Shown here piece by piece: positions 1-64,000 of a stretch of 64,000 nucleotides of DNA. This DNA comes from Exiguobacterium sp. FSL W8-0210 (GTDB lineage Bacteria > Bacillota > Bacilli > Exiguobacteriales > Exiguobacteriaceae): assembly GCF_038006045.1 (NCBI RefSeq), contig NZ_JBBOUK010000001.1:1591001-1655000 (forward strand). Reading direction: 5' to 3'. The notes below the pieces were generated by a model, which worked only from the letters and a program-made list of their open reading frames with translations, did not search any database and was not told the origin of the DNA. The translations under genes were made by a program, and so were the position numbers. Numbering within the stretch: position 1 is the first letter of the stretch; each line of letters starts with the position of its first letter.

Positions 1-174
1 GCCATAAAACAGACGATCCGTCTCGATCCGAAGTCGTAGTTCAGGCGCAGTCGTATCGAACAAATTGATGAATTCGAGCGTGACGTAGCCTGCGACATGG
101 ACCGTCGCTAACTGTGTGCCGATGAAATAGGTCGTCAAGAGCTGACGGGCGAGTTGATGATCTTCTTTGTTCAT
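1..174 (-). CDS. Hypothetical protein, N-terminal part only
   Basis: The frame is open from an ATG at 174 down to the window edge, giving the first 58 residues (begins MNKEDHQLARQLLTTYF). A GAGGTG ribosome binding site lies just upstream on the minus strand. It has no signal peptide or membrane segment. I do not recognise the family; the rest of the gene lies outside the window, so function cannot be assigned. It is divergent from the recombinase-like gene at 374. Confidence 0.6.
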   Translation of the reverse strand, partial: MNKEDHQLARQLLTTYFIGTQLATVHVAGYVTLEFINLFDTTAPELRLRIETDRLFYG

Positions 175-373
175 GATGAGCACCTCATTTAAAAAGAATG
201 AATGGTATCGGGATGAGTCCGAGAAACTTACTTCCACTCAATTTACCACAAATTAGTCGATACGAACATGAGAAGAAAGGCATGTTTTCGGTTTTCTGCG
301 GCACGGAGGTGAGAATACGGTATACTGATGAAGAACTGACGTCGATCGTGATCGACAGAGAGGAGCTCCATTC

Positions 374-943
374 ATGCAATATTTCTACATGAGACCCTAT
401 CCGAATGATCCAGACTGTTCTACGCAACAAGCGGAAGCCGACAAGATTGATGTGACGACACGTGTCATCGAGACGCATGATTCGGCCAAACGACGGACGG
501 AATTAGAACAGATGCTCGAGACACTTCAGACGGGAGACGAAGTCATCGTCACGCATCTCTACATCTTAGCAGACTCGACGCGGCACTTGATCGAGATGCT
601 CGAGCACATGGAGACACGCGGTGCGACGCTGTGGTCACTCCGCGAACAGATTCGGACGAGCGAGCGTGCCTCCTTGTCGTTTCTTGAAACGGCACGCCAC
701 CTGGTCCAGCTGCAAAGTGACGTCATCAGCATGTCGACACGTGCCGGACTCTCAAAAGCAAAAGAGCAAGGAAAACAGACCGGTCGACCGCGCAAACCCG
801 ATGAAAATGTCCGCCGCGCGATTGCGATGTATCAAAGTAAAAACTATTCACTCGCTGATATCCGCGAACAGACCGGTATTAGTAAAAGTACATTGTATCG
901 ATATCTCGAAAGCGAGACGATCGATGCAACGGATAAAGGCTGA
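374..943 (+). CDS. Serine recombinase (resolvase)-like protein with degenerate active site
   Basis: 189 aa, preceded by GAGGAG with an 8-nt spacer. The overall plan is that of a small serine resolvase/invertase: an N-terminal catalytic-like domain (residues 1-135), a GRPRKP hinge at about 137-142, and a C-terminal helix-turn-helix (ADIREQTGISKSTLYRYL, about 160-177). In functional members the N-terminus reads Y-x-R-V-S with the serine as nucleophile; here it reads YMRPYPNDPDCSTQQ, so the usual serine position is occupied by tyrosine, unless the serine in CSTQQ takes its place after an insertion. It may therefore be a DNA-binding regulator derived from a recombinase rather than an active recombinase. 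A terminator follows at once. Family assignment is firm, activity doubtful. Confidence 0.75.
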   Translation: MQYFYMRPYPNDPDCSTQQAEADKIDVTTRVIETHDSAKRRTELEQMLETLQTGDEVIVTHLYILADSTRHLIEMLEHMETRGATLWSLREQIRTSERASLSFLETARHLVQLQSDVISMSTRAGLSKAKEQGKQTGRPRKPDENVRRAIAMYQSKNYSLADIREQTGISKSTLYRYLESETIDATDKG

Positions 944-968
944 CTCCATTGTGGAATCAGCCTTTTTT
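934..968 (+). terminator. Rho-independent terminator of the recombinase-like gene
   Basis: AAGGCTGA and TCAGCCTT form a stem overlapping the stop codon and are followed by a T-run. Confidence 0.85.
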
Positions 969-969
969 G

Positions 970-1377
970 TCAGCTATTTTGCTTTAATGTGTTGCCGAGC
1001 CATTTTTGGAGGGCTTTACCGCCTTCATAGAACGAACAATCCCGTAATTCATACGTATGACCGCCTTGTTCAATCAAGTCGAGGAACGTATTCCCGACGT
1101 CCCGGTTTTCCCATTTCCGCTGATCCGTCAAATACTTGAAGCCAAAGTTACACTCGACGTTGAAGATGATGTGGAAGGGTTCCTTGAAAGATTGGACGGC
1201 GCGGATCATCTCGATCAAAATCATTCGTTTTGGTGACGACGCTTCGAACGTATCGAACAGTGTCGTCCGGCGTCCGTGAAACTCGATGACGCGGATCGCG
1301 CGACCGGTATCCGCTTTAAAATCATAACTCGTCCGAATCGAGACGATGATTTCACGTTGGTCTGGTTGTACTGGCAT
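970..1377 (-). CDS. Hypothetical cytoplasmic protein (135 aa)
   Basis: The ATG at 1377 follows AAAGGAAG. The protein is rich in charged and aromatic residues, with no signal peptide or membrane segment (central part IFNVECNFGFKYLTDQRKW). I do not recognise the family. It is convergent with the upstream recombinase-like gene and divergent from the lipoprotein gene at 1523. Confidence 0.65.
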   Translation of the reverse strand: MPVQPDQREIIVSIRTSYDFKADTGRAIRVIEFHGRRTTLFDTFEASSPKRMILIEMIRAVQSFKEPFHIIFNVECNFGFKYLTDQRKWENRDVGNTFLDLIEQGGHTYELRDCSFYEGGKALQKWLGNTLKQNS

Positions 1378-1462
1378 GGTGTATCGCTTCCTTTCTCTCG
1401 GTCGATTATAGCATGGACCTGTTCAATTTTAATAGATGTCAACGACTCGGTCTCAAGAAGGA

Positions 1463-1491
1463 TTGTCGTAACCTAAAATTTGTCTTATACT
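1463..1491 (+). promoter_or_regulatory. Sigma-A type promoter for the lipoprotein gene
   Basis: TTGTCG, 17-nt spacer, TATACT, ending about 30 nt before the GTG start at 1523. Confidence 0.6.
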
Positions 1492-1522
1492 AAAATTACC
1501 AAATACATAAAGGAGCGTTTTC

Positions 1523-1906
1523 GTGAAACATCTATTTTCGATACTCCTCTCGGCGAGCCTCTTGTTCACGGGTTGCTACTGCACTCTCGACGAACGAACG
1601 GACGAGCCACACTTCAAATCACGTGCCCGCTCCATCTCCTCGTATCATACTTTCGATATCGAATACGCGAAAGGACTACGCAAGGAACAAGTCTCAAACC
1701 GTACGGTTACCGTGACGGATTCAAATGGTGAGCGGATGCAAACGGAGATTGAAGTCCTAGACGGCAAAGAAATCCGAATCAAACCACCGCGTACTGGATA
1801 TAAAAAAGGACGTCGCTACATCATCCACATTCGGGATTCAATCGACGCCCGGAAAGAAGTACATACGAATACGATTCGGGAACGAACCTTCACTGTCGAC
1901 CGCTGA
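1523..1906 (+). CDS. Small lipoprotein, Ig-like (SbsA-type) fold likely
   Basis: GTG start 7 nt after AAAGGAG. The first 18 residues form a lipoprotein signal with lipobox LFTGC, so the mature protein (from Cys18) should be tethered to the outer face of the membrane. The remainder (VTVTDSNGERMQTEIEVLDGKEIRIKPP...) has the alternating pattern of a single bacterial Ig-like domain such as those of the SbsA Ig-like family; this is an inference from pattern only. It stands alone with its own promoter and terminator. The exact cell-surface role is unknown. Confidence 0.75.
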   Translation: MKHLFSILLSASLLFTGCYCTLDERTDEPHFKSRARSISSYHTFDIEYAKGLRKEQVSNRTVTVTDSNGERMQTEIEVLDGKEIRIKPPRTGYKKGRRYIIHIRDSIDARKEVHTNTIRERTFTVDR

Positions 1907-1926
1907 CAGCCAAGGTTCGTTTTTAT
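1882..1926 (+). terminator. Terminator of the lipoprotein gene
   Basis: CGAACCTT and AAGGTTCG enclose an inner CTGTC/GACAG stem; a TTTTTATTT tail follows. Confidence 0.75.
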
Positions 1927-2450
1927 TTAGAGCGAGCTGGAAAAACGGTATAACTCATCGAGATGACGCCATCGATCACAAGAACGAGTCCCCACAGTTG
2001 TAACGTCCGCAAGAGGCTTTCGGTTTGTTCGGTATTTCCGAGCCAGAGAATCATTGCTCCGAGTAAGGCACCACCAATCAAGAATGCCAGGATGTGCCGA
2101 TAGAATCCGTTGCGTTCCCGTCGCGCACGCGATATGCGTTCTTTTGCTACTTGTTCCCTGAGGATCACCCGGCGATACACCCCATCCGCCCAAGCAATCA
2201 TCTGCTTCCCAAATGCGAGCGATACGCCGATGTAAATCGCAGCAAGTCCGTGTGCAAGCGTAGCTGTGCTACCGCGACTTAAGTCAAACACTGTTAAGAC
2301 CAGTAAGACGATATCAATCACGGGTGACATCGCCATCAATCGAAAACCGAGCTTCTCTCGTCTGAATCCATAACGCACGATCAGTCCTGCGACGATGAAT
2401 ACCCAAAATAGAATTTCACAACAAACGATTGCCCAAGCGACGAGTTGCAT
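1923..2450 (-). CDS. Integral membrane protein of unknown function (175 aa)
   Basis: Hydrophobic stretches lie at about residues 4-25, 38-58, 62-84, 117-138 and 148-170, with a basic loop (EQVAKERISRARRERNGFYR) in the middle. The start ATG at 2450 is preceded by AGGAGAGG. It is divergently transcribed from the TetR gene at 2561, and a perfect inverted repeat overlaps its promoter region (2469-2484), so it is the likely target of that regulator. No substrate can be assigned. Confidence 0.7.
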   Translation of the reverse strand: MQLVAWAIVCCEILFWVFIVAGLIVRYGFRREKLGFRLMAMSPVIDIVLLVLTVFDLSRGSTATLAHGLAAIYIGVSLAFGKQMIAWADGVYRRVILREQVAKERISRARRERNGFYRHILAFLIGGALLGAMILWLGNTEQTESLLRTLQLWGLVLVIDGVISMSYTVFPARSK

Positions 2451-2468
2451 CGTGATCCTCTCCTTTTT

Positions 2469-2484
2469 TAATACGACTGTATTA
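2469..2484. promoter_or_regulatory. Candidate TetR operator between divergent genes
   Basis: TAATAC-GACT-GTATTA is a perfect 6-4-6 inverted repeat. It overlaps a TATAAT-like -10 box on the minus strand, between the membrane protein gene and the tetR gene. Steric block of the membrane-protein promoter is inferred. Confidence 0.5.
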
Positions 2485-2560
2485 TAAAGATAACATCACA
2501 TTCGTCACTTGACTAGTCTTTTTAATACATTCGTGCTAAAAAAGCTGATATACTTAATGT

Positions 2561-3160
2561 ATGCCAAAACAAGTCAATCACGAAGAACGAAAACACCTCA
2601 TCGCAGAAGCGACGTGGCGCACGATTTCTAATGTCGGTATCGAACAAGCTAGCGTCCGGACGATCGCCAAGGAAGCAGGTCTGTCCCTTGGTGCCTTACG
2701 GTATTACTTCACGACCCAAGAAGAATTGCTCCGTTTCTCGATGCAACTCGTTCAAGAAAGGGTCCAAGAACGCATTATAACCATTTTCGAGAGAGGAGGA
2801 ACACCAGAAGAGACGTTATGCAACGTCTTACTAGAAGTCTTGCCGTATGCACCTGAGCATCAGCTTGAGATGCAGGTCTGGTTCCAATTCATGATGTCTG
2901 CATATGCGTCTCAATCAACAGAGAATCCAGACGACATTTACCACATGTGTCTGGTATTACTGACACGGATTCCGGACGGTACGTTCCGAGCAGATATAGA
3001 CATCGAACTTGAGAGCGAACGTCTCGCAGCACTCGTTGATGGATTAGCCTTTCATGCGCTGTTTCGACCAGAACGTCTCCCGAAAGAACGATTGCGTCAC
3101 GTCCTTGTCCATCACTTGAATGCCCTATTCGTCCGTCCTTTAGCGATCGACGACAAATAA
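2561..3160 (+). CDS. TetR/AcrR family transcriptional regulator
   Basis: 199 aa. The N-terminal helix-turn-helix is clear (about residues 10-56; SVRTIAKEAGLSLGALRYYF), and the all-helical C-terminal part resembles the BetI-type ligand domain. It is expected to bind an inverted repeat as a dimer and release it upon ligand binding. The divergent membrane-protein gene with an inverted repeat in the intergenic region is the natural target. No clear Shine-Dalgarno sequence precedes the ATG, so translation from a near-leaderless transcript is possible. Confidence 0.85.
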   Translation: MPKQVNHEERKHLIAEATWRTISNVGIEQASVRTIAKEAGLSLGALRYYFTTQEELLRFSMQLVQERVQERIITIFERGGTPEETLCNVLLEVLPYAPEHQLEMQVWFQFMMSAYASQSTENPDDIYHMCLVLLTRIPDGTFRADIDIELESERLAALVDGLAFHALFRPERLPKERLRHVLVHHLNALFVRPLAIDDK

Positions 3161-3200
3161 CCCGAAGTTCCTTCATCTACATGAGGGAACTTCGGGTTAT
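3159..3200. terminator. Bidirectional terminator between tetR and MATE genes
   Basis: AACCCGAAGTTCC and its complement form a long stem around a short loop, serving both convergent genes. Confidence 0.85.
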
Positions 3201-4490
3201 TCATTGTTTCGCTTCTACGAGGATCAACGATAAGGAGCGGATTAAAAAGAACGTCAAAAAAGCTGCCCAGACACCCTGATTTTCAAAAGTCGGTGTCAAC
3301 AGGAGGACGACCGCAAAACCAATTCCTGCTTGAATCATCGAATTCCGGACGGGTGTTGCTTCAACCCGCCCGGCAAAGATGCCTTCATAAATCATCGCCC
3401 AACCGGCGAGAAGCGGTAGGATGATGATCCAGAAGTAATAATCGCGCGCTGCGTTTAAGATCGCCTCTTCTGAAGTGAACAATTGAAGGAGCGGTGTCTC
3501 AAGGAAGAGGAGCACTAGTGACCAGAAGACGACCGAGTAGAATCCGAACGTCCGTGCCAAACGGACACTCGTCCGGTATCCTGCCTGATCTTGATTCCCT
3601 CTCGCCCGACCGACGAGAACGGTTGACGCATGACCGAGTCCACCGAACCAGTACGAAATCAAATACTGGATTTGTAGTAGAATCGCGTTGGCCGCGAGGA
3701 CATCCGGTCCGAATTGTCCACCAGCACGTGTGAACCAGCCGGTGACGAGTAGAAGGAAAATCGTGCGAATGAACAAGTCACGATTGACTTGAAAGAATTG
3801 ATGGTACGCCTGCCATGCCGTCAAGGCACGCCATTCATCACGCGTCATCGCCAAATGACCACGGATTAGGTACAGAGCACAGACGACGATGCTGATCTCC
3901 GCGATGACGGTCGCAACCGCAATTCCAGCAACACCGGCATCCAATCCGTAGACGAATCCGATATCGAGAACGACATTGACTCCTGTACTGAACAATTGGA
4001 CGAACAAGGCGTGCTTGACCTGACCGGTACCAATCAACCAGCCGAGTAACGCATACCCCATCAAGACGAATGGTGCGCCGATCATCCGGTATGAGATATA
4101 CGTTTTGACCGCATCAAGCAAGTCAACGGGTGGTGCAAGTAAGTACAGTCCGATTTGCTCGAGCGGCTGTCGGAACAACAGGATAAGCAGACCGATACAA
4201 GCTGCTAGAAACAACGGTCGGTAGAGGGACGTCCGTAAGGCGTGCACGTCATTCGCGCCGCTTGCCTGAGCACTGAATCCTGTCGTACTGACTTTTAAAA
4301 AGCCGAACAACCAGTAGATTGTATTGAAGAATACGGCACCAACAGCAATGCCACCGATCGCGCGCGGATCACCCGATTGACCGATGACGACGGTATCGGT
4401 CACACCAAGCAACGGTGTCGCAATACTTGAGAGAATGAGCGGATAGGCAAGTAACCAAAACGTTTTGTGGTTCGGTTGAGTACTCACCAT
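3201..4490 (-). CDS. MATE family efflux transporter (DinF-like)
   Basis: 429 aa with about twelve membrane segments in two homologous halves, the expected length for the multidrug and toxic compound extrusion family. The N-terminal region (LILSSIATPLLGVTDTVVIGQ) and FLKVSTTGFSAQASGAND match the DinF branch. These transporters export cationic compounds by exchange with Na+ or H+. It sits alone between a terminator and an AT-rich 370-bp spacer. The substrate is not predictable from sequence. Confidence 0.9.
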   Translation of the reverse strand: MVSTQPNHKTFWLLAYPLILSSIATPLLGVTDTVVIGQSGDPRAIGGIAVGAVFFNTIYWLFGFLKVSTTGFSAQASGANDVHALRTSLYRPLFLAACIGLLILLFRQPLEQIGLYLLAPPVDLLDAVKTYISYRMIGAPFVLMGYALLGWLIGTGQVKHALFVQLFSTGVNVVLDIGFVYGLDAGVAGIAVATVIAEISIVVCALYLIRGHLAMTRDEWRALTAWQAYHQFFQVNRDLFIRTIFLLLVTGWFTRAGGQFGPDVLAANAILLQIQYLISYWFGGLGHASTVLVGRARGNQDQAGYRTSVRLARTFGFYSVVFWSLVLLFLETPLLQLFTSEEAILNAARDYYFWIIILPLLAGWAMIYEGIFAGRVEATPVRNSMIQAGIGFAVVLLLTPTFENQGVWAAFLTFFLIRSLSLILVEAKQ

Positions 4491-4814
4491 ACTAGTTGGA
4501 CCTTCATATGTAAGACAAATGATGTAGTAGTTGGTTCAAAAATCATTGGTTCACATCCCTTCAAAGTAATTTTCGAACATACAAGGTATGTAAGCCCTAA
4601 GGATATCAAACTCTTTTTCTAAAGACTATGGTTTTAGTAGCATGAACCAATTGTATAGATTAAACTTTATGTCGGATTTAAAATTATAAGAATAAATTTG
4701 GTAAGTGAAATAAATAGTGTGATATTTTCTTTATTTGCGATCTTTTCGTATTCTTTTTCTACCTCTATAACAGCATTGCATTGCTAATTGTTTGCCATAT
4801 TTTTTTGTAAATGC
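4491..4814. other. AT-rich non-coding spacer
   Basis: About 320 nt between the MATE gene and the chemoreceptor terminator. I see no convincing ORF, riboswitch or tRNA here; it should hold the promoter of the MATE gene. It is visibly more AT-rich than its surroundings. Confidence 0.5.
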
Positions 4815-4848
4815 ATAAAAAGAAGCCGGACCTAGGGTCTGACTTCTT
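4815..4848 (-). terminator. Terminator of the chemoreceptor gene
   Basis: On the minus strand AAGAAGTCAGACC pairs with GGTCCGGCTTCTT, followed by a short T-run. Confidence 0.75.
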
Positions 4849-4874
4849 AAGTCTATTTAAATAGTGTCACTCGT

Positions 4875-5789
4875 TCATAAGACATCGACGAATTGTTTTG
4901 CCTGGTGCTCCAGTTGTTTCGCAGAATCAGCCAACTGATCGAACTCACTCACCGTATGTTCAAGCTGACCGGTACTGTCCTTTACCTTGCTTGAAATTCG
5001 TTCGATACTGTGCGAGACCTCCTTGATCCGCTCAACGATCCCTTCGATATTCTCCTTGATTTCTCCGATCGAATGCGAGACTTTATTCGACAGGTTTCGG
5101 ACTTCGGTCGCGACGACATCGAATCCGCGTCCATGTTCTCCAGCACGTGCTGCCTCAATGGCCGCATTCAAGGCGAGTAGATTCGTCTGCGCCGCAATTT
5201 CACGGATCGTCTTGACGATGTCAGTGATCGAGTTTGCATCTTTACGCAAGGCGACAAGACTCGATAAGTTCTCGACGGATTCCGACTCGATTTGTTGGAC
5301 AGTCGCAAGAACGTTCAAACCGTCTTGTCGACCACTTTCCGATTTGACCGTCAAGAAGGCTGATGTCTCGTTGAGTTCGGCCGCCATTCGTAAAACGTCC
5401 TGCTGGCGAATCGTGATGTCCGATGCAATTTTCGAGACCCCGACGACCCGACGTCCGTCATCCGAGTAAATCGGCATATATGTCGCTTCGAGCCACTTCT
5501 GTTGTCCGTCAGCAGCCCGGCGTTCAATCTTATCCTGATACGTGATGCCTTGCATCAATTTTCGCCAAAACAACTCGTAATCTGGACTATTAACGAAAGC
5601 CGGAAAACAGAGATCACGATGGTATTTACCGATTAACTCTTCCACTTCGTACCCCATCGTCCGGGCAAACAACTCATTTACGTATGCGACTTTGCGTCGA
5701 TCATCAAAACGAATGATGGCTAGATTTTGTTCGATTGCCCGGATGACTTGTGTGTCGGTGACCTGTGTTACTTGCTCATGCATCGACAT
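4875..5789 (-). CDS. Soluble PAS-domain methyl-accepting chemotaxis protein
   Basis: 304 aa; the start follows GGGAGGAA. Residues 15-130 form a PAS domain with PAC motif ([25 protein letters not shown]), and residues 150-300 form a short MCP signalling domain with the conserved hairpin tip ([21 protein letters not shown]). There is no transmembrane segment, so it is a cytoplasmic receptor of the Aer/YfmS-like kind, which signals to CheA through CheW, probably in response to redox or an internal ligand. It is monocistronic. Confidence 0.9.
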
Positions 5790-5904
5790 GCCGATTCCTC
5801 CCTGGATTCAAACTGAGGTCATGATTTACCTATTGTCATATTACCCCTTATATCGACAAGTTCCTGCTATTTTAAATTAAAATCTAGTAAATAAAGTATT
5901 CATT

Positions 5905-6659
5905 TTAATACGCACTCCATCCCCCATCTGCGACGACGATTGCCCCGTTGATGAAACTCGCCTCGTCGGACACGAGAAACAATGCCAAATTTGCGATTTC
6001 ATTCGGCTGACCGGCTCGTGGATTGAGACCCATGCCAAGCATCGCGCGCCCCATCCCGAATTCATTCAGATTCGACATCGATTGTCCGATGTTCGTCTCG
6101 ACAGCTTCAGGTGCGATTCCGTTACAGCGAATACCATCTCCGGCATAAAAGAAGGCGGTATTCTTCGTCAGACCGATGACGGCATGTTTGGAAGCCGTAT
6201 AGGCTGCTCCTGCTCGGGCACCGTTTAGACCGCCAATCGAGATGTTATTCAGAATGACACCACCTTTTACTTCCTTGAAATGTTTGACCGCTTCGCGCAT
6301 CAGACGCATCGTTCCTGTCGTATTGACTGTAAGGACATGATCCCAACGTTCATCTGAGATGTCTGCCACGCCCTCCATCCCGTCCATGATCCCGGCATTA
6401 TTGACGAGAACGTCCAGTTTACCGAAAGCGTCGATTGCTTGTTTGATGAGTTGTCCTGCTGCCTTTTGTTGTGCGATATCACTCGCAACAGCCATCGCTT
6501 CTCCGCCCGCTTCCTTGATGTCAGAGACGACCCGTTCAACGGTTTCCAACCGAATGCTGCGACGATTCGTGCGCCTTCTTGTGCAAACAATTTTGCCATG
6601 GCTTCACCCATTCCTGAGCCGGCTCCGGTGACGATGATCGTTTTTCCTGTTAGTCGCAT
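5905..6659 (-). pseudogene. Short-chain dehydrogenase/reductase, frameshifted
   Basis: The N-terminal frame begins at 6659 (MRLTGKTIIVTGAGSGMGEAMAKLFAQEGARIVAA) with the TGxxxGxG NAD(P)-binding motif. The continuing frame starts near 6555 (ETVERVVSDIKEAGGEAMAV...) and carries NNAG, the YTASK catalytic pair and the C-terminal glucose-dehydrogenase-like end. The two are in different frames: GCAGC runs directly into ATTCGG, as if one or four bases were lost from the segment that normally encodes the acidic end of beta-2. A full-length product (about 250 aa) is not made unless this is a sequencing error. The downstream part alone lacks the cofactor site. Confidence 0.85.
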
Positions 6660-6742
6660 CGTGAATCATCCTTTCGTCTATCGTGATACTAATCTATTCC
6701 CGTTCTTATCATCAAATGTATCAAACGTCATGTCGATTCCAT

Positions 6743-6776
6743 GAAAAAAAGACCCGACGAGTTTCGTCAGGTCCTA
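6743..6776 (-). terminator. Terminator-like hairpin
   Basis: GACCTGACGA and TCGTCGGGTC pair on the minus strand before a T-run. It is nearly the same sequence as the terminator at 7201-7236. Confidence 0.7.
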
Positions 6777-6886
6777 TAGCTAGTTCGTTGTAATTGGTTC
6801 ATCGCGACTTCAGCACGTAGTCGCTGTCCGATTTTCAACGATGCTTGGAATATACTTGGATCAAATAATCTAAAGTGACTATCAAT
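6767..6886 (-). pseudogene. Possible coding remnant downstream of the CPCC gene
   Basis: Directly after the stop of the CPCC gene, the same frame stays open for 39 codons of protein-like sequence (ending GQRLRAEVAMNQLQRTSYRT) and stops inside the terminator hairpin. There is no start codon or ribosome binding site. It could be the tail of an older, longer gene or an accident of composition; I do not recognise it. Confidence 0.3.
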
Positions 6887-7105
6887 CTAGTTTTGTAGAT
6901 AGATTGCATGTGCTTGTCTAACGATTTCTTCATCTGACAACTGTTCCATGTCTATTTCCGCGCAGTCGAAATCATCCACACCGAACTCGAAACCACAACA
7001 TGGACAAATTTCGTTACTCCCCGCAAAGTGTTCATAATATGGCGGATTTTCGAGTTTATTCCATCCACATACGGGACACATATAATACGAATCGTTTTGA
7101 TTCAA
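6887..7105 (-). CDS. CPCC-type cysteine-rich small protein
   Basis: 72 aa with CPVCGW near the N-terminus and CPCCGFEFGVDD at about residues 35-46: two CxxC knuckles that should bind one zinc ion. This is the pattern of the bacterial CPCC family, of unknown function. A related protein (105 aa, same CCGFxFGVDD core) is encoded at 22396. The upstream AGGAGG-type site lies just before the ATG at 7105. Confidence 0.75.
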   Translation of the reverse strand: MNQNDSYYMCPVCGWNKLENPPYYEHFAGSNEICPCCGFEFGVDDFDCAEIDMEQLSDEEIVRQAHAIYLQN

Positions 7106-7200
7106 AGATGTGATGCCTCCTTAAATAAATGATCATTCTTATATCTATCGTACCCCATCTAACCGCTACTTTTGACAATTACGTTATTTGATGAATACAT

Positions 7201-7236
7201 GAAAAAAGACCCGACGAGTTTGTCGGGTCTTTCGAC
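7201..7236 (-). terminator. Terminator of the asp23 operon
   Basis: AAAGACCCGACAA/CTCGTCGGGTCTTT stem followed by a T-run on the minus strand. Confidence 0.85.
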
Positions 7237-7240
7237 TTGC

Positions 7241-7678
7241 TTATTGCAGTTCGCGGCTTTTTTCTTCTTGTTCGTTGTTCGATTTATTTTTAGCTTCGAA
7301 CTCGGCACGTGTCATGACGTCCTCGACATGCATATTGACTTCAACGACTTCAAGGCCTGTCATGTCACTGATTGATTTTTTGATTTTAGCGACTGTCTCT
7401 TGGAAAATTGACGGAATATTTTTGCCGTATTCGACGATGACTTTCAAATCGAGTGCAACTTGACGTTCTCCCACTTCGGCACCAATTCCTTTTGTGATGT
7501 CTTCCGTGCTCCGGAGACGATCCGTCAGTCCACTCATGAATCCACCACTCATTGACAAGATGCCTGTCACTTCGTTCGACGCGATCCCAGCAATTTTTTT
7601 GATGACTTGATCTTCGAATGTCAATTTATTCTCGCGTACCACTTCGTTTTCAGTTGTTGGGTTTACTTCGTTTGCCAT
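7241..7678 (-). CDS. asp23: Asp23/Gls24 family envelope stress protein
   Basis: 145 aa. The core (NKLTFEDQVIKKIAGIASNEVTGILSMSGG ... VNMHVEDV) is the Asp23/Gls24 domain. In staphylococci Asp23 is an abundant protein that sits at the membrane through its anchor AmaP and is induced by alkaline shock via SigB. Here it is the last gene of an amaP-DUF2273-asp23 operon, the standard arrangement. The start ATG follows AAGGAGAG. The C-terminus is acidic/charged and variable, as usual in the family. Confidence 0.92.
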   Translation of the reverse strand: MANEVNPTTENEVVRENKLTFEDQVIKKIAGIASNEVTGILSMSGGFMSGLTDRLRSTEDITKGIGAEVGERQVALDLKVIVEYGKNIPSIFQETVAKIKKSISDMTGLEVVEVNMHVEDVMTRAEFEAKNKSNNEQEEKSRELQ

Positions 7679-7720
7679 TTGAAATCTCTCCTTTTAAATG
7701 TTTAGTAAGTTATATATGAA

Positions 7721-7927
7721 TCAGTCCCGTTGAAAGAACTGAATCCACCCTTCAATGTCGAGTGCACCATCGCGCCATTTTCCAATTAAAAATCCAATTG
7801 CTGCGAAGGCAACGATAAGGATTGTCGGACCAAAGCCAATCGTCAGGAATAAGATGGCGAGGATTAGACCGGCAAGTCCCCCGATCAGTCGGAACCGATA
7901 CGGATAGAGTGCTTCTCTTGTCTTCAT
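7721..7927 (-). CDS. DUF2273 small membrane protein
   Basis: 68 aa with two membrane segments (about residues 12-32 and 34-48) and a short amphipathic tail. This small protein is regularly found between amaP and asp23 and is thought to act in the same membrane complex. GGAGAGG precedes the ATG at 7927. Spacing to amaP is 15 nt, so it is co-transcribed. Confidence 0.88.
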   Translation of the reverse strand: MKTREALYPYRFRLIGGLAGLILAILFLTIGFGPTILIVAFAAIGFLIGKWRDGALDIEGWIQFFQRD

Positions 7928-7942
7928 GTTCCCTCTCCTCCT

Positions 7943-8485
7943 TTAGACGACACGTTCCGATGTTTTCGTTTTCGTGTCACTGATCGTGACTTTCGTACTC
8001 GTTACTGGCAACTCAAGTAAGGATTCGACAGCTTGTTTAGCTCGTTCTTGAATTTCCTTCGCAATCGTCGGTAACCCATCTTGTCCAAAGACCGAGCAGT
8101 CGACTTTTAAAGCGACCGTTTCTTTTTTCGAATGGATATCGGCATGGACACGCGGTGTCCGTACACCACCGATTCCACGAATCGACTCTAAAGCCGTCCG
8201 TTCGATCGTCTCCTTCGAAATCGTAATCGTTCCGTCACCCGTTTGAATCAACAGTCGTTGACCTTTCGAGCGGCTAAATAATCCTGTGAATAATAGAATG
8301 ACGAATACGAATGCTAAAAATCCTCCAATGGATAGAACGGTATAGCTATACCATTGCTGATCCTGCCACTGCTCGATTAGCGAACTAAGCCGTGGAACAT
8401 CATACACACCGAGCACAAGCAGCCCGACACTGATTAGTCCGAGTATGCCTATGATGACGAGTAAGAATCGATTGAACCCATTCAT
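7943..8485 (-). CDS. amaP: AmaP, membrane anchor of Asp23
   Basis: 180 aa from the ATG at 8485, chosen because GGAGAGGTG lies 3-10 nt upstream; an upstream GTG-containing extension is not needed. Two membrane segments (about residues 6-28 and 48-70) are followed by a cytoplasmic Asp23-like domain (TGDGTITISKETIERTALE...). AmaP tethers Asp23 to the membrane. It is the first gene of the operon, and a SigB-like promoter lies 80-105 nt upstream. Confidence 0.9.
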   Translation of the reverse strand: MNGFNRFLLVIIGILGLISVGLLVLGVYDVPRLSSLIEQWQDQQWYSYTVLSIGGFLAFVFVILLFTGLFSRSKGQRLLIQTGDGTITISKETIERTALESIRGIGGVRTPRVHADIHSKKETVALKVDCSVFGQDGLPTIAKEIQERAKQAVESLLELPVTSTKVTISDTKTKTSERVV

Positions 8486-8564
8486 CTGCACCTCTCCTTT
8501 ACGATTATTGACTTCTTTCACCCAGGTGATTCAACACATGAAATATTATGTGTATGGTGTGTTT

Positions 8565-8589
8565 ATTCCCGTTCATTAGAACCCGAAAC
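8565..8589 (-). promoter_or_regulatory. Candidate SigB promoter of the amaP-asp23 operon
   Basis: On the minus strand GTTTCG (8589-8584), a 13-nt spacer and GGGAAT (8570-8565) match the general-stress consensus GTTTAA-N13-15-GGGTAT in 9 of 12 positions. SigB control of this operon is known in staphylococci; here it is inferred. Confidence 0.55.
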
Positions 8590-8769
8590 ATTCAAATACA
8601 CTTTCGTTCAAATGTTCATATATTCCGATTATTCAGACTAAATTAATCAAAACTAGTGCCTTATTTACTATATTTCACGCAAAAGACCTCTTTCCACTTA
8701 AAAAGAGGTCAGCATTCGAATCATTCACCATTAAACATATATCCTGTCAATATGTTTTTGTCCCGTTAT

Positions 8770-9219
8770 TCACTTCACATCAATTGGAAAGGCAAAATCG
8801 CCATTACCTTCTTTCCAATCGGCTTTAATCTGATAGACATACTTTCCGGGAGTCGAAGGAACGGTAATCCGCTCAATCTTCTTATATGTTTTCATCTTTT
8901 TATGATCTTTGACCGACCATAAGACAATCGCGACGGACTTCGGAGCTGGTCCGTCTTCAAAACGAATCGTCAATCGATCTTCAGGATTTGCTCGCGTACT
9001 CGAATCACCTTTTACTAAATCGACGGCTTCGGCCTTTGCATCAGCTGTTTCCCCGCGAAACATGCCTGACCAACTATAGGTACCTCTATATACCTTTACT
9101 TCACGGTTTTCGATTGTCACGGTAGGTTCTGGTGGTTGATGTCGAAATGGATCACGTGAAAAAAACCATCCGACTGCAATCGCAATCACAATCAATCCAA
9201 TAAATAAAAAACGTTTCAT
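8770..9219 (-). CDS. Membrane-anchored extracytoplasmic protein (149 aa)
   Basis: The ATG at 9219 is used because AGGAGG lies 7 nt upstream. Residues 1-20 (MKRFLFIGLIVIAIAVGWFF) form a single membrane anchor; the rest is outside and looks beta-rich (VTIENREVKVYRGTYSWSG ... TVPSTPGKYVYQIKADW), as in small Ig-like or YtkA-like surface domains. No cysteines, so not a lipoprotein. Function unknown. Confidence 0.7.
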   Translation of the reverse strand: MKRFLFIGLIVIAIAVGWFFSRDPFRHQPPEPTVTIENREVKVYRGTYSWSGMFRGETADAKAEAVDLVKGDSSTRANPEDRLTIRFEDGPAPKSVAIVLWSVKDHKKMKTYKKIERITVPSTPGKYVYQIKADWKEGNGDFAFPIDVK

Positions 9220-9319
9220 AGACAAACCTCCTATGGGCTAACCAAAAATTTTAAGACAATATAAAACACCTTCGGAGTGGTACACTTTTAAAAAGTACTA
9301 ACATCGGAGGTATTTTTGC

Positions 9320-9879
9320 ATGGGCAAAAACGTATATTCAAGTGAAGTGAAATGGGCAGTAGTAAAAGATAAGCTGAGTGGTAAGTTTGGTTCTGTTGAT
9401 GCCATCGTCAACAACGCTGGATTAATGCCACTATCGCACCTCCATAAGAATCAGCAGGACGAATGGAACACGATGGTCGATGTCAACATTAAAGGCGTCC
9501 TCCATGGAATCGGAGCAGTCTGCCGTATATGCGCGAACAAAAAAGCGGACATGTCATCAACATCTCTTCTGTCGCCGGTCATGAAGTCATGCCGTCGAGC
9601 GCCGTCTACAGCGGTACGAAATTCGCGGTGCGCGCCATCACGGAAGGTCTTCGTAAGGAAGAATCGGTCGACAATCACATCCGTGCAACAATCATCTCAC
9701 CGGGAGCGGTCGATACGGAATTGAAGGACCATATCTCGGATGAAGAGATCAAACAAGGAATTGGTGACTTGAAAGCCATTGATGCGAGCGCGATTGCGCG
9801 TGCTATCGCATATGCTGTCAACGAACCAGAAGATGTCGCGGTCAACGAAATCTTAATTCGTCCGACAGCGCAACGTTAA
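9320..9879 (+). pseudogene. Short-chain dehydrogenase remnant (internal deletion plus frameshift)
   Basis: A good ribosome binding site and ATG are followed by only MGKNVY, then by [15 protein letters not shown]: the whole TGxxxGxG cofactor region (about 65 residues) is missing. A second lesion at about 9522 (GCAGTCTGCCG instead of a frame giving AV-LPYM) shifts the frame; the remainder, with SSVAGHEV, the YSGTKFAV active-site motif and the C-terminal part, continues in another frame to 9879. It is a clear pseudogene and the second broken SDR of the window. Confidence 0.88.
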
Positions 9880-9897
9880 TTGAATGTAGATGTGTAG

Positions 9898-9939
9898 ACA
9901 GGACCCCTCATTAGCAAAACAGCTATTGAGGGGTCCTGT
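9898..9939. terminator. Bidirectional terminator
   Basis: ACAGGACCCCTCA pairs with TGAGGGGTCCTGT between two convergent genes. Confidence 0.85.
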
Positions 9940-9944
9940 TCTGT

Positions 9945-10913
9945 TTAAAGAAGTCGCTCCGCGATGAGCTGGTACGACTGCAATCGCTTTTCTTGATCAA
10001 AGGCATTGTTGATGAGTAAAAACTGATCTGTTTGATAACGCGTTGCTAATGCTTCAAGCTCCTGCGCAACAATGTCCGGTGTACCGACAATCGCTCGCCG
10101 TCGATCTTTACGGATCCGTTCCGCTTGAACGTCATTCCAGATTTTTGCTTCAGTCGAGGCAAACGACGGAACGATTGAATTGCCGAGTCGAACGCCTTGA
10201 ATCCAGGCATCTTGAGTTCGAGCGAGACGTTCTGCTTCTTCTTGCGTCGGGGCACAGATGACGAAAACGCAGACGATGACGTTCTTCCCGCCTGCCTCGC
10301 GATATGTCGAGAGCGTCTCTTCCCAACGATCCGGATTGATGAAGTGACCAAACACGAGACCACGATCTTGTTCGGCTGCAATCCGCGCGCTACGTGGCGA
10401 CAGACCCAAGATCGAGATCGGCGACGGTTTCCGGTCACGTGGTGTCGTCTTGACGATCCGGTACGGGTGTCGATTCGATAGACTGTCTGTCAAGAATCCA
10501 GCCGTTTCCTGAACGAGTCGACTAAACTCAGCTGCCCGGTTTTCTTCTCCATCCGTCAAAGCAAGTCGTGTCCGTTCGCTCCCGCCCGGCGAATTACCGA
10601 TCCCGAGTTCGATCCGCCCTGGATAAAAGGCATCGAGCGTCGCAAAGCTCTCGGCGACTTTCAGCGGATGATATTGCGGTAACAACACTCCACCTGAACC
10701 AAGTTTGATTTTTGAAGTCTGCGCACCCATTCGGGCAATGAACAACTCCGGTGATGCACTGAGCAAACCGTTCGTATTATGGTGTTCTGCGAACCAGTAC
10801 CGTTCGTAACCGAGTCGCTCGGCTTCTAAGACGAGTCGTTCCGTCGCTTCCATCGTCGCTTCGACCGTATCATCCTCATGCAATGGTACTTGATCCAGTA
10901 TTCCTAGTCGCAT
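9945..10913 (-). CDS. Luciferase-like (LLM class) flavin-dependent monooxygenase
   Basis: 322 aa. The ATG at 10913 is 8 nt from AGGAGG and fits better than the GTG just before it. N-terminal LGILDQVPL, the YWFAEHHNT motif, LGSGGVLLPQYHPL and LGLSPRSARIAAE identify the bacterial luciferase-like TIM-barrel family that uses reduced FMN, subfamily 1 (YvbT-like). Such proteins often oxidise unknown small molecules. Full length for the family. Monocistronic. Confidence 0.9.
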   Translation of the reverse strand: MRLGILDQVPLHEDDTVEATMEATERLVLEAERLGYERYWFAEHHNTNGLLSASPELFIARMGAQTSKIKLGSGGVLLPQYHPLKVAESFATLDAFYPGRIELGIGNSPGGSERTRLALTDGEENRAAEFSRLVQETAGFLTDSLSNRHPYRIVKTTPRDRKPSPISILGLSPRSARIAAEQDRGLVFGHFINPDRWEETLSTYREAGGKNVIVCVFVICAPTQEEAERLARTQDAWIQGVRLGNSIVPSFASTEAKIWNDVQAERIRKDRRRAIVGTPDIVAQELEALATRYQTDQFLLINNAFDQEKRLQSYQLIAERLL

Positions 10914-10975
10914 CACGCATTCCTCCTCTACTCTTTCAGTGTAAAGGGTGGAGGAACGGAGTTCAAAAACGAGGC

Positions 10976-11665
10976 TCAGACACGGACGAGACGATCTTCG
11001 ATAATAACGCCGTCTCGCATCTCGATCGTTCGATTCGCTCGTTCCGCAAGTGCCGGGTCGTGGGTGACAAATAAGACGCCGCAGCCTTTCTCTTCGTTTA
11101 ATGACCGTAAAAGATTGAAGATGATTTCTCCCGTATCCGTATCGAGGTTCCCTGTTGGCTCATCGGCAAGCAACCATTTCGGTTCATGAACGAGTGCTCG
11201 GGCAACGGCGACCCGTTGTTGTTGTCCACCGGAAAGTTGCGACGGCAAACTGCCTGCTTTATCGGCGAGACCGACTTGCGCGAGTAACTGCTCGGCGCGT
11301 TCTTTTTTATCATACGGTACTTTCCGACCGAACAGTGGCGCCATGACATTTTCAAGCGCCGTCAGCGTCGGAATCAAATGAAACTGCTGGAAGATGAAGC
11401 CGATGTTTTCGAAGCGAAAGTCGGATAATTCTTTACTGTTCAATTTGTTGATTGGTTTCCCGTCATAATGCAACTCCCCGCTCGTCGGTCGATCGAGCGT
11501 GCCGATTAGACTGAGTAACGTTGATTTTCCAGATCCCGAAGGTCCGATGATCGAAATGAAGTCGCCCGCCTCAAGTGTCACGTCGATGTCTTGTAACGCT
11601 TGTGTCTCGACACCGTCTCCTGAAAATGATTTTCCCATCTGTTTGCATTGAAATGTTCCTTCCAT
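10976..11665 (-). CDS. ABC transporter ATP-binding protein, MacB/LolD type, without a permease nearby
   Basis: 229 aa with Walker A GPSGSGKS (about 43-50), Q-loop FQQFHL, signature [15 protein letters not shown], Walker [13 protein letters not shown] and H-loop THD. It belongs to the branch that pairs with FtsX-like permeases (lipoprotein release, peptide export or resistance). No FtsX gene adjoins it; the next gene upstream is a small four-helix membrane protein. It is closely similar in layout to the ATPase at 23346. Its partner may have been lost or be encoded elsewhere. Confidence 0.9.
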   Translation of the reverse strand: MEGTFQCKQMGKSFSGDGVETQALQDIDVTLEAGDFISIIGPSGSGKSTLLSLIGTLDRPTSGELHYDGKPINKLNSKELSDFRFENIGFIFQQFHLIPTLTALENVMAPLFGRKVPYDKKERAEQLLAQVGLADKAGSLPSQLSGGQQQRVAVARALVHEPKWLLADEPTGNLDTDTGEIIFNLLRSLNEEKGCGVLFVTHDPALAERANRTIEMRDGVIIEDRLVRV

Positions 11666-11740
11666 ATGTACCCCTCCATTATTCTTGATAACGTACTATT
11701 CAAGAATAGATTGGTAATTCCTTCTAAATAAAAGGAAATA

Positions 11741-11773
11741 AAAAACAGTACTCTTATGGAACAAGAATACTGT
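11741..11773 (-). terminator. Terminator of the gene at 11773
   Basis: ACAGTATTCTT and AAGAGTACTGT pair (one G-T), followed by T-rich sequence on the minus strand; overlaps the stop codon. Confidence 0.75.
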
Positions 11774-12165
11774 CAGGAAACTCTCGGTTGAATAGAAACG
11801 AAATTTTTACGATAGACGATCTCATACGGTAAGACGAACAATATACATGCAAGAGTCGTGAACTGAATCATGCTTCCGATTGGTGGTAGTGGAGACAGCG
11901 ATGCTTCATGCCACACTTCATATAGACCAATGAACAAAAACAGGACGACGCTACTCGTCGTCACGTAGATAAGCAGCCGAAGGGGCAATGGATAATGCCG
12001 GACGATCCATAACATCGGTAACCCAAAGATAAAATAGGATAACGTCATCGCAAACGTCCCGAACTGATAGACGATCTCAAAGTCAATCGTTGTCAGGAAT
12101 GAATACGCCGTGAACGCTAAGAACGAAAGAATCGTCACAACAGCCGCATAACTGATCCAGCGCAT
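11773..12165 (-). CDS. Four-helix membrane protein (130 aa)
   Basis: Hydrophobic segments at about residues 5-25, 34-55, 62-82 and 95-115, with short charged loops. No motif I recognise. It has its own terminator, so it is probably not in one operon with the downstream ABC ATPase, and is unlikely to be its permease. Confidence 0.65.
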   Translation of the reverse strand: MRWISYAAVVTILSFLAFTAYSFLTTIDFEIVYQFGTFAMTLSYFIFGLPMLWIVRHYPLPLRLLIYVTTSSVVLFLFIGLYEVWHEASLSPLPPIGSMIQFTTLACILFVLPYEIVYRKNFVSIQPRVS

Positions 12166-12360
12166 ACGGTTGGCTCCTCTCCTGAATGTTATTCCTGTAC
12201 ACGCGATCGTGACAGAAACCTAATATGTACAATTAGTGTAGGTAGTTCGATTTCATTTGTCAATTATCTTCAGATTGACTTATTCAGTCTATGTACGATT
12301 GCAATGAGAGCGAATTCATAGAATAATGAAAAAAGAGAATATGAAAGTGAGGTTTTATCG

Positions 12361-12879
12361 ATGGATGAACAATTAACGGTGTTTCGTGATCGCTTTGAAG
12401 CTACACTTGATTACCACGATGGTCTTTCGTTTATGGAGGTCGAGTCACGCCTGACACCTTCAAAACGAGCAGCACTCGCTTGGATGGAACAAACAGGAGG
12501 AGAACCGAATATCGTAAACCTTGATGGACGATTCGTCATCATCGATACGGTCAAAGAGAGTCCAGCTGGTCGACGAAGCGTTTGTTTTGACGAAGTCGCT
12601 CGACTCGGTCGAAAGAAAAATGCGCCCGGAGCTAGCGTCGAGTCAATGATTGAAGCACTCGAACTCGACCTGTTGACACCAGAACAATATCAAAAACTTC
12701 AGACACAGTTTTCGTTTGACGAAAAGACCTCCAGTTGGCTCGCAACACCAGACGTGATTCGTCAAAAAGGTGGCGCTTTGTTTGGAGATCGTCGTTATGA
12801 GACGACATTCATCTATCACAACGGAGTGGACTCCTATTATGCGAGCCGCGGATTTCGTGTTTTACTTGAATTGGAATAA
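12361..12879 (+). CDS. DUF4256 family protein
   Basis: 172 aa. The family signature is plain: TGGEPNIV, ESPAGRRSVCFDE, LLTPEQYQKLQ, KTSSWLATPDVIRQKGGALFGDRRY and YHNGVDSYYASRGFR. The family is cytoplasmic and of unknown function, single domain, usually 170-190 aa, so this is full length. It stands alone; AATAAT at about 12322 with a TTGCAA 17 nt upstream may be its promoter. Confidence 0.88.
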   Translation: MDEQLTVFRDRFEATLDYHDGLSFMEVESRLTPSKRAALAWMEQTGGEPNIVNLDGRFVIIDTVKESPAGRRSVCFDEVARLGRKKNAPGASVESMIEALELDLLTPEQYQKLQTQFSFDEKTSSWLATPDVIRQKGGALFGDRRYETTFIYHNGVDSYYASRGFRVLLELE

Positions 12880-12882
12880 GCC

Positions 12883-12920
12883 AAAAAACCGATTCGTAGT
12901 CCAAACGAAGCGGTTTTTTT
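12883..12920 (+). terminator. Terminator of the DUF4256 gene
   Basis: AAAAAACCG...CGGTTTTTTT stem shortly after the stop codon. Confidence 0.8.
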
Positions 12921-12974
12921 ACAATAATAGGGAATAATACCCAATCGTGATATGATGGACATTGAGTACAGGAG

Positions 12975-13886
12975 GTGGACGTCATATTTGTATTGGGATT
13001 GATTATGGGTAGTCTTTTAATGTTGCTCAGTTTCCGGTTATTCCACCAGCAACAACCGGATACAATTGCGTTATGTAAAGATATCTTCTATGTGTTTGAA
13101 GTCCATCCGGAATATCGATTCCGATATATCAGTCCGTCCCTCGATGACCATATCGGCAAGGGAGTGGCAACAGCCAGCTATATGGATCCGGATCAGTGTT
13201 TTGCAAGGATTCATCCGGAAGACATCGAAGTCTTGATGTCGAAGATTTCGGGCGACTGTGACTACGATCAACCGTTCCGGCAACGCTGGCGGACAAATGA
13301 CGGGACGTACGTCTGGTTCGAAGAATATGCGACACCAATTTGCGAAAACGGACAGATTGTTGCCATCCAAGGGGTGATCCGTAACATTGTTGACGAGCAG
13401 TTGAAATCACAACAGGCACTGCTCGATCAATACCGTATCGATGCCTTGACACGGCTTGGGAATCGCCATGCCTTCAACGAGGCTGTCCGCGATCTCGATC
13501 AAGAGAAGATGACGTATGGATTGATTCTGCTTGACTTGAATGAACTAAAGGAGCTTAACGACCGATTCGGTCACGCGGTCGGTGACGCCTTGCTTGAACA
13601 AACAGGACTTTGCATCCGCCGCTTAACAGATCATGGTTACCGGATCGGTGGTGATGAATTCGTCTTGATCGACGATAGTCCGTCGATTGACACGTTTGAG
13701 GCATTCGTCGAACACGTCCGCTCGACGTTCGCGACGCACGAGATTGGACTCGCGATCGGTGCCATTCATTCGACAACAGGACGCCGGATCGACGACGTCC
13801 TGCATGAGGCAGATGCACGGATGTATCAAGAAAAGATGAATGATCGCTTAAGTCGTCAGCATGGATTGATGCGCTTGAAGCAATAA
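12975..13886 (+). CDS. Membrane-anchored PAS-GGDEF diguanylate cyclase
   Basis: About 300 aa. Residues 4-20 form one membrane segment; about 30-130 is a PAS_3-type sensor (FRYISPSLDDHIG ... DEQLKSQQ); about 145-295 is a GGDEF domain with intact RIGGDEFVLI active site and an RLTD inhibitory site five residues before it. It should make cyclic di-GMP and be product-inhibited. The start is odd: the nominal GTG at 12975 overlaps AGGAGG itself, while the codon 8 nt after AGGAGG is ATA (12984); a TTG lies at 12993. Its 3' end overlaps the convergent hydrolase gene by 39 nt. Confidence 0.88.
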   Translation: MDVIFVLGLIMGSLLMLLSFRLFHQQQPDTIALCKDIFYVFEVHPEYRFRYISPSLDDHIGKGVATASYMDPDQCFARIHPEDIEVLMSKISGDCDYDQPFRQRWRTNDGTYVWFEEYATPICENGQIVAIQGVIRNIVDEQLKSQQALLDQYRIDALTRLGNRHAFNEAVRDLDQEKMTYGLILLDLNELKELNDRFGHAVGDALLEQTGLCIRRLTDHGYRIGGDEFVLIDDSPSIDTFEAFVEHVRSTFATHEIGLAIGAIHSTTGRRIDDVLHEADARMYQEKMNDRLSRQHGLMRLKQ

Positions 13887-14537
13887 GGCGTTGAAGCGTT
13901 CTGGTTGATCGAGATTCGCCGTATGCCCCGCTCCCTCGACTGGTAAGACGATGATGTTCGGCACATGTTCCGCAACGAACGCGGTTGCGTCGACTTCGTA
14001 TGTTTCATTCGTTCCATTTAGGATGATGACCGGCAAGGTGATCGACTGCAGCATCGTTTCCGTCAGTGCCGGGAAACGGAACGTCATCAAATCGAGAACT
14101 GCCCGCGCCGTCGTTTTCCAGGCAGGACCATGCAACTGCTCGAATTGGTCGGCAATCTCCGGTGCCTGCTGTTCGAGGTTAAGGAAAAACTCCCGTTGTT
14201 CGCGCATCAGCGGTTCCATCGCTTTAGGAATGAATGGTGAAAAACCCGTGATACATACACCTTCGAGTTCGTCCGGTGGGTCGAGCGCCAGTTGCATCGC
14301 AAGCGTCGCGCCGAGCGACAACCCGAGAATCCATCCTGGACCTTCCTGTGCCATCCGTTCGCGGATGGCACGTGTTGCTTGTGATAAGTAATCGTCCGTT
14401 GCCGGCTCCGTCGTCATTCCGTGACCAGGCAGATCAATCGGAATGAACGTAAAATCATCCGCTAAAGCGGATAGTTGTGGCGCGAAGTGTGTCGCTGCCG
14501 TCCCCATTAAACCATGTAGTACATACATACGTGTCAT
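13848..14537 (-). CDS. Alpha/beta hydrolase
   Basis: 229 aa. The nucleophile elbow is GLSLG (about residues 72-76), the oxyanion region HGLMGT (8-13), the catalytic His in GAGHTANLDQP near the end. It resembles small esterases or MenH-like hydrolases. Its start overlaps the stop of the upstream hydrolase gene (ATGA at 14534-14537), so the two are translationally coupled and probably used together. Substrate unknown. Confidence 0.85.
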   Translation of the reverse strand: MTRMYVLHGLMGTAATHFAPQLSALADDFTFIPIDLPGHGMTTEPATDDYLSQATRAIRERMAQEGPGWILGLSLGATLAMQLALDPPDELEGVCITGFSPFIPKAMEPLMREQREFFLNLEQQAPEIADQFEQLHGPAWKTTARAVLDLMTFRFPALTETMLQSITLPVIILNGTNETYEVDATAFVAEHVPNIIVLPVEGAGHTANLDQPERFNALLLQAHQSMLTT

Positions 14538-15379
14538 ACGGTAAACTCCTTAAATTGATGTAGTGTCAAAATCGCGCTTGCGACGACGTCCGGACGATCG
14601 CGATGCATCTGGTGTGATGTACCCGGAACGAACGTCACGTTCGCCTGATAGGATAGATTCGCCTGTCGCCGTATTAATTCCTGCCATTTAATTTCCATTC
14701 GTTCGAGTTCATCTTCCGGAAAACCGGCTGCTATCATCGTCTGGATTGAGTTCGTTTTATCCCGACCGAGAACGGTCATCGGGAACCCAAGGTCACGCAT
14801 GAGTGGCTGAAGCGCCTTCGCATCACTCTTCCACTTTGAAATGATCGCATGCATCGCCCGGTAATACGCCGGGTTCCAATCCGTACGGTCATCCCCGTCC
14901 GGGAAATGGTCACGTAAATCAGTTGCTTTTGATAGTTCCGCGAACCGGTCGATCCAGACCGCGTCATCCCCTTCTCGGTCGAGCGTCGGTGTATCGAGCT
15001 GATCGAGTTCTGCTAAGTCAACGGACGTCGCCTCGACAAGGACGAGACCGGCGACACGTTTCGGATAATGTAAAGCGAAAGCTTGTGCGACGAGACCGCC
15101 GTAGGAATGTCCGACGAGTGTGACCGGAGTCGTGATATTCGTCGCGTTAAGAAACTGATTGATTTGCCGTAAGATGCCGGTCGTCCCGTCGATGTAATCG
15201 TCCGACCATTCGTGTGGATGAAAGCTGACGACGCGGTAGTCCGGTGTCAGTTTCGTCAGAATGTCCGCCCAGTCCTGATACGTCCCACCGAGCGAGGGTA
15301 ACACTAACAACGGTCGACCTGTCGAACCGTCGTCATAATACGTCACTTGTTTTCCCTGATGTTGCATAATTCGTTCCAT
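14534..15379 (-). CDS. Alpha/beta hydrolase
   Basis: 281 aa from the ATG at 15379, which is 8 nt after AAGGAG. Nucleophile elbow GHSYGG (about residues 93-98), oxyanion PSLGG, catalytic His in PGTSHQMHRDRP. It is the first gene of a two-hydrolase operon and overlaps the second by 4 nt. The cap region (EGDDAVWIDRFAELS...) is distinct from its neighbour, so they are not recent duplicates. Substrate unknown. Confidence 0.85.
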   Translation of the reverse strand: MERIMQHQGKQVTYYDDGSTGRPLLVLPSLGGTYQDWADILTKLTPDYRVVSFHPHEWSDDYIDGTTGILRQINQFLNATNITTPVTLVGHSYGGLVAQAFALHYPKRVAGLVLVEATSVDLAELDQLDTPTLDREGDDAVWIDRFAELSKATDLRDHFPDGDDRTDWNPAYYRAMHAIISKWKSDAKALQPLMRDLGFPMTVLGRDKTNSIQTMIAAGFPEDELERMEIKWQELIRRQANLSYQANVTFVPGTSHQMHRDRPDVVASAILTLHQFKEFTV

Positions 15380-15406
15380 TATAATCACTCCTTTATACTT
15401 TGAAAG

Positions 15407-16083
15407 ATGGTGTTTACCTTGATTCGTGCTTTATTGTTTGATTTAGACGAGACGTTACATGACCGTCCGGTTCTCTTCCCTATTTCCTTCGGGATCAGCA
15501 TCAACGTTTTCGTGAAGTTGCGCATGTTCCGATCGACGACTACATCACGACGTTCTTATTGCTTGATCAAGAAGGACGCGTCTGGAAGGACATCGTCTAT
15601 ACGGAAATGATTCGTCGCTTCGAATTGTCGCTTTCTGTTGAAGTACTGCTACACGACTACGTGACGCGTTATCCAATCTTCGCACGGAGCTTTCCGGGGG
15701 TCGACACCTTTTTTGCGCAATTACCGCCTGAGCTACCCATCGGCTTACTATCGAACGGTCGGACGACGTTCCAACGTGCCGTCTGTGACGCAATCGGACT
15801 GTCTCCCTCCTTTACGCAGATCGGGATCTCGGAACAAGAAGGCGTCCGTAAACCGGATCCGGCATTTTTCCTTCGCTTAACGGACCGTTTAGGTGTTCGC
15901 CCGGACGACGTCCTTTATGTTGGCGACAATTACGACCACGACATCTTACCGGCACGCGCCCTCGGCATGCAGGCGATTTGGAAGCGCACAGGCGATGTTC
16001 CATTGACTGACACGCAATTTTCGGACTGGTGCCAGTTACCTGCCCCACTCCAAGACCTGATACGAAAGGAGAACCAGCCATGA
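15407..16083 (+). pseudogene. HAD-superfamily hydrolase, frameshifted
   Basis: The N-terminal frame has the DxDxT nucleophile motif (LLFDLDETLHDR) and breaks at about 15462. One frame over, the sequence continues sensibly (PYFLRDQHQRFREVAHVPIDDYITTF) and joins the long frame with SNGRTT, KPDPAFF and VGDNYDHDILPA motifs. A single missing base after CACGACCGT would account for it. The gene is the first of a coupled pair with the acetyltransferase at 16080. Only the C-terminal part (from 15559) could be made as it stands, without the catalytic Asp. Confidence 0.87.
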
Positions 16084-16463
16084 CGGAACAGATTCGCCGT
16101 TTCCAACCTGACGATTTTGAGCAGATTCATCGATTGAACGCATTAGAAGGATGGCAGGATCTCGTCGCTGATCAAAAGCGGACCCGCAACGCGTGGATGA
16201 ATGCAAATGCCGCTTTCGTCCTTGAGTCTGACGGAGAAATCCTTGCCTATGTCCGCGCTTTAACGGACGGTTCAGTGACGACGTTCGTCTGTGAGCTCCT
16301 CGTCAGCCGAAACGCACGCAAGCGTGGGTACGGACAACAGTTACTCGATCACTTGCAACTTACCTATCCGACGCGGATTGATCTCCTGGCAACTCGTCAA
16401 TCTGCTTCCTTTTATGAACAACAAGGATTTCGTGCTTTCCATGGTTTCCGTAAATCACGATGA
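16080..16463 (+). CDS. GNAT family N-acetyltransferase
   Basis: 127 aa from an ATG that overlaps the HAD stop (ATGA). The acetyl-CoA binding motif A is present (ELLVSRNARKRGYGQQLLDHL), followed by FYEQQGF, typical of GNAT C-termini. It should acetylate a small molecule or protein amine; substrate unknown. Its 3' end overlaps the convergent gene by 9 nt. Confidence 0.85.
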   Translation: MTEQIRRFQPDDFEQIHRLNALEGWQDLVADQKRTRNAWMNANAAFVLESDGEILAYVRALTDGSVTTFVCELLVSRNARKRGYGQQLLDHLQLTYPTRIDLLATRQSASFYEQQGFRAFHGFRKSR

Positions 16464-16892
16464 AGCGAGTGATTTCGAATAACTTGTGCTCGTCACGCTG
16501 TAGCCCATCGCTTGATAAAAGTGATGGGCTGCTTCGCGTTCTGGTCGATTACCACTGTTCAGTAAAACGGTAGTTGCTCCTCTTTCGTGTGTCCAGTCTT
16601 CCGCTGCTCGGATCAAGCGGTGACCGATTCCCCGCCGACGATGTTTCGCGTTGACGATGAACGCGACGATTCGGACATAGGTCGTATCATGCTCGAACGC
16701 TTGCGCCTGAAATAGACCGACGCAGCCGAGAAGCATATCGTCGTCTTCTAGCACAAGCAATTCATAATCCGGATGACGAGTGATCCGCGAAAATCGTTCG
16801 CGTAAGACGTCCTCGCTTGTCGGATAACCAAGGTGCGTCATCAATCCGACCAATTGCGGTAGATCGTCTTCTATCCAAGACCGGATGGTCAT
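16455..16892 (-). CDS. GNAT family N-acetyltransferase
   Basis: 145 aa. Motif A reads AFIVNAKHRRRGIGHRLIRAAE with the RRGIG acetyl-CoA loop, and FYQAMGY near the end. GGGGGGAGAG precedes the ATG. It is convergent with, and unrelated in detail to, the acetyltransferase at 16080. Substrate unknown. Confidence 0.87.
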   Translation of the reverse strand: MTIRSWIEDDLPQLVGLMTHLGYPTSEDVLRERFSRITRHPDYELLVLEDDDMLLGCVGLFQAQAFEHDTTYVRIVAFIVNAKHRRRGIGHRLIRAAEDWTHERGATTVLLNSGNRPEREAAHHFYQAMGYSVTSTSYSKSLASS

Positions 16893-16906
16893 ATTTCTCT
16901 CCCCCC

Positions 16907-17362
16907 TTATCGTGTGGGCGACAGAATCATCACCCGTTTTCGACCCTCTTCCTCACCGACGACCAGTACGTGCTCAGATACCGGATCGTCCTTGATTTGA
17001 TAGACGGTAAACGCATCAAGGTTCGACGCAAAATCAGATGTGTCCTGTTCCAGTTGCGTATCGGTCAAGACATCATCCGTGACGCCGAGTCGCTTCCCTT
17101 TCAGCTGTTGCCAGTCTGTATCCGTAATTTTTTTGGCTACCGTGTATAACTGTTCATCATAATACATGCCGACGACCATCGATTGCGACGATTGCTCGGG
17201 AACGGTCTCATGCAAGGAACTAAAGCCGATGATCGTCAGACCGGCAGCGAGACAAGCAGCTTGTAACGAGCGCCGGCGCCGTTTCGCTTTGCGGATACCT
17301 TGGATTGTCCGTTGCCTGACAGATGACGGTACGTCGATCAAGATTTTTGGCTCGTGATTCAT
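16907..17362 (-). CDS. Single-pass membrane protein, likely anti-sigma factor
   Basis: 151 aa. A basic cytoplasmic N-terminus (RQRTIQGIRKAKRRRRS) is followed by one membrane segment at about residues 33-50 and an outside domain of 100 residues. Its ATG overlaps the stop of the ECF sigma gene (ATGA), the usual arrangement for a membrane anti-sigma that holds its sigma factor. There is no zinc-binding HxxxCxxC anti-sigma motif, so the assignment rests on context and topology. Confidence 0.7.
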   Translation of the reverse strand: MNHEPKILIDVPSSVRQRTIQGIRKAKRRRRSLQAACLAAGLTIIGFSSLHETVPEQSSQSMVVGMYYDEQLYTVAKKITDTDWQQLKGKRLGVTDDVLTDTQLEQDTSDFASNLDAFTVYQIKDDPVSEHVLVVGEEEGRKRVMILSPTR

Positions 17363-17853
17363 AGACTCATCCCCTTCTGTCGTCGTACTTTCTCGAGTGC
17401 GCGGTACAACGTGCTTTTGATCGTACTCAGTGGCACATTGAAGGTTTGCGCAATCTCTTGCAATGACAAATCTTCTTCATACCGGAAGTAGACGATTGAT
17501 CGCTCGGTCGGCTCGAGGACATCCAGTAAATCGTCCAAGTACAAGCGATCGACGAGACGCTCTTCAAACGACGTCGTTTGACTGGGTTCGATCGCGAGCG
17601 GCTGAAACGACGCTCGCTGTTGCTGGAAAGCGCAATTCATCGTGATGCGCGTCAACCACGTCTTAAAATACGAAGCATCCCGTAAACTCTTTCGCCCACG
17701 CCATGCCCGGTACGCGACCTCTTGGACGTTCTCAAGCGCTGCCACCTCCTCTTTCAGATAAATGAAGGAAATACGGTACACATAGTCTTCTTCTGCGAAT
17801 AAAGCTGCTTCAAAAGCAGCGTCGGATAATGCTGCACCTGACTTTCGAAACAC
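17359..17853 (-). CDS. ECF-type RNA polymerase sigma factor
   Basis: 164 aa from a GTG at 17853, 8 nt after AAGGAGG; an ATG at 17880 would place that site inside the gene. Region 2 (YVYRISFIYLKEEVAALENVQEVAYRAWRG ... YFKTWLTRITMNCAF) and region 4 (YFRYEEDLSLQEIAQTFNVPLSTIKSTLYRALEKVRR) are both complete. The protein redirects RNA polymerase to an extracytoplasmic-stress regulon. It heads an operon with a putative membrane anti-sigma factor and has an ECF-like promoter of its own. Confidence 0.92.
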   Translation of the reverse strand: MFRKSGAALSDAAFEAALFAEEDYVYRISFIYLKEEVAALENVQEVAYRAWRGRKSLRDASYFKTWLTRITMNCAFQQQRASFQPLAIEPSQTTSFEERLVDRLYLDDLLDVLEPTERSIVYFRYEEDLSLQEIAQTFNVPLSTIKSTLYRALEKVRRQKGMSL

Positions 17854-17890
17854 ATCGGCATCCTCCTTTTTTACAATCATTCCCCTATTA

Positions 17891-17917
17891 GATACGCGAC
17901 ACGTTTAAAAAGTTTCA
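17891..17917 (-). promoter_or_regulatory. Candidate ECF promoter (autoregulatory)
   Basis: TGAAAC (17917-17912), 15-nt T-rich spacer, CGTATC (17896-17891) resembles the TGAAAC-N16-CGTA promoters of SigW/SigX-type factors. It lies about 40-60 nt before the sigma gene start. Confidence 0.5.
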
Positions 17918-17997
17918 TTTTTTTCAAATTTTTCTTATAATTCCCTTTTCTTGCATGAATGAATTCGATAGGATGGGAAGCAGAGAGGGTGATGAAC

Positions 17998-19017
17998 GTG
18001 TACAAGAAACTCATTGCTTTACCGGAGCTTACGCACCTCGAAGGGGCGGTCTCCATCCACCAGCAAGGTGAACAAATCTTTAGCCATGCTAACGGATTCG
18101 CACATCGGGGCTACCGCGCATCGAATACAGAAACGACACGATTCGGAATTGCTTCTGGTGCGAAACTTTTCACGGCGGTCGCCATTTTACGGTTAGTCGA
18201 GGCAGGAAAGGTAGCACTCGACGAACACGTCGCGCCGATTCTACCGGACATAGGAATCGATCTAGACGGCGTGACCGTACATCATCTGTTAACCCATACG
18301 TCAGGCATCGGTGATTATTTTGACGAAGCGACGATGACCGATTTCGAGGAGGTTTTTCAAGATTTCCCGATGTACCGTTTGCGTCGTCCCATCGATTTTT
18401 TAACGTTGTTTCAGGACCAAAAAAGACTGTTCACTGCGGGCGAACGTTTTCATTACAACAATGCGGGATACATCCTGCTCGGCCTCGTGATCGAACAATT
18501 GACGAAACAACCCTTCTCGGATTACGTGACGAACGAATTATTCGCTCGCGCGCAAATGACACAGTCTGGTTACTTCCGACTCGACTCGCTACCGGCAGAT
18601 ACAGCCACCGGCCATATCGAGAATGAAGACGGTATGTGGCGAACGAATCACTATGCGTTACCGATCATTGGCGGACCAGATGGCGGCGCCTTCCTCACAG
18701 CATCAGACATGGAACGTTTCTGGCGAAGTCTTCTGACGCATCAATTGCTGTCCGAATCGATGACCACGCAACTGTTTCATCCCTACGTTAAAGTCAACGA
18801 TGTTGCGTCTTATGGTTACGGCGTCTGGCTGAAACGACTCGATGCCATGCATGAGAAGTGGCACATCATGGGTTACGACCCGGGTGTCAGCTTTCATTCC
18901 GCCTATTATCCACAATCGGAAACGATCGTCACCGTCTTATCGAATACGTCTGACGGAGCCTACGCGCTCGTTCAGGCCATCGAACAACTTTTACTTGAGA
19001 AAGGAATCCATACATGA
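17998..19017 (+). CDS. Serine hydrolase, class C beta-lactamase/PBP4* family
   Basis: About 339 aa. The GTG at 17998 is preferred because GAGGG lies 8 nt upstream; an ATG at 17992 is also in frame. Motifs: SGAK (SxxK nucleophile, FGIASGAKLF), YNN (HYNNAGYILLG) and a HIMGYD segment in the KTG position. HLLTHTSGIGDYF is typical of family S12. There is no signal peptide, so it is cytoplasmic or uses another route. It is translationally coupled (ATGA) to the next gene. Confidence 0.87.
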   Translation: MYKKLIALPELTHLEGAVSIHQQGEQIFSHANGFAHRGYRASNTETTRFGIASGAKLFTAVAILRLVEAGKVALDEHVAPILPDIGIDLDGVTVHHLLTHTSGIGDYFDEATMTDFEEVFQDFPMYRLRRPIDFLTLFQDQKRLFTAGERFHYNNAGYILLGLVIEQLTKQPFSDYVTNELFARAQMTQSGYFRLDSLPADTATGHIENEDGMWRTNHYALPIIGGPDGGAFLTASDMERFWRSLLTHQLLSESMTTQLFHPYVKVNDVASYGYGVWLKRLDAMHEKWHIMGYDPGVSFHSAYYPQSETIVTVLSNTSDGAYALVQAIEQLLLEKGIHT

Positions 19018-19424
19018 ACCTTTATATCGCTTCTCGCTTTGATCACACGTTGACCGTCCGCTGGCTCCGCGATGAACTCCGCTTGCGTGGACACGATGTA
19101 ACATACGACTGGACGATGAACAATCGGGCAGAGGATCCTGAAGCATTACGAAAGATTGGTCTTGCTGAATTCGAAGCCGTGCAACAAGCGGACGCCTTCG
19201 TGCTCGTGTTACCGGCAGGAAAAAGTAGTCACGTCGAACTCGGGATTGCGCTCGCGACGAATCGTCCGATTTACTTATGCATGCCGGATGCGACCTACTT
19301 CACCGGACCATTGGCCAGTACGTTTTATCATATCGGACGGACGACCTCTTGCTTCGGAACGAAAGAAGATTGGCTCACGCAGATTCTCGCCGATCGCTTA
19401 CCGGAAGAACAACTGACGTCATGA
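19014..19424 (+). CDS. Nucleoside 2-deoxyribosyltransferase-like protein
   Basis: 136 aa. LYIASRF at the start and AFVLVLPAGKSSHVELGIALATNRPIYLC fit the nucleoside 2-deoxyribosyltransferase-like fold, with the glutamate of HVELG in the catalytic position. Such proteins cleave or exchange N-glycosidic bonds; some relatives are only nucleotide sensors. Start and stop overlap the neighbours by 4 nt on both sides, so it is made together with the serine hydrolase and the kinase. Confidence 0.75.
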   Translation: MNLYIASRFDHTLTVRWLRDELRLRGHDVTYDWTMNNRAEDPEALRKIGLAEFEAVQQADAFVLVLPAGKSSHVELGIALATNRPIYLCMPDATYFTGPLASTFYHIGRTTSCFGTKEDWLTQILADRLPEEQLTS

Positions 19425-19981
19425 GGACCGTCCTGTTGACGATTGGACCGACCCATGCCGGGAAAACGACGTTCGCCCGACAGCTTGCTCAACGTCTACC
19501 AGCAAGCCTTGTCATCGATCAAGATCTTCAAGCACGTTTTTTGCTCGAACATTATCCAGACCTTGTTCCAACAGAAGGACCAAATCAGATCAAACATGAC
19601 TTGACGGGATGGTTGATCGAACAGGCAATCACGTCCTCCGTCGAGGCAATCATCTTATGTAATGCCAACACCTCGCGGATTGGTCGGAAACAATTATTAG
19701 ATCCATTCTCCCGTTCGACGTTCCGCTCGATCCTCGTCTGGTTCGATTTACCCGAAGCCATCCTTTCAAACCGACTGACTCACTCCAAACGCGATGGACG
19801 AGAAATTCGTGGCGACTCGTCGTACTACGATATCTATCAGCGGCAACGAATCGAGCCGCCAGTTTCCGGTGAAGCGGACCAAATCGTTCGTCTTCGTTCG
19901 ACGGAAGACGTTGACACACTCCTCGACCATGTCACGAATCCGTCGCTTGATGCTCTCTTCGATGCGGTATCGACTGATTGA
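19421..19981 (+). CDS. P-loop kinase-like ATPase (AAA_33 type)
   Basis: 186 aa; starts at the ATG overlapping the previous stop. Walker A GPTHAGKTT at residues 8-16, a CNANTS segment and SYYDIYQRQRIEPP resemble small nucleotide or tRNA-repair-type kinases of the zeta-toxin/polynucleotide-kinase-like class. Phosphorylation of a small molecule is likely, target unknown. It is the third gene of the coupled operon. Confidence 0.78.
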   Translation: MRTVLLTIGPTHAGKTTFARQLAQRLPASLVIDQDLQARFLLEHYPDLVPTEGPNQIKHDLTGWLIEQAITSSVEAIILCNANTSRIGRKQLLDPFSRSTFRSILVWFDLPEAILSNRLTHSKRDGREIRGDSSYYDIYQRQRIEPPVSGEADQIVRLRSTEDVDTLLDHVTNPSLDALFDAVSTD

Positions 19982-20080
19982 AGAACATGACAATCGCACG
20001 TAAAGCACCCGCTTCTTCATCAACGCATGCAAAAAGACTAGCCGATATGTAACCGATTACAAAAGAAAGAAGGAACACTC

Positions 20081-20887
20081 ATGTCTGAAGAACAACGATT
20101 GACCGGCGGAAATGTCTCCGCTGTCTATCAAAAAGGTGAGCATGTCTATCGCTCACAAAAAGAGAACAGCAACAACGTCCAACGGTTATTGCGCCACTTA
20201 GAAGCGAAACGCCTATCCGGTGTTCCCCGTTTCATCGGTATCGACGAACAAAATCGAGAGATCCTGACCTTTCTCCCTGGCGAAACGGCCGATTATCCCC
20301 TAAAAGCATACATGTGGCATGATGACGTATTGGACGATGTCGCACGTCTGATGCGCCAGTATCATGACGCGACAGTCGACTTCTACGTCTCGCCGGACTG
20401 GGCACCGTTGCTCAATACCCCGACTCCATACGAAGTCATCTGTCACAACGATTTTGCCGTCTACAATACGATTTTTCAGGATCAAAAACTGAGTGGCGTG
20501 ATTGACTTTGACCTCGCGGCACCCGGTCCACGTGCTTGGGATATCGTCTACACGCTCTATACGTTCGTTCCGCTTAGCAGCAGACGACAAGCACCTGACG
20601 GATCCGTTCTTGCTTATTCACCGGACCAAGATGACACACGTTTCGCCAAGCGAGTGAGTCGGTTCCTTGATGCGTATGGCTATGAAGGACCGCGTTCCGA
20701 ACTGCTATCCATGTTATTGTTGCGCATCGAAGCCCTCTATCTATTAATTGATCAAAGAGCTGCGGAAGGTGATGCTGCCTTCATCAAGATGAAAGAAGAA
20801 GGTCACGACACACATTACCGCGCGGAATACCGTTTCATCGCGGAACATGGGGAGAAGTGGTTCATCGATAAATCTTCGATAAAATAA
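20081..20887 (+). CDS. Aminoglycoside phosphotransferase (APH)-family kinase
   Basis: 268 aa. Catalytic loop HNDFAVYNT (HxDxxxxN, about residues 123-131) and metal-binding GVIDFDLAAPGPRAWD (about 142) identify the APH/choline-kinase fold. The N-terminal lobe has a short ATP-binding region (LTGGNVSAVYQKGEHVYR). Many such chromosomal members are not resistance enzymes; the substrate here cannot be told. AAGGAACAC precedes the ATG. Confidence 0.88.
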   Translation: MSEEQRLTGGNVSAVYQKGEHVYRSQKENSNNVQRLLRHLEAKRLSGVPRFIGIDEQNREILTFLPGETADYPLKAYMWHDDVLDDVARLMRQYHDATVDFYVSPDWAPLLNTPTPYEVICHNDFAVYNTIFQDQKLSGVIDFDLAAPGPRAWDIVYTLYTFVPLSSRRQAPDGSVLAYSPDQDDTRFAKRVSRFLDAYGYEGPRSELLSMLLLRIEALYLLIDQRAAEGDAAFIKMKEEGHDTHYRAEYRFIAEHGEKWFIDKSSIK

Positions 20888-20925
20888 TGTTCGACGACAT
20901 CGATCATCACAAAGGAGTGATTTTT

Positions 20926-21357
20926 TTGAAGATAATTGATCTCGATTTTTTACTAACGACTGAAGAATATGATCTCGAACTAGATACGATGTCGTTAAAG
21001 GCGAACGACCATTACGCGATTGATTTCTATTTTTATGGCGCTGACGAAACATTCAAGCTTTTGATTGACGATCCTTCGCGCGATTACTTTTTGATGCGTT
21101 TCGAAAAGTACGCCGTTTTCCTAGGTACGTTGCAAGAGCATGGCATCATCGACGACAGCCTCCGAAATCCGTACCCGGTCGTGAAGTCAAAAGAATCGAT
21201 CTTGGGAGAGTTCGCTGCGAAGTATATGAAAACGAAGGAAATTTATACGGAACGGGGAGACTTGCACTTATTCGCTATCAGGACACATGAACAGGATTTT
21301 TACATTTTATCCTACAGTGATCCAATCATCATTGATCATATGGCGAAAGAGGATTAA
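20926..21357 (+). CDS. Hypothetical cytoplasmic protein (143 aa)
   Basis: The TTG at 20926 lies 8 nt after AAAGGAG and is chosen as the start. The protein is acidic, with no membrane segment (begins KIIDLDFLLTTEEYDLELDT). I do not recognise the family. It sits 45 nt before the DUF2268 lipoprotein start in the same direction, so may be co-transcribed with it. Confidence 0.65.
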   Translation: MKIIDLDFLLTTEEYDLELDTMSLKANDHYAIDFYFYGADETFKLLIDDPSRDYFLMRFEKYAVFLGTLQEHGIIDDSLRNPYPVVKSKESILGEFAAKYMKTKEIYTERGDLHLFAIRTHEQDFYILSYSDPIIIDHMAKED

Positions 21358-21402
21358 TTGAACAGCAGTTGTTACATCATAAAAAAGGAGGATGAACGTA
21401 TC

Positions 21403-22386
21403 TTGAAAAAATCATTGATATTACTTTTAACTGCTCCCCTTCTGTTTTTGTCTGCTTGTACAGAGGAGCAAAAGACAACACAGCCTCCTATTAAAATGAT
21501 GTCAAAGAGTACAAAAGTACAATCCGAATCTGTAAAAATCGATGCCGAAAGTAAATTGAACATTGTTTTTCTTTATGAACCATACAAACAATATCTACAA
21601 TCGTCCTTAAAAAACAAAGATCCTGAAGAAGATAAAAAGAATTATGCCAAATATGTCTTAAGCTATATCGACAAAATCGGGGAAAAGGAGCAGTTCGCGA
21701 CAGCCGACTTGAAAGGTTTCCCGATGTTGCAATCAACCGTGTACGAACAAGAGCTACTCGACAAAATCGAGAACTTGATGAAACAACAAGATGACATTAC
21801 AAAAATCATTAAAAAAAATTACATCGCTTCTCATAAGATCCTTCCCAAAAAGAAAAGTACCATTATCGTCGCTCCGGTTAATCCTGAATCCTCTTTCGAT
21901 CTTCAGTCGATGAAAGGTGTTACAGGAGCAGCCTATAAAGATGCATTCATTCTCTACCTGGATACAAACTACGATCAAGACATCCTGGCATATTCGACGG
22001 CACACGAATACCATCACTTAGTCCTCAAGGATACACCTGATTTTAGTTTAAGTACGACTCTTAATTCCGTCATCGTCGAAGGAAAGGCAGATGCCTTTGC
22101 CGACCGAATCGTCAAAGGCGTCTCCCCTCCATGGAATGTCGAAATGGATGAAGCAACGAAGAAACATGTCGTACATCTGGTCAACAGCTATGAAGTATCA
22201 CAACTCGACTTCGTCGTAGGTAACGAACAAAAAGAGATTCCTCGTTGGAGTAACTACATATTGGGGCGTGATATCCTCAATCACTATTTTGAATCGCATC
22301 CAGATCAGTCCATTGCTGACTGGACCTATACGGATCAAGCAGATATCTTAAAAGGATACACGTATCAAAAGATTCTTGAACAATGA
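21403..22386 (+). CDS. DUF2268 (YjaZ-like) putative zinc protease, lipoprotein
   Basis: 327 aa from a TTG at 21403 after AAGGAGG. Signal peptide with lipobox LFLSAC, so the mature protein is membrane-tethered outside. The DUF2268 region is at about residues 185-300: TAHEYHHLV contains the HExxH zinc site, and VEGKADAFADRIV supplies the further acidic ligand region. The family holds predicted zinc-dependent proteases; B. subtilis YjaZ is a heat-shock member. Proteolytic activity is inferred from motif only. Confidence 0.85.
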   Translation: MKKSLILLLTAPLLFLSACTEEQKTTQPPIKMMSKSTKVQSESVKIDAESKLNIVFLYEPYKQYLQSSLKNKDPEEDKKNYAKYVLSYIDKIGEKEQFATADLKGFPMLQSTVYEQELLDKIENLMKQQDDITKIIKKNYIASHKILPKKKSTIIVAPVNPESSFDLQSMKGVTGAAYKDAFILYLDTNYDQDILAYSTAHEYHHLVLKDTPDFSLSTTLNSVIVEGKADAFADRIVKGVSPPWNVEMDEATKKHVVHLVNSYEVSQLDFVVGNEQKEIPRWSNYILGRDILNHYFESHPDQSIADWTYTDQADILKGYTYQKILEQ

Positions 22387-22395
22387 GGTGCTTTC

Positions 22396-22713
22396 ATGAA
22401 ATACACATGTTCCGTCTGCGGATATGCGCAAATGGACGACGTTGCTTATGACGAAAATGGTGACGCTTCGTTTGAACTTTGTTCTTGCTGCGGCTTTCAG
22501 TTCGGAGTAGACGATGATGTCGAAATCGAAGACGGTATTTTTTTATCGAGAAGTGAGACACACGACTTGTATCGCGCGAACTGGCTCAAAGAAGGTGCTA
22601 AAGTCTTTAGCCCTTATGCCTTTAAGCCTGGTCCAGGAAAGGGTGAACCTTTAGCGAGAACGGCTTTGGAAAAACAATTACGAGCAATTCATATCAGACT
22701 AGAAACATATTAA
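22396..22713 (+). CDS. CPCC-type cysteine-rich protein
   Basis: 105 aa. CSVCGY and LCSCCGFQFGVDDDVE provide two cysteine pairs for one zinc ion; the second half (LYRANWLKEGAKVFSP) is a helical tail typical of this family. Related to the 72-aa protein at 6887, which lacks this tail. Function unknown. It begins 10 nt after the DUF2268 stop, so is part of the same transcript, and ends at a terminator. Confidence 0.78.
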   Translation: MKYTCSVCGYAQMDDVAYDENGDASFELCSCCGFQFGVDDDVEIEDGIFLSRSETHDLYRANWLKEGAKVFSPYAFKPGPGKGEPLARTALEKQLRAIHIRLETY

Positions 22714-22765
22714 AAGAGCTCCACACTTCACGAAGATCTCGTGTGAGTTCGCGCTCCTTTTTTAT
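22714..22765 (+). terminator. Terminator
   Basis: GAGC/GCTC and CACAC/GTGTG form a nested stem ending in a T-run after the CPCC gene. Confidence 0.65.
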
Positions 22766-22767
22766 GT

Positions 22768-23215
22768 CATCATGCTCGAATCTCGTGCATCATCAACAAA
22801 ACGGTCACGATAGTTCCTTGATGCAGATGATTCTCAATCGTTACCTCACCATCATGTGAATCGATCATCCGTTTGACGATTAACAGATACGTCTAGTAAA
22901 TCAAGGACAATTCGAAGTGATTTCTTCGTCCACTGTTGTTCCAATATTAGGTGTGACGTCCGAGGTTGTTTATCGAGGCGGTACCGTTTCCTTTCAATGA
23001 CCGTCTACCGATTTTTTGTTTCAAGCGTTTCTGAGAAATAGAAGAATATTTTTAATGTCTTCGACTCCACTACTCTTTTCGTTCCTTATGCCTCTCATCG
23101 TCCTAAAAAGATGGTGGTATCGATTCACAGGAGCATCAGCATGATTCTTCCACTGATCCATAGCCTTTTCTTGCATCTTCATTTCGTTTTAAATGCCTTC
23201 CTTGATCGGTGTTTA
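22768..23215 (-). pseudogene. Decayed sensor histidine kinase
   Basis: No long ORF covers this 450-nt stretch, but the minus strand carries in broken frames: a DHp-like piece (NEMKMQEKAMDQWKNH, about 23140-23190), a linker piece (RLDKQPRTSHLILEQQW then TKKSLRIVLDLLD, about 22890-22995) typical of the segment before the ATPase domain, and the last ATPase strand region (LLIVKRMIDSHDGEVTIENH, HQGTIVTVLLMM) ending at 22768. The N, G1 boxes are deleted. It lies just before a MacB-type ABC system, as kinases of two-component systems often do. Confidence 0.7.
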
Positions 23216-23345
23216 ATCCAATCTTAGAGAGAAGTTATAAGAAAAACATAAATGAGTAAGGATTTCGAAAATAAAAACACAATAGACAAAATTTTCTAAA
23301 AATAATACACTATATTTAACCAAATTATGTAAAAGGAGTGGTCGC

Positions 23346-24041
23346 ATGAATATTACCTTTCAAGATGTTTCGCACTCGTTCGAGCGAAGCGGTGTCCGGA
23401 CCGATGTCTTGCATCAACTAAACGGACAATTTTTGCAATCGGAAGTAACGGCACTCGTCGGTCCGTCCGGGTCCGGAAAATCGACGTTCCTTAGTCTCCT
23501 TAGTTCGCTCGATCGTCCGTCGTCCGGTCAGATTCTCTATGACAGACAGGACATTACGTCTTGGAAGAACAAACGGTTATCACAATTTCGCTCGCAAGAG
23601 ATCGGCTTCATCTTCCAGCAGTTTCATCTCCTACCGTCACTGACGGTGTCCGAGAACTTAAAGGTCGCCTTGTTAAAACAAAAGACATCGTTTAATCAAG
23701 ACGAGCGAATCCTCGAGCTGCTCGATCGGGTCGGACTCGACGACAAACGAAATGCTTTACCTGCTCAACTATCCGGCGGGCAACAACAACGGGTCGCAAT
23801 CGCCCGCGCCTTGCTGCATCATCCGCAATGGATTCTTGCAGATGAGCCGACTGGTAATCTTGATTCCATGACCGGTGACGCGATTTTTGAACTGTTGCTA
23901 GAACTGCATCGTGAAGCCAAATGTGGCGTTTTATTTGTCACACACGACTTAGAACTCGCCGAACGCGCTGACCGAATTCTCTTCATGCAGGATGGTCGGA
24001 TCGTCGAAGACCGCCGAAAACGCACGGTGCAAAGTGTCTAA
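23346..24041 (+). CDS. ABC transporter ATP-binding protein, MacB/LolD type
   Basis: 231 aa; ATG 7 nt after AAAGGAG. Walker [10 protein letters not shown]-loop FQQFHLLPS, signature [15 protein letters not shown], Walker [14 protein letters not shown]-loop THD. With the DUF4129-like protein and the 875-aa FtsX-type permease downstream it forms a complete MacB-type (mechanotransmission) ABC system. Very similar to the orphan ATPase at 10976. Confidence 0.93.
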
Positions 24042-24067
24042 GTACTGTTTATGAGGAGGTGTCTGCG

Positions 24068-24835
24068 ATGCAAACGTTTCGCAGCAAACTGATTGCGAGT
24101 TTCATTGGCTCTATTGTCGTTTTTCTATTGTTGTCCGTATCGACGCAGTCTGCGTATGAAGCATTTCGGAATGCGGACTTCTCGGAACAAGAGACGACGA
24201 TTGTGCGAGATTGTAATCATGATGACTTATCAAAACTTATTTTCAAAAAAAATAGTTGTACATTCGATAATACGATCGACGAAAATTCCGACGGTGAAAT
24301 TTTAGGTGGTAGCACAGGAAAAACGGAAAAAACGAATGGGACAGCACGTGGTAAAGCCAATCCTTCAAAGTCGCCCGGCTTTTTGGAATCAGCAAAAGAA
24401 AAAGCGAGTTCTAATTTTCCGGTGTTCTTTGTCGTAGCACTTCTTGTAACAGGTTGCGTCATTTGTTTCGTAATCAAGAAACGAAAGCGATCTATAGGAA
24501 AATATACTCTCGAAGCTACGGATACTATACAAAATCAATCTAGTCTTCCTTTCAAGAATAGAACGTCTAAAGCAACGCAAACTTCCACACCACCTGAAGA
24601 ATCATTACGCTTAATGTTATTTGATTTTAATCAACGCTTACCACGCGCCCTCAAGCGACGAAGCCATGAATCGTTAACAGACTGGACAGAGCGCATTCAT
24701 CTGGTGACGCCACTCTCACCTTATTTCGTCACCCGCTACGCGACGCAAGCGGAAGTGGAGGCACTCGACGCACAAGAAATTCACCATTTCGAACAAGATC
24801 TTGCGCGTTATTTAAAGACAAAGCTCTCCCACTAA
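24068..24835 (+). CDS. Two-segment membrane protein with DUF4129-like C-terminus
   Basis: 255 aa from the ATG at 24068, 8 nt after AGGAGG. Membrane segments at about residues 12-32 and 118-138 flank a polar outside loop; the cytoplasmic tail (MLFDFNQRLPRALKRRSHESLTDWTERI) is of the DUF4129 kind. A protein of the same plan with a recognisably similar tail is encoded at 34176, again beside an ABC exporter. It probably assists or regulates the neighbouring ABC transporter; this is inferred from position. Confidence 0.7.
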   Translation: MQTFRSKLIASFIGSIVVFLLLSVSTQSAYEAFRNADFSEQETTIVRDCNHDDLSKLIFKKNSCTFDNTIDENSDGEILGGSTGKTEKTNGTARGKANPSKSPGFLESAKEKASSNFPVFFVVALLVTGCVICFVIKKRKRSIGKYTLEATDTIQNQSSLPFKNRTSKATQTSTPPEESLRLMLFDFNQRLPRALKRRSHESLTDWTERIHLVTPLSPYFVTRYATQAEVEALDAQEIHHFEQDLARYLKTKLSH

Positions 24836-24854
24836 ACTACAAAGGAGACTACAT

Positions 24855-27482
24855 ATGTTACGCTTCGTCATCAATCAATGGCGCCGGCAGCGCGGGAAAT
24901 TCATCCTGACGCTTGTCGGTGCACTGATCATCAGTGCCGGGCTCAGTTTAATGTTCAATCTCACAGACTCCAGTCAAGGGACGGTCGAACAGACGTTACA
25001 AAAGAAATGGTCGTCTGCGTATGATATCGTCGTGCGACCGAAAGGCAGTCAGATGACGACGGAATCAAATAATTTACTCGAACCGAATTATCTCAATGGG
25101 ATCAATGGTGGGATTTCGTTTAAGCAGTACCAACAAATCAAACAAATGAACGAGATTGATATCGCAGCTCCTGTTGCTGTCATGGGATACGCTAATATCG
25201 GCATCTCGATTCCAAATCAAATCCACTTTCCGGACGAGCCTGGTATTTATCGACTGAGTAATTCACATTATGGTGCTGGTGGATTTTCGAAAGAACTCAT
25301 TGCACAGGATGGTGCCTACTTTTCAACTACGGAAGAGCCGCTCGTTCCTCCGAATACGCGATTGATCCATCTTCAAGATCCGAAAGGTTTTTCATCCATA
25401 CAACCCTTTACCTATAGTCTTATCGTCGGAATCGATCCGGAGGCGGAAGCGCAACTCGTCGGTTTGGATAAGAGCATCCTGAATAAAAAGAAGTTTCGTT
25501 ACTTCAACCAGGAGGATGTCCCCTCAGCCAGCAAGGAGAGTTCCAACCAATTCAATATTCCGGTATTGATTAACCCAAAATCCTTCAATACGGGATATAG
25601 TCAATTTATGTTAGAACAAGTTAACGTCGATCTGAAAACGAAACAAGCACGCGACACATTCTATCAACGACTAGCTAAATCGAACGCCCCTCAACCTCTC
25701 GATCAAGAAAAACGGAAGATCATCCAAGACATTAAAGTCGATGCCTCTAAGGTCGAGAGCGCTTTTTTTGATTCCTTCCTCGGTCAAAAAACTAAGTCCC
25801 TTTCGCAAGCAGAAGCAAATACTGACGCTCAACTCGTCGCCCAGACAGGCTCTTTGACTTATCAAACGGTGAAGAGTCCGTTCCCTACACGGTGGGAGAA
25901 TGCTTATGAAGTGCATACAGCACCTACTACATTCAAAAACACGATATTATCGTCCTCTTATCTTCCGAAGCATGGCTTCCGGACGGTAGATTCTTATGAA
26001 ATAAAAATGAAAAAATCGGATGGATCTGCTTTTAAATCAATGAATCCTTATCTGACGTTTAATGTCGTCGGTTTGTATGATCCGAACAAGATCAATGTAT
26101 CCAAGGATCCATTGAACGAATTACCGATGGAGACCTATCGACCATCGGCTGCGAGTATCGTACTTGACTCAAAAAACGAGCCGGTCAATCCTGCCCAACC
26201 GATCAACACGACCGGGAATCCAATTGGTCTGTTGACGAACTCTCCAAACGTTCTCACGACGGTCGATAGTGTCAAAAAGGTGATGGGCGACCAATCGATT
26301 TCATCGATCCGGTTGAAAGTAAAGGGGGCTTCTTCTGTCGGTGAACAGTCAGATAAAACCTTACAACGCATCAAGTCGGAAATCGAACGAAAGACTGGTC
26401 ATATCGCTACGATCACCAAAGGGTCCTCCCCTCAACCGGTCGTCACGAAGGTCGTCGATGACGGGAAGACGCTCGGTTGGATCGAACAACCGTGGATCCA
26501 CATCGGCGCTGCGATGACGATCTTCCGCGAGACGAGCGTCGGTTTCTCAGGCGTCATCTTCGCGATGCTCGCTGTCGCCATCGTCTATGTCCTCGCGACA
26601 AGCTATGTTTCGATGCTCGCCCGCCGAAAAGAGTTCGCTGTTTTACTGGCACTCGGCTGGCGGACGAAGGATCTCTATAAAATCGTCTTGATCGAGGCGG
26701 CAATCCTCGCCGGATTCGTTTCAACAATCGCCTTGATCGTCGAAGGCATCTTCTCACTTGTTCGGAGCGAAGCGATGAACGGCTGGAGTCTCCTCTGGAT
26801 CGCACTGTTCAGTCTCGTCATCTACCTCGCTGGCGCAATCTGGTCGGCGTGGACGATCCGTCGCATCTCACCGTACGAAGCAATCAAGACCGGTGAATAC
26901 GCGAAAGCCGCTCGCGTCGGACTGAAACTTCGTTCGACGGTGACACTCGCACTAAAGGAACTGATCGGGAAATGGAAGCGCAATAGCCTATCCGTCCTCT
27001 CAATCGCTCTCCCAACGGCACTGCTGACGTTCTTCTTATTCGTGACGTTCCATTTACAAGGTGTTCTCTATACATCATGGCTCGGTCAATTCGTTGCCCT
27101 GCAAGTCGGTCCGATGCATTACGTGACGATGGGTGTTGCCATCACGATTGCCATTTTGACGACGGGTGAGATCATGTGGCAAAACGTCACCGATCGCAGG
27201 GCGTCGCTCGCCGTCCTAAAAGCACTCGGCTGGGCGAACGGCGCGATCCGACAGTTGATTGTCCTCGAAGGCTTCCTCGTCGGTCTGATTTCCGGTATCA
27301 TTGGATTGATCGTTGCCTATTCGACGATTTATGTCTTGTATGACCTCGTACCGTGGAATGAACCGTTATTGATTGGCGTATCGCTCGCCTTACCGATTTT
27401 GTTCGGTGTCATCGCCGCCTTCATCCCAGCTCAACTGGCAGCACGTGTTCAACCGTATCAAGAACTAAAAGATGCTTCGTAA
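24855..27482 (+). CDS. FtsX-like ABC transporter permease (875 aa)
   Basis: The ATG follows AAAGGAG. One N-terminal membrane segment (about 17-37) is followed by a very large outside region (about 40-570), then three membrane segments with the first FtsX core (YVSMLARRKEFAVLLALGWRTKDLY), one more segment pair, and a second FtsX core (TDRRASLAVLKALGWANGAIRQL) near the end. This matches the MacB-type permeases that drive export or extraction at the cell surface. Partner of the ATPase at 23346. Confidence 0.9.
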   Translation: MLRFVINQWRRQRGKFILTLVGALIISAGLSLMFNLTDSSQGTVEQTLQKKWSSAYDIVVRPKGSQMTTESNNLLEPNYLNGINGGISFKQYQQIKQMNEIDIAAPVAVMGYANIGISIPNQIHFPDEPGIYRLSNSHYGAGGFSKELIAQDGAYFSTTEEPLVPPNTRLIHLQDPKGFSSIQPFTYSLIVGIDPEAEAQLVGLDKSILNKKKFRYFNQEDVPSASKESSNQFNIPVLINPKSFNTGYSQFMLEQVNVDLKTKQARDTFYQRLAKSNAPQPLDQEKRKIIQDIKVDASKVESAFFDSFLGQKTKSLSQAEANTDAQLVAQTGSLTYQTVKSPFPTRWENAYEVHTAPTTFKNTILSSSYLPKHGFRTVDSYEIKMKKSDGSAFKSMNPYLTFNVVGLYDPNKINVSKDPLNELPMETYRPSAASIVLDSKNEPVNPAQPINTTGNPIGLLTNSPNVLTTVDSVKKVMGDQSISSIRLKVKGASSVGEQSDKTLQRIKSEIERKTGHIATITKGSSPQPVVTKVVDDGKTLGWIEQPWIHIGAAMTIFRETSVGFSGVIFAMLAVAIVYVLATSYVSMLARRKEFAVLLALGWRTKDLYKIVLIEAAILAGFVSTIALIVEGIFSLVRSEAMNGWSLLWIALFSLVIYLAGAIWSAWTIRRISPYEAIKTGEYAKAARVGLKLRSTVTLALKELIGKWKRNSLSVLSIALPTALLTFFLFVTFHLQGVLYTSWLGQFVALQVGPMHYVTMGVAITIAILTTGEIMWQNVTDRRASLAVLKALGWANGAIRQLIVLEGFLVGLISGIIGLIVAYSTIYVLYDLVPWNEPLLIGVSLALPILFGVIAAFIPAQLAARVQPYQELKDAS

Positions 27483-27499
27483 TCAAAGGAGTTGTACAC

Positions 27500-28027
27500 C
27501 TGAATTCTATTCAGGCAATATTTCTTGACCGGGACGGAACGATTGGTGGAGATGACACCGTCCACTACCCTGGAACGTTTGCGTTATTTCCATACGTTCC
27601 TTCGCTAATCGAACGCTTACGTAACCAAGGGATTTTACTGATTGCGTTCACGAATCAACCTGGTATCTCAAAAGGATTTGCCCGTGAAGAGGATTTTCGG
27701 ACAGAATTACTGAGCTTCGGCTTTGATGATACGCTCATTTGTCCTCATGCAGCGGAAGATTGTTGCACTTGTCGCAAACCGTCACCTGAATTATTATGGC
27801 AAGCTCAAGTAAAACACGATCTCCGACTCGATCAGTGTGTCGTCATTGGGGACCGATGGAGTGATATGGTGGCAGCTGCGCACGCCGGGTGTATCAAAAT
27901 CTTAGTTCGAACCGGTGCCGGAGAGAGCTCCATTCGTGATTACGCTGATCGCGTGGAACAAGCAAACGTCGACTATATTGCCGACGACTTGACGGACGCG
28001 ATCGCTTGGCTCGATACGCAAAACTGA
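27500..28027 (+). CDS. HAD-IIIA phosphatase (GmhB-like) with CTG start
   Basis: 175 aa if read from the CTG at 27500. AAAGGAG lies exactly 8 nt upstream and there is no in-frame ATG, GTG or TTG between it and the first motif, so CTG is the only sensible start. Motifs: FLDRDGTIGG (DxDGT nucleophile), FTNQPGISKG, a zinc-loop-like CPH...CCTCRKP, and VIGDRWSDMVAA. Family members dephosphorylate heptose-bisphosphates, histidinol phosphate or similar sugars. Begins 17 nt after the permease stop, so is co-transcribed with the ABC system. Confidence 0.88.
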   Translation: MNSIQAIFLDRDGTIGGDDTVHYPGTFALFPYVPSLIERLRNQGILLIAFTNQPGISKGFAREEDFRTELLSFGFDDTLICPHAAEDCCTCRKPSPELLWQAQVKHDLRLDQCVVIGDRWSDMVAAAHAGCIKILVRTGAGESSIRDYADRVEQANVDYIADDLTDAIAWLDTQN

Positions 28028-28034
28028 ACAAACG

Positions 28035-28071
28035 AAAAGGCGCGACTTCCGTTTACGGAATTGCGCCTTTT
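28035..28071. terminator. Bidirectional terminator
   Basis: AAAAGGCGC...GCGCCTTTT with inner TTCCG/CGGAA stem between the HAD gene and the convergent small membrane protein. Confidence 0.85.
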
Positions 28072-28072
28072 G

Positions 28073-28159
28073 TTATTTCTTGGAACGTTTCGATTGAGGA
28101 GCTACGAAGATACTGTTCGCTAACACAAATAAGATTGCAAACCATGTCCAAAATGACAT
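28073..28159 (-). CDS. Tiny membrane protein (28 aa)
   Basis: ATG at 28159 with AAGGAGG 7-8 nt upstream. The product starts MSFWTWFAILFVLANSIFVA, a single membrane segment, and ends in a basic tail (SKRSKK), so the tail should be cytoplasmic. It ends right at the shared terminator. Too short for family assignment; no toxin motif recognised. The strong ribosome binding site and terminator argue that it is real. Confidence 0.65.
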   Translation of the reverse strand: MSFWTWFAILFVLANSIFVAPQSKRSKK

Positions 28160-28230
28160 GCTACCGCCTCCTTTTGATGATGCGAGGGTACTTAAACTGT
28201 CTTCTTGTTCTTACCAAAAAGTTCCTGCAA

Positions 28231-28353
28231 TCATTTGTTAGCGATTTTTCGTAATAGATAGAGTGCATAGATGATCGATGGGATCGCCATCGCCATAAGA
28301 ATGAGATGGACACTCCCAAATAAAAGATTCATTGCTAGACTAAAATCTGACAC
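28231..28353 (-). CDS. Small membrane protein (40 aa)
   Basis: GTG at 28353, 8 nt after AGGAGG. One or two hydrophobic segments (MNLLFGSVHLILMAMAIPSI then IYALYLL) and a basic end (RKIANK). After the TGA, the same frame continues for 12 sensible codons (LQELFGKNKKTV) to a second stop, so an earlier form may have been longer. It is followed by the 28-aa protein gene, forming a small operon. Confidence 0.6.
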   Translation of the reverse strand: MSDFSLAMNLLFGSVHLILMAMAIPSIIYALYLLRKIANK

Positions 28354-28360
28354 TTTTGTT

Positions 28361-28604
28361 TCCTCCTACGTTTCAATGGTCCTTATATTTATTTTACTAT
28401 AATAATACATTCACTATATTTTGAACTCTTACAATTATGTAATAATTTTCAATTCACATTCTTTTTCCAATACTTCACGGTTACACTAAACGTATGAAAA
28501 AGAGAAAGTACTCATCGATGGTCTTCTCTTTTCCTTGAACAATTAGCTGATATTGTACACCTGTTTTTGATCAATCATCATTATGAATCAGCTAATCGTT
28601 ATTT
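28361..28604. other. Intergenic region with divergent promoters
   Basis: About 245 nt, AT-rich, between the small membrane protein operon (minus) and the tandem paralogues (plus). It holds a hairpin of AAAAGAGAA and TTCTCTTTT at about 28498-28532, which could act as attenuator or terminator. No ORF with a ribosome binding site was found. Confidence 0.4.
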
Positions 28605-28619
28605 AAAGGAGTGAAAGTA

Positions 28620-29876
28620 GTGCATATCTTAACTACCCAATTAGTCAAATTCATTCTCGAGAAGTATCAGTTAAATGATTACATTCTCTATGAGTCATCT
28701 TACGCTCGACACAAAATAAACGACCAAACCGTCTACTCTTTTGAAACGTTTTGGATTCCGCGAGGTGCATCTGTTATCGAGGAAGAGGATGAAACGATGC
28801 TTCCAGAAGGAACCGTGCAGATTACGATTGACCCTGTTACGAAACGAACGACGACGTTATCCTTACACGGTCCGACCTCGATTCATTCCGTGCCTAACGA
28901 TTTACGTGATCCAACCACTCGTATCGCTTGGATCGAATCAGAGACCGACATGATCCATGGTACGCATTTCATGCTCGAAGAAGAAAACGAAACTTTTTTT
29001 AGTTATGTGAGTTGTCATGAAGGGATTCGGCTGTCTCCCGGTTGTTTCATTCATCTGACGTTAACGGACAACGGTCAATTCGATGAGTTGTTACTATACG
29101 GTCCTCATCCGCTTGATCATCATGTGAAACAGGAACCTTTCGCCTTAACGCTTGAGGACATCAAATCGCTAACTAAACAACAACTAAAATGGTTCTCGTA
29201 TACAAAACCAGGACATCAATACGCGCATACCGTCGTCGAGACGATCGTGACGCAAGAAGGATCTATCCTTGTGCCTAGTAAACTGGATTTCACGTCATCA
29301 CTTGATCGAAATGACATCTTAACGTGGGCAAATCCGTCAACTTCAATTCTCAAGCGCCATCCTTTCCAATCAGCAGCAAGCGTGACAGCAGAGGATGTGG
29401 TCATGCAGACCGAACATCCTGATTTTCGTCCGATCCAGCAAAAGACAGTGAACGCCTGTCGAATTGCGATTCAAGAAATCGTCCAAAACGTCTACCCCAG
29501 TGAATCCGGACAATGGGCGATTCGTCACATCTACCGGCAATATCCTTACCTTGCTGTCAAATTATCTCGCGCGAATCCGACGTCCTATGTTGATCAGCAA
29601 AGACGCGTCACGATTCTACTTGATGAAAAGACGCTTGACTGGATTAGCTTGACCGACGATCAGGAACTCCATACCGTTTTCGCATCCGTTACTGCACCAG
29701 AGCTCGAGGATGATCAGCAAGATGTCATGTTCAATGCATTACGTCCGTACCTTTTGCTCACGCCGCGTTATGTGTTCGATATCTCAAAAGGTCAATACGT
29801 TCTTTGTGGTTTACTTGACTCGAACCATGCCTACTTACCAGCAACAAATGAGGTCGTTTTAATACGTGATCTATAA
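28620..29876 (+). CDS. Hypothetical protein, first of a tandem pair (418 aa)
   Basis: GTG at 28620, 8 nt after AAAGGAG. No signal peptide or membrane segment. It reads like a repeat of two similar alpha+beta domains, with VSCHEGIRLSPGCFIHLTL (about 125-145) and YVFDISKGQYVLCGLLDSNHAY near the end. The latter recalls YcdB/YcdC-type domains, but this is a weak impression. It is clearly homologous along its whole length to the next gene. Function unknown. Confidence 0.72.
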   Translation: MHILTTQLVKFILEKYQLNDYILYESSYARHKINDQTVYSFETFWIPRGASVIEEEDETMLPEGTVQITIDPVTKRTTTLSLHGPTSIHSVPNDLRDPTTRIAWIESETDMIHGTHFMLEEENETFFSYVSCHEGIRLSPGCFIHLTLTDNGQFDELLLYGPHPLDHHVKQEPFALTLEDIKSLTKQQLKWFSYTKPGHQYAHTVVETIVTQEGSILVPSKLDFTSSLDRNDILTWANPSTSILKRHPFQSAASVTAEDVVMQTEHPDFRPIQQKTVNACRIAIQEIVQNVYPSESGQWAIRHIYRQYPYLAVKLSRANPTSYVDQQRRVTILLDEKTLDWISLTDDQELHTVFASVTAPELEDDQQDVMFNALRPYLLLTPRYVFDISKGQYVLCGLLDSNHAYLPATNEVVLIRDL

Positions 29877-29906
29877 AGTGAAGTTAGATATAAAGGAGTG
29901 AACGAG

Positions 29907-31181
29907 TTGCATCCATTAACGAAAGATTTAATCTCCCATATCCAAGACAAATATCAACTGAACGATTATGTCTTACATGAAACCTTCTATCGCCGTGAAA
30001 AAATTCATGGTGAAACGCAATATTCGCTTGAGACATGTTGGTTCCCCATCAATCACGGCCCTTGGTCTGAAGACGAGAGTTATCCAGACGGTACGATAGA
30101 GATTCAAGTCGATACGGCTACAAAACGAACGACTTCGATCCACAAAAATGGCGCTGTCGCGATTTATTCAGTTCCAGAGGATTTATGTGATTCAGACATA
30201 CGGATTGCTTGGCTTGAGCAAGAATTAGGAATGACGTTCGAGAAGCAGTTCATGTTCCTTACGCATCAAGTTTCCCTGTATCAGTATGTCAGCTGTCATC
30301 ACGGAATTCGCCTCTCCCCTGGTCTGTTCATATCGCTTGAGCTAACGAATGAAGGAGCGCTCGATTCTTTCAGTATCTATGGAACCCCCGCGCTGAGTAA
30401 CAAGTATTCGACTGAACTGTTCACATTATCCCTTGAACAAATGGCTCCTATCATCTCGCAACAGTTCCGGAGTTTTTCAATTCCTAACGAACACCAACGC
30501 AAACTAGCATATGCAATTGAAGAAACCTTTGTTTCTCAAGACGGCTTGCGCACGTATCCTCTATGTAATCCCGAAACTTCGTCCGTTGCCATAAACGAGA
30601 TCGTGACATGGGACAAACCGTCCACGTTCTCCTATACGCGCAAATTGATTAAGCGGCGAGACACCGTCACGGCACTCGATGCCGAAGCTCAAACGTCACA
30701 TCCGGATTACCGACCGTTGACTGACGAGATGCTGGAAACATGTCAGTCGATTGCTGTAGATCTCATCGCTGCGGAATATCCGGAGGAGTCCGGAGCTTGG
30801 ACGATTCAAGAAATCCATCGGGATTTTCCATTCATTAACGTAGTAGTACGCCGGACTCGTGACGACATAAATCTCGCTTACAAACGTCGTTTAACGATTC
30901 TTCTGATGGAAGATACTTTTGAAGTCAGCCTAATCGTTGATAACGAAGCATTTATTGACCTCTTTCATGATTCGACACAAGGATTGCCAAATAGCGTTCC
31001 GGAAGAAGTCATACGTCACGCACTCATGCCTTACCTGACATTGAAACCGTATTATGTCTTCGACCGGGCACTTGACCACTATGTTCTCTGTGGTTTGCTT
31101 GACTCGAACCACGCTTATTTACTGACAACAAATGAGGTTGTCTTACTCGACGACCTGTATGTCATTTCAGCCACTGATTGA
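29907..31181 (+). CDS. Hypothetical protein, second of a tandem pair (424 aa)
   Basis: TTG at 29907, 8 nt after AAAGGAG; both paralogues then begin MH-L-T and share YQLNDY, VSCHHGIRLSPG, HPDYRPL and VLCGLLDSNHAY. Divergence is moderate, so the duplication is old. Cytoplasmic, no membrane segment. It begins 30 nt after the first gene's stop (same operon), and its 3' end overlaps the convergent nucleotidyltransferase gene by 20 nt. Function unknown. Confidence 0.72.
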   Translation: MHPLTKDLISHIQDKYQLNDYVLHETFYRREKIHGETQYSLETCWFPINHGPWSEDESYPDGTIEIQVDTATKRTTSIHKNGAVAIYSVPEDLCDSDIRIAWLEQELGMTFEKQFMFLTHQVSLYQYVSCHHGIRLSPGLFISLELTNEGALDSFSIYGTPALSNKYSTELFTLSLEQMAPIISQQFRSFSIPNEHQRKLAYAIEETFVSQDGLRTYPLCNPETSSVAINEIVTWDKPSTFSYTRKLIKRRDTVTALDAEAQTSHPDYRPLTDEMLETCQSIAVDLIAAEYPEESGAWTIQEIHRDFPFINVVVRRTRDDINLAYKRRLTILLMEDTFEVSLIVDNEAFIDLFHDSTQGLPNSVPEEVIRHALMPYLTLKPYYVFDRALDHYVLCGLLDSNHAYLLTTNEVVLLDDLYVISATD

Positions 31182-31692
31182 TTCGCTTCTTTACTGCTTG
31201 CGGAAGAACGAGGCTTCTCAGCTGTTCGAGACGCTTGCAGTCCACTTCCTGTTTTGTAAATACGTCTTCAATCATCGCGACCTTTTGTTCCCGCCCTGGA
31301 ATCAGTTGATAAATGACATACCAATCAACGAGTGACATGAACGGACGTCCAGCTGAATCGATTGATTGTTCATCAAACGGATAGATGAACACGCCCTCAC
31401 CATGACGAATCTGCAGTCCGCTCATCAAATCGATATCGATTCCTTCAATCATAAATTCTTGGAACACTTCCGTCGCGTAAAGTGACGTCTTGTCTTGTTC
31501 GACGACAGTCCCCATGTCCGCCAACAGTTGGACTGCTCGTTCGGCGTCCGCTAACGCGACGACGAGATCGATGTCGCGCGGTACAACTGGTAGTCCATGC
31601 TGCGCCAACAATAATGAACCACCGATACCAAAATGAATCCGTTCTTGCTGCAAACACGCGACGACTTTTTCTAAGACTTGCTCAATACTCAT
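31162..31692 (-). CDS. Nucleotidyltransferase-fold protein
   Basis: 176 aa. GGSLLLAQHGLPVVPRDIDLVV holds the GS and DxD residues of the minimal nucleotidyltransferase fold (about residues 24-45), the type seen in MNT-like or DUF6036-like proteins. It is coupled by ATGA overlap to the upstream TetR gene, and convergent with the tandem paralogues. Substrate unknown; no partner HEPN gene beside it. Confidence 0.75.
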   Translation of the reverse strand: MSIEQVLEKVVACLQQERIHFGIGGSLLLAQHGLPVVPRDIDLVVALADAERAVQLLADMGTVVEQDKTSLYATEVFQEFMIEGIDIDLMSGLQIRHGEGVFIYPFDEQSIDSAGRPFMSLVDWYVIYQLIPGREQKVAMIEDVFTKQEVDCKRLEQLRSLVLPQAVKKRINQWLK

Positions 31693-32276
31693 CGTCGGAA
31701 CCCCGCTGCTCGAAACGGCCCTTCCATCGAAATCGTAAAGATGATCCGGGCAATTTCTTCCGGTGATGTCTCGTTTGGATGGCGCAACCAGGATTCGATG
31801 ACACCGAGATGGGCGGCTGAGAGATAGGCAATGAGATAATTTTCTGGAACGAGCCGTTCTCCTTGTTCCGGTAGTCCCGAGAACAGAATCTGTTGCATGT
31901 AATCACGGACGCGATTCCGAAACATCCCGTCACTCGTCGGACTGAGTAGGATCCGCATCAGCGTCCGATTCTCATAGAGGAAGATCAAAAACGGGATGAT
32001 GCGCCGGTATGGCGAGTCCTCCTTTTGGTTGATCAGGACAAAGGGAATCTCGCGTTCAAACGTCGCTTCAATCTTTTCAAAAATCTCATTCGTCATCCGC
32101 TCGAGTAGTTCGTATTTATCCGCGTAATGATGGTAGAACGTCCCGCGGTTGACTTCCGCCCGATCCGTCAACAACTTAATCGTCACAGCATCAAAACCAA
32201 CTTCGTCGATCAGCTGAAGGAACGTCTCACGAATCCTCCGGTCGGTCCGAATGACGCGTAAATCCTGTTTTTTCAT
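31689..32276 (-). CDS. TetR family regulator of the adjacent ABC exporter
   Basis: 195 aa from the ATG at 32276, 6-9 nt after GAGGCG. N-terminal helix-turn-helix TIKLLTDRAEVNRGTFYHHYADKYELLERM. Divergent from the ABC-2 exporter at 32431, with a perfect 16-bp palindrome between them: the classical layout of a ligand-released repressor controlling a drug exporter. C-terminal part resembles TetR regulators with DUF-type ligand pockets. Confidence 0.9.
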   Translation of the reverse strand: MKKQDLRVIRTDRRIRETFLQLIDEVGFDAVTIKLLTDRAEVNRGTFYHHYADKYELLERMTNEIFEKIEATFEREIPFVLINQKEDSPYRRIIPFLIFLYENRTLMRILLSPTSDGMFRNRVRDYMQQILFSGLPEQGERLVPENYLIAYLSAAHLGVIESWLRHPNETSPEEIARIIFTISMEGPFRAAGFRR

Positions 32277-32312
32277 TGAAATCGCCTCTTTCTTCAACAT
32301 TTTAGAAGGATG

Positions 32313-32328
32313 TGTCGCTTAAGCGACA
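32313..32328. promoter_or_regulatory. TetR operator, perfect palindrome
   Basis: TGTCGCTTAAGCGACA is a perfect 16-bp palindrome, 20 nt upstream of the exporter -35 box and 37 nt upstream of the tetR start. Confidence 0.7.
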
Positions 32329-32347
32329 GATGGACGTCAACTGGTCA

Positions 32348-32376
32348 TTGCTCCCAGTTTATCTCCCTTTTATAAT
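32348..32376 (+). promoter_or_regulatory. Sigma-A promoter of the ABC-2 exporter operon
   Basis: TTGCTC, 17-nt spacer, TATAAT; 55 nt before the ATG at 32431. Confidence 0.7.
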
Positions 32377-32430
32377 GAAATTAATCAACACGTTGTTCAA
32401 TAATTATTTCATAAAAGGAGGGAGAATACG

Positions 32431-33147
32431 ATGGATTTACAACTACACGGTGTATCAAAATCGTTTCATCAACAGGACGTCCTCCAACAGATTGATCTTT
32501 TGATTCCGTCCGGTGAGATTTGTGGCTTGCTCGGTCCGTCAGGTTCCGGTAAGACGACGTTGATTCGCTTGATGATCGGCGCGATTCAAGCAGATGCTGG
32601 AACGATTCAAATCGGTGACACTTCGATGCCGAACTTTAAGATGTTATCAGAGATCGGTTTCATGCCACAAAACGATGCTTTGTACGAGGATTTATCTGGT
32701 CTTGCGAACCTACAGTTTTTCGGTTCCTTATACAACATGTCTCGTCAGGACTTAGCAAAACGAATCGAAGAAGTGTTGACGCTCGTCGATTTGACGAATG
32801 ATCAAAAAAAGCTCGTCCGTCATTATTCCGGTGGGATGAAGAAACGATTGTCCCTTGCCATCTCAATCCTACATCGTCCAAGCATTCTATTCCTGGATGA
32901 ACCGACCGTCGGGATCGATCCCGTGTTACGCCGCCAGATTTGGAATCAATTCCAAGCGATTCGTACGCAAGGTACGACGATTGTCGTCTCGACCCACGTC
33001 ATGGATGAAATCAATGAATGTGACCGGGCTGCATTGATCTATAACGGTCGGATTATCGCCTACGATCCGCTCGACCGTTTGCTCGCACAGACTGAAAACG
33101 GTCAGGTCGAGGAACTGTTCCTGCTCGCTGGAAAGGACGTGACGTGA
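32431..33147 (+). CDS. ABC-2 exporter ATP-binding protein
   Basis: 238 aa; AAAGGAGGGAG upstream. Walker A GPSGSGKTT, Q-loop MPQNDALYEDL, signature YSGGMKKRLSLAISIL, Walker B ILFLDEPTVGIDP, H-loop STH. It belongs to the CcmA/DrrA-like branch used for drug or polymer export. Stop overlaps the permease start. Regulated by the divergent TetR protein. Confidence 0.93.
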   Translation: MDLQLHGVSKSFHQQDVLQQIDLLIPSGEICGLLGPSGSGKTTLIRLMIGAIQADAGTIQIGDTSMPNFKMLSEIGFMPQNDALYEDLSGLANLQFFGSLYNMSRQDLAKRIEEVLTLVDLTNDQKKLVRHYSGGMKKRLSLAISILHRPSILFLDEPTVGIDPVLRRQIWNQFQAIRTQGTTIVVSTHVMDEINECDRAALIYNGRIIAYDPLDRLLAQTENGQVEELFLLAGKDVT

Positions 33148-34175
33148 TGTGGCAACTCGCACGACGGGTCATCCGTCAAACGTTGAACGACAAACGAAGC
33201 GTCGGACTGATTTTGCTTGCTCCGTTATTAATCTTCACCTTGATCTATTTCCTACTTGGAAACGATGACTACACGCCTGCCGTTGCCATCAGTCAAGATG
33301 TACCGGCTCCCGTCTCACAATCGATCGAAAAACAGGATCTGTCGCTTAAAACGTATAACGGCAGTGATGCGGACGCCTATCTCAAGGACCATGAAACGGT
33401 CGACGTCGTCTTAGACATGAAAGACAATCAGCTAGCGTTGAACCTCCGCGAACCTTCGACGAAAAGTTCCAAAGCGTTACGCGAAATTCAAGCTGGACTG
33501 GCATCCCTGCAACCGACGATGCAACTCGAGACGAACTATCTGTACGGAGATGTCGATCAATCAACGTTTGATGCGCTCGGTTTCGTCTTTTTATCCTTAT
33601 TCTCGTTCTTCTTCGTCTTCATCTTGTCAGCAATGGCACTCGTCAAGGAACGCAGTGGTGGAACACTCGAGCGCTTGATGATGACACCGATTCGCCAAAC
33701 CGACGTCATCTTCGGCTATACGCTCGGTTATAGCGTTTTTGCTTCCATCCAAGCCATTCTTGTCGTCCTGTACGCGACGACCGTACTTGACTTACCGTCT
33801 GAAGGTTCGATCATCTGGGTCTTCCTGACGATGCTTGGACTTGCCGTTGTCGCGGTCTTGTTCGGGGCAACGATTTCGATATTTGCCCAATCTGAGCTAC
33901 AGGTCGTCCAGTTGATTCCCTTTACGATCATTCCGCAGATCTTCTTCTCCGGTTTGATTCCGCTCGATCTGATCCCGTACGGACTTGGTAACATCGGATA
34001 TTTCACTCCGATTTTCTACGGAGCGAGTGCGATCAAGGAGGTACTCGTCTACGGCAATGGGTGGTCGAGCATCTGGCCGTACTGGCTCGGATTATTTCTC
34101 TACGGAGCCGCCTTGTTCCTGTTGAACATGCTTGCCCTTAACAAGTATCGCGGACATCAAAAAAGACACGGCTGA
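33147..34175 (+). CDS. ABC-2 type permease
   Basis: 342 aa from the ATG at 33147, overlapping the ATPase stop. One N-terminal membrane segment (about 22-40), an outside domain (about 45-145), then five further segments. VKERSGGTLERLMMTPIR and IPQIFFSGLIPLDLIP are typical of YhgE/ABC-2 drug exporters (DrrB-like). Together with the ATPase it should export a compound sensed by the TetR regulator. Confidence 0.92.
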   Translation: MWQLARRVIRQTLNDKRSVGLILLAPLLIFTLIYFLLGNDDYTPAVAISQDVPAPVSQSIEKQDLSLKTYNGSDADAYLKDHETVDVVLDMKDNQLALNLREPSTKSSKALREIQAGLASLQPTMQLETNYLYGDVDQSTFDALGFVFLSLFSFFFVFILSAMALVKERSGGTLERLMMTPIRQTDVIFGYTLGYSVFASIQAILVVLYATTVLDLPSEGSIIWVFLTMLGLAVVAVLFGATISIFAQSELQVVQLIPFTIIPQIFFSGLIPLDLIPYGLGNIGYFTPIFYGASAIKEVLVYGNGWSSIWPYWLGLFLYGAALFLLNMLALNKYRGHQKRHG

Positions 34176-34192
34176 TTACACGAGCCGTGTCT
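34164..34192. terminator. Bidirectional terminator overlapping both stop codons
   Basis: AGACACGGCT and AGCCGTGTCT pair around a 9-nt loop; flanked by A-run and T-rich sequence. Confidence 0.85.
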
Positions 34193-34880
34193 GATTTTGC
34201 TTAAGCTGTTCGAGGAAAGCAGTCCGTCGAGAGGGATCGAGTGTCTGCTCTTCCACGTCGGCATAGCGAACGAGCTGATAGATCTCATGCGGGACTGTGA
34301 CTTCTAAGCGTGTTAACCACTCCGTCAGCGTCTCATGTGTCCGTCGTTGCTGCGCTGAAGCAAGTGACCGATTGAACGCGCGCAACGCTTCACGAATTTC
34401 CGATTCAAGGAGTCTGTCTTCTAAGGAGAACTGGACTTCAGGCGTTAGCGAAAGCGATGCAGGAGATCGTTTTGTTGGATAACGAGATCGAAATGACCAC
34501 TGCATGCGGTTGAACCGTTGTCGACGATAGAGATAGATGATCATCACTAGAGCGACCATCCAAGGAGCCACGCAAGTGATTTGATTGATTACATCCGTCC
34601 ATGATCCCTTTCCCACTTCAACAACAGGTTTCTTATCCGGCTCTTTCCGATATCCTTTGTGCCCATTTTTTGAAGAGTCCAGTGCCTTTGTGATCAAATC
34701 TTTTTTCGCATAGATGACTTTTTTAGTCGGTAAGATCGTGCTCGGGACATGTACCCAGTTTCCCGTCGACTGATCGATCGGAGGATCGACTAATGCTTGA
34801 TACGACAGTTTTACACCTACGACGCCTAAAAATAGTACTAGGCACGTCATGAAAGTCATTCCAATGATTCGACGTCTCAT
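34176..34880 (-). CDS. Membrane protein with DUF4129-like C-terminus
   Basis: About 234 aa from the ATG at 34880 (GGAGG about 10 nt upstream). Two membrane segments (about residues 6-26 and 107-127) surround a basic outside loop; the C-terminus (IREALRAFNRSLASAQQRRTHETLTEWLTRL) is DUF4129-like. Same architecture as the protein at 24068. It is convergent with the ABC-2 permease, sharing its terminator, so it is not in that operon; the recurrent association with ABC loci is notable but unexplained. Confidence 0.68.
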   Translation of the reverse strand: MRRRIIGMTFMTCLVLFLGVVGVKLSYQALVDPPIDQSTGNWVHVPSTILPTKKVIYAKKDLITKALDSSKNGHKGYRKEPDKKPVVEVGKGSWTDVINQITCVAPWMVALVMIIYLYRRQRFNRMQWSFRSRYPTKRSPASLSLTPEVQFSLEDRLLESEIREALRAFNRSLASAQQRRTHETLTEWLTRLEVTVPHEIYQLVRYADVEEQTLDPSRRTAFLEQLKQNQTRLV

Positions 34881-34913
34881 TTCATCCTGCACCTCCAAAC
34901 CGACTTAAAATCC

Positions 34914-34942
34914 TTGACACAAGACCTTTTCCCATATGTTAC
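34914..34942 (+). promoter_or_regulatory. Promoter of the DUF2200 gene
   Basis: TTGACA, 17-nt spacer, TGTTAC, 20 nt before the ATG at 34963. Confidence 0.55.
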
Positions 34943-34962
34943 CATGAAAGGAGGCGATTCAG

Positions 34963-35307
34963 ATGAGTTACGAAAAAGTATTTCAAATGCCGATGCAGCA
35001 GCTGTATCAGGTATACCGCCAAAAAGTCGAACGTAAGCATCGGACACAAGAGGAGCTCGATGACGTGCTGTTCTGGTTGACCGGACACACGCCATCAACT
35101 CTTGAACAAGCCATACAAACCCAAACCGTCGCAACCTTTTTCGAGCACGCACCCGACCTGAACGAACGCCGCTTTCTTGTCACTGGCGTCATCTGCGGGA
35201 TTCGTGTGGAACATCTAACGGATCCGTTAATTCGTAACATCCGGATTCTCGACAAACTTGTCGATGAGTTGGCGAAAGGAAAAGCATTAGCTAAAGTCTT
35301 ACGATAA
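34963..35307 (+). CDS. DUF2200 family protein
   Basis: 114 aa, full length for the family. Signature parts: KVERKHRTQEELDDVLFWLTG, FLVTGVICGIRVEHLTDPLIRNIRILDKLVDELAKGKALAKVLR. Small cytoplasmic protein of unknown function, distributed in many bacteria. It heads an apparent operon with two very small genes downstream. Confidence 0.9.
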   Translation: MSYEKVFQMPMQQLYQVYRQKVERKHRTQEELDDVLFWLTGHTPSTLEQAIQTQTVATFFEHAPDLNERRFLVTGVICGIRVEHLTDPLIRNIRILDKLVDELAKGKALAKVLR

Positions 35308-35313
35308 GGAGGA

Positions 35314-35490
35314 ATGCTGATTTCTACGATACTCAGTACACTGGCCATCCTCATCATGGTTACCAGTGTGGCTTATTTCACCGTCTATCAAGTTAAACGA
35401 AATAAAGGAACCCATCGTTCCCCCGTCTATCGACTTGTCTTTAGTGGTCTGTTGGTCGGCTTGATGGTCAGTTATTTTTTGTTGACGTGA
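35314..35490 (+). CDS. Small membrane protein (up to 58 aa), start uncertain
   Basis: Two membrane segments (about residues 3-22 and 41-57) with a basic loop (VKRNKGTHRSPVYR). The only in-frame ATG (35314) is a single nt after AAGGAGG, too close for initiation; the next codons are CTG (35317, 4 nt) and ATT (35320, 7 nt). The real start is thus probably non-ATG. It lies 6 nt after the DUF2200 gene. No family recognised. Confidence 0.55.
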   Translation: MLISTILSTLAILIMVTSVAYFTVYQVKRNKGTHRSPVYRLVFSGLLVGLMVSYFLLT

Positions 35491-35565
35491 GTCGTGATTT
35501 TCAGTTTTTGATTTAAACAATAAAAACATTAATACAGTATTTGAAATAATGAAGGAGGTATATGC

Positions 35566-35775
35566 CTGAAACTTCGAAAATGGATCCTTCCACTTTTATT
35601 GCTCACCTGTCTCGCCTCACCGAATGCCGCAACGACATATGTGAAATGGACGGTCGCTCCAACAGGTCACTATCTCGAACGGCTTCAAGCGGCTGACATT
35701 CCTTACAAAGTCCGCCAACACACGCTTTACGTTCAAGAAAAGGATCTGCGCCGCGTCACGTCGTGTTGTACATGA
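35566..35775 (+). CDS. Small secreted protein with CTG start (69 aa)
   Basis: Read from the CTG at 35566, with AAGGAGG 7 nt upstream. The product has a basic start (KLRKW), a hydrophobic core (ILPLLLLTCLA) and a likely signal peptidase site after SPNA, leaving about 46 residues including a terminal CC pair. An ATG 3 nt after the ribosome binding site opens a different frame of 44 codons with no signal peptide; I judge that less likely. A strong terminator follows. Function unknown. Confidence 0.6.
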   Translation: MKLRKWILPLLLLTCLASPNAATTYVKWTVAPTGHYLERLQAADIPYKVRQHTLYVQEKDLRRVTSCCT

Positions 35776-35783
35776 CAACGATA

Positions 35784-35820
35784 GAAAACCCCCTCATTTC
35801 AGCGAAATGAGGGGGTTTTC
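35784..35820. terminator. Strong bidirectional terminator
   Basis: GAAAACCCCCTCATTTC pairs perfectly with GAAATGAGGGGGTTTTC. Confidence 0.92.
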
Positions 35821-35834
35821 TGATCAATCACGAT

Positions 35835-36377
35835 TTAGCGAATCGTTTTTAATGCTGTTGCCCACGGGATGACTTGATCGAGCATTTGGTTGACCGATGT
35901 TTCTTGAACGGCTGCCGCTTTTAAGACCGATCCGTTCTCGAAATCAGTGAACAATGATAACGCCGGATGCACCCGGACGTCGGCGATCAATAACTCACCT
36001 AAGATGCCGCGCAAATGTTCGGCTGCCCGTGCCCCACCGACAGAACCATAAGAGACGATCCCTGCCGCTTTGTTGTTCCATTCGACACGTAGATAATCGA
36101 GCGCGTTCTTGAGTGACGCTGCAATCGAATGGTTGTATTCCTGGACGATGAAGACGAAGCCGTCTTGTGCTGCGACATCCTTCGACCAAGCAGCAGCACC
36201 CGACGCATCCCCATCCTTTTCACCTAGAAGCGGTAATTTGTAGTCGGCGATATCAAGAATCGTGTAGTTTGCATCCCCCCGTTGATCGGCGAGTTGTTTG
36301 ACCCAGTTCCCGACTTGTGGGCTGAGGCGTCCTTCACGTGTGGATCCTAAGATGATACCAATGTTTAATTTCTCCAT
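35835..36377 (-). CDS. NADPH-dependent FMN reductase / azoreductase
   Basis: 180 aa from the ATG at 36377, 8 nt after AGGAGG. IGIILGSTREGRLSPQVGNW at the N-terminus and VQEYNHSIAASLKNALDYLRVEW are the FMN- and phosphate-binding motifs of the YhdA/ChrR-like flavodoxin-fold reductases. They reduce quinones or azo compounds by two electrons. It follows the ring-cleaving dioxygenase gene under the MhqR-type operator, so it belongs to the quinone-detoxification response. Confidence 0.9.
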   Translation of the reverse strand: MEKLNIGIILGSTREGRLSPQVGNWVKQLADQRGDANYTILDIADYKLPLLGEKDGDASGAAAWSKDVAAQDGFVFIVQEYNHSIAASLKNALDYLRVEWNNKAAGIVSYGSVGGARAAEHLRGILGELLIADVRVHPALSLFTDFENGSVLKAAAVQETSVNQMLDQVIPWATALKTIR

Positions 36378-36422
36378 TTTCATTTCCTCCTCGTATTTAG
36401 ATGCTGTCAGTTCACTTTCCTA

Positions 36423-37406
36423 TTAAAGATATTCTTTTTCGATCTTGCGCGTACTCCGGACCGTATCGATTGGACGGACCATTTGTTCGATTTGTGCTCG
36501 TTGTGGCTCGAGGAATGGTGGTAATGACAATTTCTCCCCGACCGTTTCGTATGGCTCATCACCCATGAAACCAGGACCATCCGTTGCCCACTCGAACAAG
36601 ACACCGCGCGCAACACGGGCATAAAGGGACTCGAAGAAGAAGCGATCGACGTAACCGGATGTGTTGAAGCGCAGCTGTTGCATCCGCTCGATCCATTCCT
36701 GTAAGGCAGCCGTATCTTCAACGCGGAAAGCGACGTGGTGGACCGTTCCGAATCCTTGACGTCCGCTTGGTAGAACGACGTTGTGCTCAACGATGACTTG
36801 GGCACCGTTTCCGCCTTCGCCCATCTCGAACAAGTGCAGGGAACCAGCTTGATCGACTTCGCGCATCAACATCGCTTGTTCAAGTACCGCTTTTAAATTG
36901 TCGAATTCCGCGATCCGGATGTGAATTGGACCGAGTCCCGTGATCGCGAACTCGAGGGGTACTGGACCGTTTTGCCACGGTGTGCCGGAAGCGACACCTT
37001 GATTATGCTCGTCAGAAATCAACATGTATTGTTGCTCATCGAAATCGACGAACGAGAGCGTCTTCTTGCCGAATTGTTCTTTGATACCACGGTGCTTGAC
37101 GTCGTATTTGTCAAAGCGTTTGATCCAGTATTCGAGTGCCGCATCCGTTGGGACACGGAACGCCGTCTTGAAGATTTCATTCGTTCCGTGTGATCCCTTT
37201 TGGATACCAGGGAAATCAAAGAATGTCATATCCGTGCCGGCAGATCCTTTATCATCGGCGAAGAATAAGTGATACGTCTGGATGTCATCCTGATTGACGG
37301 TCTTCTTGACCAATCGCATCCCTAGGACGTTCGTAAAGAAGTCATAGTTTTTCTCGGCACTGCTCGTAATCGCCGTCACGTGGTGGATTCCTTTTAGTTC
37401 ATTCAT
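36423..37406 (-). CDS. mhqO: MhqO-type ring-cleaving dioxygenase (VOC superfamily)
   Basis: 327 aa with two vicinal-oxygen-chelate halves: IHHVTAITS ... FFADDKGSAGTDMTFFDFP and VHHVAFRVEDTAALQEWI. The metal-binding histidines (HHVT, HHVAF) and a glutamate near FEWATDGPGF are present. In B. subtilis MhqO/MhqA-type enzymes are induced by methylhydroquinone and catechols under MhqR. A matching 18-bp operator lies directly upstream and the marR gene is adjacent. Confidence 0.88.
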   Translation of the reverse strand: MNELKGIHHVTAITSSAEKNYDFFTNVLGMRLVKKTVNQDDIQTYHLFFADDKGSAGTDMTFFDFPGIQKGSHGTNEIFKTAFRVPTDAALEYWIKRFDKYDVKHRGIKEQFGKKTLSFVDFDEQQYMLISDEHNQGVASGTPWQNGPVPLEFAITGLGPIHIRIAEFDNLKAVLEQAMLMREVDQAGSLHLFEMGEGGNGAQVIVEHNVVLPSGRQGFGTVHHVAFRVEDTAALQEWIERMQQLRFNTSGYVDRFFFESLYARVARGVLFEWATDGPGFMGDEPYETVGEKLSLPPFLEPQRAQIEQMVRPIDTVRSTRKIEKEYL

Positions 37407-37431
37407 GAAAAATCGCTCCTTTAGTGGTTAT

Positions 37432-37449
37432 TATCTCGAATTCGAGATA
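37432..37449. promoter_or_regulatory. MhqR operator upstream of mhqO
   Basis: TATCTCGAATTCGAGATA is a perfect 18-bp palindrome identical in core to the B. subtilis MhqR operator. Confidence 0.82.
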
Positions 37450-37464
37450 TCAGTCTAAAAAATT

Positions 37465-37908
37465 TTATTGTTTTTTTGCTTGATAGCCGATCGTTTTGGC
37501 TGTCTCGATGAATGATTCGAGGTCTGACGGGGCTATTCCTTGAAATACTTGATTAATCGCTTGCTCGTGCTCCGGAAAAATCGTTTCCATCAATTGTTGC
37601 CCTTCAGGTGTCAGTTCCGCAAATGTCACACGCCGATCCTCTGGACATGCTTTGCGGACAACGTAATTCTTCTTTTCAAGCTTATCGATGACGTATGTGA
37701 TGCTACTGCTCGTAATCAAAACTTTTTTCCCAATCAATTGAATCGGTTGCCTGCCTCTGTGAAACAGCAACTCAAGAACCGAAAAATCCGTTGGGTTCAA
37801 CCCCCATTGCGCAACATCCTTCTTGATGACTTCATGTAACGCATCGACTGCGCGCACCATGACCGTCAATGCTTTCAAGTTAGGATTCGGTGGAGTCATT
37901 TCGTTCAC
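37465..37908 (-). CDS. mhqR: MarR family regulator, MhqR-like
   Basis: 147 aa with winged helix-turn-helix (PIQLIGKKVLITSSSITYVIDKLEKKNYVVR and DRRVTFAELTPEGQQL). MhqR represses quinone-detoxification genes and its own gene, and is released by quinones and aromatic compounds. Operators precede both this gene (37932-37949, near-perfect) and mhqO (37432-37449, perfect), supporting both autoregulation and control of the dioxygenase/reductase operon. Confidence 0.87.
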   Translation of the reverse strand: MNEMTPPNPNLKALTVMVRAVDALHEVIKKDVAQWGLNPTDFSVLELLFHRGRQPIQLIGKKVLITSSSITYVIDKLEKKNYVVRKACPEDRRVTFAELTPEGQQLMETIFPEHEQAINQVFQGIAPSDLESFIETAKTIGYQAKKQ

Positions 37909-37931
37909 CTCTTTTTTATCTTTAATTCATA

Positions 37932-37949
37932 TATCTTTAATTCGAGATA
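37932..37949. promoter_or_regulatory. Second MhqR operator (autoregulatory)
   Basis: TATCTTTAATTCGAGATA differs at two positions from the perfect palindrome. It starts immediately downstream of the -10 box of mhqR; a further half-site-like copy of TATCTTTAATTCAT lies at about 37917-37930. Confidence 0.72.
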
Positions 37950-37978
37950 AATATACCATCCCGATTTTTGTTCGTCAA
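37950..37978 (-). promoter_or_regulatory. Promoter of mhqR
   Basis: TTGACG (37978-37973), 17-nt spacer, TATATT (37955-37950) on the minus strand. Confidence 0.72.
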
Positions 37979-38054
37979 CAGAATTGGAATGTTTTAATAT
38001 TAACTTAAGCTTTAAATCTAAAAGTCGTTTTTATTTCTTAAAGTTTATACCAAT

Positions 38055-38104
38055 AAAAATATCCATATAAGGTAAGTTAATTTTACTTTATATAGATATT
38101 TTTA
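38055..38104 (-). terminator. Terminator at the end of the defence cassette
   Basis: AAAAATATC/GATATTTTT outer stem with inner ATATAA and GTAA/TTAC pairs; lies 40 nt past the HNH stop. Confidence 0.65.
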
Positions 38105-38144
38105 AATTGATATTTTATATTAATTTTAAAAATAAATTATATAA

Positions 38145-39304
38145 TTAATTATCGTTATTCACTAAATCAAAAATAAACTTTGATAAAGGTCTTTTGTGAA
38201 AATTATTTTCATCTAATTCAACACCATAAAGAAAAATATTTTTTTTCATTTCATTAAAATTCAATTCTTCAAAGTAATTCAGCATTAATTCAGAGTAAGA
38301 ATTATTATAAGCTTGCTTTTTTAAAAGTATTTCGGCAGCTATGTTTTTATGTGAATTATATAGATTTTCTAATTGAAAAATTTCAATATGATTTTTATAT
38401 TCTTCATCATGAATGATTTTTATATCAAGATCATCACAATTTGAACCAAACACACTCTCCAATTTAGTATCATTCCTAATTTTCACTTCAAATCTAAAAT
38501 TTGTATAATTTATTTGATCTATATATGGATTTTTAATTCCTTTAATTTTTACTCCCTTTAGCCTAGAATTACAAATCTGGCATGACGGAACAAAATTGTA
38601 TAGAGATAAACAGAAAACTTGATACAAATCTTTAAAATAATAATGATCTAAATCAGCAGTAACTTTCATTTCCCCATTTTTTTAAATTTTGAAATATAAT
38701 TTCTATTACAGTATGGACAGACCTCTATCCCAAAATTTAAAAGTACATTTTTTCTGATCTCTCCTGAAATATGACTATAATCAATTACATTTTTTAAAAA
38801 AATGTTTAATCTCCCAAAATAAATTTTAATAATCTTCAAAAACTTTTTTAATTTTTCTTCACTTGTTAAGAGTAAATTTTTGTTTAATCTTTTATTATTT
38901 AACTCTTTAATCCATATACTGTTATTTCCACCCTTAAAAATAACTTCGCTTATATAAGTCTCTCTAGCAAGTGTTCTTGAATGCTTATCAGATGGTGATA
39001 TACCAATAAGTATTTTTTTTACCTCTGAAACAGTAGACTCCAAAAAATCTGCAGTATACATATAAATAGCTAGTTGAGGGTATTTAATTTTTAAAAAATC
39101 AATTTTTTCGGTCAATAAATCCTTTAAAAATATTTTGAATTCTGTTTCATTACTACCTGATATAAAATCTATCATTCTATCTCCACTCAATTTATTTTTC
39201 AGATTATGATTTAATGCTCTGTATTTTGGCATAATTTTTGGAAGTACTAAATTATAGTATTCATCTCCATAATCAATTATTTGAGTATCACTTAAGTTTA
39301 TCAT
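38145..39304 (-). pseudogene. HNH endonuclease of an ATPase-HNH defence cassette, frameshifted at an A7 run
   Basis: Starts at the ATG at 39304 (GAGGAG upstream). The first frame (212 aa) ends soon after CPYCNRNYISKF; the second frame starts within 6 nt and carries TADLDHYYFKDLYQVFCLSLYNFVPSC and QICNSRLK. Together they make one HNH nuclease of about 386 aa with two CxxC zinc knuckles and the DLDH active-site strand. The break lies at a run of seven A (38677-38683); eight would restore one frame. Could be sequencing error, slippage-dependent expression or a real mutation. AT-rich compared with neighbours. Confidence 0.82.
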
Positions 39305-39338
39305 TATATAGATCTCCTCATCAGTTATTAAAAAACCT

Positions 39339-39398
39339 TTACAATTTTAATTGCTTATCAATTTCTTTAAGTTTATTTTCTAGTTGATTTTTTTTATA
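39339..39398 (-). pseudogene. Severed 3' end of the defence ATPase gene
   Basis: On the far side of the IS30 element, the minus strand codes YKKNQLENKLKEIDKQLKL then TAA. This coiled-coil tail is in frame with the ATPase ORF at 40455 when the IS and one copy of the TA duplication are removed. It lies 34 nt before the HNH start, showing that ATPase and HNH genes once formed an operon. Confidence 0.82.
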
Positions 39399-39400
39399 TA

Positions 39401-40457
39401 GGACGAATTGTAATATTAAGTGCAACACCTAGCTGAAAACACAAAAAAAACCCATAACGACCTCGTGTAGAATAGAGTTACCACACCAAATTCAACGGAG
39501 GATTCGTTATGAGCTATGTTCATCTTACCACATCAGAAAGAGTCAAAATAGAAACTTATCTAGAGCTTGGATTTTCAATGCGAAAGATCGCTCAGCATCT
39601 CGGACGACAGCCGTCCACGATTTCACGTGAGCTCAAACGGAATCCTTCCTACAATGCGATCAACGCCGGACTGCGTTATGAGATGCAAAAAAAGAATTGT
39701 GGAGCACGCACGCTGTTCAGCACTTCGCTTGGCTCATGTATCCTTTCGAAACTGCGAGAGACATGGTCTCCCGAACAGATCGCCGGACGGCTCTTTCACG
39801 AACAGGGACCATCGTACAGTACAATCTATCGATGGATATATAAAGGATTCATCAAGAGCGATTTAGGCGTTTTACGACAAAAAGGAAAGCGCCAAAAGCC
39901 ACGTGAGACAAGAGGTCGCTTCAACATCGGGCTTCCGATCAGTAAACGTCCGTCGGACGTCCGGGGTCGAGAAACGTTCGGGCATTGGGAGTTGGATACT
40001 GTCGTATCAGGACGAGGGCAGACAAAGGCGTGTGTTGCGACATTCATCGAACGTAAAAGTCGGTTCTATATCGTACTACCGATGGTCGACCGTTCTTCTC
40101 ACTCGATGGAACATGCCATCCAAACACTTTACTCTTCTTTCCCATCGGGAACGTTTCAAACCATGACGACGGATCGCGGTAAGGAGTTCAGCTGTCACGA
40201 ACGGATACAGGACTCTCTTGGTATCCCAATGTACTTTGCGGATCCCTATTCTTCATGGCAACGTGGCAGCAATGAGAATGCAAATGGTCTTCTCCGTGAG
40301 TTCTTCCCAAAGGGAACCAACTTCGGAATGATCAACAAGACAGAATTAGATTACGCACTTTCTAGAATCAACAATCGACCAAGGAAGTGTTTGGATTGGA
40401 AAACTGCATACGAGGTCTTTTCCGAAGAAGTGTTGCGCTTAATTTGACAAACCGTCA
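39401..40457 (+). mobile_element. IS30 family insertion sequence
   Basis: 1057 bp with 28-bp imperfect inverted repeats (39401-39428 and 40430-40457; the inner GCAACAC ends are identical) and a TA duplication at 39399-39400 and 40458-40459. It carries one transposase gene. It is inserted in the 3' part of the ATPase gene in the opposite orientation. Confidence 0.88.
39509..40447 (+). CDS. IS30 family transposase
   Basis: 312 aa, intact. N-terminal HTH (HLTTSERVKIETYLELGFSM, RKIAQHLGRQPSTISREL), then a DDE integrase core: HWELDTVVSGRG, TTDRGKEF and NGLLREFFPKGTNF with the final acidic residue in the NENANG region. ACGGAGGA precedes the ATG. Full length, so the element may still be active. Base composition is close to the host rather than to the AT-rich island. 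Confidence 0.95.
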   Translation: MSYVHLTTSERVKIETYLELGFSMRKIAQHLGRQPSTISRELKRNPSYNAINAGLRYEMQKKNCGARTLFSTSLGSCILSKLRETWSPEQIAGRLFHEQGPSYSTIYRWIYKGFIKSDLGVLRQKGKRQKPRETRGRFNIGLPISKRPSDVRGRETFGHWELDTVVSGRGQTKACVATFIERKSRFYIVLPMVDRSSHSMEHAIQTLYSSFPSGTFQTMTTDRGKEFSCHERIQDSLGIPMYFADPYSSWQRGSNENANGLLREFFPKGTNFGMINKTELDYALSRINNRPRKCLDWKTAYEVFSEEVLRLI

Positions 40458-42350
40458 TAGTAAAAAATCTTTAGATTTTTTAACTTCTCTAATAGTTTCC
40501 TCCAAAAAATTTTCTAAAAGGTTTTTAATTATTGGATCATCAATTAAAGAAATTTTACCTTCGATATTTTCTATATTTTCAATATTAATTATTTTATTAT
40601 TGTCATTTATTTTAATATATTCTATATCTTTTTTTATATTTTCAAAAAAATCATTTGCTAACTCTCCTACAGGTTTTTCCATAAAAAAACTGTCTTTAAT
40701 TAAATCGTACATGTTACTCATTAATCCATATTTTGCTTGATTGACTTCACTAGTATTTTTCCCATTTTTTTGTATGCATAAAATAAATTCTTTTGGAACA
40801 TCGGATATGAGAAATGGTGAATGAGAAGTAATGATAAACTGAAAACTCATATTATTATTTTTCGGTTCAAAATTTTTTAACATTTCATTTAAAGTGCTTA
40901 TATACCTTCTTGACCATTCTGGATGAAAATTCATATCAGGTTCGTCTAATAAAATAATGAAATTTAAATAATCAACTACATTTTCAGAATTTATTAATTT
41001 TATTGATTCATAAATATTTGAAAAACTTTTGATGTATTGCAACTCACCACTACTGATACTAGAAAGCCTAATTTCGAAAGGAATCCATTCTTTTATAGAT
41101 TTCTCGAATACGAGATTTGAATCATTATATTTATTCGTCAAAAAAACTAAATTTTCGATATACTCAATAATATCATCCCTATAATGTTGCTTATGAAAGA
41201 TTGGTATACTTATACGATCTTTACGAACAAAATTGGTAAAGGCTATACCATCAAGAAAAGTAAAAACTATTTTTATTAAATCAAATATAATTTCTTGATC
41301 TTTATTAAATTTAGTATCTTTAATAATATTCATTAGAAATTCAATTCTATCTTCAATATAATTATTAGTTACTTCAGAGTAATCAAAATAGTTGTTAAAA
41401 AAATCTTGATTTTTTACTTTTTTTTGATTTATTAATTCAAGTACAATTGATTCCAAATAACATATTTTGAACATATCAATATTATTTAAGATATTAGGAA
41501 TTTTTATATGGTTATCAGAAATATCAAATCCATAAATTTGCTTTAAATTGTTTTTATATTCTCTAGATTTGCGATATATCCTAAACATGCTAAACATCTT
41601 GTCTTTTTTTACATCAAATATAACTCGTAGATTTTTTCCTTTAAAAACATTTCTATCTTTTTCTAAGACCTCGTTTATATAATTAATCATGTTAAAAGTT
41701 GATGGTTCTTTTGAGATTACTCTTTTATAACCTTCATTGTGATCAATCTCATCCATAGTCATAATATCAAAAATATTTTGCTCATTTGAATTAACACTAT
41801 TTTTTTTATATAAATATACTATTTTCTTTTTTTCTAGAAATTCATTATCGATTATCACTTCTTCAAAGTCATAATTTTTTTCATTTTCGATCTTTTTAAT
41901 TTTTTTAAAAGATACTTTATTTACATTTTTATATTCATAATTCCTGATATTATCATTCCACTTAATGTTCGATAGAATAGGCATCTTATGGTACTCCATT
42001 ATATAATTATCTGGTTCATTTTCTATTCCATAAATCGCTAACCATTTATATTTTTTATAATCAATATCTTTTACAATACCTATTTTAAATTTAGCTGTAC
42101 TACCTAAAGAATCTAAAATTGTAGTTTTTCCACTACCGTTCTCTCCAATAATCAAATTAATTCTTTCTATGTTAAAATCACTAAAGTACAAATTTGCTTG
42201 ATTGTTAATTTTTTCTATAATTAAATTTTTTTTATTTACTTTATCATCAATAATTGAGCATTTAAGGTTACTGCTAAAATTAAATGACTGTTCTTTAAAA
42301 CACTCTCCTAAATTTTCTACATATAAATAAACTAAAAATCTTCTATCCAA
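40455..42350 (-). CDS. AAA family ATPase of an ATPase-HNH defence cassette, C-terminus altered by IS30
   Basis: 631 aa from the TTG at 42350 (GGGAGGG 7-8 nt upstream); an upstream TTG at 42392 is also in frame. Walker A IIGENGSGKTTILD (about 75-88), Walker B FIILLDEPDMNFHPEW and switch ITSHSPFLIS mark an ABC/SMC-like ATPase of the AAA_21/AAA_15 group, as in PtuA of Septu and similar systems. The natural last 19 residues are cut off: the frame now stops at a TGA made by the IS30 end. The codon bias is extremely AT-rich, indicating acquisition. Confidence 0.85.
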   Translation of the reverse strand: MDRRFLVYLYVENLGECFKEQSFNFSSNLKCSIIDDKVNKKNLIIEKINNQANLYFSDFNIERINLIIGENGSGKTTILDSLGSTAKFKIGIVKDIDYKKYKWLAIYGIENEPDNYIMEYHKMPILSNIKWNDNIRNYEYKNVNKVSFKKIKKIENEKNYDFEEVIIDNEFLEKKKIVYLYKKNSVNSNEQNIFDIMTMDEIDHNEGYKRVISKEPSTFNMINYINEVLEKDRNVFKGKNLRVIFDVKKDKMFSMFRIYRKSREYKNNLKQIYGFDISDNHIKIPNILNNIDMFKICYLESIVLELINQKKVKNQDFFNNYFDYSEVTNNYIEDRIEFLMNIIKDTKFNKDQEIIFDLIKIVFTFLDGIAFTNFVRKDRISIPIFHKQHYRDDIIEYIENLVFLTNKYNDSNLVFEKSIKEWIPFEIRLSSISSGELQYIKSFSNIYESIKLINSENVVDYLNFIILLDEPDMNFHPEWSRRYISTLNEMLKNFEPKNNNMSFQFIITSHSPFLISDVPKEFILCIQKNGKNTSEVNQAKYGLMSNMYDLIKDSFFMEKPVGELANDFFENIKKDIEYIKINDNNKIINIENIENIEGKISLIDDPIIKNLLENFLEETIREVKKSKDFLL

Positions 42351-42441
42351 TTTATTCCCTCCCAATAATGCATTATTTATAAAATACCTCAAAATTTAGT
42401 TATTTCTTATACTGATTTTTTCAAAAAATTATACATTATTA

Positions 42442-42870
42442 TCAATATATCGTATATCCTCTGAACGGCACTGGCGTCGACAGCCGAATCCAGGTCGACG
42501 GTTTGCCGTAGACCGATGCGTCATCGAGAAAACGTTCCAGTGTTGTAACGGACGCCGTTTGCAACTTGACCATGAAGTTATAGCTACCGGTCAGCCGGTG
42601 ACACTCGACGACTTCTGGATGTCCTTTACAAAATTCAATTAAGCCTGCGCAGCGTGTCTCTTCGAACATGACGACCGCGAGTAACCCTTGCGCGAGTGCT
42701 TCCGGATTTATGACAGCGCGGAATCCTTCGATGATTCCCGCGTCCTCCATTTTTCGGACCCGTTCGATGACGGCAGGTGCCGATAATCCGATCTGACGTC
42801 CGAGTTCCGACCATGGAATCCGGGCATCGTCTTGCAGAATCCGGACAATCTGTTGATCAATTTGGTCCAT
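42442..42870 (-). CDS. Lrp/AsnC family transcriptional regulator
   Basis: 142 aa. N-terminal HTH (DQIDQQIVRILQDDARIPWSELGRQIGLSAPAVIERVRKM) and C-terminal RAM ligand domain (CHRLTGSYNFMVKLQTASV). Typical length for the family, which senses amino acids. It borders the AT-rich island; the island begins a few nt after its stop codon. Confidence 0.92.
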   Translation of the reverse strand: MDQIDQQIVRILQDDARIPWSELGRQIGLSAPAVIERVRKMEDAGIIEGFRAVINPEALAQGLLAVVMFEETRCAGLIEFCKGHPEVVECHRLTGSYNFMVKLQTASVTTLERFLDDASVYGKPSTWIRLSTPVPFRGYTIY

Positions 42871-43006
42871 TTTTCATCTTCCCTTCGAATTAAAACCACT
42901 TTCTTCAAATTAACATGGAATCAAAGGGAAATATAGCCTTTTTCTATGTTCTCCTACTGTGCTCATCAAAATGCTTTTCTTATACTAGTAACAGGAGGTG
43001 ATACTT

Positions 43007-43165
43007 ATGGAACCAAACTGTGTCCGGTGTCAAGAAACGATTGAAACGACGGTCTATCAGTGCTCGCACGCTTGTACATTTTGCGAACCGTGTACGAAAA
43101 CGCTCGATCATATTTGCCAAAACTGCGGGGAGATGCTCGAACCCGTCACACCAGTCGCGACTTAA
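43007..43165 (+). CDS. DUF1272 small cysteine-rich protein (52 aa)
   Basis: ATG at 43007, 8 nt after AGGAGG. Pattern MEPNCVRCQE ... CSHACTFCEPC ... HICQNCGEML has eight cysteines in four pairs, matching DUF1272, a small treble-clef-like zinc protein of unknown function. It is divergent from lrp and has its own terminator. Confidence 0.88.
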   Translation: MEPNCVRCQETIETTVYQCSHACTFCEPCTKTLDHICQNCGEMLEPVTPVAT

Positions 43166-43194
43166 AAAGACGGATGCCTCGGCACCCGTCTTTT
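43165..43194. terminator. Terminator between DUF1272 and DUF4188 genes
   Basis: AAAGACGGATGCC and GGCACCCGTCTTT pair around TC; T-run follows, A-run precedes, so it serves both convergent genes. Confidence 0.82.
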
Positions 43195-43200
43195 GTCTAT

Positions 43201-43665
43201 TTAGATCGTCTCTTGTGATTGCCGCTCGGCTAAGCGCCCTTTTGCTTGTTCTTGATGCGGCTTGATCGCCGACTCCCCGAGTGCTTTCGCTAGACCTCGG
43301 GTTGGAAGATTGACATACATCGACTCATAATTGCTGACTTCGAACGTCTCATGGAAGATCCCGACCGCTTCTGATGTCCGTGCCTTCTGATTGAATCGTT
43401 TCCACGCCGTCAAATGACGGGAACCATGGGCATATGCCATCAATTCTTCCGTCGAACGCCAATACTGAATCAACGTCACGGAACGCCAACCGACAAGTGA
43501 CTCATGCGAAATCAGACCGACATCGTTTTCATAACACTCTTGTAGCATCGGTCCCATCGCTTGGACCGTCGGTAACCACTGCCGGACAGAACGTAGGCGA
43601 TTGATCCGTAAACCGATGATGAACACGACGACGTCTTTGTTCGGAGTCGCAATGATCCGTTTCAT
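43201..43665 (-). CDS. DUF4188 family (monooxygenase-like) protein
   Basis: 154 aa from the ATG at 43665, 8 nt after AAGGAGG. VVVFIIGLRINRLRSVRQWLP, SLVGWRSVTLIQYWRSTEELMAYA and GIFHETFEV are typical of DUF4188, a dimeric ferredoxin-like fold related to small monooxygenases. It directly follows the padR gene on the same transcript and is the likely regulated effector of that repressor. Confidence 0.87.
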   Translation of the reverse strand: MKRIIATPNKDVVVFIIGLRINRLRSVRQWLPTVQAMGPMLQECYENDVGLISHESLVGWRSVTLIQYWRSTEELMAYAHGSRHLTAWKRFNQKARTSEAVGIFHETFEVSNYESMYVNLPTRGLAKALGESAIKPHQEQAKGRLAERQSQETI

Positions 43666-43666
43666 G

Positions 43667-44203
43667 TCAATTTCCTCCTTCAAGGGTCTCAAGGGAAGCG
43701 TCGCACCAGTCGAGTAACGCCCGTGTCTTCCGAATGCCATAATCAAGCGTCAATAACCAATAGACGGCATCATTCGAGTCAGGATAAGAACGAATCATCG
43801 CATCGATCGCTTGATACGTCTCAAGCCGTTCTTCGAGCAATCGAGCGTGCTCCTGAATTTTCTGCAAGGTGACCTCTTTTGAAGCATGTCGAGCGAAGTA
43901 CAACTTCAACAACAGGTCGTTCCGTTGCACCGGCAGTTCGACGGACGGTTCAGCGACCCACCGCGCGAGCTCCGCATGCCCGTTTTCCGTCAGGGCGAAT
44001 TGTTTCCGTTCCCCATCCGTGATCTCTTCAACGATCAATCCTTCCGCCTCTAACCGTTTCAGCGTCGGATAGACTTGTCCGAAGCTGATTTTCCAAAAGT
44101 GATTCAAGCTCGTATCAATCGTGTGTTTCATCTCATAACCAGACGTACATCCGCTTGCAAGAAGTCCGAGAATCGCATAACGGGTCATGTTTTCTTTTGG
44201 CAT
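43667..44203 (-). CDS. PadR family transcriptional regulator
   Basis: 178 aa. N-terminal winged helix (RYAILGLLASGCTSGYEMKHTIDTSLNHFWKISFGQVYPTLKRLEAEGLI) and C-terminal helical dimer domain (PadR C-terminal type). Overlapping palindromes 11 nt upstream of the start indicate autoregulation. Forms an operon with the DUF4188 gene. Confidence 0.9.
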   Translation of the reverse strand: MPKENMTRYAILGLLASGCTSGYEMKHTIDTSLNHFWKISFGQVYPTLKRLEAEGLIVEEITDGERKQFALTENGHAELARWVAEPSVELPVQRNDLLLKLYFARHASKEVTLQKIQEHARLLEERLETYQAIDAMIRSYPDSNDAVYWLLTLDYGIRKTRALLDWCDASLETLEGGN

Positions 44204-44213
44204 CGGTCCCTCC

Positions 44214-44244
44214 TATATCTAAAAGATAGTATCTTTTAGATATA
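44214..44244. promoter_or_regulatory. PadR operator, double palindrome
   Basis: A perfect 31-bp inverted repeat centred on 44229, made of two abutting copies of TATCTAAAAGATA and its complement, placed just before the padR start. Confidence 0.75.
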
Positions 44245-44350
44245 GTTCCCGTTCATTCAAATGCCAAACAAGAAATTCACTAAATGAAGCAGGAATTCTC
44301 GTTTTAAATCCGAATTCTTGTTCACATACTTAATTAAAAGGAGTTCTCAC

Positions 44351-44623
44351 ATGACATACGCTAAAGCTTCTATCTTCGTTAGTTTGCTTGGTCTACTCAT
44401 CGCCTATATGATTTTCCCGCCGCTCAACTGGTCGTTCGGACCGAACTCGATGCTTACGATTCCGATCGGACTTGCCATTTATCTGTTCGGAATCGGACTC
44501 GGGATCGTCGCCATCAAACGACGCGAACCGGGAATCCTCAAATACGTCAGTCTCGCTTGTGCCATTCCGCTTGGCGTGTTACTACTGCTCTTTCTCGGTT
44601 TCATCTTCAGCGGGCAGATTTAA
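44351..44623 (+). CDS. Small three-helix membrane protein (90 aa)
   Basis: ATG at 44351, 7 nt after AAAAGGAG. Hydrophobic segments at about residues 6-24, 30-52 and 62-88, the middle loop holding KRREPG. No family recognised. It may be the divergent target of the PadR operator, 105 nt upstream. Confidence 0.7.
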   Translation: MTYAKASIFVSLLGLLIAYMIFPPLNWSFGPNSMLTIPIGLAIYLFGIGLGIVAIKRREPGILKYVSLACAIPLGVLLLLFLGFIFSGQI

Positions 44624-44628
44624 TCATT

Positions 44629-44975
44629 TTACAATAGTTGTTCATGAGACGTTTTCCCGCTTGCATCGAATGTCAGTTGATGGATTGCTTCAACAGTTCT
44701 TCTAGCCGTTCAGGCGATAAACGTTCGTCTGTTTCCTGAAAACGCCGTTCTTGAAACGCTGCCTCGTAGATCGGCAAACCTCGTTGCTCAGCAAGCGGAC
44801 GGACGGAATCCATCGCCCGTCGCATGGGACTAGAATAAATGATATCAATCGGTATCGCTTGAAAGAACGCTACGAGTTCCTGCGCTTGTTCTTGACCTGC
44901 ATCTGTTAATCCCCGCCCTCGATCACTGCCTGTTTTGATCGATTCGCAATGGCGAACGAAATAGATCGTCCTCAT
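44629..44975 (-). pseudogene. Histidine phosphatase fragment
   Basis: Begins at the ATG overlapping the S51 peptidase stop. N-terminal RHCESIKT (RHG-like catalytic motif), GLTDAGQEQAQEL and IYSSPMRRAMDS are intact, but the frame ends after 101 residues. A shifted frame continues with TFDASGKTSHEQLL (as in GGES-type segments) to a stop at 44629, and the second catalytic His half of the protein (usual length 180-200 aa) is absent. Truncated and probably inactive. Confidence 0.72.
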
Positions 44976-45634
44976 CGCAACTGGACCCACGTTCCTTCAG
45001 AAATTACATCGACGTTCGAACCGATGACACGGATCGCTGTCGCGTCGTCGATTGCGTAAGCTGGATTCGTTAATATCTCAGCCCAAGACTTGGCAGCTTG
45101 TAAGTGATTGTCTGGTAACTGCGGATGATCGAGGTGTGGGAAAATTGAAAAGTCAATGAGACCGAGCGTTGCGTCCGATTGCTCCGGCGTCTTTTTCCAC
45201 CCAACGAAATCCGTTCCGATTCGTGGCGTAAGCACCATGCTACCGGCACTCATCCCGACATAAACACCGGTCAGTTGCGGTAATAGTCGATCAAAGCCCG
45301 ATTCGACGAACCAATGATGTAGAAAGAGTGGATCTCCACCATTGACGAGGATGACATCCGCTTGTTCGACCGCTGGTTGCCAAATTGCTGGATCAATTAC
45401 CGAGACCGCTGATAATTCCAACAGACCGACTGACTTCCATCCTAAATCGACCATCGGTGCCTCATCTTTTCCTTGAATGAAGTTGACAGCGAGGGCCGTT
45501 CCTCTGCCTAATGCGTAGGAAGCTGTCGTGATCGCGATGGCATTGCATTCCTCAATCGGTTTTCCGAGCATCTCGCGTAACGCGTTGTGAATCGATGGAT
45601 TTTGTATCCCACCAGACGTTAATAAATAGTCCAT
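44972..45634 (-). CDS. Peptidase S51 (dipeptidase E-like)
   Basis: 220 aa from the ATG at 45634, 7 nt after AGGAGG. LTSGGIQNPSIHNAL at the start, VNGGDPLFLHHWF, and nucleophile VGMSAGSMVLTP (GxSAGS) identify family S51. Dipeptidase E hydrolyses N-terminal Asp dipeptides; relatives have other substrates. Histidine in FPHLDHPQL completes the active site. Overlaps the phosphatase fragment by 4 nt. Confidence 0.87.
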   Translation of the reverse strand: MDYLLTSGGIQNPSIHNALREMLGKPIEECNAIAITTASYALGRGTALAVNFIQGKDEAPMVDLGWKSVGLLELSAVSVIDPAIWQPAVEQADVILVNGGDPLFLHHWFVESGFDRLLPQLTGVYVGMSAGSMVLTPRIGTDFVGWKKTPEQSDATLGLIDFSIFPHLDHPQLPDNHLQAAKSWAEILTNPAYAIDDATAIRVIGSNVDVISEGTWVQLR

Positions 45635-45724
45635 CATGATACCTCCTGTCCTTTGCTTCAGTTTACAATATTTGTACGTTTCTGGTATCCTTACTTTTAT
45701 TCCCACTAGAATAGGAGGAATCAT

Positions 45725-46444
45725 ATGTCTTTCGATTTAATGACGTTACCTGAAACGACGTTACACTATCGTCTGATTCTCGGAACTTCCAATCAACCGA
45801 CGTTTATCTTTGAAAACGGATATGGACAAGATCTTTCAACCTGGCAACCAATCATGGATCAAGTTGAAGGACTTGGAACGATCTTGATGTATGACCGTAC
45901 GAACATCGGTGGCAGTATGCCCTATGATTCCGAGACTAGTCGACAGAGCGTGAATCGCCTTCGCCGTTTGATTCATATCTTATCTCTCAAACCACCATTC
46001 ATTCTTGTTGGTCATTCCTATGGCGGCACGTTAGTTCGACAATTTGCATCGCAATATCCAAATGAAATAAATGGGCTATTGCTCATCGATGCAACACCAG
46101 AATCCTATATTCAATGCTTCTTACCAGTGATGCCAAACACGTTCCAATCCATATACAAAAAACAATTCACGCTCGAATGTACATACGAAGATTTTAAAGA
46201 GAGTATTGAAGCGACGAACGTCGATATCCTCTACCCATTTCCAGTCGTTGTTCTGTCTGCTGGTAAAAAGGATCATTATTCGCGTGAGGCGCAACTATTG
46301 TGGCACGAATTGCAACGACAAACTGCTGCACAGTCGATTCAAGGCTTGTTGATCGAAGTTCCAAACAGCCGGCACTTCATTCAACAGGATGCCCCCCATA
46401 TTGTTGTCGATGCGTTACATCGTTTGATTTCAGGTGATTCTTAA
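45725..46444 (+). CDS. Alpha/beta hydrolase
   Basis: 239 aa; AGGAGG upstream. Nucleophile elbow GHSYGG (about residues 97-102), oxyanion ENGYG, catalytic His in NSRHFIQQDAP. Cytoplasmic; substrate unknown. Divergent from the S51 peptidase gene. Confidence 0.86.
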   Translation: MSFDLMTLPETTLHYRLILGTSNQPTFIFENGYGQDLSTWQPIMDQVEGLGTILMYDRTNIGGSMPYDSETSRQSVNRLRRLIHILSLKPPFILVGHSYGGTLVRQFASQYPNEINGLLLIDATPESYIQCFLPVMPNTFQSIYKKQFTLECTYEDFKESIEATNVDILYPFPVVVLSAGKKDHYSREAQLLWHELQRQTAAQSIQGLLIEVPNSRHFIQQDAPHIVVDALHRLISGDS

Positions 46445-46525
46445 GCTCTTTTCAAAGGAACTATTTCCCATTTCCGAACGTATACTTAATATAAGCTTGA
46501 TTCGACACACTGATTGGAGGCACAT

Positions 46526-47233
46526 ATGTATTCGATTCCTAGCTACTTCATACTCTACTTAAAAATCATGCTGACGGATAAGATTCCGGTCTTTTGGTCG
46601 TTGATCTTCCCATTGATTCTCGCCTTTGTCTTCGGGTCACGACTCGACTTCACCGAGAGCAGTTTCCTCCCGTTCCTCGCGCTTTTTTGGGGCTATATCT
46701 TACTTTCGATTTACGTGAATGGCATCGGTCTCCAGCTTGCCCGGATGCGGGAGCATGGTTTGATGAAAACGTATATCATGATTTCCGGTAGTAAGATCGG
46801 TTGTATTCTCGCACTCGTACTCGTTCAGCTCGTGTTCGCAGCCGTTAGTTTAACGGTCTTTACGACGATCCTGATGCTCGTATTCAGCTTCTTCTCACCT
46901 TTGACGTTGTTACTTGCTTATCTCGTCTTGTTGCTCAGCATCCCGCTTGCTTTTGCAAGCATCGCCTTGACGATGCTTCCGGCTAAGATTTCGAGTATGT
47001 CGACATTGATCAACATCGTCATGTATCCACTGTTCTTGTTCGCAAGTAACCAACCGGATCGCTGGTACAGTTACTTGAATCCTTTTTATGTCATGAAAAC
47101 ACTTGGTCTCGCCGTCTCTGAGCACGTTACGGGAGCATCGTTCCTTATCTTGACCGTCGTACTCGTCGTTTATCTGTTACTTGGTCTATTCTCTGTCAAA
47201 CGTTTTAATCTCATGTCATTACTGACCCGATAG
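46526..47233 (+). CDS. ABC-2 type transporter permease
   Basis: 235 aa from the ATG at 46526, 5 nt after GGAGG. Six membrane segments with the ABC-2 layout, no large outside domain. LKIMLTDKIPVFWSLIFPLILAFVFG is a common start for this family. Paired with the ATPase 10 nt downstream. Substrate unknown. Confidence 0.87.
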   Translation: MYSIPSYFILYLKIMLTDKIPVFWSLIFPLILAFVFGSRLDFTESSFLPFLALFWGYILLSIYVNGIGLQLARMREHGLMKTYIMISGSKIGCILALVLVQLVFAAVSLTVFTTILMLVFSFFSPLTLLLAYLVLLLSIPLAFASIALTMLPAKISSMSTLINIVMYPLFLFASNQPDRWYSYLNPFYVMKTLGLAVSEHVTGASFLILTVVLVVYLLLGLFSVKRFNLMSLLTR

Positions 47234-47243
47234 GAGGATTCAG

Positions 47244-47948
47244 ATGCACGTTCAACACGTACGCTTCAACTATCCGAAATCACCTGATCTGTTACACGAT
47301 GTCTCCTTTTCGCTTGTTCCCGGGAAACTGAACGTCTTGATCGGGATGAACGGTGCCGGGAAAACGACACTGTTTGATTGCATGACCGGTGCCTTACCGA
47401 TCACGTCCGGAGAACTGGACTTACCCGATATCTCGGACATTCTCTATTTGACGCAATTCATCTATTACTCGGATGAATTAAAGGGCAAGGATGTCGCCGT
47501 CTTCGTCGGTCGGCTCGCTCGTTTGAAAGCATATCGCAAACAAGAGACCTATACGCGTCATCTGAAACAGCCGCGAGAGCTCGATTTATTCGCTCATCTG
47601 TGGGAAATGAAAATTGGTAAGATGTCCGCTGGCGAAAAGAAATGGTTGTTCGTCACCCTGTTGACGACAGTACCACGTTCGCTCTACATCTTTGACGAGC
47701 CGACGAGCGGGGTCGACCCGGCAACACGGCTTCATATCATGCGACGCTTCGAGCAGATGACAGCAAACGGTCAAACGTGCCTCTTCTCGACCCATCAATT
47801 ACACGATCTATTGCATACCGATGCCCATGTCATCTTTCTCCATCAAGGTCGTATTTTGTACGAAGGCGACTTCAAGGATTGGTTGAACCGATTCGAGACG
47901 ACCGATCCGGACGTCGCGTTCGTTCAGATGCTTGAACTGGCAGGATAA
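47244..47948 (+). CDS. ABC transporter ATP-binding protein with atypical signature
   Basis: 234 aa; AGGAGG upstream. Walker A GMNGAGKTT, Walker B LYIFDEPTSGVDP, H-loop STHQLH are normal. The signature motif reads KMSAGEKKW instead of LSGGQ, and the Q-loop lies in YLTQFIYY. Forms a two-gene exporter with the permease just before it, and ends at a strong terminator. Confidence 0.9.
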   Translation: MHVQHVRFNYPKSPDLLHDVSFSLVPGKLNVLIGMNGAGKTTLFDCMTGALPITSGELDLPDISDILYLTQFIYYSDELKGKDVAVFVGRLARLKAYRKQETYTRHLKQPRELDLFAHLWEMKIGKMSAGEKKWLFVTLLTTVPRSLYIFDEPTSGVDPATRLHIMRRFEQMTANGQTCLFSTHQLHDLLHTDAHVIFLHQGRILYEGDFKDWLNRFETTDPDVAFVQMLELAG

Positions 47949-47952
47949 CGTT

Positions 47953-47982
47953 AACCACCTCTCTTTTGGAGGTGGTTTTTTT
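47953..47982 (+). terminator. Terminator of the ABC-2 operon
   Basis: AACCACCTC/GGAGGTGGTT stem and T-run. Confidence 0.88.
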
Positions 47983-48053
47983 GTAATATTTGAAATATAG
48001 GTTTTCGAAAAACATGTACAGGATATACACATTATAAGAAAGGAGGTCGTCCG

Positions 48054-48401
48054 ATGAACTTCATTTCCGGTCAAGCTTTTATCACGATGATGGATTCACT
48101 TTTCAACGAAGAGGAATGGAATCGACACGTCTTATACGTCACTGCGAATTCAGCAGCTATCCACTTGCAAAAACGATCTACCACCATTCTCTCGCAGCCT
48201 ATGGAATGTCAGATTTCGTTTCTCGTGCATTTACCAACGCTAGAAAAACGACTGATCGTCAAAACGAATCAACAGGAGACGCATCAATTTTTCTTTGATC
48301 CAATGGCTTCCACCGATTGTATGTGCACTAGTTTAATGCCGTGGACGAATCCAGGGCGATTCAATGAGGAGGAAAACGTTCATGTCCACCAACACTCTTG
48401 A
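48054..48401 (+). CDS. Hypothetical protein (115 aa)
   Basis: AAAGGAGGTCGTCCG precedes the ATG. Cytoplasmic, no recognised motif; begins MNFISGQAFITMMDSLFN and ends with a His-rich tail (HVHQHS). Its 3' end overlaps the start of the HTH gene at 48382 by 20 nt, so the two are translationally coupled. Function unknown. Confidence 0.6.
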   Translation: MNFISGQAFITMMDSLFNEEEWNRHVLYVTANSAAIHLQKRSTTILSQPMECQISFLVHLPTLEKRLIVKTNQQETHQFFFDPMASTDCMCTSLMPWTNPGRFNEEENVHVHQHS

Positions 48402-48600
48402 ACAACGCATCAATGCCGTCCTCGATTGTTTGGCGGCCGCAAAGGACTACCAACGTATCGCCGGAAGGCATGATGTGTCGTATCAACAATTGTATAACTG
48501 GGTCCGGCGCTATGAGAGCGGTGGTATTCCTGCCCTGACGGATCGCCGTGGTCGGAAGTTACGAAGCGAACGATTTACTTCGACTCAGCATACGCCTTGA
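48382..48600 (+). CDS. Short helix-turn-helix protein, transposase-type
   Basis: 72 aa, ATG 9 nt after GAGGAGG. RINAVLDCLAAAKDYQRIAGRHDVSYQQLYNWVRRYESGGIPALTDRRGRK is the helix-turn-helix of IS3-type orfA and related small regulators; the tail after RRGRK is short and unusual. No inverted repeats or orfB follow, so it is either a domesticated regulator or a fragment. Overlaps the SRPBCC gene (convergent) by 26 nt. Confidence 0.7.
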   Translation: MSTNTLEQRINAVLDCLAAAKDYQRIAGRHDVSYQQLYNWVRRYESGGIPALTDRRGRKLRSERFTSTQHTP

Positions 48601-48985
48601 ACCGATCAAGGATCGCCTGCCAGCCCGCTTGTTGCATTTCAGGCGGGTTGATTGTTTCGGCATCAAACGATTCGACGACTTCGGTCTGTTCCCCGTTTCG
48701 AGTGAAGTCGATCGTCACCTGACGACCATCCTCGAGGACATACGCAATGCGTTCATAAGGAACGATTGCTTCATATGTACCCGTGAAATCAAATCCCATG
48801 CTACCGTCTTTTGCTTCCATTCGATTCGTGAATTGACCACCGACCGTCAAATCATTCGTTGACGCCGTCGTATGCCAATCGTCAGACGCTGCGTTCCAGC
48901 GTTTGATGTCTTCCGGTGCGTTCCAGATCTCCCACACGGTCTCGACCGGACGGTCAATCACGGCTTGAATCGTCAGTTTCGTCAT
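48575..48985 (-). CDS. SRPBCC/AHSA1 family protein
   Basis: 136 aa from the ATG at 48985, 7 nt after AGGAGG. IDRPVETVWEIWNAPEDIKRWNAAS and MQQAGWQAILDRFKAYAES are characteristic of the AHSA1-like START-fold proteins of Gram-positives (YndB-like), which bind hydrophobic ligands. Cytoplasmic, full length. Confidence 0.88.
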   Translation of the reverse strand: MTKLTIQAVIDRPVETVWEIWNAPEDIKRWNAASDDWHTTASTNDLTVGGQFTNRMEAKDGSMGFDFTGTYEAIVPYERIAYVLEDGRQVTIDFTRNGEQTEVVESFDAETINPPEMQQAGWQAILDRFKAYAESK

Positions 48986-49052
48986 CATTCTTCCTCCTTA
49001 CTAATTGAAGTTCCCTCCCTATTTCGAGGACGATTAAATGAATTCCTTGTTA

Positions 49053-49294
49053 TTTTCGATTAATTCAGGTGTTAATTTGAACGCTTTGTTTTCCATACCA
49101 TGAACATTAGAATCGCCGGAACGAGACAGATGATTGCATCGGTAACGGTCGGCAGTCGCAACGCCGAACTGGTTATAACCCAATGCCTTCCACTGTTTAA
49201 ATCGTCAACATACAGGCGGTCAACGCTGCAAGCCGCCATCGTCTCGGTATACGGATCCAGTAAGCGAGGAGTCGCTCCGATAACTTCATCTTCC
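49053..49294 (-). pseudogene. Possible frameshifted small membrane protein
   Basis: On the minus strand an ATG after GGAAGGAAG starts MKLSERLLAYWIRIPRRWRL and AALTACMLTI, then stops. Another frame supplies TDAIICLVPAILMFMVWKTK, a convincing membrane segment, ending at 49053-49058. A one- or two-base change could join them. A third frame is also open here, so this is tentative. Confidence 0.35.
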
Positions 49295-50572
49295 TTCCAC
49301 CTTTCGGACCGCTCTCAGGAAGCTTTGTTCCGTCTTATAGGAGGTGTCGCGCCACATGAAACGTTTCGTATGCTGGAACGTATTTTTTTCAAACTGATTT
49401 CCAGAACTCGTCTTGAAGTAATGGGCGACACTTAACGAACCATCGAATGTGTTCCCGATGATCGTGTTGTCATGGACATCATGCTGGACGAGCAATTGAC
49501 CACCCTCGAGCCCTTTCGTATCATTCCCGATCAGCTGATTTTGCTCGATCCGGACACGTTTTGTACCGCCTCGCTTCGTGTCATACCCACCGATCGCAAT
49601 TCCGGTGTAGACATTTTGCCGTACATCATTCTGGCGGACGATGACATCTTCTGCGTATCGTCCGGCATGTTCACTCGTCACTTCAATCCCGATATCACTC
49701 GCTTCGACAAGATTTTTCTCAATCGTCAAATTCTTCCCACCATCGACATAAATACCGGCTGCGCTGTATTCCTTCCCGTAAGCAGGATTGCCGTAGCTCG
49801 ACGTCCGGTAGACACGATTTCCCGACACGACGCCCTCACGGACGTAGTCGTCTTTTTTCGACTGAGCAACCCCTTCGTGTCCGATCAAATCAATACCGAT
49901 GTTGTCGTTATCACGTACGACGTTCTTCGTCACCCGGAAATGTTTGACGTTCCCGTTTAAGACGAGGGCTTCACTGAAACCGAGACGATTCTGCTCGACT
50001 CGGTTGCCGGTGATCGTCAGGTGACGAATCGCTCTCGTTCCGTAGACAGCGATGCCGTGTGCATTTCCGTCTTTCGCGAGCGTCTTGATCTGGCGAACCG
50101 TATTGTTCTTCAAGGTGATGTGTGATCCTGATCCCGTGACCAAAATGCCGATCGGTGTCGCGTCCGACCGTTTCGACTGAACGGCTTCGATCGTCAGTCC
50201 TTGGATTGTCACATATTTTTGATCCTTAATCTGGATGATCGGTAAGGTTGCGTCTCGATCTTTAATGTTTTCCCCATTTAAGACGACTCTTTCTTGTTTA
50301 TAATTCCGAAAGACGATTGGATGTTGTTTCATTCCACTTTGTCTAACGTTCAGCTTCTCTTGATACGTTCCTTTTCGCAAGTAGACTGTCGTACCCGCAG
50401 TCGCTTTTAGTGTCGCCTGTCGGATTGTTTTAAACGGATGCTTCAACGTGCCGGTATTTTTATCACTGCCGTTTGGTGCGACGTATAACGATTTTGCCGT
50501 CGATTCGGCCTCTTCCCCCGTCGAGGTACAACCGACGAGCAGGACGGTTGCTAATAACCATTTGCCTTTCAT
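49286..50572 (-). CDS. Parallel beta-helix lipoprotein (pectate-lyase-like / DUF1565)
   Basis: 428 aa. Lipoprotein signal with lipobox LLVGC (Cys15). Residues 30-60 (LYVAPNGSDKNTGTLKHPFKTIRQA) are the DUF1565 start; the rest holds regular beta-helix repeats (ITGNRVEQN, VTKNVVRDN, VSGNRVY, IEKNLVEAS, VRQNDVRQN, IEQNQLIGN, IIGNTFDGS). Probably a polysaccharide-acting or -binding surface protein. The catalytic residues of a specific lyase class cannot be singled out. Confidence 0.87.
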   Translation of the reverse strand: MKGKWLLATVLLVGCTSTGEEAESTAKSLYVAPNGSDKNTGTLKHPFKTIRQATLKATAGTTVYLRKGTYQEKLNVRQSGMKQHPIVFRNYKQERVVLNGENIKDRDATLPIIQIKDQKYVTIQGLTIEAVQSKRSDATPIGILVTGSGSHITLKNNTVRQIKTLAKDGNAHGIAVYGTRAIRHLTITGNRVEQNRLGFSEALVLNGNVKHFRVTKNVVRDNDNIGIDLIGHEGVAQSKKDDYVREGVVSGNRVYRTSSYGNPAYGKEYSAAGIYVDGGKNLTIEKNLVEASDIGIEVTSEHAGRYAEDVIVRQNDVRQNVYTGIAIGGYDTKRGGTKRVRIEQNQLIGNDTKGLEGGQLLVQHDVHDNTIIGNTFDGSLSVAHYFKTSSGNQFEKNTFQHTKRFMWRDTSYKTEQSFLRAVRKVEGR

Positions 50573-50688
50573 GATTTCCTCCTTTATTTAGCAAGAACAT
50601 TGTTGGTATAATCTAGGTATCATTTCTAATTTTTTGAATATTTTATTTTTTCTCGATTCACTATGACTATGGAAAAGAGGAACACGTC

Positions 50689-51267
50689 ATGAATTACGCG
50701 CTCTTATTCACCATCCCCTTCTTGCTTGCTGGTTGCACAACGGAAGCAACCGTCCTTCCTAAAGAGACCGTCAAGATCAAGAAGTCGTACTTTTCGATCA
50801 CACCTTCTACCACGAAGGACGAGTCGCAGCAACAGCGGACATTTTTCTTAACTGGTGCACTCGATCGCCCGCTCCAGCTCAAAGCGGTCCAATTTGACGA
50901 TACAGAACCACCAAAGGTGCTGATCGACAAATTGATTCCTGCCGGTACATATGATCGCACACCGTTCCAATTGACGTATGATTTGAACCTGCTCAACGAT
51001 TCGCATGCCTTCACCTATTCGCTTGATACGAAGAATGGTATTCCTGAGACGAAAACGGTCTATACCTTACCTCAAAACGTCCAGACTGACAGCGGTCAAT
51101 TCAATGATCAGAAACAGACGAATGCTTTGTTCTATCCCTTACTCCTCAAACGCTATACGACAGGAGAATCGATCATCGGTCGCTCGATCGACACGTTATC
51201 CTCTCCTCACCTAAAGGTCAGAAAACAAGAAGGCGCAATTTTGATCTATTTGATGAAATCACGATAA
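50689..51267 (+). CDS. Lipoprotein of unknown function (192 aa)
   Basis: Signal peptide with lipobox LLAGC (Cys16); GAGGAACACGTC precedes the ATG. The mature part looks beta-rich (YFSITPSTTKDESQQQRTFFLTGALDRPLQLKAVQF), perhaps one Ig-like domain. Divergent from the beta-helix lipoprotein gene. No family recognised. Confidence 0.72.
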   Translation: MNYALLFTIPFLLAGCTTEATVLPKETVKIKKSYFSITPSTTKDESQQQRTFFLTGALDRPLQLKAVQFDDTEPPKVLIDKLIPAGTYDRTPFQLTYDLNLLNDSHAFTYSLDTKNGIPETKTVYTLPQNVQTDSGQFNDQKQTNALFYPLLLKRYTTGESIIGRSIDTLSSPHLKVRKQEGAILIYLMKSR

Positions 51268-51271
51268 GGAG

Positions 51272-51306
51272 AACGGCGGACCGAGAAAAAGTCCGCCGTT
51301 TTTTTA
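51272..51306. terminator. Terminator
   Basis: AACGGCGGAC/GTCCGCCGTT and a T-run between convergent genes. Confidence 0.88.
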
Positions 51307-51918
51307 GTCCGCTATGACATGCGACATGTCAGCTTCTAATCGAATCACGGCTTCCCCATCCCTGTATTCGACGATCGTCAAACTCGTTCCATGAATGAAC
51401 GGCGGATCCCATAATGTCGCGAACGGCTTACGTTGAAGATATGTCAGCAAGATGTTAAGGAAGATGCCGTGGGTGACGATTAAGATGTTTTCGTCTTCTT
51501 CATGGTCTGCCAGTCGTTCCAAAAACGATAGGATGCGCTCGCGGACCGCGTCAAAGGATTCTCCACTCTCCGGTATGTAGGTATGCGGCGTTTACCAAAA
51601 TGCAGCATGCGCAAGTGGATGCGCGACTTCAATTTCTGCCGCCGTCCGCCCTTCCCAGGCTCCCATGTGCATTTCACGCAATCGATCGTCGATGGTGACC
51701 GGAATCGCCGGATCAAGATCCATCATTCGAACTGTTTCTCGGACACGACCAATCGGACTGATATAAAGGTGATCTATATGAACTTCACGTAAGCGGTGAC
51801 CAAGATCGCGCGCATTTTGCCTGCCCTTTGCTGTCAAAGGAGAGTCTTCCCAGCCTTGCATTCGTTTTTCTAAGTTCCATTCCGTCTCGCCATGACGCGT
51901 AATGTAAAGTGTTGGCAT
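51304..51918 (-). pseudogene. Phosphoglycerate-mutase-like histidine phosphatase with internal stop
   Basis: ATG at 51918, 8 nt after AAAGGA. RHGETEWN, MQGWEDSPLTAKGRQNARDLG and MHMGAWEGRT are intact, then TAA at 51592-51594 interrupts. The same frame goes on without shift: TPHTYIPESGESFDAVRERI, THGIF (second catalytic His) to 51304. Thus a single nonsense codon (for instance AAA to TAA) inactivates a full-length gene of about 204 codons. Confidence 0.87.
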
Positions 51919-52062
51919 CCATTCCATCCTTTCGATTTCTAGTTTCTTTCAAAAGTGTATCAAACTCTGGCTGCTTTTTCCTGCAACTAAAGAAAACGAA
52001 TCCAGAAGAGAAATTCACCAATCCGTTCGGTATGATGAAGATAGACCTAAAGGAGGAATTCG

Positions 52063-52951
52063 ATGAATCGCCAAGAGATGATTGACCTTGCCAAACAAAT
52101 CCGCTCAGATGAGGAACGTCCTCAAGTCACACCTCCTCATCCACCGCAAGCGACCACGACTACGCTACACGTGCCGACTTCAGTCGGAGATGTCCGAGTG
52201 TTGTGCCACTCACCGATTGATGCAGCAGAACCGTTACCTGGATTCATCAGTTTCCATGGTGGCGGCTTCATCACCGGAACGCCAGAGATGGATGAACCAT
52301 GGAATCTGTTTCTCGCTGAGACCGCCAACTGTCATGTTCTCAATGTCGAGTACCCGTTAGCGCCGGAGTCATCCATTCCCCGTTCCAGTCCTCGCCACCT
52401 ATGAGGTCGTCCAGTGGATATTTCAACATGCTGATACGCTACACCTCGATGCTGCGCGTATCGCGATCGGGGGACATAGTGCTGGTGGGAACCTCGCTAC
52501 TGCCATATCGTTATGGAACGCTGAGCAGACACATCCGGTTACGCTCATTGCTCAAATCCTTGACTACCCTCCACTCGATCTCGCAACGGACCCAGCGGAC
52601 AAACCGTTTTTTAAAGAAGCCATACCTACTGAGCAGGCACGTCAGTTCAATGCGATGTACATCGCTCGCGCGGAAGATGCGTATCATCACCTTGCTTCGC
52701 CACTCTATGCGGCTCAACTTGAAGCACTACCGCGAACACTCATTTTAACGGCTGAGCACGACTCACTGGCGCAGGAAGCCCAGCAGTATGCTAAACGACT
52801 TCAAGCAGCAGGTGTTCACGTCGAACACCTGGAATTTGCCGGACAACCCCATGCCTTTACGCATCACGGTGACGCAAACGTAGCGCTTCAGGCTTGGCAA
52901 CGGATTGCTGATTTTCTTAGACATGTCTTTCAGTCTGCTAAACGTTCGTAA
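52063..52951 (+). pseudogene. HSL-type alpha/beta hydrolase (esterase), frameshifted
   Basis: AAAGGAGGAATTCG precedes the ATG. First frame: SFHGGGFITGTP (oxyanion HGGG) and NVEYPLAPES, broken at about 52372. One frame over: PVPVLATYEVVQWIFQHAD, IAIGGHSAGGNLA (nucleophile elbow), PADKPFFKEA and, near the end, GQPHAFTHHGD (catalytic His). All parts of hormone-sensitive-lipase-type esterases are present, so only the frameshift is disabling. Confidence 0.87.
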
Positions 52952-52977
52952 CGTTGCATCACAAATTCATGAAAAGC

Positions 52978-53011
52978 AACAGTCCCTCACTCCATCGAGT
53001 AAGGGACTGTT
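52978..53011. terminator. Terminator
   Basis: AACAGTCCCT/AGGGACTGTT with inner ACTC/GAGT between convergent genes. Confidence 0.82.
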
Positions 53012-53021
53012 CGTTTTATCG

Positions 53022-54422
53022 TCATTCTTTTTTGTCATCTTCTTTCCACCACAGCGCATCTTCTGGATTTTTTGCGACTTCATGTACTTCCTGTTCCGAA
53101 GCAACCGTCGGATGTGATCCTTTGAGCGCCTTACCTGCTGTGTTCTCAAAGAAAAAGAAGAATGTGATGAAGCCAATGACGCTGACGGCTGTCAGGTAAT
53201 AGGCTGGAGCGAGTGGATCTTCTGTCGTGTGCACAAGCCAGGTCGAGACGAGTGGGGTCGTCCCACCAAAGATCGACACTGCGATATTAAAGGTAACGGA
53301 AAGCGTCCGGTATCGCACATCTGAATAAAAAATACTTGGCAACAGACTTGGCATTGTTCCCTCGAAAATTGACAAAAAGAAACCAATAATGAAGATCCCG
53401 ATGCCGACGAATAACAACCAGTCTTGCCCGATTAGGAAGAATGAGAGGATCGATGTTAAGGCTAACCCCGTCAATCCAAGCAGTACCAATCGTCGATTGC
53501 CGCGTCGATCGCTCAAGCGACCAAACGAGAAAGCGAGCGGAATCATAATAATCGTGACACCTGTGATTAACATCGTACTCGTTGCACTCGGTAGACCGAT
53601 GATTTCATCCAGATAAGACGGCATATAGGATAACAACATATAGTTCGTGATGTTATAGAAAGCAACGGCGATGAAGCAGACGATGATGTCTTTCCGGTGT
53701 TCTTGGATGATCGTCCGAAACGTCGCTTGTTCCTGTTCACTCTCATCGATCTCATTCTCGAAAATCGGTGACTCATCCAAGTGTCGCCGAAGATAAAGAC
53801 CAAATAATCCGAGTGGTGCACCTAAGATGAAGGGAATACGCCATCCTCAAGATGACATTTGATCGTCTGATAGAGAGACGAACAAGATCGTCGCTAACAC
53901 GGAAGCAAGAATATACCCAGCTAATGTTCCAATTTCAAGACCACTACCGTACACGCTCCGATGTTTATCAGGTGAAGACTCGGCAATATAGACCATCGCA
54001 CCAGCATATTCACCACCAGTCGAAAAGCCTTGCAAGATCCTTGCCAACAGTAAAAGAATCGGTGCCCAGACACCGATTTGATCGTAGGTCGGCAGCAGAC
54101 CAATCAACAAGGTCGAAAATGCCATCATGACGATCGTCGTCGTCAAGACGACTTTTCGTCCTAAACGATCGCCCATTCGTCCAAAGATCAATCCGCCGAG
54201 TGGTCGCATCAAAAAGGCGATCGCAAACGTCGCAAACGTAAAGACCAGCTTCAGTTCATCATTTTCTACACCACTAAAGAAATTTTGACTGATAATGACG
54301 GCGAGGTAGGAGTACAACCCAAAATCAAACCACTCCATCGCATTGCCGATTCCGGTCGCATAGACACTCTTTTTCGTTTGCGCCGGATCAACGACATTGA
54401 CATGTTCCCTTCTGAATCGCAT
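53022..54422 (-). pseudogene. MFS transporter (metabolite:H+ symporter type) with in-frame TGA
   Basis: First part: [56 protein letters not shown] at 53847-53849 interrupts, and the same frame continues GWRIPFILGAPLGLFGLYLRRHLDESP, as in ProP/ShiA-type (MHS) transporters. TGG to TGA would explain it, since family members have a W in this position (SxWGWRIPF). Full length would be about 466 aa, twelve segments. Likely an osmolyte or organic-acid importer. Confidence 0.87.
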
Positions 54423-54601
54423 GAAGTTCTCACTTCCTTTTCTATGAATGCGTTACGATTAACAACTCACCTCACCTTTTTGATCATCGATTGCTTTCAT
54501 TATTTTCAACATATGATTGCATGGATAAGATTCCCCCTAAGCAGGACCGATAAACGCGCCATAACCTCAACCACATACAATTTCTCACCGGGTCACAGGA
54601 A

Positions 54602-54630
54602 ATAAAAAAAGACCCACCGAGGCGGATCTA
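54602..54630 (-). terminator. Terminator of the lipoprotein gene
   Basis: GATCCGCCTC/GGTGGGTC hairpin with a run of seven T on the minus strand. Confidence 0.65.
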
Positions 54631-55317
54631 AAAGTCATCGGATAGTTCCGAAATCGGACTGTCTGGAGATGCCGTTATGAGCCGAAGTAGGACTTGTTCT
54701 GGTCGATCACTGACGATCCACATCACGTCCGTTCCGTTTTGGTAGGCAAGATTGAGCTGTTTCCCTTGCTTTTGAATATGTACTTTCAACCCGTTGATTG
54801 TGCGTGTTCGTTCTCCGAATCGTGCCGGAATCTGCTCACTTTTCAGTCGTGTCTCAATCACCGTGTAATGACGATTCGTGACAATTTTCGTCGTCATTTT
54901 TTTCTTGTTTCCTTCCCACGCTAGACTCCCTTCGATCGACTCGCCTTTCGTGGATTGATCCCGAATGAGATCCATCGAACTGCTTAACATCCAGTTCGAC
55001 TTTTTTTCGTAGATCATCAGCGAATCATATTGCCCTTCAACCACGCTTGCTAGCAGTAGACTATAGTCGCCGAATCGCGCGTTCACTCGGAAAACGTCTT
55101 TCTTTAAGGTATAGGTTGACTTGTCACTCAAGTCATACTTAAATTGATGCTCGGCCGTCTCTGCAGCAGTCGGATAGGATCCACCATCGAACAAACTCGT
55201 GCCATCCACTTGAACTTTTTCTTTCACCTCGACACTCTTTTCCGGTGCACATCCGCTGATAAAAAGAAGTCCTAATACGAAAAGAGTGATCTGTTTTATA
55301 GGTTTGATTCGTTTCAT
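54628..55317 (-). CDS. Lipoprotein of unknown function (229 aa)
   Basis: ATG at 55317, 8 nt after AAGGAG. Signal peptide with lipobox LFISGC (about Cys19). The mature protein has a two-part feel (KYDLSDKSTYTLKKDVFRVN ... ARFGERTRTINGLKVHIQ), perhaps LolA- or RsgI-like beta sheet; no firm family. Starts 20 nt after the nucleotidyltransferase pseudogene, same strand. Confidence 0.72.
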   Translation of the reverse strand: MKRIKPIKQITLFVLGLLFISGCAPEKSVEVKEKVQVDGTSLFDGGSYPTAAETAEHQFKYDLSDKSTYTLKKDVFRVNARFGDYSLLLASVVEGQYDSLMIYEKKSNWMLSSSMDLIRDQSTKGESIEGSLAWEGNKKKMTTKIVTNRHYTVIETRLKSEQIPARFGERTRTINGLKVHIQKQGKQLNLAYQNGTDVMWIVSDRPEQVLLRLITASPDSPISELSDDF

Positions 55318-55337
55318 AGCATAAGCTCCTTCCTGTT

Positions 55338-55867
55338 TCATATACAAATATGTAGACCTGTGTTGTCTTGCCATCTTTTTTCGATCACCCGTCGCTGAAA
55401 AATCAAATGACGCTCGGTATCGATTTGAAAATGGGGTGTCGGGCGAATGATTCGATCCCTAAAGTCACCTGCCCCGTACGGAAGATAGAGTTCAAAGTCC
55501 GGTCGTCTCGTCACGCCGATTGCCGTGACAGTCTCGGGAAACTTTGAAATCGCATCTTGTGCTGATGTATAAGGTGGTAACTCGTTAATCGTGTGCATAC
55601 GTGCCTGATTTTTGACGGACCACGGTAAATCTATCCATTCACATAATTGCCGCTCATGTTTTTTTCCGTCGCTTCAGAAATATCCGATGGGTCAAAATAG
55701 ACGATATCGATGTCCGACTGTGCGTTTTGATCAATGCACCAAATTTTCGAACGAAGGACACCGGCACAAATCCACCAATCCGGTAAATCGAGTCGTTCCA
55801 CGGTCGTCAGCATGAGCTGCACTTCTGAGTCCTCTCGTAATCGTCGTTCGATATCCACTAGATTCAT
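55338..55867 (-). pseudogene. Nucleotidyltransferase (DUF925 type), frameshifted at an A7 run
   Basis: GGAGGAG precedes the ATG. First frame: LDLPDWWICAGVLRSKIW and SDIDIVYFDPSDISEATEK, then loss of frame in a run of seven A (plus-strand T at about 55659-55665); eight would give EKKHERQLCEWIDLPWSVKNQARM and continue into PPYTSAQDAISKFPETVTAIGV and the family C-terminus FQRRVIEKRW. So a single-base A-run difference disables it, as in the HNH gene at 38680. Confidence 0.85.
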
Positions 55868-55974
55868 GCATTTCTCCTCCGAATCTACTTCCTAAATGAT
55901 GACTCTTTCTTCAGTTTATCTCAATTCATCGATTAGGAAATCATTTCCTTCTTTTTATTAAGAACGATTAAACA

Positions 55975-56020
55975 AACAGCTCGTTCTAACGTATCTATCC
56001 ATACGTTAGAACGAGCTGTT
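55975..56020. terminator. Terminator hairpin with 20-bp stem
   Basis: AACAGCTCGTTCTAACGTAT and its exact complement around a 6-nt loop. An unusually long perfect stem; T-rich sequence follows on the minus strand. Confidence 0.8.
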
Positions 56021-56021
56021 C

Positions 56022-56945
56022 TTAAATGCGGATCAACACGATACCTCCAAGCATGACAAGCAGACTGACGATCTGCACACCCGTGACCGGTTGTTTTTTT
56101 GCACCGAACAAGCCGAAACGATCAATCAACAGACTGCCGGTCAGTAAACCAATCGTGACGATCACGACAGCGAGTCCAGTACCGACGAGCGGAACGATGA
56201 AGGCATTACCGGCAACGAACAATGCACCAATCAATCCCCCGATCCAAATCCAAGCAGGTAAGGGTTGCGACCGATCGATGTGCCACTTCGTTCGGAGGAT
56301 CAGATTCAGCAATAACAAGGTGATCGTCCCGATGACGAATGAAATCAAGGCGCCTTTGACGGCTGACCCGAGAACACTTCCGAGATGACCATTGATCGCC
56401 GTCTGGGCAGCACTCATCATACCGGTCAGAATCCCAAGCAGACGCCAGACAAGCACCGAGCTTTCTGATGATGCCACCTGTTGCTTGCGCCGTCGTGCAA
56501 AATAGTCACCGAGGGCGACCGTCCCGACGACACCGAGTAACACAAGCACTGCACCGATGACCCGTGTCAACGAAAGTGTCGTGACGTTCGCTTCAAACAA
56601 TCCAAAATGATCAATCAACAGTCCCATGATGACTTGACCGAAAATCGGCATGATGACCGTTTGGACGCCTCCGAGTCGCGGAAACAGCAAGATGTTCCCA
56701 GTCAAATAAATGACACCGAGCAACCCTCCACCCCAAATCCAGAACGGTTCATCGGCAGTAGCTGAGAGACCTGTAAAATCCCCATCGACGAGCAAGACGA
56801 GAAGCAGTAGGAAGAGTGAGCCGATTGAAAAGGAAATCAGCGAAGCGAGGAACGGTGAACCGACGACACCCCGTAATCGTGTATTGACACTCGTTTGAAC
56901 CGGTACGAGCAGACCGATGATGAATCCAATGATGATCGCAAGCAT
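56022..56945 (-). CDS. DMT transporter, fused double DUF606 (YdcZ) protein
   Basis: 307 aa with ten hydrophobic segments in two homologous halves of about 145 residues; each starts with a G-x-V-QT/AQT-x-x-N motif (VPVQTSVNTRLRGVVGS and MSAAQTAINGHLGSVLGS). Single DUF606 proteins work as pairs; here both are in one chain. Substrate unknown, perhaps amino acids or small metabolites. Confidence 0.88.
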   Translation of the reverse strand: MLAIIIGFIIGLLVPVQTSVNTRLRGVVGSPFLASLISFSIGSLFLLLLVLLVDGDFTGLSATADEPFWIWGGGLLGVIYLTGNILLFPRLGGVQTVIMPIFGQVIMGLLIDHFGLFEANVTTLSLTRVIGAVLVLLGVVGTVALGDYFARRRKQQVASSESSVLVWRLLGILTGMMSAAQTAINGHLGSVLGSAVKGALISFVIGTITLLLLNLILRTKWHIDRSQPLPAWIWIGGLIGALFVAGNAFIVPLVGTGLAVVIVTIGLLTGSLLIDRFGLFGAKKQPVTGVQIVSLLVMLGGIVLIRI

Positions 56946-57015
56946 ACGAGGACCTCCTTCTTCATGTGCCTTTCCATCATACGGCAGGCTCGCACGCGGA
57001 AGCGACCGGAATGCT

Positions 57016-57046
57016 CAAAAAGGAGCCGCTTCATCGACCGGCTCCA
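57016..57046 (-). terminator. Terminator
   Basis: GGAGCCG/CGGCTCC stem and T-run on the minus strand. Confidence 0.75.
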
Positions 57047-57050
57047 CGAA

Positions 57051-57521
57051 TTAGATCTTTTTCCACGACTTCGGATACGTCCTTAACTCCTTCTTCGTCG
57101 GATGCTCAGCATCAAGACGTTTTCCGTTTCGTTCAAGCAACATATCGGATACGAGCAAAACAATCGCAAGAACGACATAGACGGCAAAACTGAGGAAGAA
57201 TGGCAAGTCGAATACGATCAGTATTGGAAAGAATAATCCCATTAAGATGACGAACAGAAAATCCGTTACATACTGCCATTGAATGATTTTCTTCATCTGT
57301 GGTTCTATCGTTAAAGCCATATCACGTTCGACTTCTTGCGAGTGGATCCGCGCAATCCAGACTAGTGCTACAAATAATAAAAATAGTGGCCAGTACATGT
57401 CCCGATTGGCGACGACCAACAGGATGCTAAAGCCGTACAGTAACGAGCTGTACAAACGTGGTTTAACGAGTTGACGTTTTTCTTCTTGAATGAACGCGAT
57501 ACGTTCGGCTTTCGTTTTCAT
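57051..57521 (-). CDS. Four-helix membrane protein (156 aa)
   Basis: Hydrophobic segments at about residues 25-40, 43-58, 84-104 and 108-130, with charged N- and C-termini (cytoplasmic). No family recognised. Last gene of a run with the 105-aa membrane protein and the FtsX/ATPase pair on the same strand; spacing of 30 nt suggests co-transcription. Confidence 0.68.
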   Translation of the reverse strand: MKTKAERIAFIQEEKRQLVKPRLYSSLLYGFSILLVVANRDMYWPLFLLFVALVWIARIHSQEVERDMALTIEPQMKKIIQWQYVTDFLFVILMGLFFPILIVFDLPFFLSFAVYVVLAIVLLVSDMLLERNGKRLDAEHPTKKELRTYPKSWKKI

Positions 57522-57552
57522 TTAAATCCCCCAACTGATTTAACGTAACTGT

Positions 57553-57870
57553 TTAATCTGATCGAACGGTTCGTGATCGACCGATGTATTCGACCTTATT
57601 CTGAAATACTCGGTACATCCGGTATTCTCCAGTCGGTGCCGATTTCAATTGAACGGCAATCTGGTGACGTCGTGATTTTGATGATTCGGACGCTACGAAA
57701 TAAGGTTTGACTGACGCGATATTGTCACGCCCGAACTGCTTCGTCACGTGCCGAACGACTTGCACTTCAACAATCTGCTCATAGGTTGCATCCCGTTCAT
57801 CTGCGATCATCCACCAACCAACACCGCCAATCACTACAAGTAATAGAATCGCCCCGATCGTTTTTCGCAT
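57553..57870 (-). CDS. Single-pass membrane protein (105 aa)
   Basis: Residues 4-22 form one membrane anchor (IGAILLLVVIGGVGWWMI), the rest is outside. GGGGGGAT precedes the ATG. Located directly after the FtsX gene, so possibly part of the same transcript. No family recognised. Confidence 0.65.
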   Translation of the reverse strand: MRKTIGAILLLVVIGGVGWWMIADERDATYEQIVEVQVVRHVTKQFGRDNIASVKPYFVASESSKSRRHQIAVQLKSAPTGEYRMYRVFQNKVEYIGRSRTVRSD

Positions 57871-57899
57871 TTCGATCCCCCCGGTTCACTTGCCCATAC

Positions 57900-60339
57900 T
57901 TACTGTTTCAATTCGTGAACGAGGTTTTCCTGCTTCCGTCGGGTGACGAACCAAGCGATGGCTAGGACAAGCACCACCAAACCGGCAATCGTTCCAGCAA
58001 TCGTCGGGACGTTGAGATAGAATGATCCTGTATCATCAATCCGTGTCACGAAGATTGTCGCACCAAGACCACTGATCAGTCCAAAGATGATGCCGCTCCC
58101 AATGAACAAGAGCATTTGAATGAGTGTCAATTGACGCAGCCTGTTTCGAGTCAGCGCAATCGTCCGTAGCAAGGCATACTCGCCTCGTTTTCCACTCACG
58201 AAACTGAGTAAGGCGTTCGCAAGTCCGAACCAGACGGATCCACTCATGACGACAAGCGCAATGATGAAGACGAACCAACGTTCCGTCGTTTGTTGCTCCG
58301 CATTATGAAGCGCGTCAGATAGTCGATTCATTTGCAATGTCGGATAACTTTGCGTGATCTCTGATAATGTTGTGGTCACTTGCGCCTTCTTTAACTCGGA
58401 TGGAACGTCGATAAAGACATTCAAGATGTGATCGCTTGGTTGCCGTAGCTCCTCATTCCGCCAATCCACGAGGATGTCTGGTGCTATCTTCTTTTCGATT
58501 CCAACGATTCGGAATTGACCGAGCGAAACGCTTCGCTCTTGTTCCCCATCCCATCGGCCGAGCGGCAACGTATCGCCTTTTTGGAGACTGTGTTTTTTAG
58601 CGAAGGTACGTGAGATGATGATTCCGTCTGTGTCACTCGTCTGTTCTCCCTCTAAGACGTCAAGACGACGATAGTCCGTCACTTCGTACTCGATTGAGAC
58701 ATCTTCCTGAAGCAACTGGTATTCAAAGGAGCTTCGAGACGATAGGAAGGTCTCTTTTGCGCCAGGTAACTCGGTTTCAATCCGTCGAATCAATTGTAGC
58801 GGGTCTCCTTGCGATCCTTCATCTAAACGACTCTTTAAGACGACCTCCGTCGGATATTGGCTGATGATGTACTTCCGCTCGTTTTGTTGCACCGTCTCAA
58901 GGAACGTCGATCCGATGACGACGATGATCATCAATACTTGAACGATCAGCATCAACCAGGCGTTTTTCCGTAGTTGTGGCAACACGCCCCGGAAGGCGAC
59001 GAAACTCGTCGGTCCCGCTAACCGACGAACGATCGGTTCCGCTCGATGGAGCACTCCTTTCAAGAGGAGTGGCGTCGCGAGATACATCGTCAGTAAAAAC
59101 GCGAGAGTCGCACCGAGCCATGCGATCACGCGCGCCCCTTCCGTACTGGCAATCACTTCAGCGAATAACACCAAACTGACGGTCAGTCCACTGCTGAACA
59201 GGACGAGACGTTTTCGTCGGAACGATCGTGATACCGTTTTTTGATTTTCTCGCAAGACGTGGAGTGGTAACACATCCCGTTTTCGATAAGCCGTACTCGC
59301 GAGCAACAGCAAAGTCAACAAGGCGCTACCGATCGTGATGAGCATTAATAACGCTCCCTGTTCAATTAGGAGGGAGACGATCATTTTACCCTCTATCGGC
59401 CATACCAGTTGTCCAAGTAACGCTAAGCTGATTCCCCCTACAATCGCAAGCAGCGTCCCTGCTAAGACAATCAATCCAGATTGAACGAAGAACAGCTGAA
59501 ACAGTTGCCGTGTCGTCGCCCCAAGCGTCCGCATGATGGCAAATTGGACGGCATGTTTACGTAAATACAAGTCGAAATTCGCCATCAAGATGAAGCCGGA
59601 CACGACAAGGATCAATACTGACAAGATGCCGATGTAGCCGTTCAGCGCCGGTGAGAGCGCTTGCCCTTCCGAAAGTTCAATCCGGAGCTTCGGATTCGCT
59701 TTGACGAGTGTATCGGCATAGTGGACGATATCCGTCTCTTTTTTTAGATTGAGCAAGACGGCTTTCGTTTCGATCGGATGGTTCTTCTTCAAATCAGCAT
59801 ACGAAAGCAAGACTTGATCGTTCGAAGATTCAGATGTTATCGCACTTGATAAAATCTCACAGATTCGATACGTCTCTTCTCCGACGCGAAGCGTTTGCCC
59901 GACACTACGATCCAGCGACTTCGCGAGTCTAGCTGACACAATCGCTTCTCCCTCTTTCAAATCGTTCGTGAAATGATACCGACTTTTCGTCAGGGCATCC
60001 GAATGAACTCCCATCGTCTCCACGTCGGCCATCGTTTGACCAGCGACGCGCGCTGTCGTCTGTAAGATCGACTCTGCGTCCAAGGTGATCCTTTTTAAGT
60101 TGCTCAAACACGGACTGATCCGCCTGCTCATCTTCAGGTGTATATTTGACCGTCAGATCGACTTGACCGTATCTTTGTTCACGATCCGCTTCGATAGCGG
60201 CTTGATTATGTAATAAAAAAATGACCATCGTTAAGACAAGACCAATCGAAATCATGACGCTTCCGATTGAGGTCACTAAAATCATCGGACTTTTACGGTA
60301 CAGTCGGTGGGAAAGACGGAAGAGATGTTGTCGTTTCAT
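57900..60339 (-). pseudogene. FtsX-like ABC permease, frameshifted near the N-terminus
   Basis: Starts at the ATG at 60339 (overlapping the ATPase stop). The N-terminal membrane segment (MILVTSIGSVMISIGLVLTMVIFLL) and first outside part run to VFEQLKK, where an extra A in a run of five (plus strand T-run, about 60093-60099) shifts the frame. The rest (ITLDAESILQTTARVAGQTM ... FtsX cores with MRTLGATTRQLFQLF and LRTIALTRNRLRQL) is intact for about 730 residues. A four-A run would restore a permease of about 812 aa. Confidence 0.85.
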
Positions 60340-61079
60340 ACAGCCCCCACGAACTGCTCGTATGTCTCTAAGATCGGCGCCACGTCACCGGTCGACAGCT
60401 GATCGGCGACGATCTGTCCGTCATGGAAATACAGCACCCGCTTCGCATGAGCGGCTACGGTCGCATCATGGGTCACGAGCAGGATGCTCGTCTGTTGTTC
60501 GCGATTAAGTTCTTGTAGCAACTGCATGATTTCAGCAGATGTCTTGAAATCGAGGTTCCCCGTCGGCTCATCCGCTAAGATGATCGGTGGTCGACTGATC
60601 AAGGCACGTGCAATCGCAACACGTTGTTGTTGTCCACCCGACAGCTCTTGCGGTCGATGATTGTTCCACTTCGTCAGTCCGACTCGTTTGAGCCAAATCT
60701 CTACCTCTTGGTTGATCGTTTTGTCATCCATCCCCTTCAACATCAATGGTAAGGCGATGTTCTCCTGGACCGTCAAGTCATCGAGTAAATGAAACGATTG
60801 AAAGATGAACCCGATGTGTTGCTGACGGTATAACGTCGCAGCAGGTTCAGTGAAGATGTCGCGTTGCCGTTTTTCTTTTAAGGTCAACGTTCCACCGGTT
60901 GGCGCGTCAAGCGCTCCCAGGATATTCAACAGTGTACTTTTCCCGGAGCCACTCGTGCCCATGATGGCGATGAACCCTCCTTCCTCTAACGTAAAGCTGA
61001 CTTGCTTCAATGCATGGATCGTCTCAGTTCCACGTATGTAGGTTTTTGATAACCGTTCGACTTCTAATAAAGCTGACAC
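60336..61079 (-). CDS. ABC transporter ATP-binding protein, MacB/LolD type
   Basis: 247 aa; AAGGAGGG precedes the ATG. Walker A GTSGSGKS, Q-loop FQSFHLL, signature [15 protein letters not shown], Walker [14 protein letters not shown]-loop THD. Overlaps the FtsX gene by 4 nt. With the frameshifted permease it may no longer form a working transporter. Third ATPase of this type in the window. Confidence 0.92.
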   Translation of the reverse strand: MSALLEVERLSKTYIRGTETIHALKQVSFTLEEGGFIAIMGTSGSGKSTLLNILGALDAPTGGTLTLKEKRQRDIFTEPAATLYRQQHIGFIFQSFHLLDDLTVQENIALPLMLKGMDDKTINQEVEIWLKRVGLTKWNNHRPQELSGGQQQRVAIARALISRPPIILADEPTGNLDFKTSAEIMQLLQELNREQQTSILLVTHDATVAAHAKRVLYFHDGQIVADQLSTGDVAPILETYEQFVGAV

Positions 61080-61145
61080 GCATATCCCTCCTTAGTTATT
61101 CCGTCTTTATCATAACCATAATAAGGATGATTTAGAAGTAAATGC

Positions 61146-61177
61146 AAAAAACTCCTCATCTAAACGACGAGGAGTTA
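61146..61177 (-). terminator. Terminator of the cytidine deaminase gene
   Basis: AACTCCTC/GAGGAGTT stem and T-run on the minus strand. Confidence 0.78.
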
Positions 61178-61181
61178 CTGG

Positions 61182-61584
61182 TTATTGTCGAACATATTTT
61201 AATGGAATCAAATCTGCAATCCGGACTTTCGTCAACTGATCGTCGATCGTCAAGAGGACAAATGCGTCCGGTGCATAATCAGAAATCAATTCGCGACACA
61301 TGCCGCACGGACTGACGACATGAATCGTTCGGTCCGTCTCATCCGAATAGGGATGTCGGACAGCGACGATCGTCTCAAAATCCGTCAATCCATCCGTGAT
61401 GGCGGAACCGATCGTGATGGCTTCCGCGCACACTGTCACCCGTCCGATATAGGCTTCGACATGAACACCTGTTTTTATTGCGCCATCTTTTGTCCGCAAT
61501 GCAGCTGCGACGTGATGTTTATCGTCAGCGTAACGGCTTTGAATCGTTTCGGTTGCTAGTTCGACCAGTTGCAGGTCGGCTTCT
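61182..61584 (-). pseudogene. Cytidine deaminase (blasticidin-S-deaminase type), start removed by IS605
   Basis: The frame is open from the IS boundary and reads KEADLQLVELATETIQSRY, HHVAAALRTKDGAIKTGVHVEA, VCAEA (zinc and catalytic Glu) and SPCGMCREL (two zinc cysteines): a complete deaminase domain. Only the first few codons, the start and ribosome binding site are missing, replaced by the right end of the IS605 element (TCAA at 61588-61585). An inner GTG (61499) would drop essential residues. Expression is probably lost. Confidence 0.82.
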
Positions 61585-61735
61585 TTGACACTCCCACGGC
61601 TAAAGCCGTAAGCTCATTCTTCGGGATGAGTGGGATTCCAAAGTGCTTGTGCGAGCGCAGTCCATTTCTGTTTTGCTCAAGCCTTCAGATGAGGGTGTGC
61701 CATCACCCCTCCTAAGACAGACCATAAAGGTTCTC
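61585..61735 (-). ncRNA. Candidate omega-RNA of TnpB with right-end structure
   Basis: Between the tnpB stop and the element's end: TCCCA pairs with TGGGA enclosing CTCAT/ATGAG and ACGGC/GCCGT hairpins, the multi-stem scaffold of reRNA/omega-RNA. Its natural 3' guide would be the flanking sequence, AGAAGCCGACC..., the 5' end of the deaminase coding strand. The 5' limit is inferred; omega-RNAs commonly begin within tnpB. Confidence 0.6.
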
Positions 61736-62810
61736 AGGCTGATTGACTATTACCATCAACCACAGGTGCGTATCGAATGTTCATCGCACCGACGATGTCT
61801 CTGTGTTTCTTGAATCCACATGAACAAGAATATGTTCGATCTTTCGCTTTGTTTCTTTTGCCGCAGGAAGGGCATGTCTGAGATGTATATGCCGGATTGA
61901 CATATTCAACTTTAATCCCTTCTAATTTTGCTTTGTACTCAATAAATGTTGCTAAGCGATAGAATGACCACGTGTGTAGATTCTTATTGTTTTTACGGCT
62001 TGTTCTTGCCGTCTGTCGGATGTTCGCCAGTCTTTCGAGGCGGATGACAGAAATGTTGTTTTCTTTTGCAAACTCAACGATTTCACGACTGACTTTGTGA
62101 TCCGTATCTTGCATCCAACGTTGCTCTTTATTATCTAACTTCTTGATAGCCTTTAACTTTTTCTTTTGACCGAGATCTTTTCGTTTTGCAAGAAACTTTC
62201 GTTTCTTATACTTATTTTCTCGACCGTTACCAAAGAACCTAACTCGATCACAATCTGTAGTAGCGACTGCTGGAATCTTTAATCCCAGATCAACTCCTAT
62301 TGTTTTTATTCCTGTTTTCTCTGTTGTCAAAATCGTGACAGCAATTTGTGCCATCCATTTGTTCGATTTTTTGATAATCCGGAGTGCTCCGAGTTTGTTG
62401 TTCAATAGTGAAAAAATACGATTGTCTTGATCGACCATCTCGGCGCGGATTGCCGTTTTCTTCGCTTTACCGTTTATCATGATGGGTAGAGAAATCGACT
62501 CAAAATCGAACGAATAGTTCTGGTTGTTCCATGTGCAGTACGGTTTCTTGAGAATAGGGATGATTCCAAACTGTGATTTTTTCGCTTTCTTGAAAACACT
62601 TTGGGCGTCCTTGATAGCTTGGTTCTTGACGGCGCTAGGCAAACGAACGTGAACATTCTTGCTTGTCATTTTTATCATTGTTTCTGCCTCTACCATGTCT
62701 GAAACAAGCTGGTTGACCGCGTGAATATAAGCCCCCATCATACTTTCCAAAATAGGCTGCTGTTCTCTAGTAGGAAGAAGCTTGATATTTACCGTCAATG
62801 TCTGAGACAC
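61734..62810 (-). CDS. tnpB: TnpB RNA-guided nuclease (IS605 OrfB)
   Basis: 358 aa from the GTG at 62810, 5 nt after GGGGGTG. RuvC residues: IGVDLGLK (Asp), RLERL (Glu), HRDIVGAMNIRYA (Asp); zinc ribbon TCPSCGKRNK ... YSCSCGF; N-terminal wedge/HTH region (LLPTREQQPILESMMGAY). All are intact, so the nuclease is likely functional. TnpB cuts the empty donor site guided by the omega-RNA and supports element retention. Confidence 0.93.
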   Translation of the reverse strand: MSQTLTVNIKLLPTREQQPILESMMGAYIHAVNQLVSDMVEAETMIKMTSKNVHVRLPSAVKNQAIKDAQSVFKKAKKSQFGIIPILKKPYCTWNNQNYSFDFESISLPIMINGKAKKTAIRAEMVDQDNRIFSLLNNKLGALRIIKKSNKWMAQIAVTILTTEKTGIKTIGVDLGLKIPAVATTDCDRVRFFGNGRENKYKKRKFLAKRKDLGQKKKLKAIKKLDNKEQRWMQDTDHKVSREIVEFAKENNISVIRLERLANIRQTARTSRKNNKNLHTWSFYRLATFIEYKAKLEGIKVEYVNPAYTSQTCPSCGKRNKAKDRTYSCSCGFKKHRDIVGAMNIRYAPVVDGNSQSA

Positions 62811-62814
62811 GGTT

Positions 62815-63212
62815 TCACCCCCTTGTTTTTTGTTGTTCGACATAACGTCTGATTGTCTCACTCGATACATTTCCAGCAGTAGAGACGAAGTAGGAACGCG
62901 TCCAAAGACTTGGCAAATGTTGAAGATGAGCAAATTCTTCTCTAAGCTTTTTAGAGGTCACTCCTTTAAATTTTGCCATGATGTCAGCAGGACTAAGTGT
63001 TGGTAGAGTATTGAGAAACATATGCGAATGATCTTTATCGCATTCCAAAGCAATCACCGTGATCTCCAACTCTTCACATACCTCCCGTACCAATTGTTAC
63101 GTGCTTCGACATCCTTACGAAGAAATATCTTTCTTCTGTATCGAGGGCAGAATACAAAATGATATTTAATCAAAGAAACGGTCGTGTGAGTTCTTCTGTA
63201 GTTGTTTTCCAT
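62815..63212 (-). pseudogene. tnpA: TnpA (Y1 transposase of IS200/IS605), frameshifted
   Basis: ATG at 63212. First frame: YRRTHTTVSLIKYHFVFCPRYRRKIFLRKDVEAR, lost at about 63100. Next frame: LVREVCEELEITVIALECDKDHSHMFLN (HxH motif), FKGVTSKKLREEF and TIRRYVEQQK (catalytic Tyr). A single base in AACAATTGG accounts for the break. The element therefore cannot move on its own. Confidence 0.87.
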
Positions 63213-63345
63213 AACATGATTGTGTCAGTTCATATGATTAGTTGAAACGATAAACTTTCGGATACATGAAGTGTCAAAACCGGTGGTTTATTACTGATAC
63301 TCCGTATCCGACATGAGGCTGGGACATAACTAGCTGAATTTAACG

Positions 63346-63390
63346 AAAAGAAGGAATTGCCATCACTGAGGATGTGCAATTCCTTCTTTT
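63346..63390 (-). terminator. Terminator of the IS1182 transposase
   Basis: AAAAGAAGGAATTGC and GCAATTCCTTCTTTT pair perfectly over 15 bp. Confidence 0.85.
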
Positions 63391-63404
63391 TTCATTGTCT
63401 CTCG

Positions 63405-64000
63405 TCAAGCTGCCCTTCGGGCAACGCTTTGGATGAGCCATTTCCTCAAATTTACGGCCATGAGGATGAAGCCGAGCTCACGCTTCACCTTCGCTTTTCC
63501 TCGCACAGAAAAGCGAGTGAAACTCAAATTAGCCTTCAGATATCCAAAAACTGGTTCCACGTCTATCTTCCGTTTCGCATAGAGGGATCCTGTTTTTTGA
63601 TCTGAAAGCCATTTTTTCATCTGTTCTTTTTGTTCTTCCCATGAAGTGTTTATGTGTACCTGTCGGTGACGCCCTTCTTCGGCCTTTGTACAACGGGAGC
63701 GGAACGGGCAGCCATCACACCCTTCACTTTCATACACCTTGAAATCACGCGTGAATCCGTAACGATCTGTTCTCTTGGACATGTAACGGAACGTTACGTC
63801 CTGTCCATTCGGGCACACAAACCGATCCGCCGTTTCATCGTAAGACCAGTTCGCTGTGTTAAAGGGATCGTTGCGCCATTTTCGCGACTTTTCTTTTTCG
63901 AACATCGTGTAAGGGATGAGTGGAATGCGCCCACGGCGCATCAGAATATCCTGATAATTCTCCTGACTCCCATAGCCGGCATCCGCAACGATATGCGGTG
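63405..64000 (-). CDS. IS1182 family transposase, C-terminal part
   Basis: The frame is open to the window edge (PHIVADAGYGSQENYQDILMR), 198 codons visible. NTANWSYDETADRFVCPNG, CDGCPFRSRCTKAEEG (four-cysteine insert) and DVEPVFGYLKANLSFTRF (catalytic Glu region) are typical of IS1182-type DDE transposases with the DDE_Tnp_1_6 end. The N-terminal part lies outside the window. Confidence 0.92.
   Translation of the reverse strand, partial: PHIVADAGYGSQENYQDILMRRGRIPLIPYTMFEKEKSRKWRNDPFNTANWSYDETADRFVCPNGQDVTFRYMSKRTDRYGFTRDFKVYESEGCDGCPFRSRCTKAEEGRHRQVHINTSWEEQKEQMKKWLSDQKTGSLYAKRKIDVEPVFGYLKANLSFTRFSVRGKAKVKRELGFILMAVNLRKWLIQSVARRAA

Follow-up and report, generated by a model that had tools for sequence, protein, structure and literature searches.

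In the window (the whole stretch of 64,000 nucleotides of Exiguobacterium sp. FSL W8-0210 that was analysed here), the 3' end of an ATPase gene in a two-gene cassette is interrupted by an insertion sequence of the IS30 family, and in the assembly the adjoining HNH nuclease gene is broken by a one-base frameshift. The locus is a damaged member of the candidate defence system PDC-M62, and probably not a functional one. The observations are best accounted for by the following course of events, to which, taken as a whole, we assign a probability of about 0.85. An Exiguobacterium would have gained a two-gene, low-GC, Septu-like (PDC-M62) cassette between its marR and lrp genes. An IS30 element then entered the best site of the region with the form T run, 4 bp, A run, located where the ATPase gene is rich in lysine codons near its 3' end, and duplicated ATAG. 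This insertion introduced an immediate stop in place of the last 19 codons, which encode a short coiled-coil-like tail, and separated the ATPase gene from the nuclease gene by 1 kb of DNA in the opposite orientation. In a separate event, one A would have been lost from an A8 run, splitting the HNH nuclease between its two CxxC pairs. The features are listed in Table 1.

Table 1. Features of the damaged PDC-M62 locus (positions in the window)
Feature	Positions	Strand	Basis
Low-GC (about 22%) cassette, probably acquired	38010–42441		Composition, conserved flanks; left edge approximate
PDC-M62A/PtuA-like ATPase, truncated by 19 codons	40455–42392	−	PADLOC PDC-M62A profile
Target-site duplication ATAG, right copy	40457–40460		Sibling-copy comparison
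IS30-family insertion sequence, 1055 bp	39402–40456	+	Ends fixed by ten sibling copies
IS30 transposase, 312 aa, intact	39509–40447	+	NF033563 transpos_IS30, 282 bits, cut-off 80
Target-site duplication ATAG, left copy	39398–39401		Sibling-copy comparison
Severed 19 codons, YKKNQLENKLKEIDKQLKL	39342–39398	−	Flanks joined by script; natural stop 39339–39341
HNH (PDC-M62B/PtuB-like), N-terminal part, ends after CPYCNRNYISKFKKMGK	38666–39304	−	PDC-M62B profile 38–137 of 328
Frameshift site, A7 run (coding strand)	38677–38683	−	DNA comparison; A8 in L020
HNH, C-terminal part, other frame	38145–38669	−	PDC-M62B profile 142–321 of 328, E = 2.7e-36

The original prediction had described a recently broken ATPase-HNH operon. 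This description is supported by the homology of the severed tail and by an intact gene pair in a relative, except that the split of the HNH gene had been missed. What is new in comparison with it are the corrected ends and duplication of the element, the second lesion, the name of the family, and an explanation for the choice of the target site. The interruption of a defence gene by a transposon is in itself an event of a known, ordinary kind. The locus offers a clean case of the loss of a defence system: an acquired cassette was struck by a transposon where this could be predicted, and its nuclease gene suffered a frameshift.

The insertion and its target site

The source genome (G000; 3.35 Mb, 8 contigs) contains 11 copies of the element, including that of the window. 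The ten siblings have the terminal sequences GACGAATT...AACCGTC and fix the ends as given in Table 1, in place of the limits 39401–40457 proposed at first; they also show that the target duplication is the 4 bp ATAG and not the dinucleotide TA. The reconstruction of the uninterrupted frame stands despite the corrected ends, because the net removal is the same (1055 + 4 = 1057 + 2 = 1059 nt). Upon joining of the flanks, a frame of 664 aa that reads DFLL-YKKNQLENKLKEIDKQLKL-stop was restored, followed by the predicted gap of 34 nt between the natural stop and the HNH start. The layout of the open reading frames was also reproduced, and the TGA that now ends the ATPase gene is indeed made by the element, one base coming from the target and two from the IS. 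Transposition of the IS30 type agrees with the transposase profile, the inverted repeats and the short target duplication, all of which were found; the inverted repeats, previously put at 28 bp, match at 21 of the 26 outermost bases.

A recent insertion, as had been claimed, fits the data. The element differs at no position of its 1055 bp from two of its siblings and by a single substitution from each of three more; both copies of the duplication match exactly; and the frame of the severed tail has stayed open. Exact 4-bp repeats flank eight of the 11 copies in the source genome, the copy of the window among them. To describe the target, 32 IS30 copies from three Exiguobacterium genomes (G000, G004 and G005; two genomes carry elements that are 75–76% identical) were analysed, and exact 4-bp repeats were present at 25 of these. 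The 25 sites share a symmetric pattern, a T run, any four bases, and an A run. When the insertion site of the window (position range 39388–40470) was scored with a leave-one-out matrix built from the other 24 sites, it ranked first of 62,917 positions. The median score was −9.7 in the cassette and −20.9 in the rest of the window. Thus, the element inserted at this point because its target preference ranks the site top, and the low GC content together with the lysine codons of the ATPase tail helped in the choice. A general rule that the IS seeks AT-rich DNA was also considered and is weak; the other ten copies in the same genome do not lie inside DNA that is low in GC on both sides.

The split of the HNH gene

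The second lesion had been overlooked before: a one-base frameshift carries the HNH gene on into the adjacent open reading frame (38145–38669). The nearest relative of the locus, L020 from Exiguobacterium sp. s193, reads TTCAAAAAAAATGGGG with an A8 run in one frame, whereas the window reads TTTAAAAAAATGGGG with an A7 run. The N-terminal part covers positions 1–181 of 370 of the family profile. The C-terminal part carries DLDHYY...CQICNSRLKG and is 61% identical to residues 216–386 of the single HNH protein of L020. Both halves are open and overlap by ATGA. The frameshift lies between the CPYC and DLDH motifs. Mapped onto the secondary structure of the modelled L020 HNH protein (mean pLDDT 74), the break interrupts the beta-hairpin of the nuclease core and parts the two CxxC pairs from each other. 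The split HNH gene is probably a worse lesion than the loss of the ATPase tail.

Is the frameshift genuine? An error of sequencing or assembly, which would leave the IS insertion as the only real lesion, is unlikely in our view, but it deserves the most attention among the alternatives. The difference is a single base in a homopolymer, and at least three other genes of the window change frame relative to the related genome G012 (near 9.5, 52.37 and 55.66 kb; assembly quality was judged over 184 kb). However, the clearest of the other indels (at 52369) is located outside homopolymers, and HNH genes of the PDC-M62B family are split at other positions in two other species (L151, 2131–2959, and L152, 2654–4029), which makes decay of the gene plausible. 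Relative to G012, the regions 9383–9876, 44632–44990, 51304–51927, 52063–52948 and 55338–55855 of the window are frameshifted, shortened or split, by decay or by sequencing errors.

Altogether 26 PDC-M62B loci, including that of the window, were compared, and HNH is one open reading frame in 23 of the 25 others. As the other two splits are found elsewhere in the gene, a programmed frameshift was rejected as the main reading. One further locus of this set has a frameshifted ATPase gene (L055, 2807–4784).

The state of the defence system

With a split nuclease, an ATPase that has lost its tail, and two genes held apart by 1 kb of DNA in the opposite orientation, the defence system is probably inactive, and transcription of the HNH gene would be reduced. 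Against inactivity, the catalytic motifs of the ATPase are all retained (Walker A GENGSGKT, the SSGE signature and LLDEPD), and the GAGGAG ribosome-binding site in front of the HNH gene persists.

A system that still works would have to tolerate the loss of the tail, express HNH by read-through or from a promoter formed at the IS end, and obtain some functional nuclease by slippage of RNA polymerase at the A7 run or by re-initiation at the overlapping ATG. The open halves with their ATGA overlap would suit such a scheme, and so would the ATPase of L068 (566 aa), which naturally has no tail and ends earlier than the truncated open reading frame. Judging from this sequence, the loss of the tail by itself need not kill the ATPase, and the truncation alone may be tolerated. 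However, the prevalence of undivided HNH genes and the break between the CxxC pairs in the core of the nuclease both argue against a working system, and a promoter scan yielded results near the shuffled background (38 found versus 28.5 expected in shuffles, sd 5.6), with the strongest candidate in front of HNH overlapping its start codon. We therefore regard continued function as improbable and retain the reading of an inactive system. Annotation that counts such cassettes by profiles only could list this one among the systems present, although it is probably dead.

The severed tail of the ATPase

The tail homology search that had been suggested was performed with relatives, 18 of which have an open reading frame that spans both ends of the ATPase gene. 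A homologous, coiled-coil-like C-terminal tail is present in 17 of these 18 full-length relatives, and almost all aligned relatives end with a short charged stretch opposite the severed codons. On the family profile of 650 positions, the same 17 reach positions 637–650, the truncated ATPase ends at 621, and L068 ends at 608. The joined tail adds 10.1 bits to the score against the family profile, a value matched by four of 500 shuffled tails, with a slight bias possible in that the profile came from an alignment including the protein of the window. The L020 ATPase, to which the truncated ATPase is 40% identical, was modelled with a mean pLDDT of 68 and has a C-terminal helix at residues 641–687 in this model. 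A natural end of the ATPase at the start of the IS, with a "tail" that is chance open sequence, is thus hardly credible given the reach of the relatives, the score of the joined tail and the helix, even if L068 stops still earlier. The tail would matter for the assembly of the ATPase with the nuclease. Together with its one natural absence, in L068, it allows a direct test of what the PtuA-like C-terminal helix does.

Genomic setting and other damaged loci

Apart from the IS, the GC content is about 22% from about 38.0 to 42.44 kb, compared with 42–55% around it. The cassette is flanked by a marR gene (37465–37908) and an lrp/asnC gene (42442–42870; Pfam MarR and AsnC). In eight relatives with flanks 87–97% identical, the marR-lrp interval contains other genes of normal GC content, and neither the ATPase nor the HNH gene. 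The gene content of this interval (37908–42442) varies among relatives; it is a small variable site.

A search of related genomes for an uninterrupted locus had been suggested. L020 is such a locus; its ATPase gene is undisturbed and overlaps with an HNH gene that is likewise intact. The genome contigs searched yielded only L020, and no uninterrupted strain of the same species. No uninterrupted allele was present in the viral contigs or plasmids searched, and the search of phage records gave one weak, partial match. In L020 (4174–11541), the PDC-M62 pair is located between the gene of a type II restriction enzyme and that of GajA. Because these genes adjoin it, L020 lies in a defence island.

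A different PDC-M62A ATPase gene of Exiguobacterium is cut in the middle by a 75%-identical IS30 element with the duplication AAAT (L067, 5129–6181; G004:C3:685628-686680). IS21-like genes are found on either side of that locus. One might speculate that IS30 elements with the T-run/A-run target repeatedly strike low-GC acquired defence genes and form an unplanned brake on foreign cassettes in Exiguobacterium. The two independent PDC-M62A ATPase genes cut by IS30, in the window and in G004, would fit this idea, as would a target-motif score that is far higher in the low-GC cassette than in the surrounding host DNA. The positions of the ten sibling copies, described above, stand against it, and we consider such a brake quite doubtful.

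Comparison with known systems

With the IS30 family, the element shares the transposase profile, the terminal inverted repeats, and an outward TTGACA in the right end. Target duplications of this family are usually 2–3 bp long. The element of the window differs from the usual pattern by its 4-bp duplications and its T-run/A-run target.

The two genes and their order are those of PDC-M62, a candidate system of PADLOC. The ATPase matches PDC-M62A along its length (E = 1.4e-33; residues 20–636 on positions 3–604 of 633 of the profile), and both HNH parts match PDC-M62B (Table 1). The pair is not intact, and it differs from PDC-M62 by the lack of the last 19 codons of the ATPase gene, by the IS between the genes, and by an HNH gene in two frames. 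In the Bacillus cereus group, 203 PDC-M62 calls coincide with Septu calls (PMC11811056).

As in Septu (PtuA/PtuB) and in the effectors of type I-A retrons (Ec78/Eco7, Ec83), a PtuA-like ABC ATPase adjoins a PtuB-like HNH nuclease, and the best PDB fold matches, obtained with the L020 relatives, belong to these systems. The fold of the L020 ATPase is closest to the PtuA chains of retron Ec78/Eco7 and Septu (Z 16.5, 4.2 Å, 252 residues), and that of the L020 HNH protein to PtuB chains (Z 10.5, 3.8 Å, 188 residues). With NF041760 of NCBIfam (retron Ec78 PtuA), the ATPase scores 51 bits, against a cut-off of 500, and we therefore call the locus "Septu-like" and not Septu proper. A type I-A retron was considered and ruled out, as neither an open reading frame of a reverse transcriptase (38 to 42.4 kb) nor an Rfam match to an msr-msd or a known RNA family (36–44 kb) accompanies the PtuAB-like genes. 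In one Septu of E. coli, which cleaves tRNA-Tyr, the Walker and HNH residues are essential, and mutation of either active site abolishes immunity (PMC13096335). Likewise, growth arrest by the effectors of retron-Eco7 requires both the ATPase and the nuclease (PMC11555353). Compared with Septu and the type I-A retrons, the ATPase is longer here, and the HNH protein carries a long N-terminal part that is helical.
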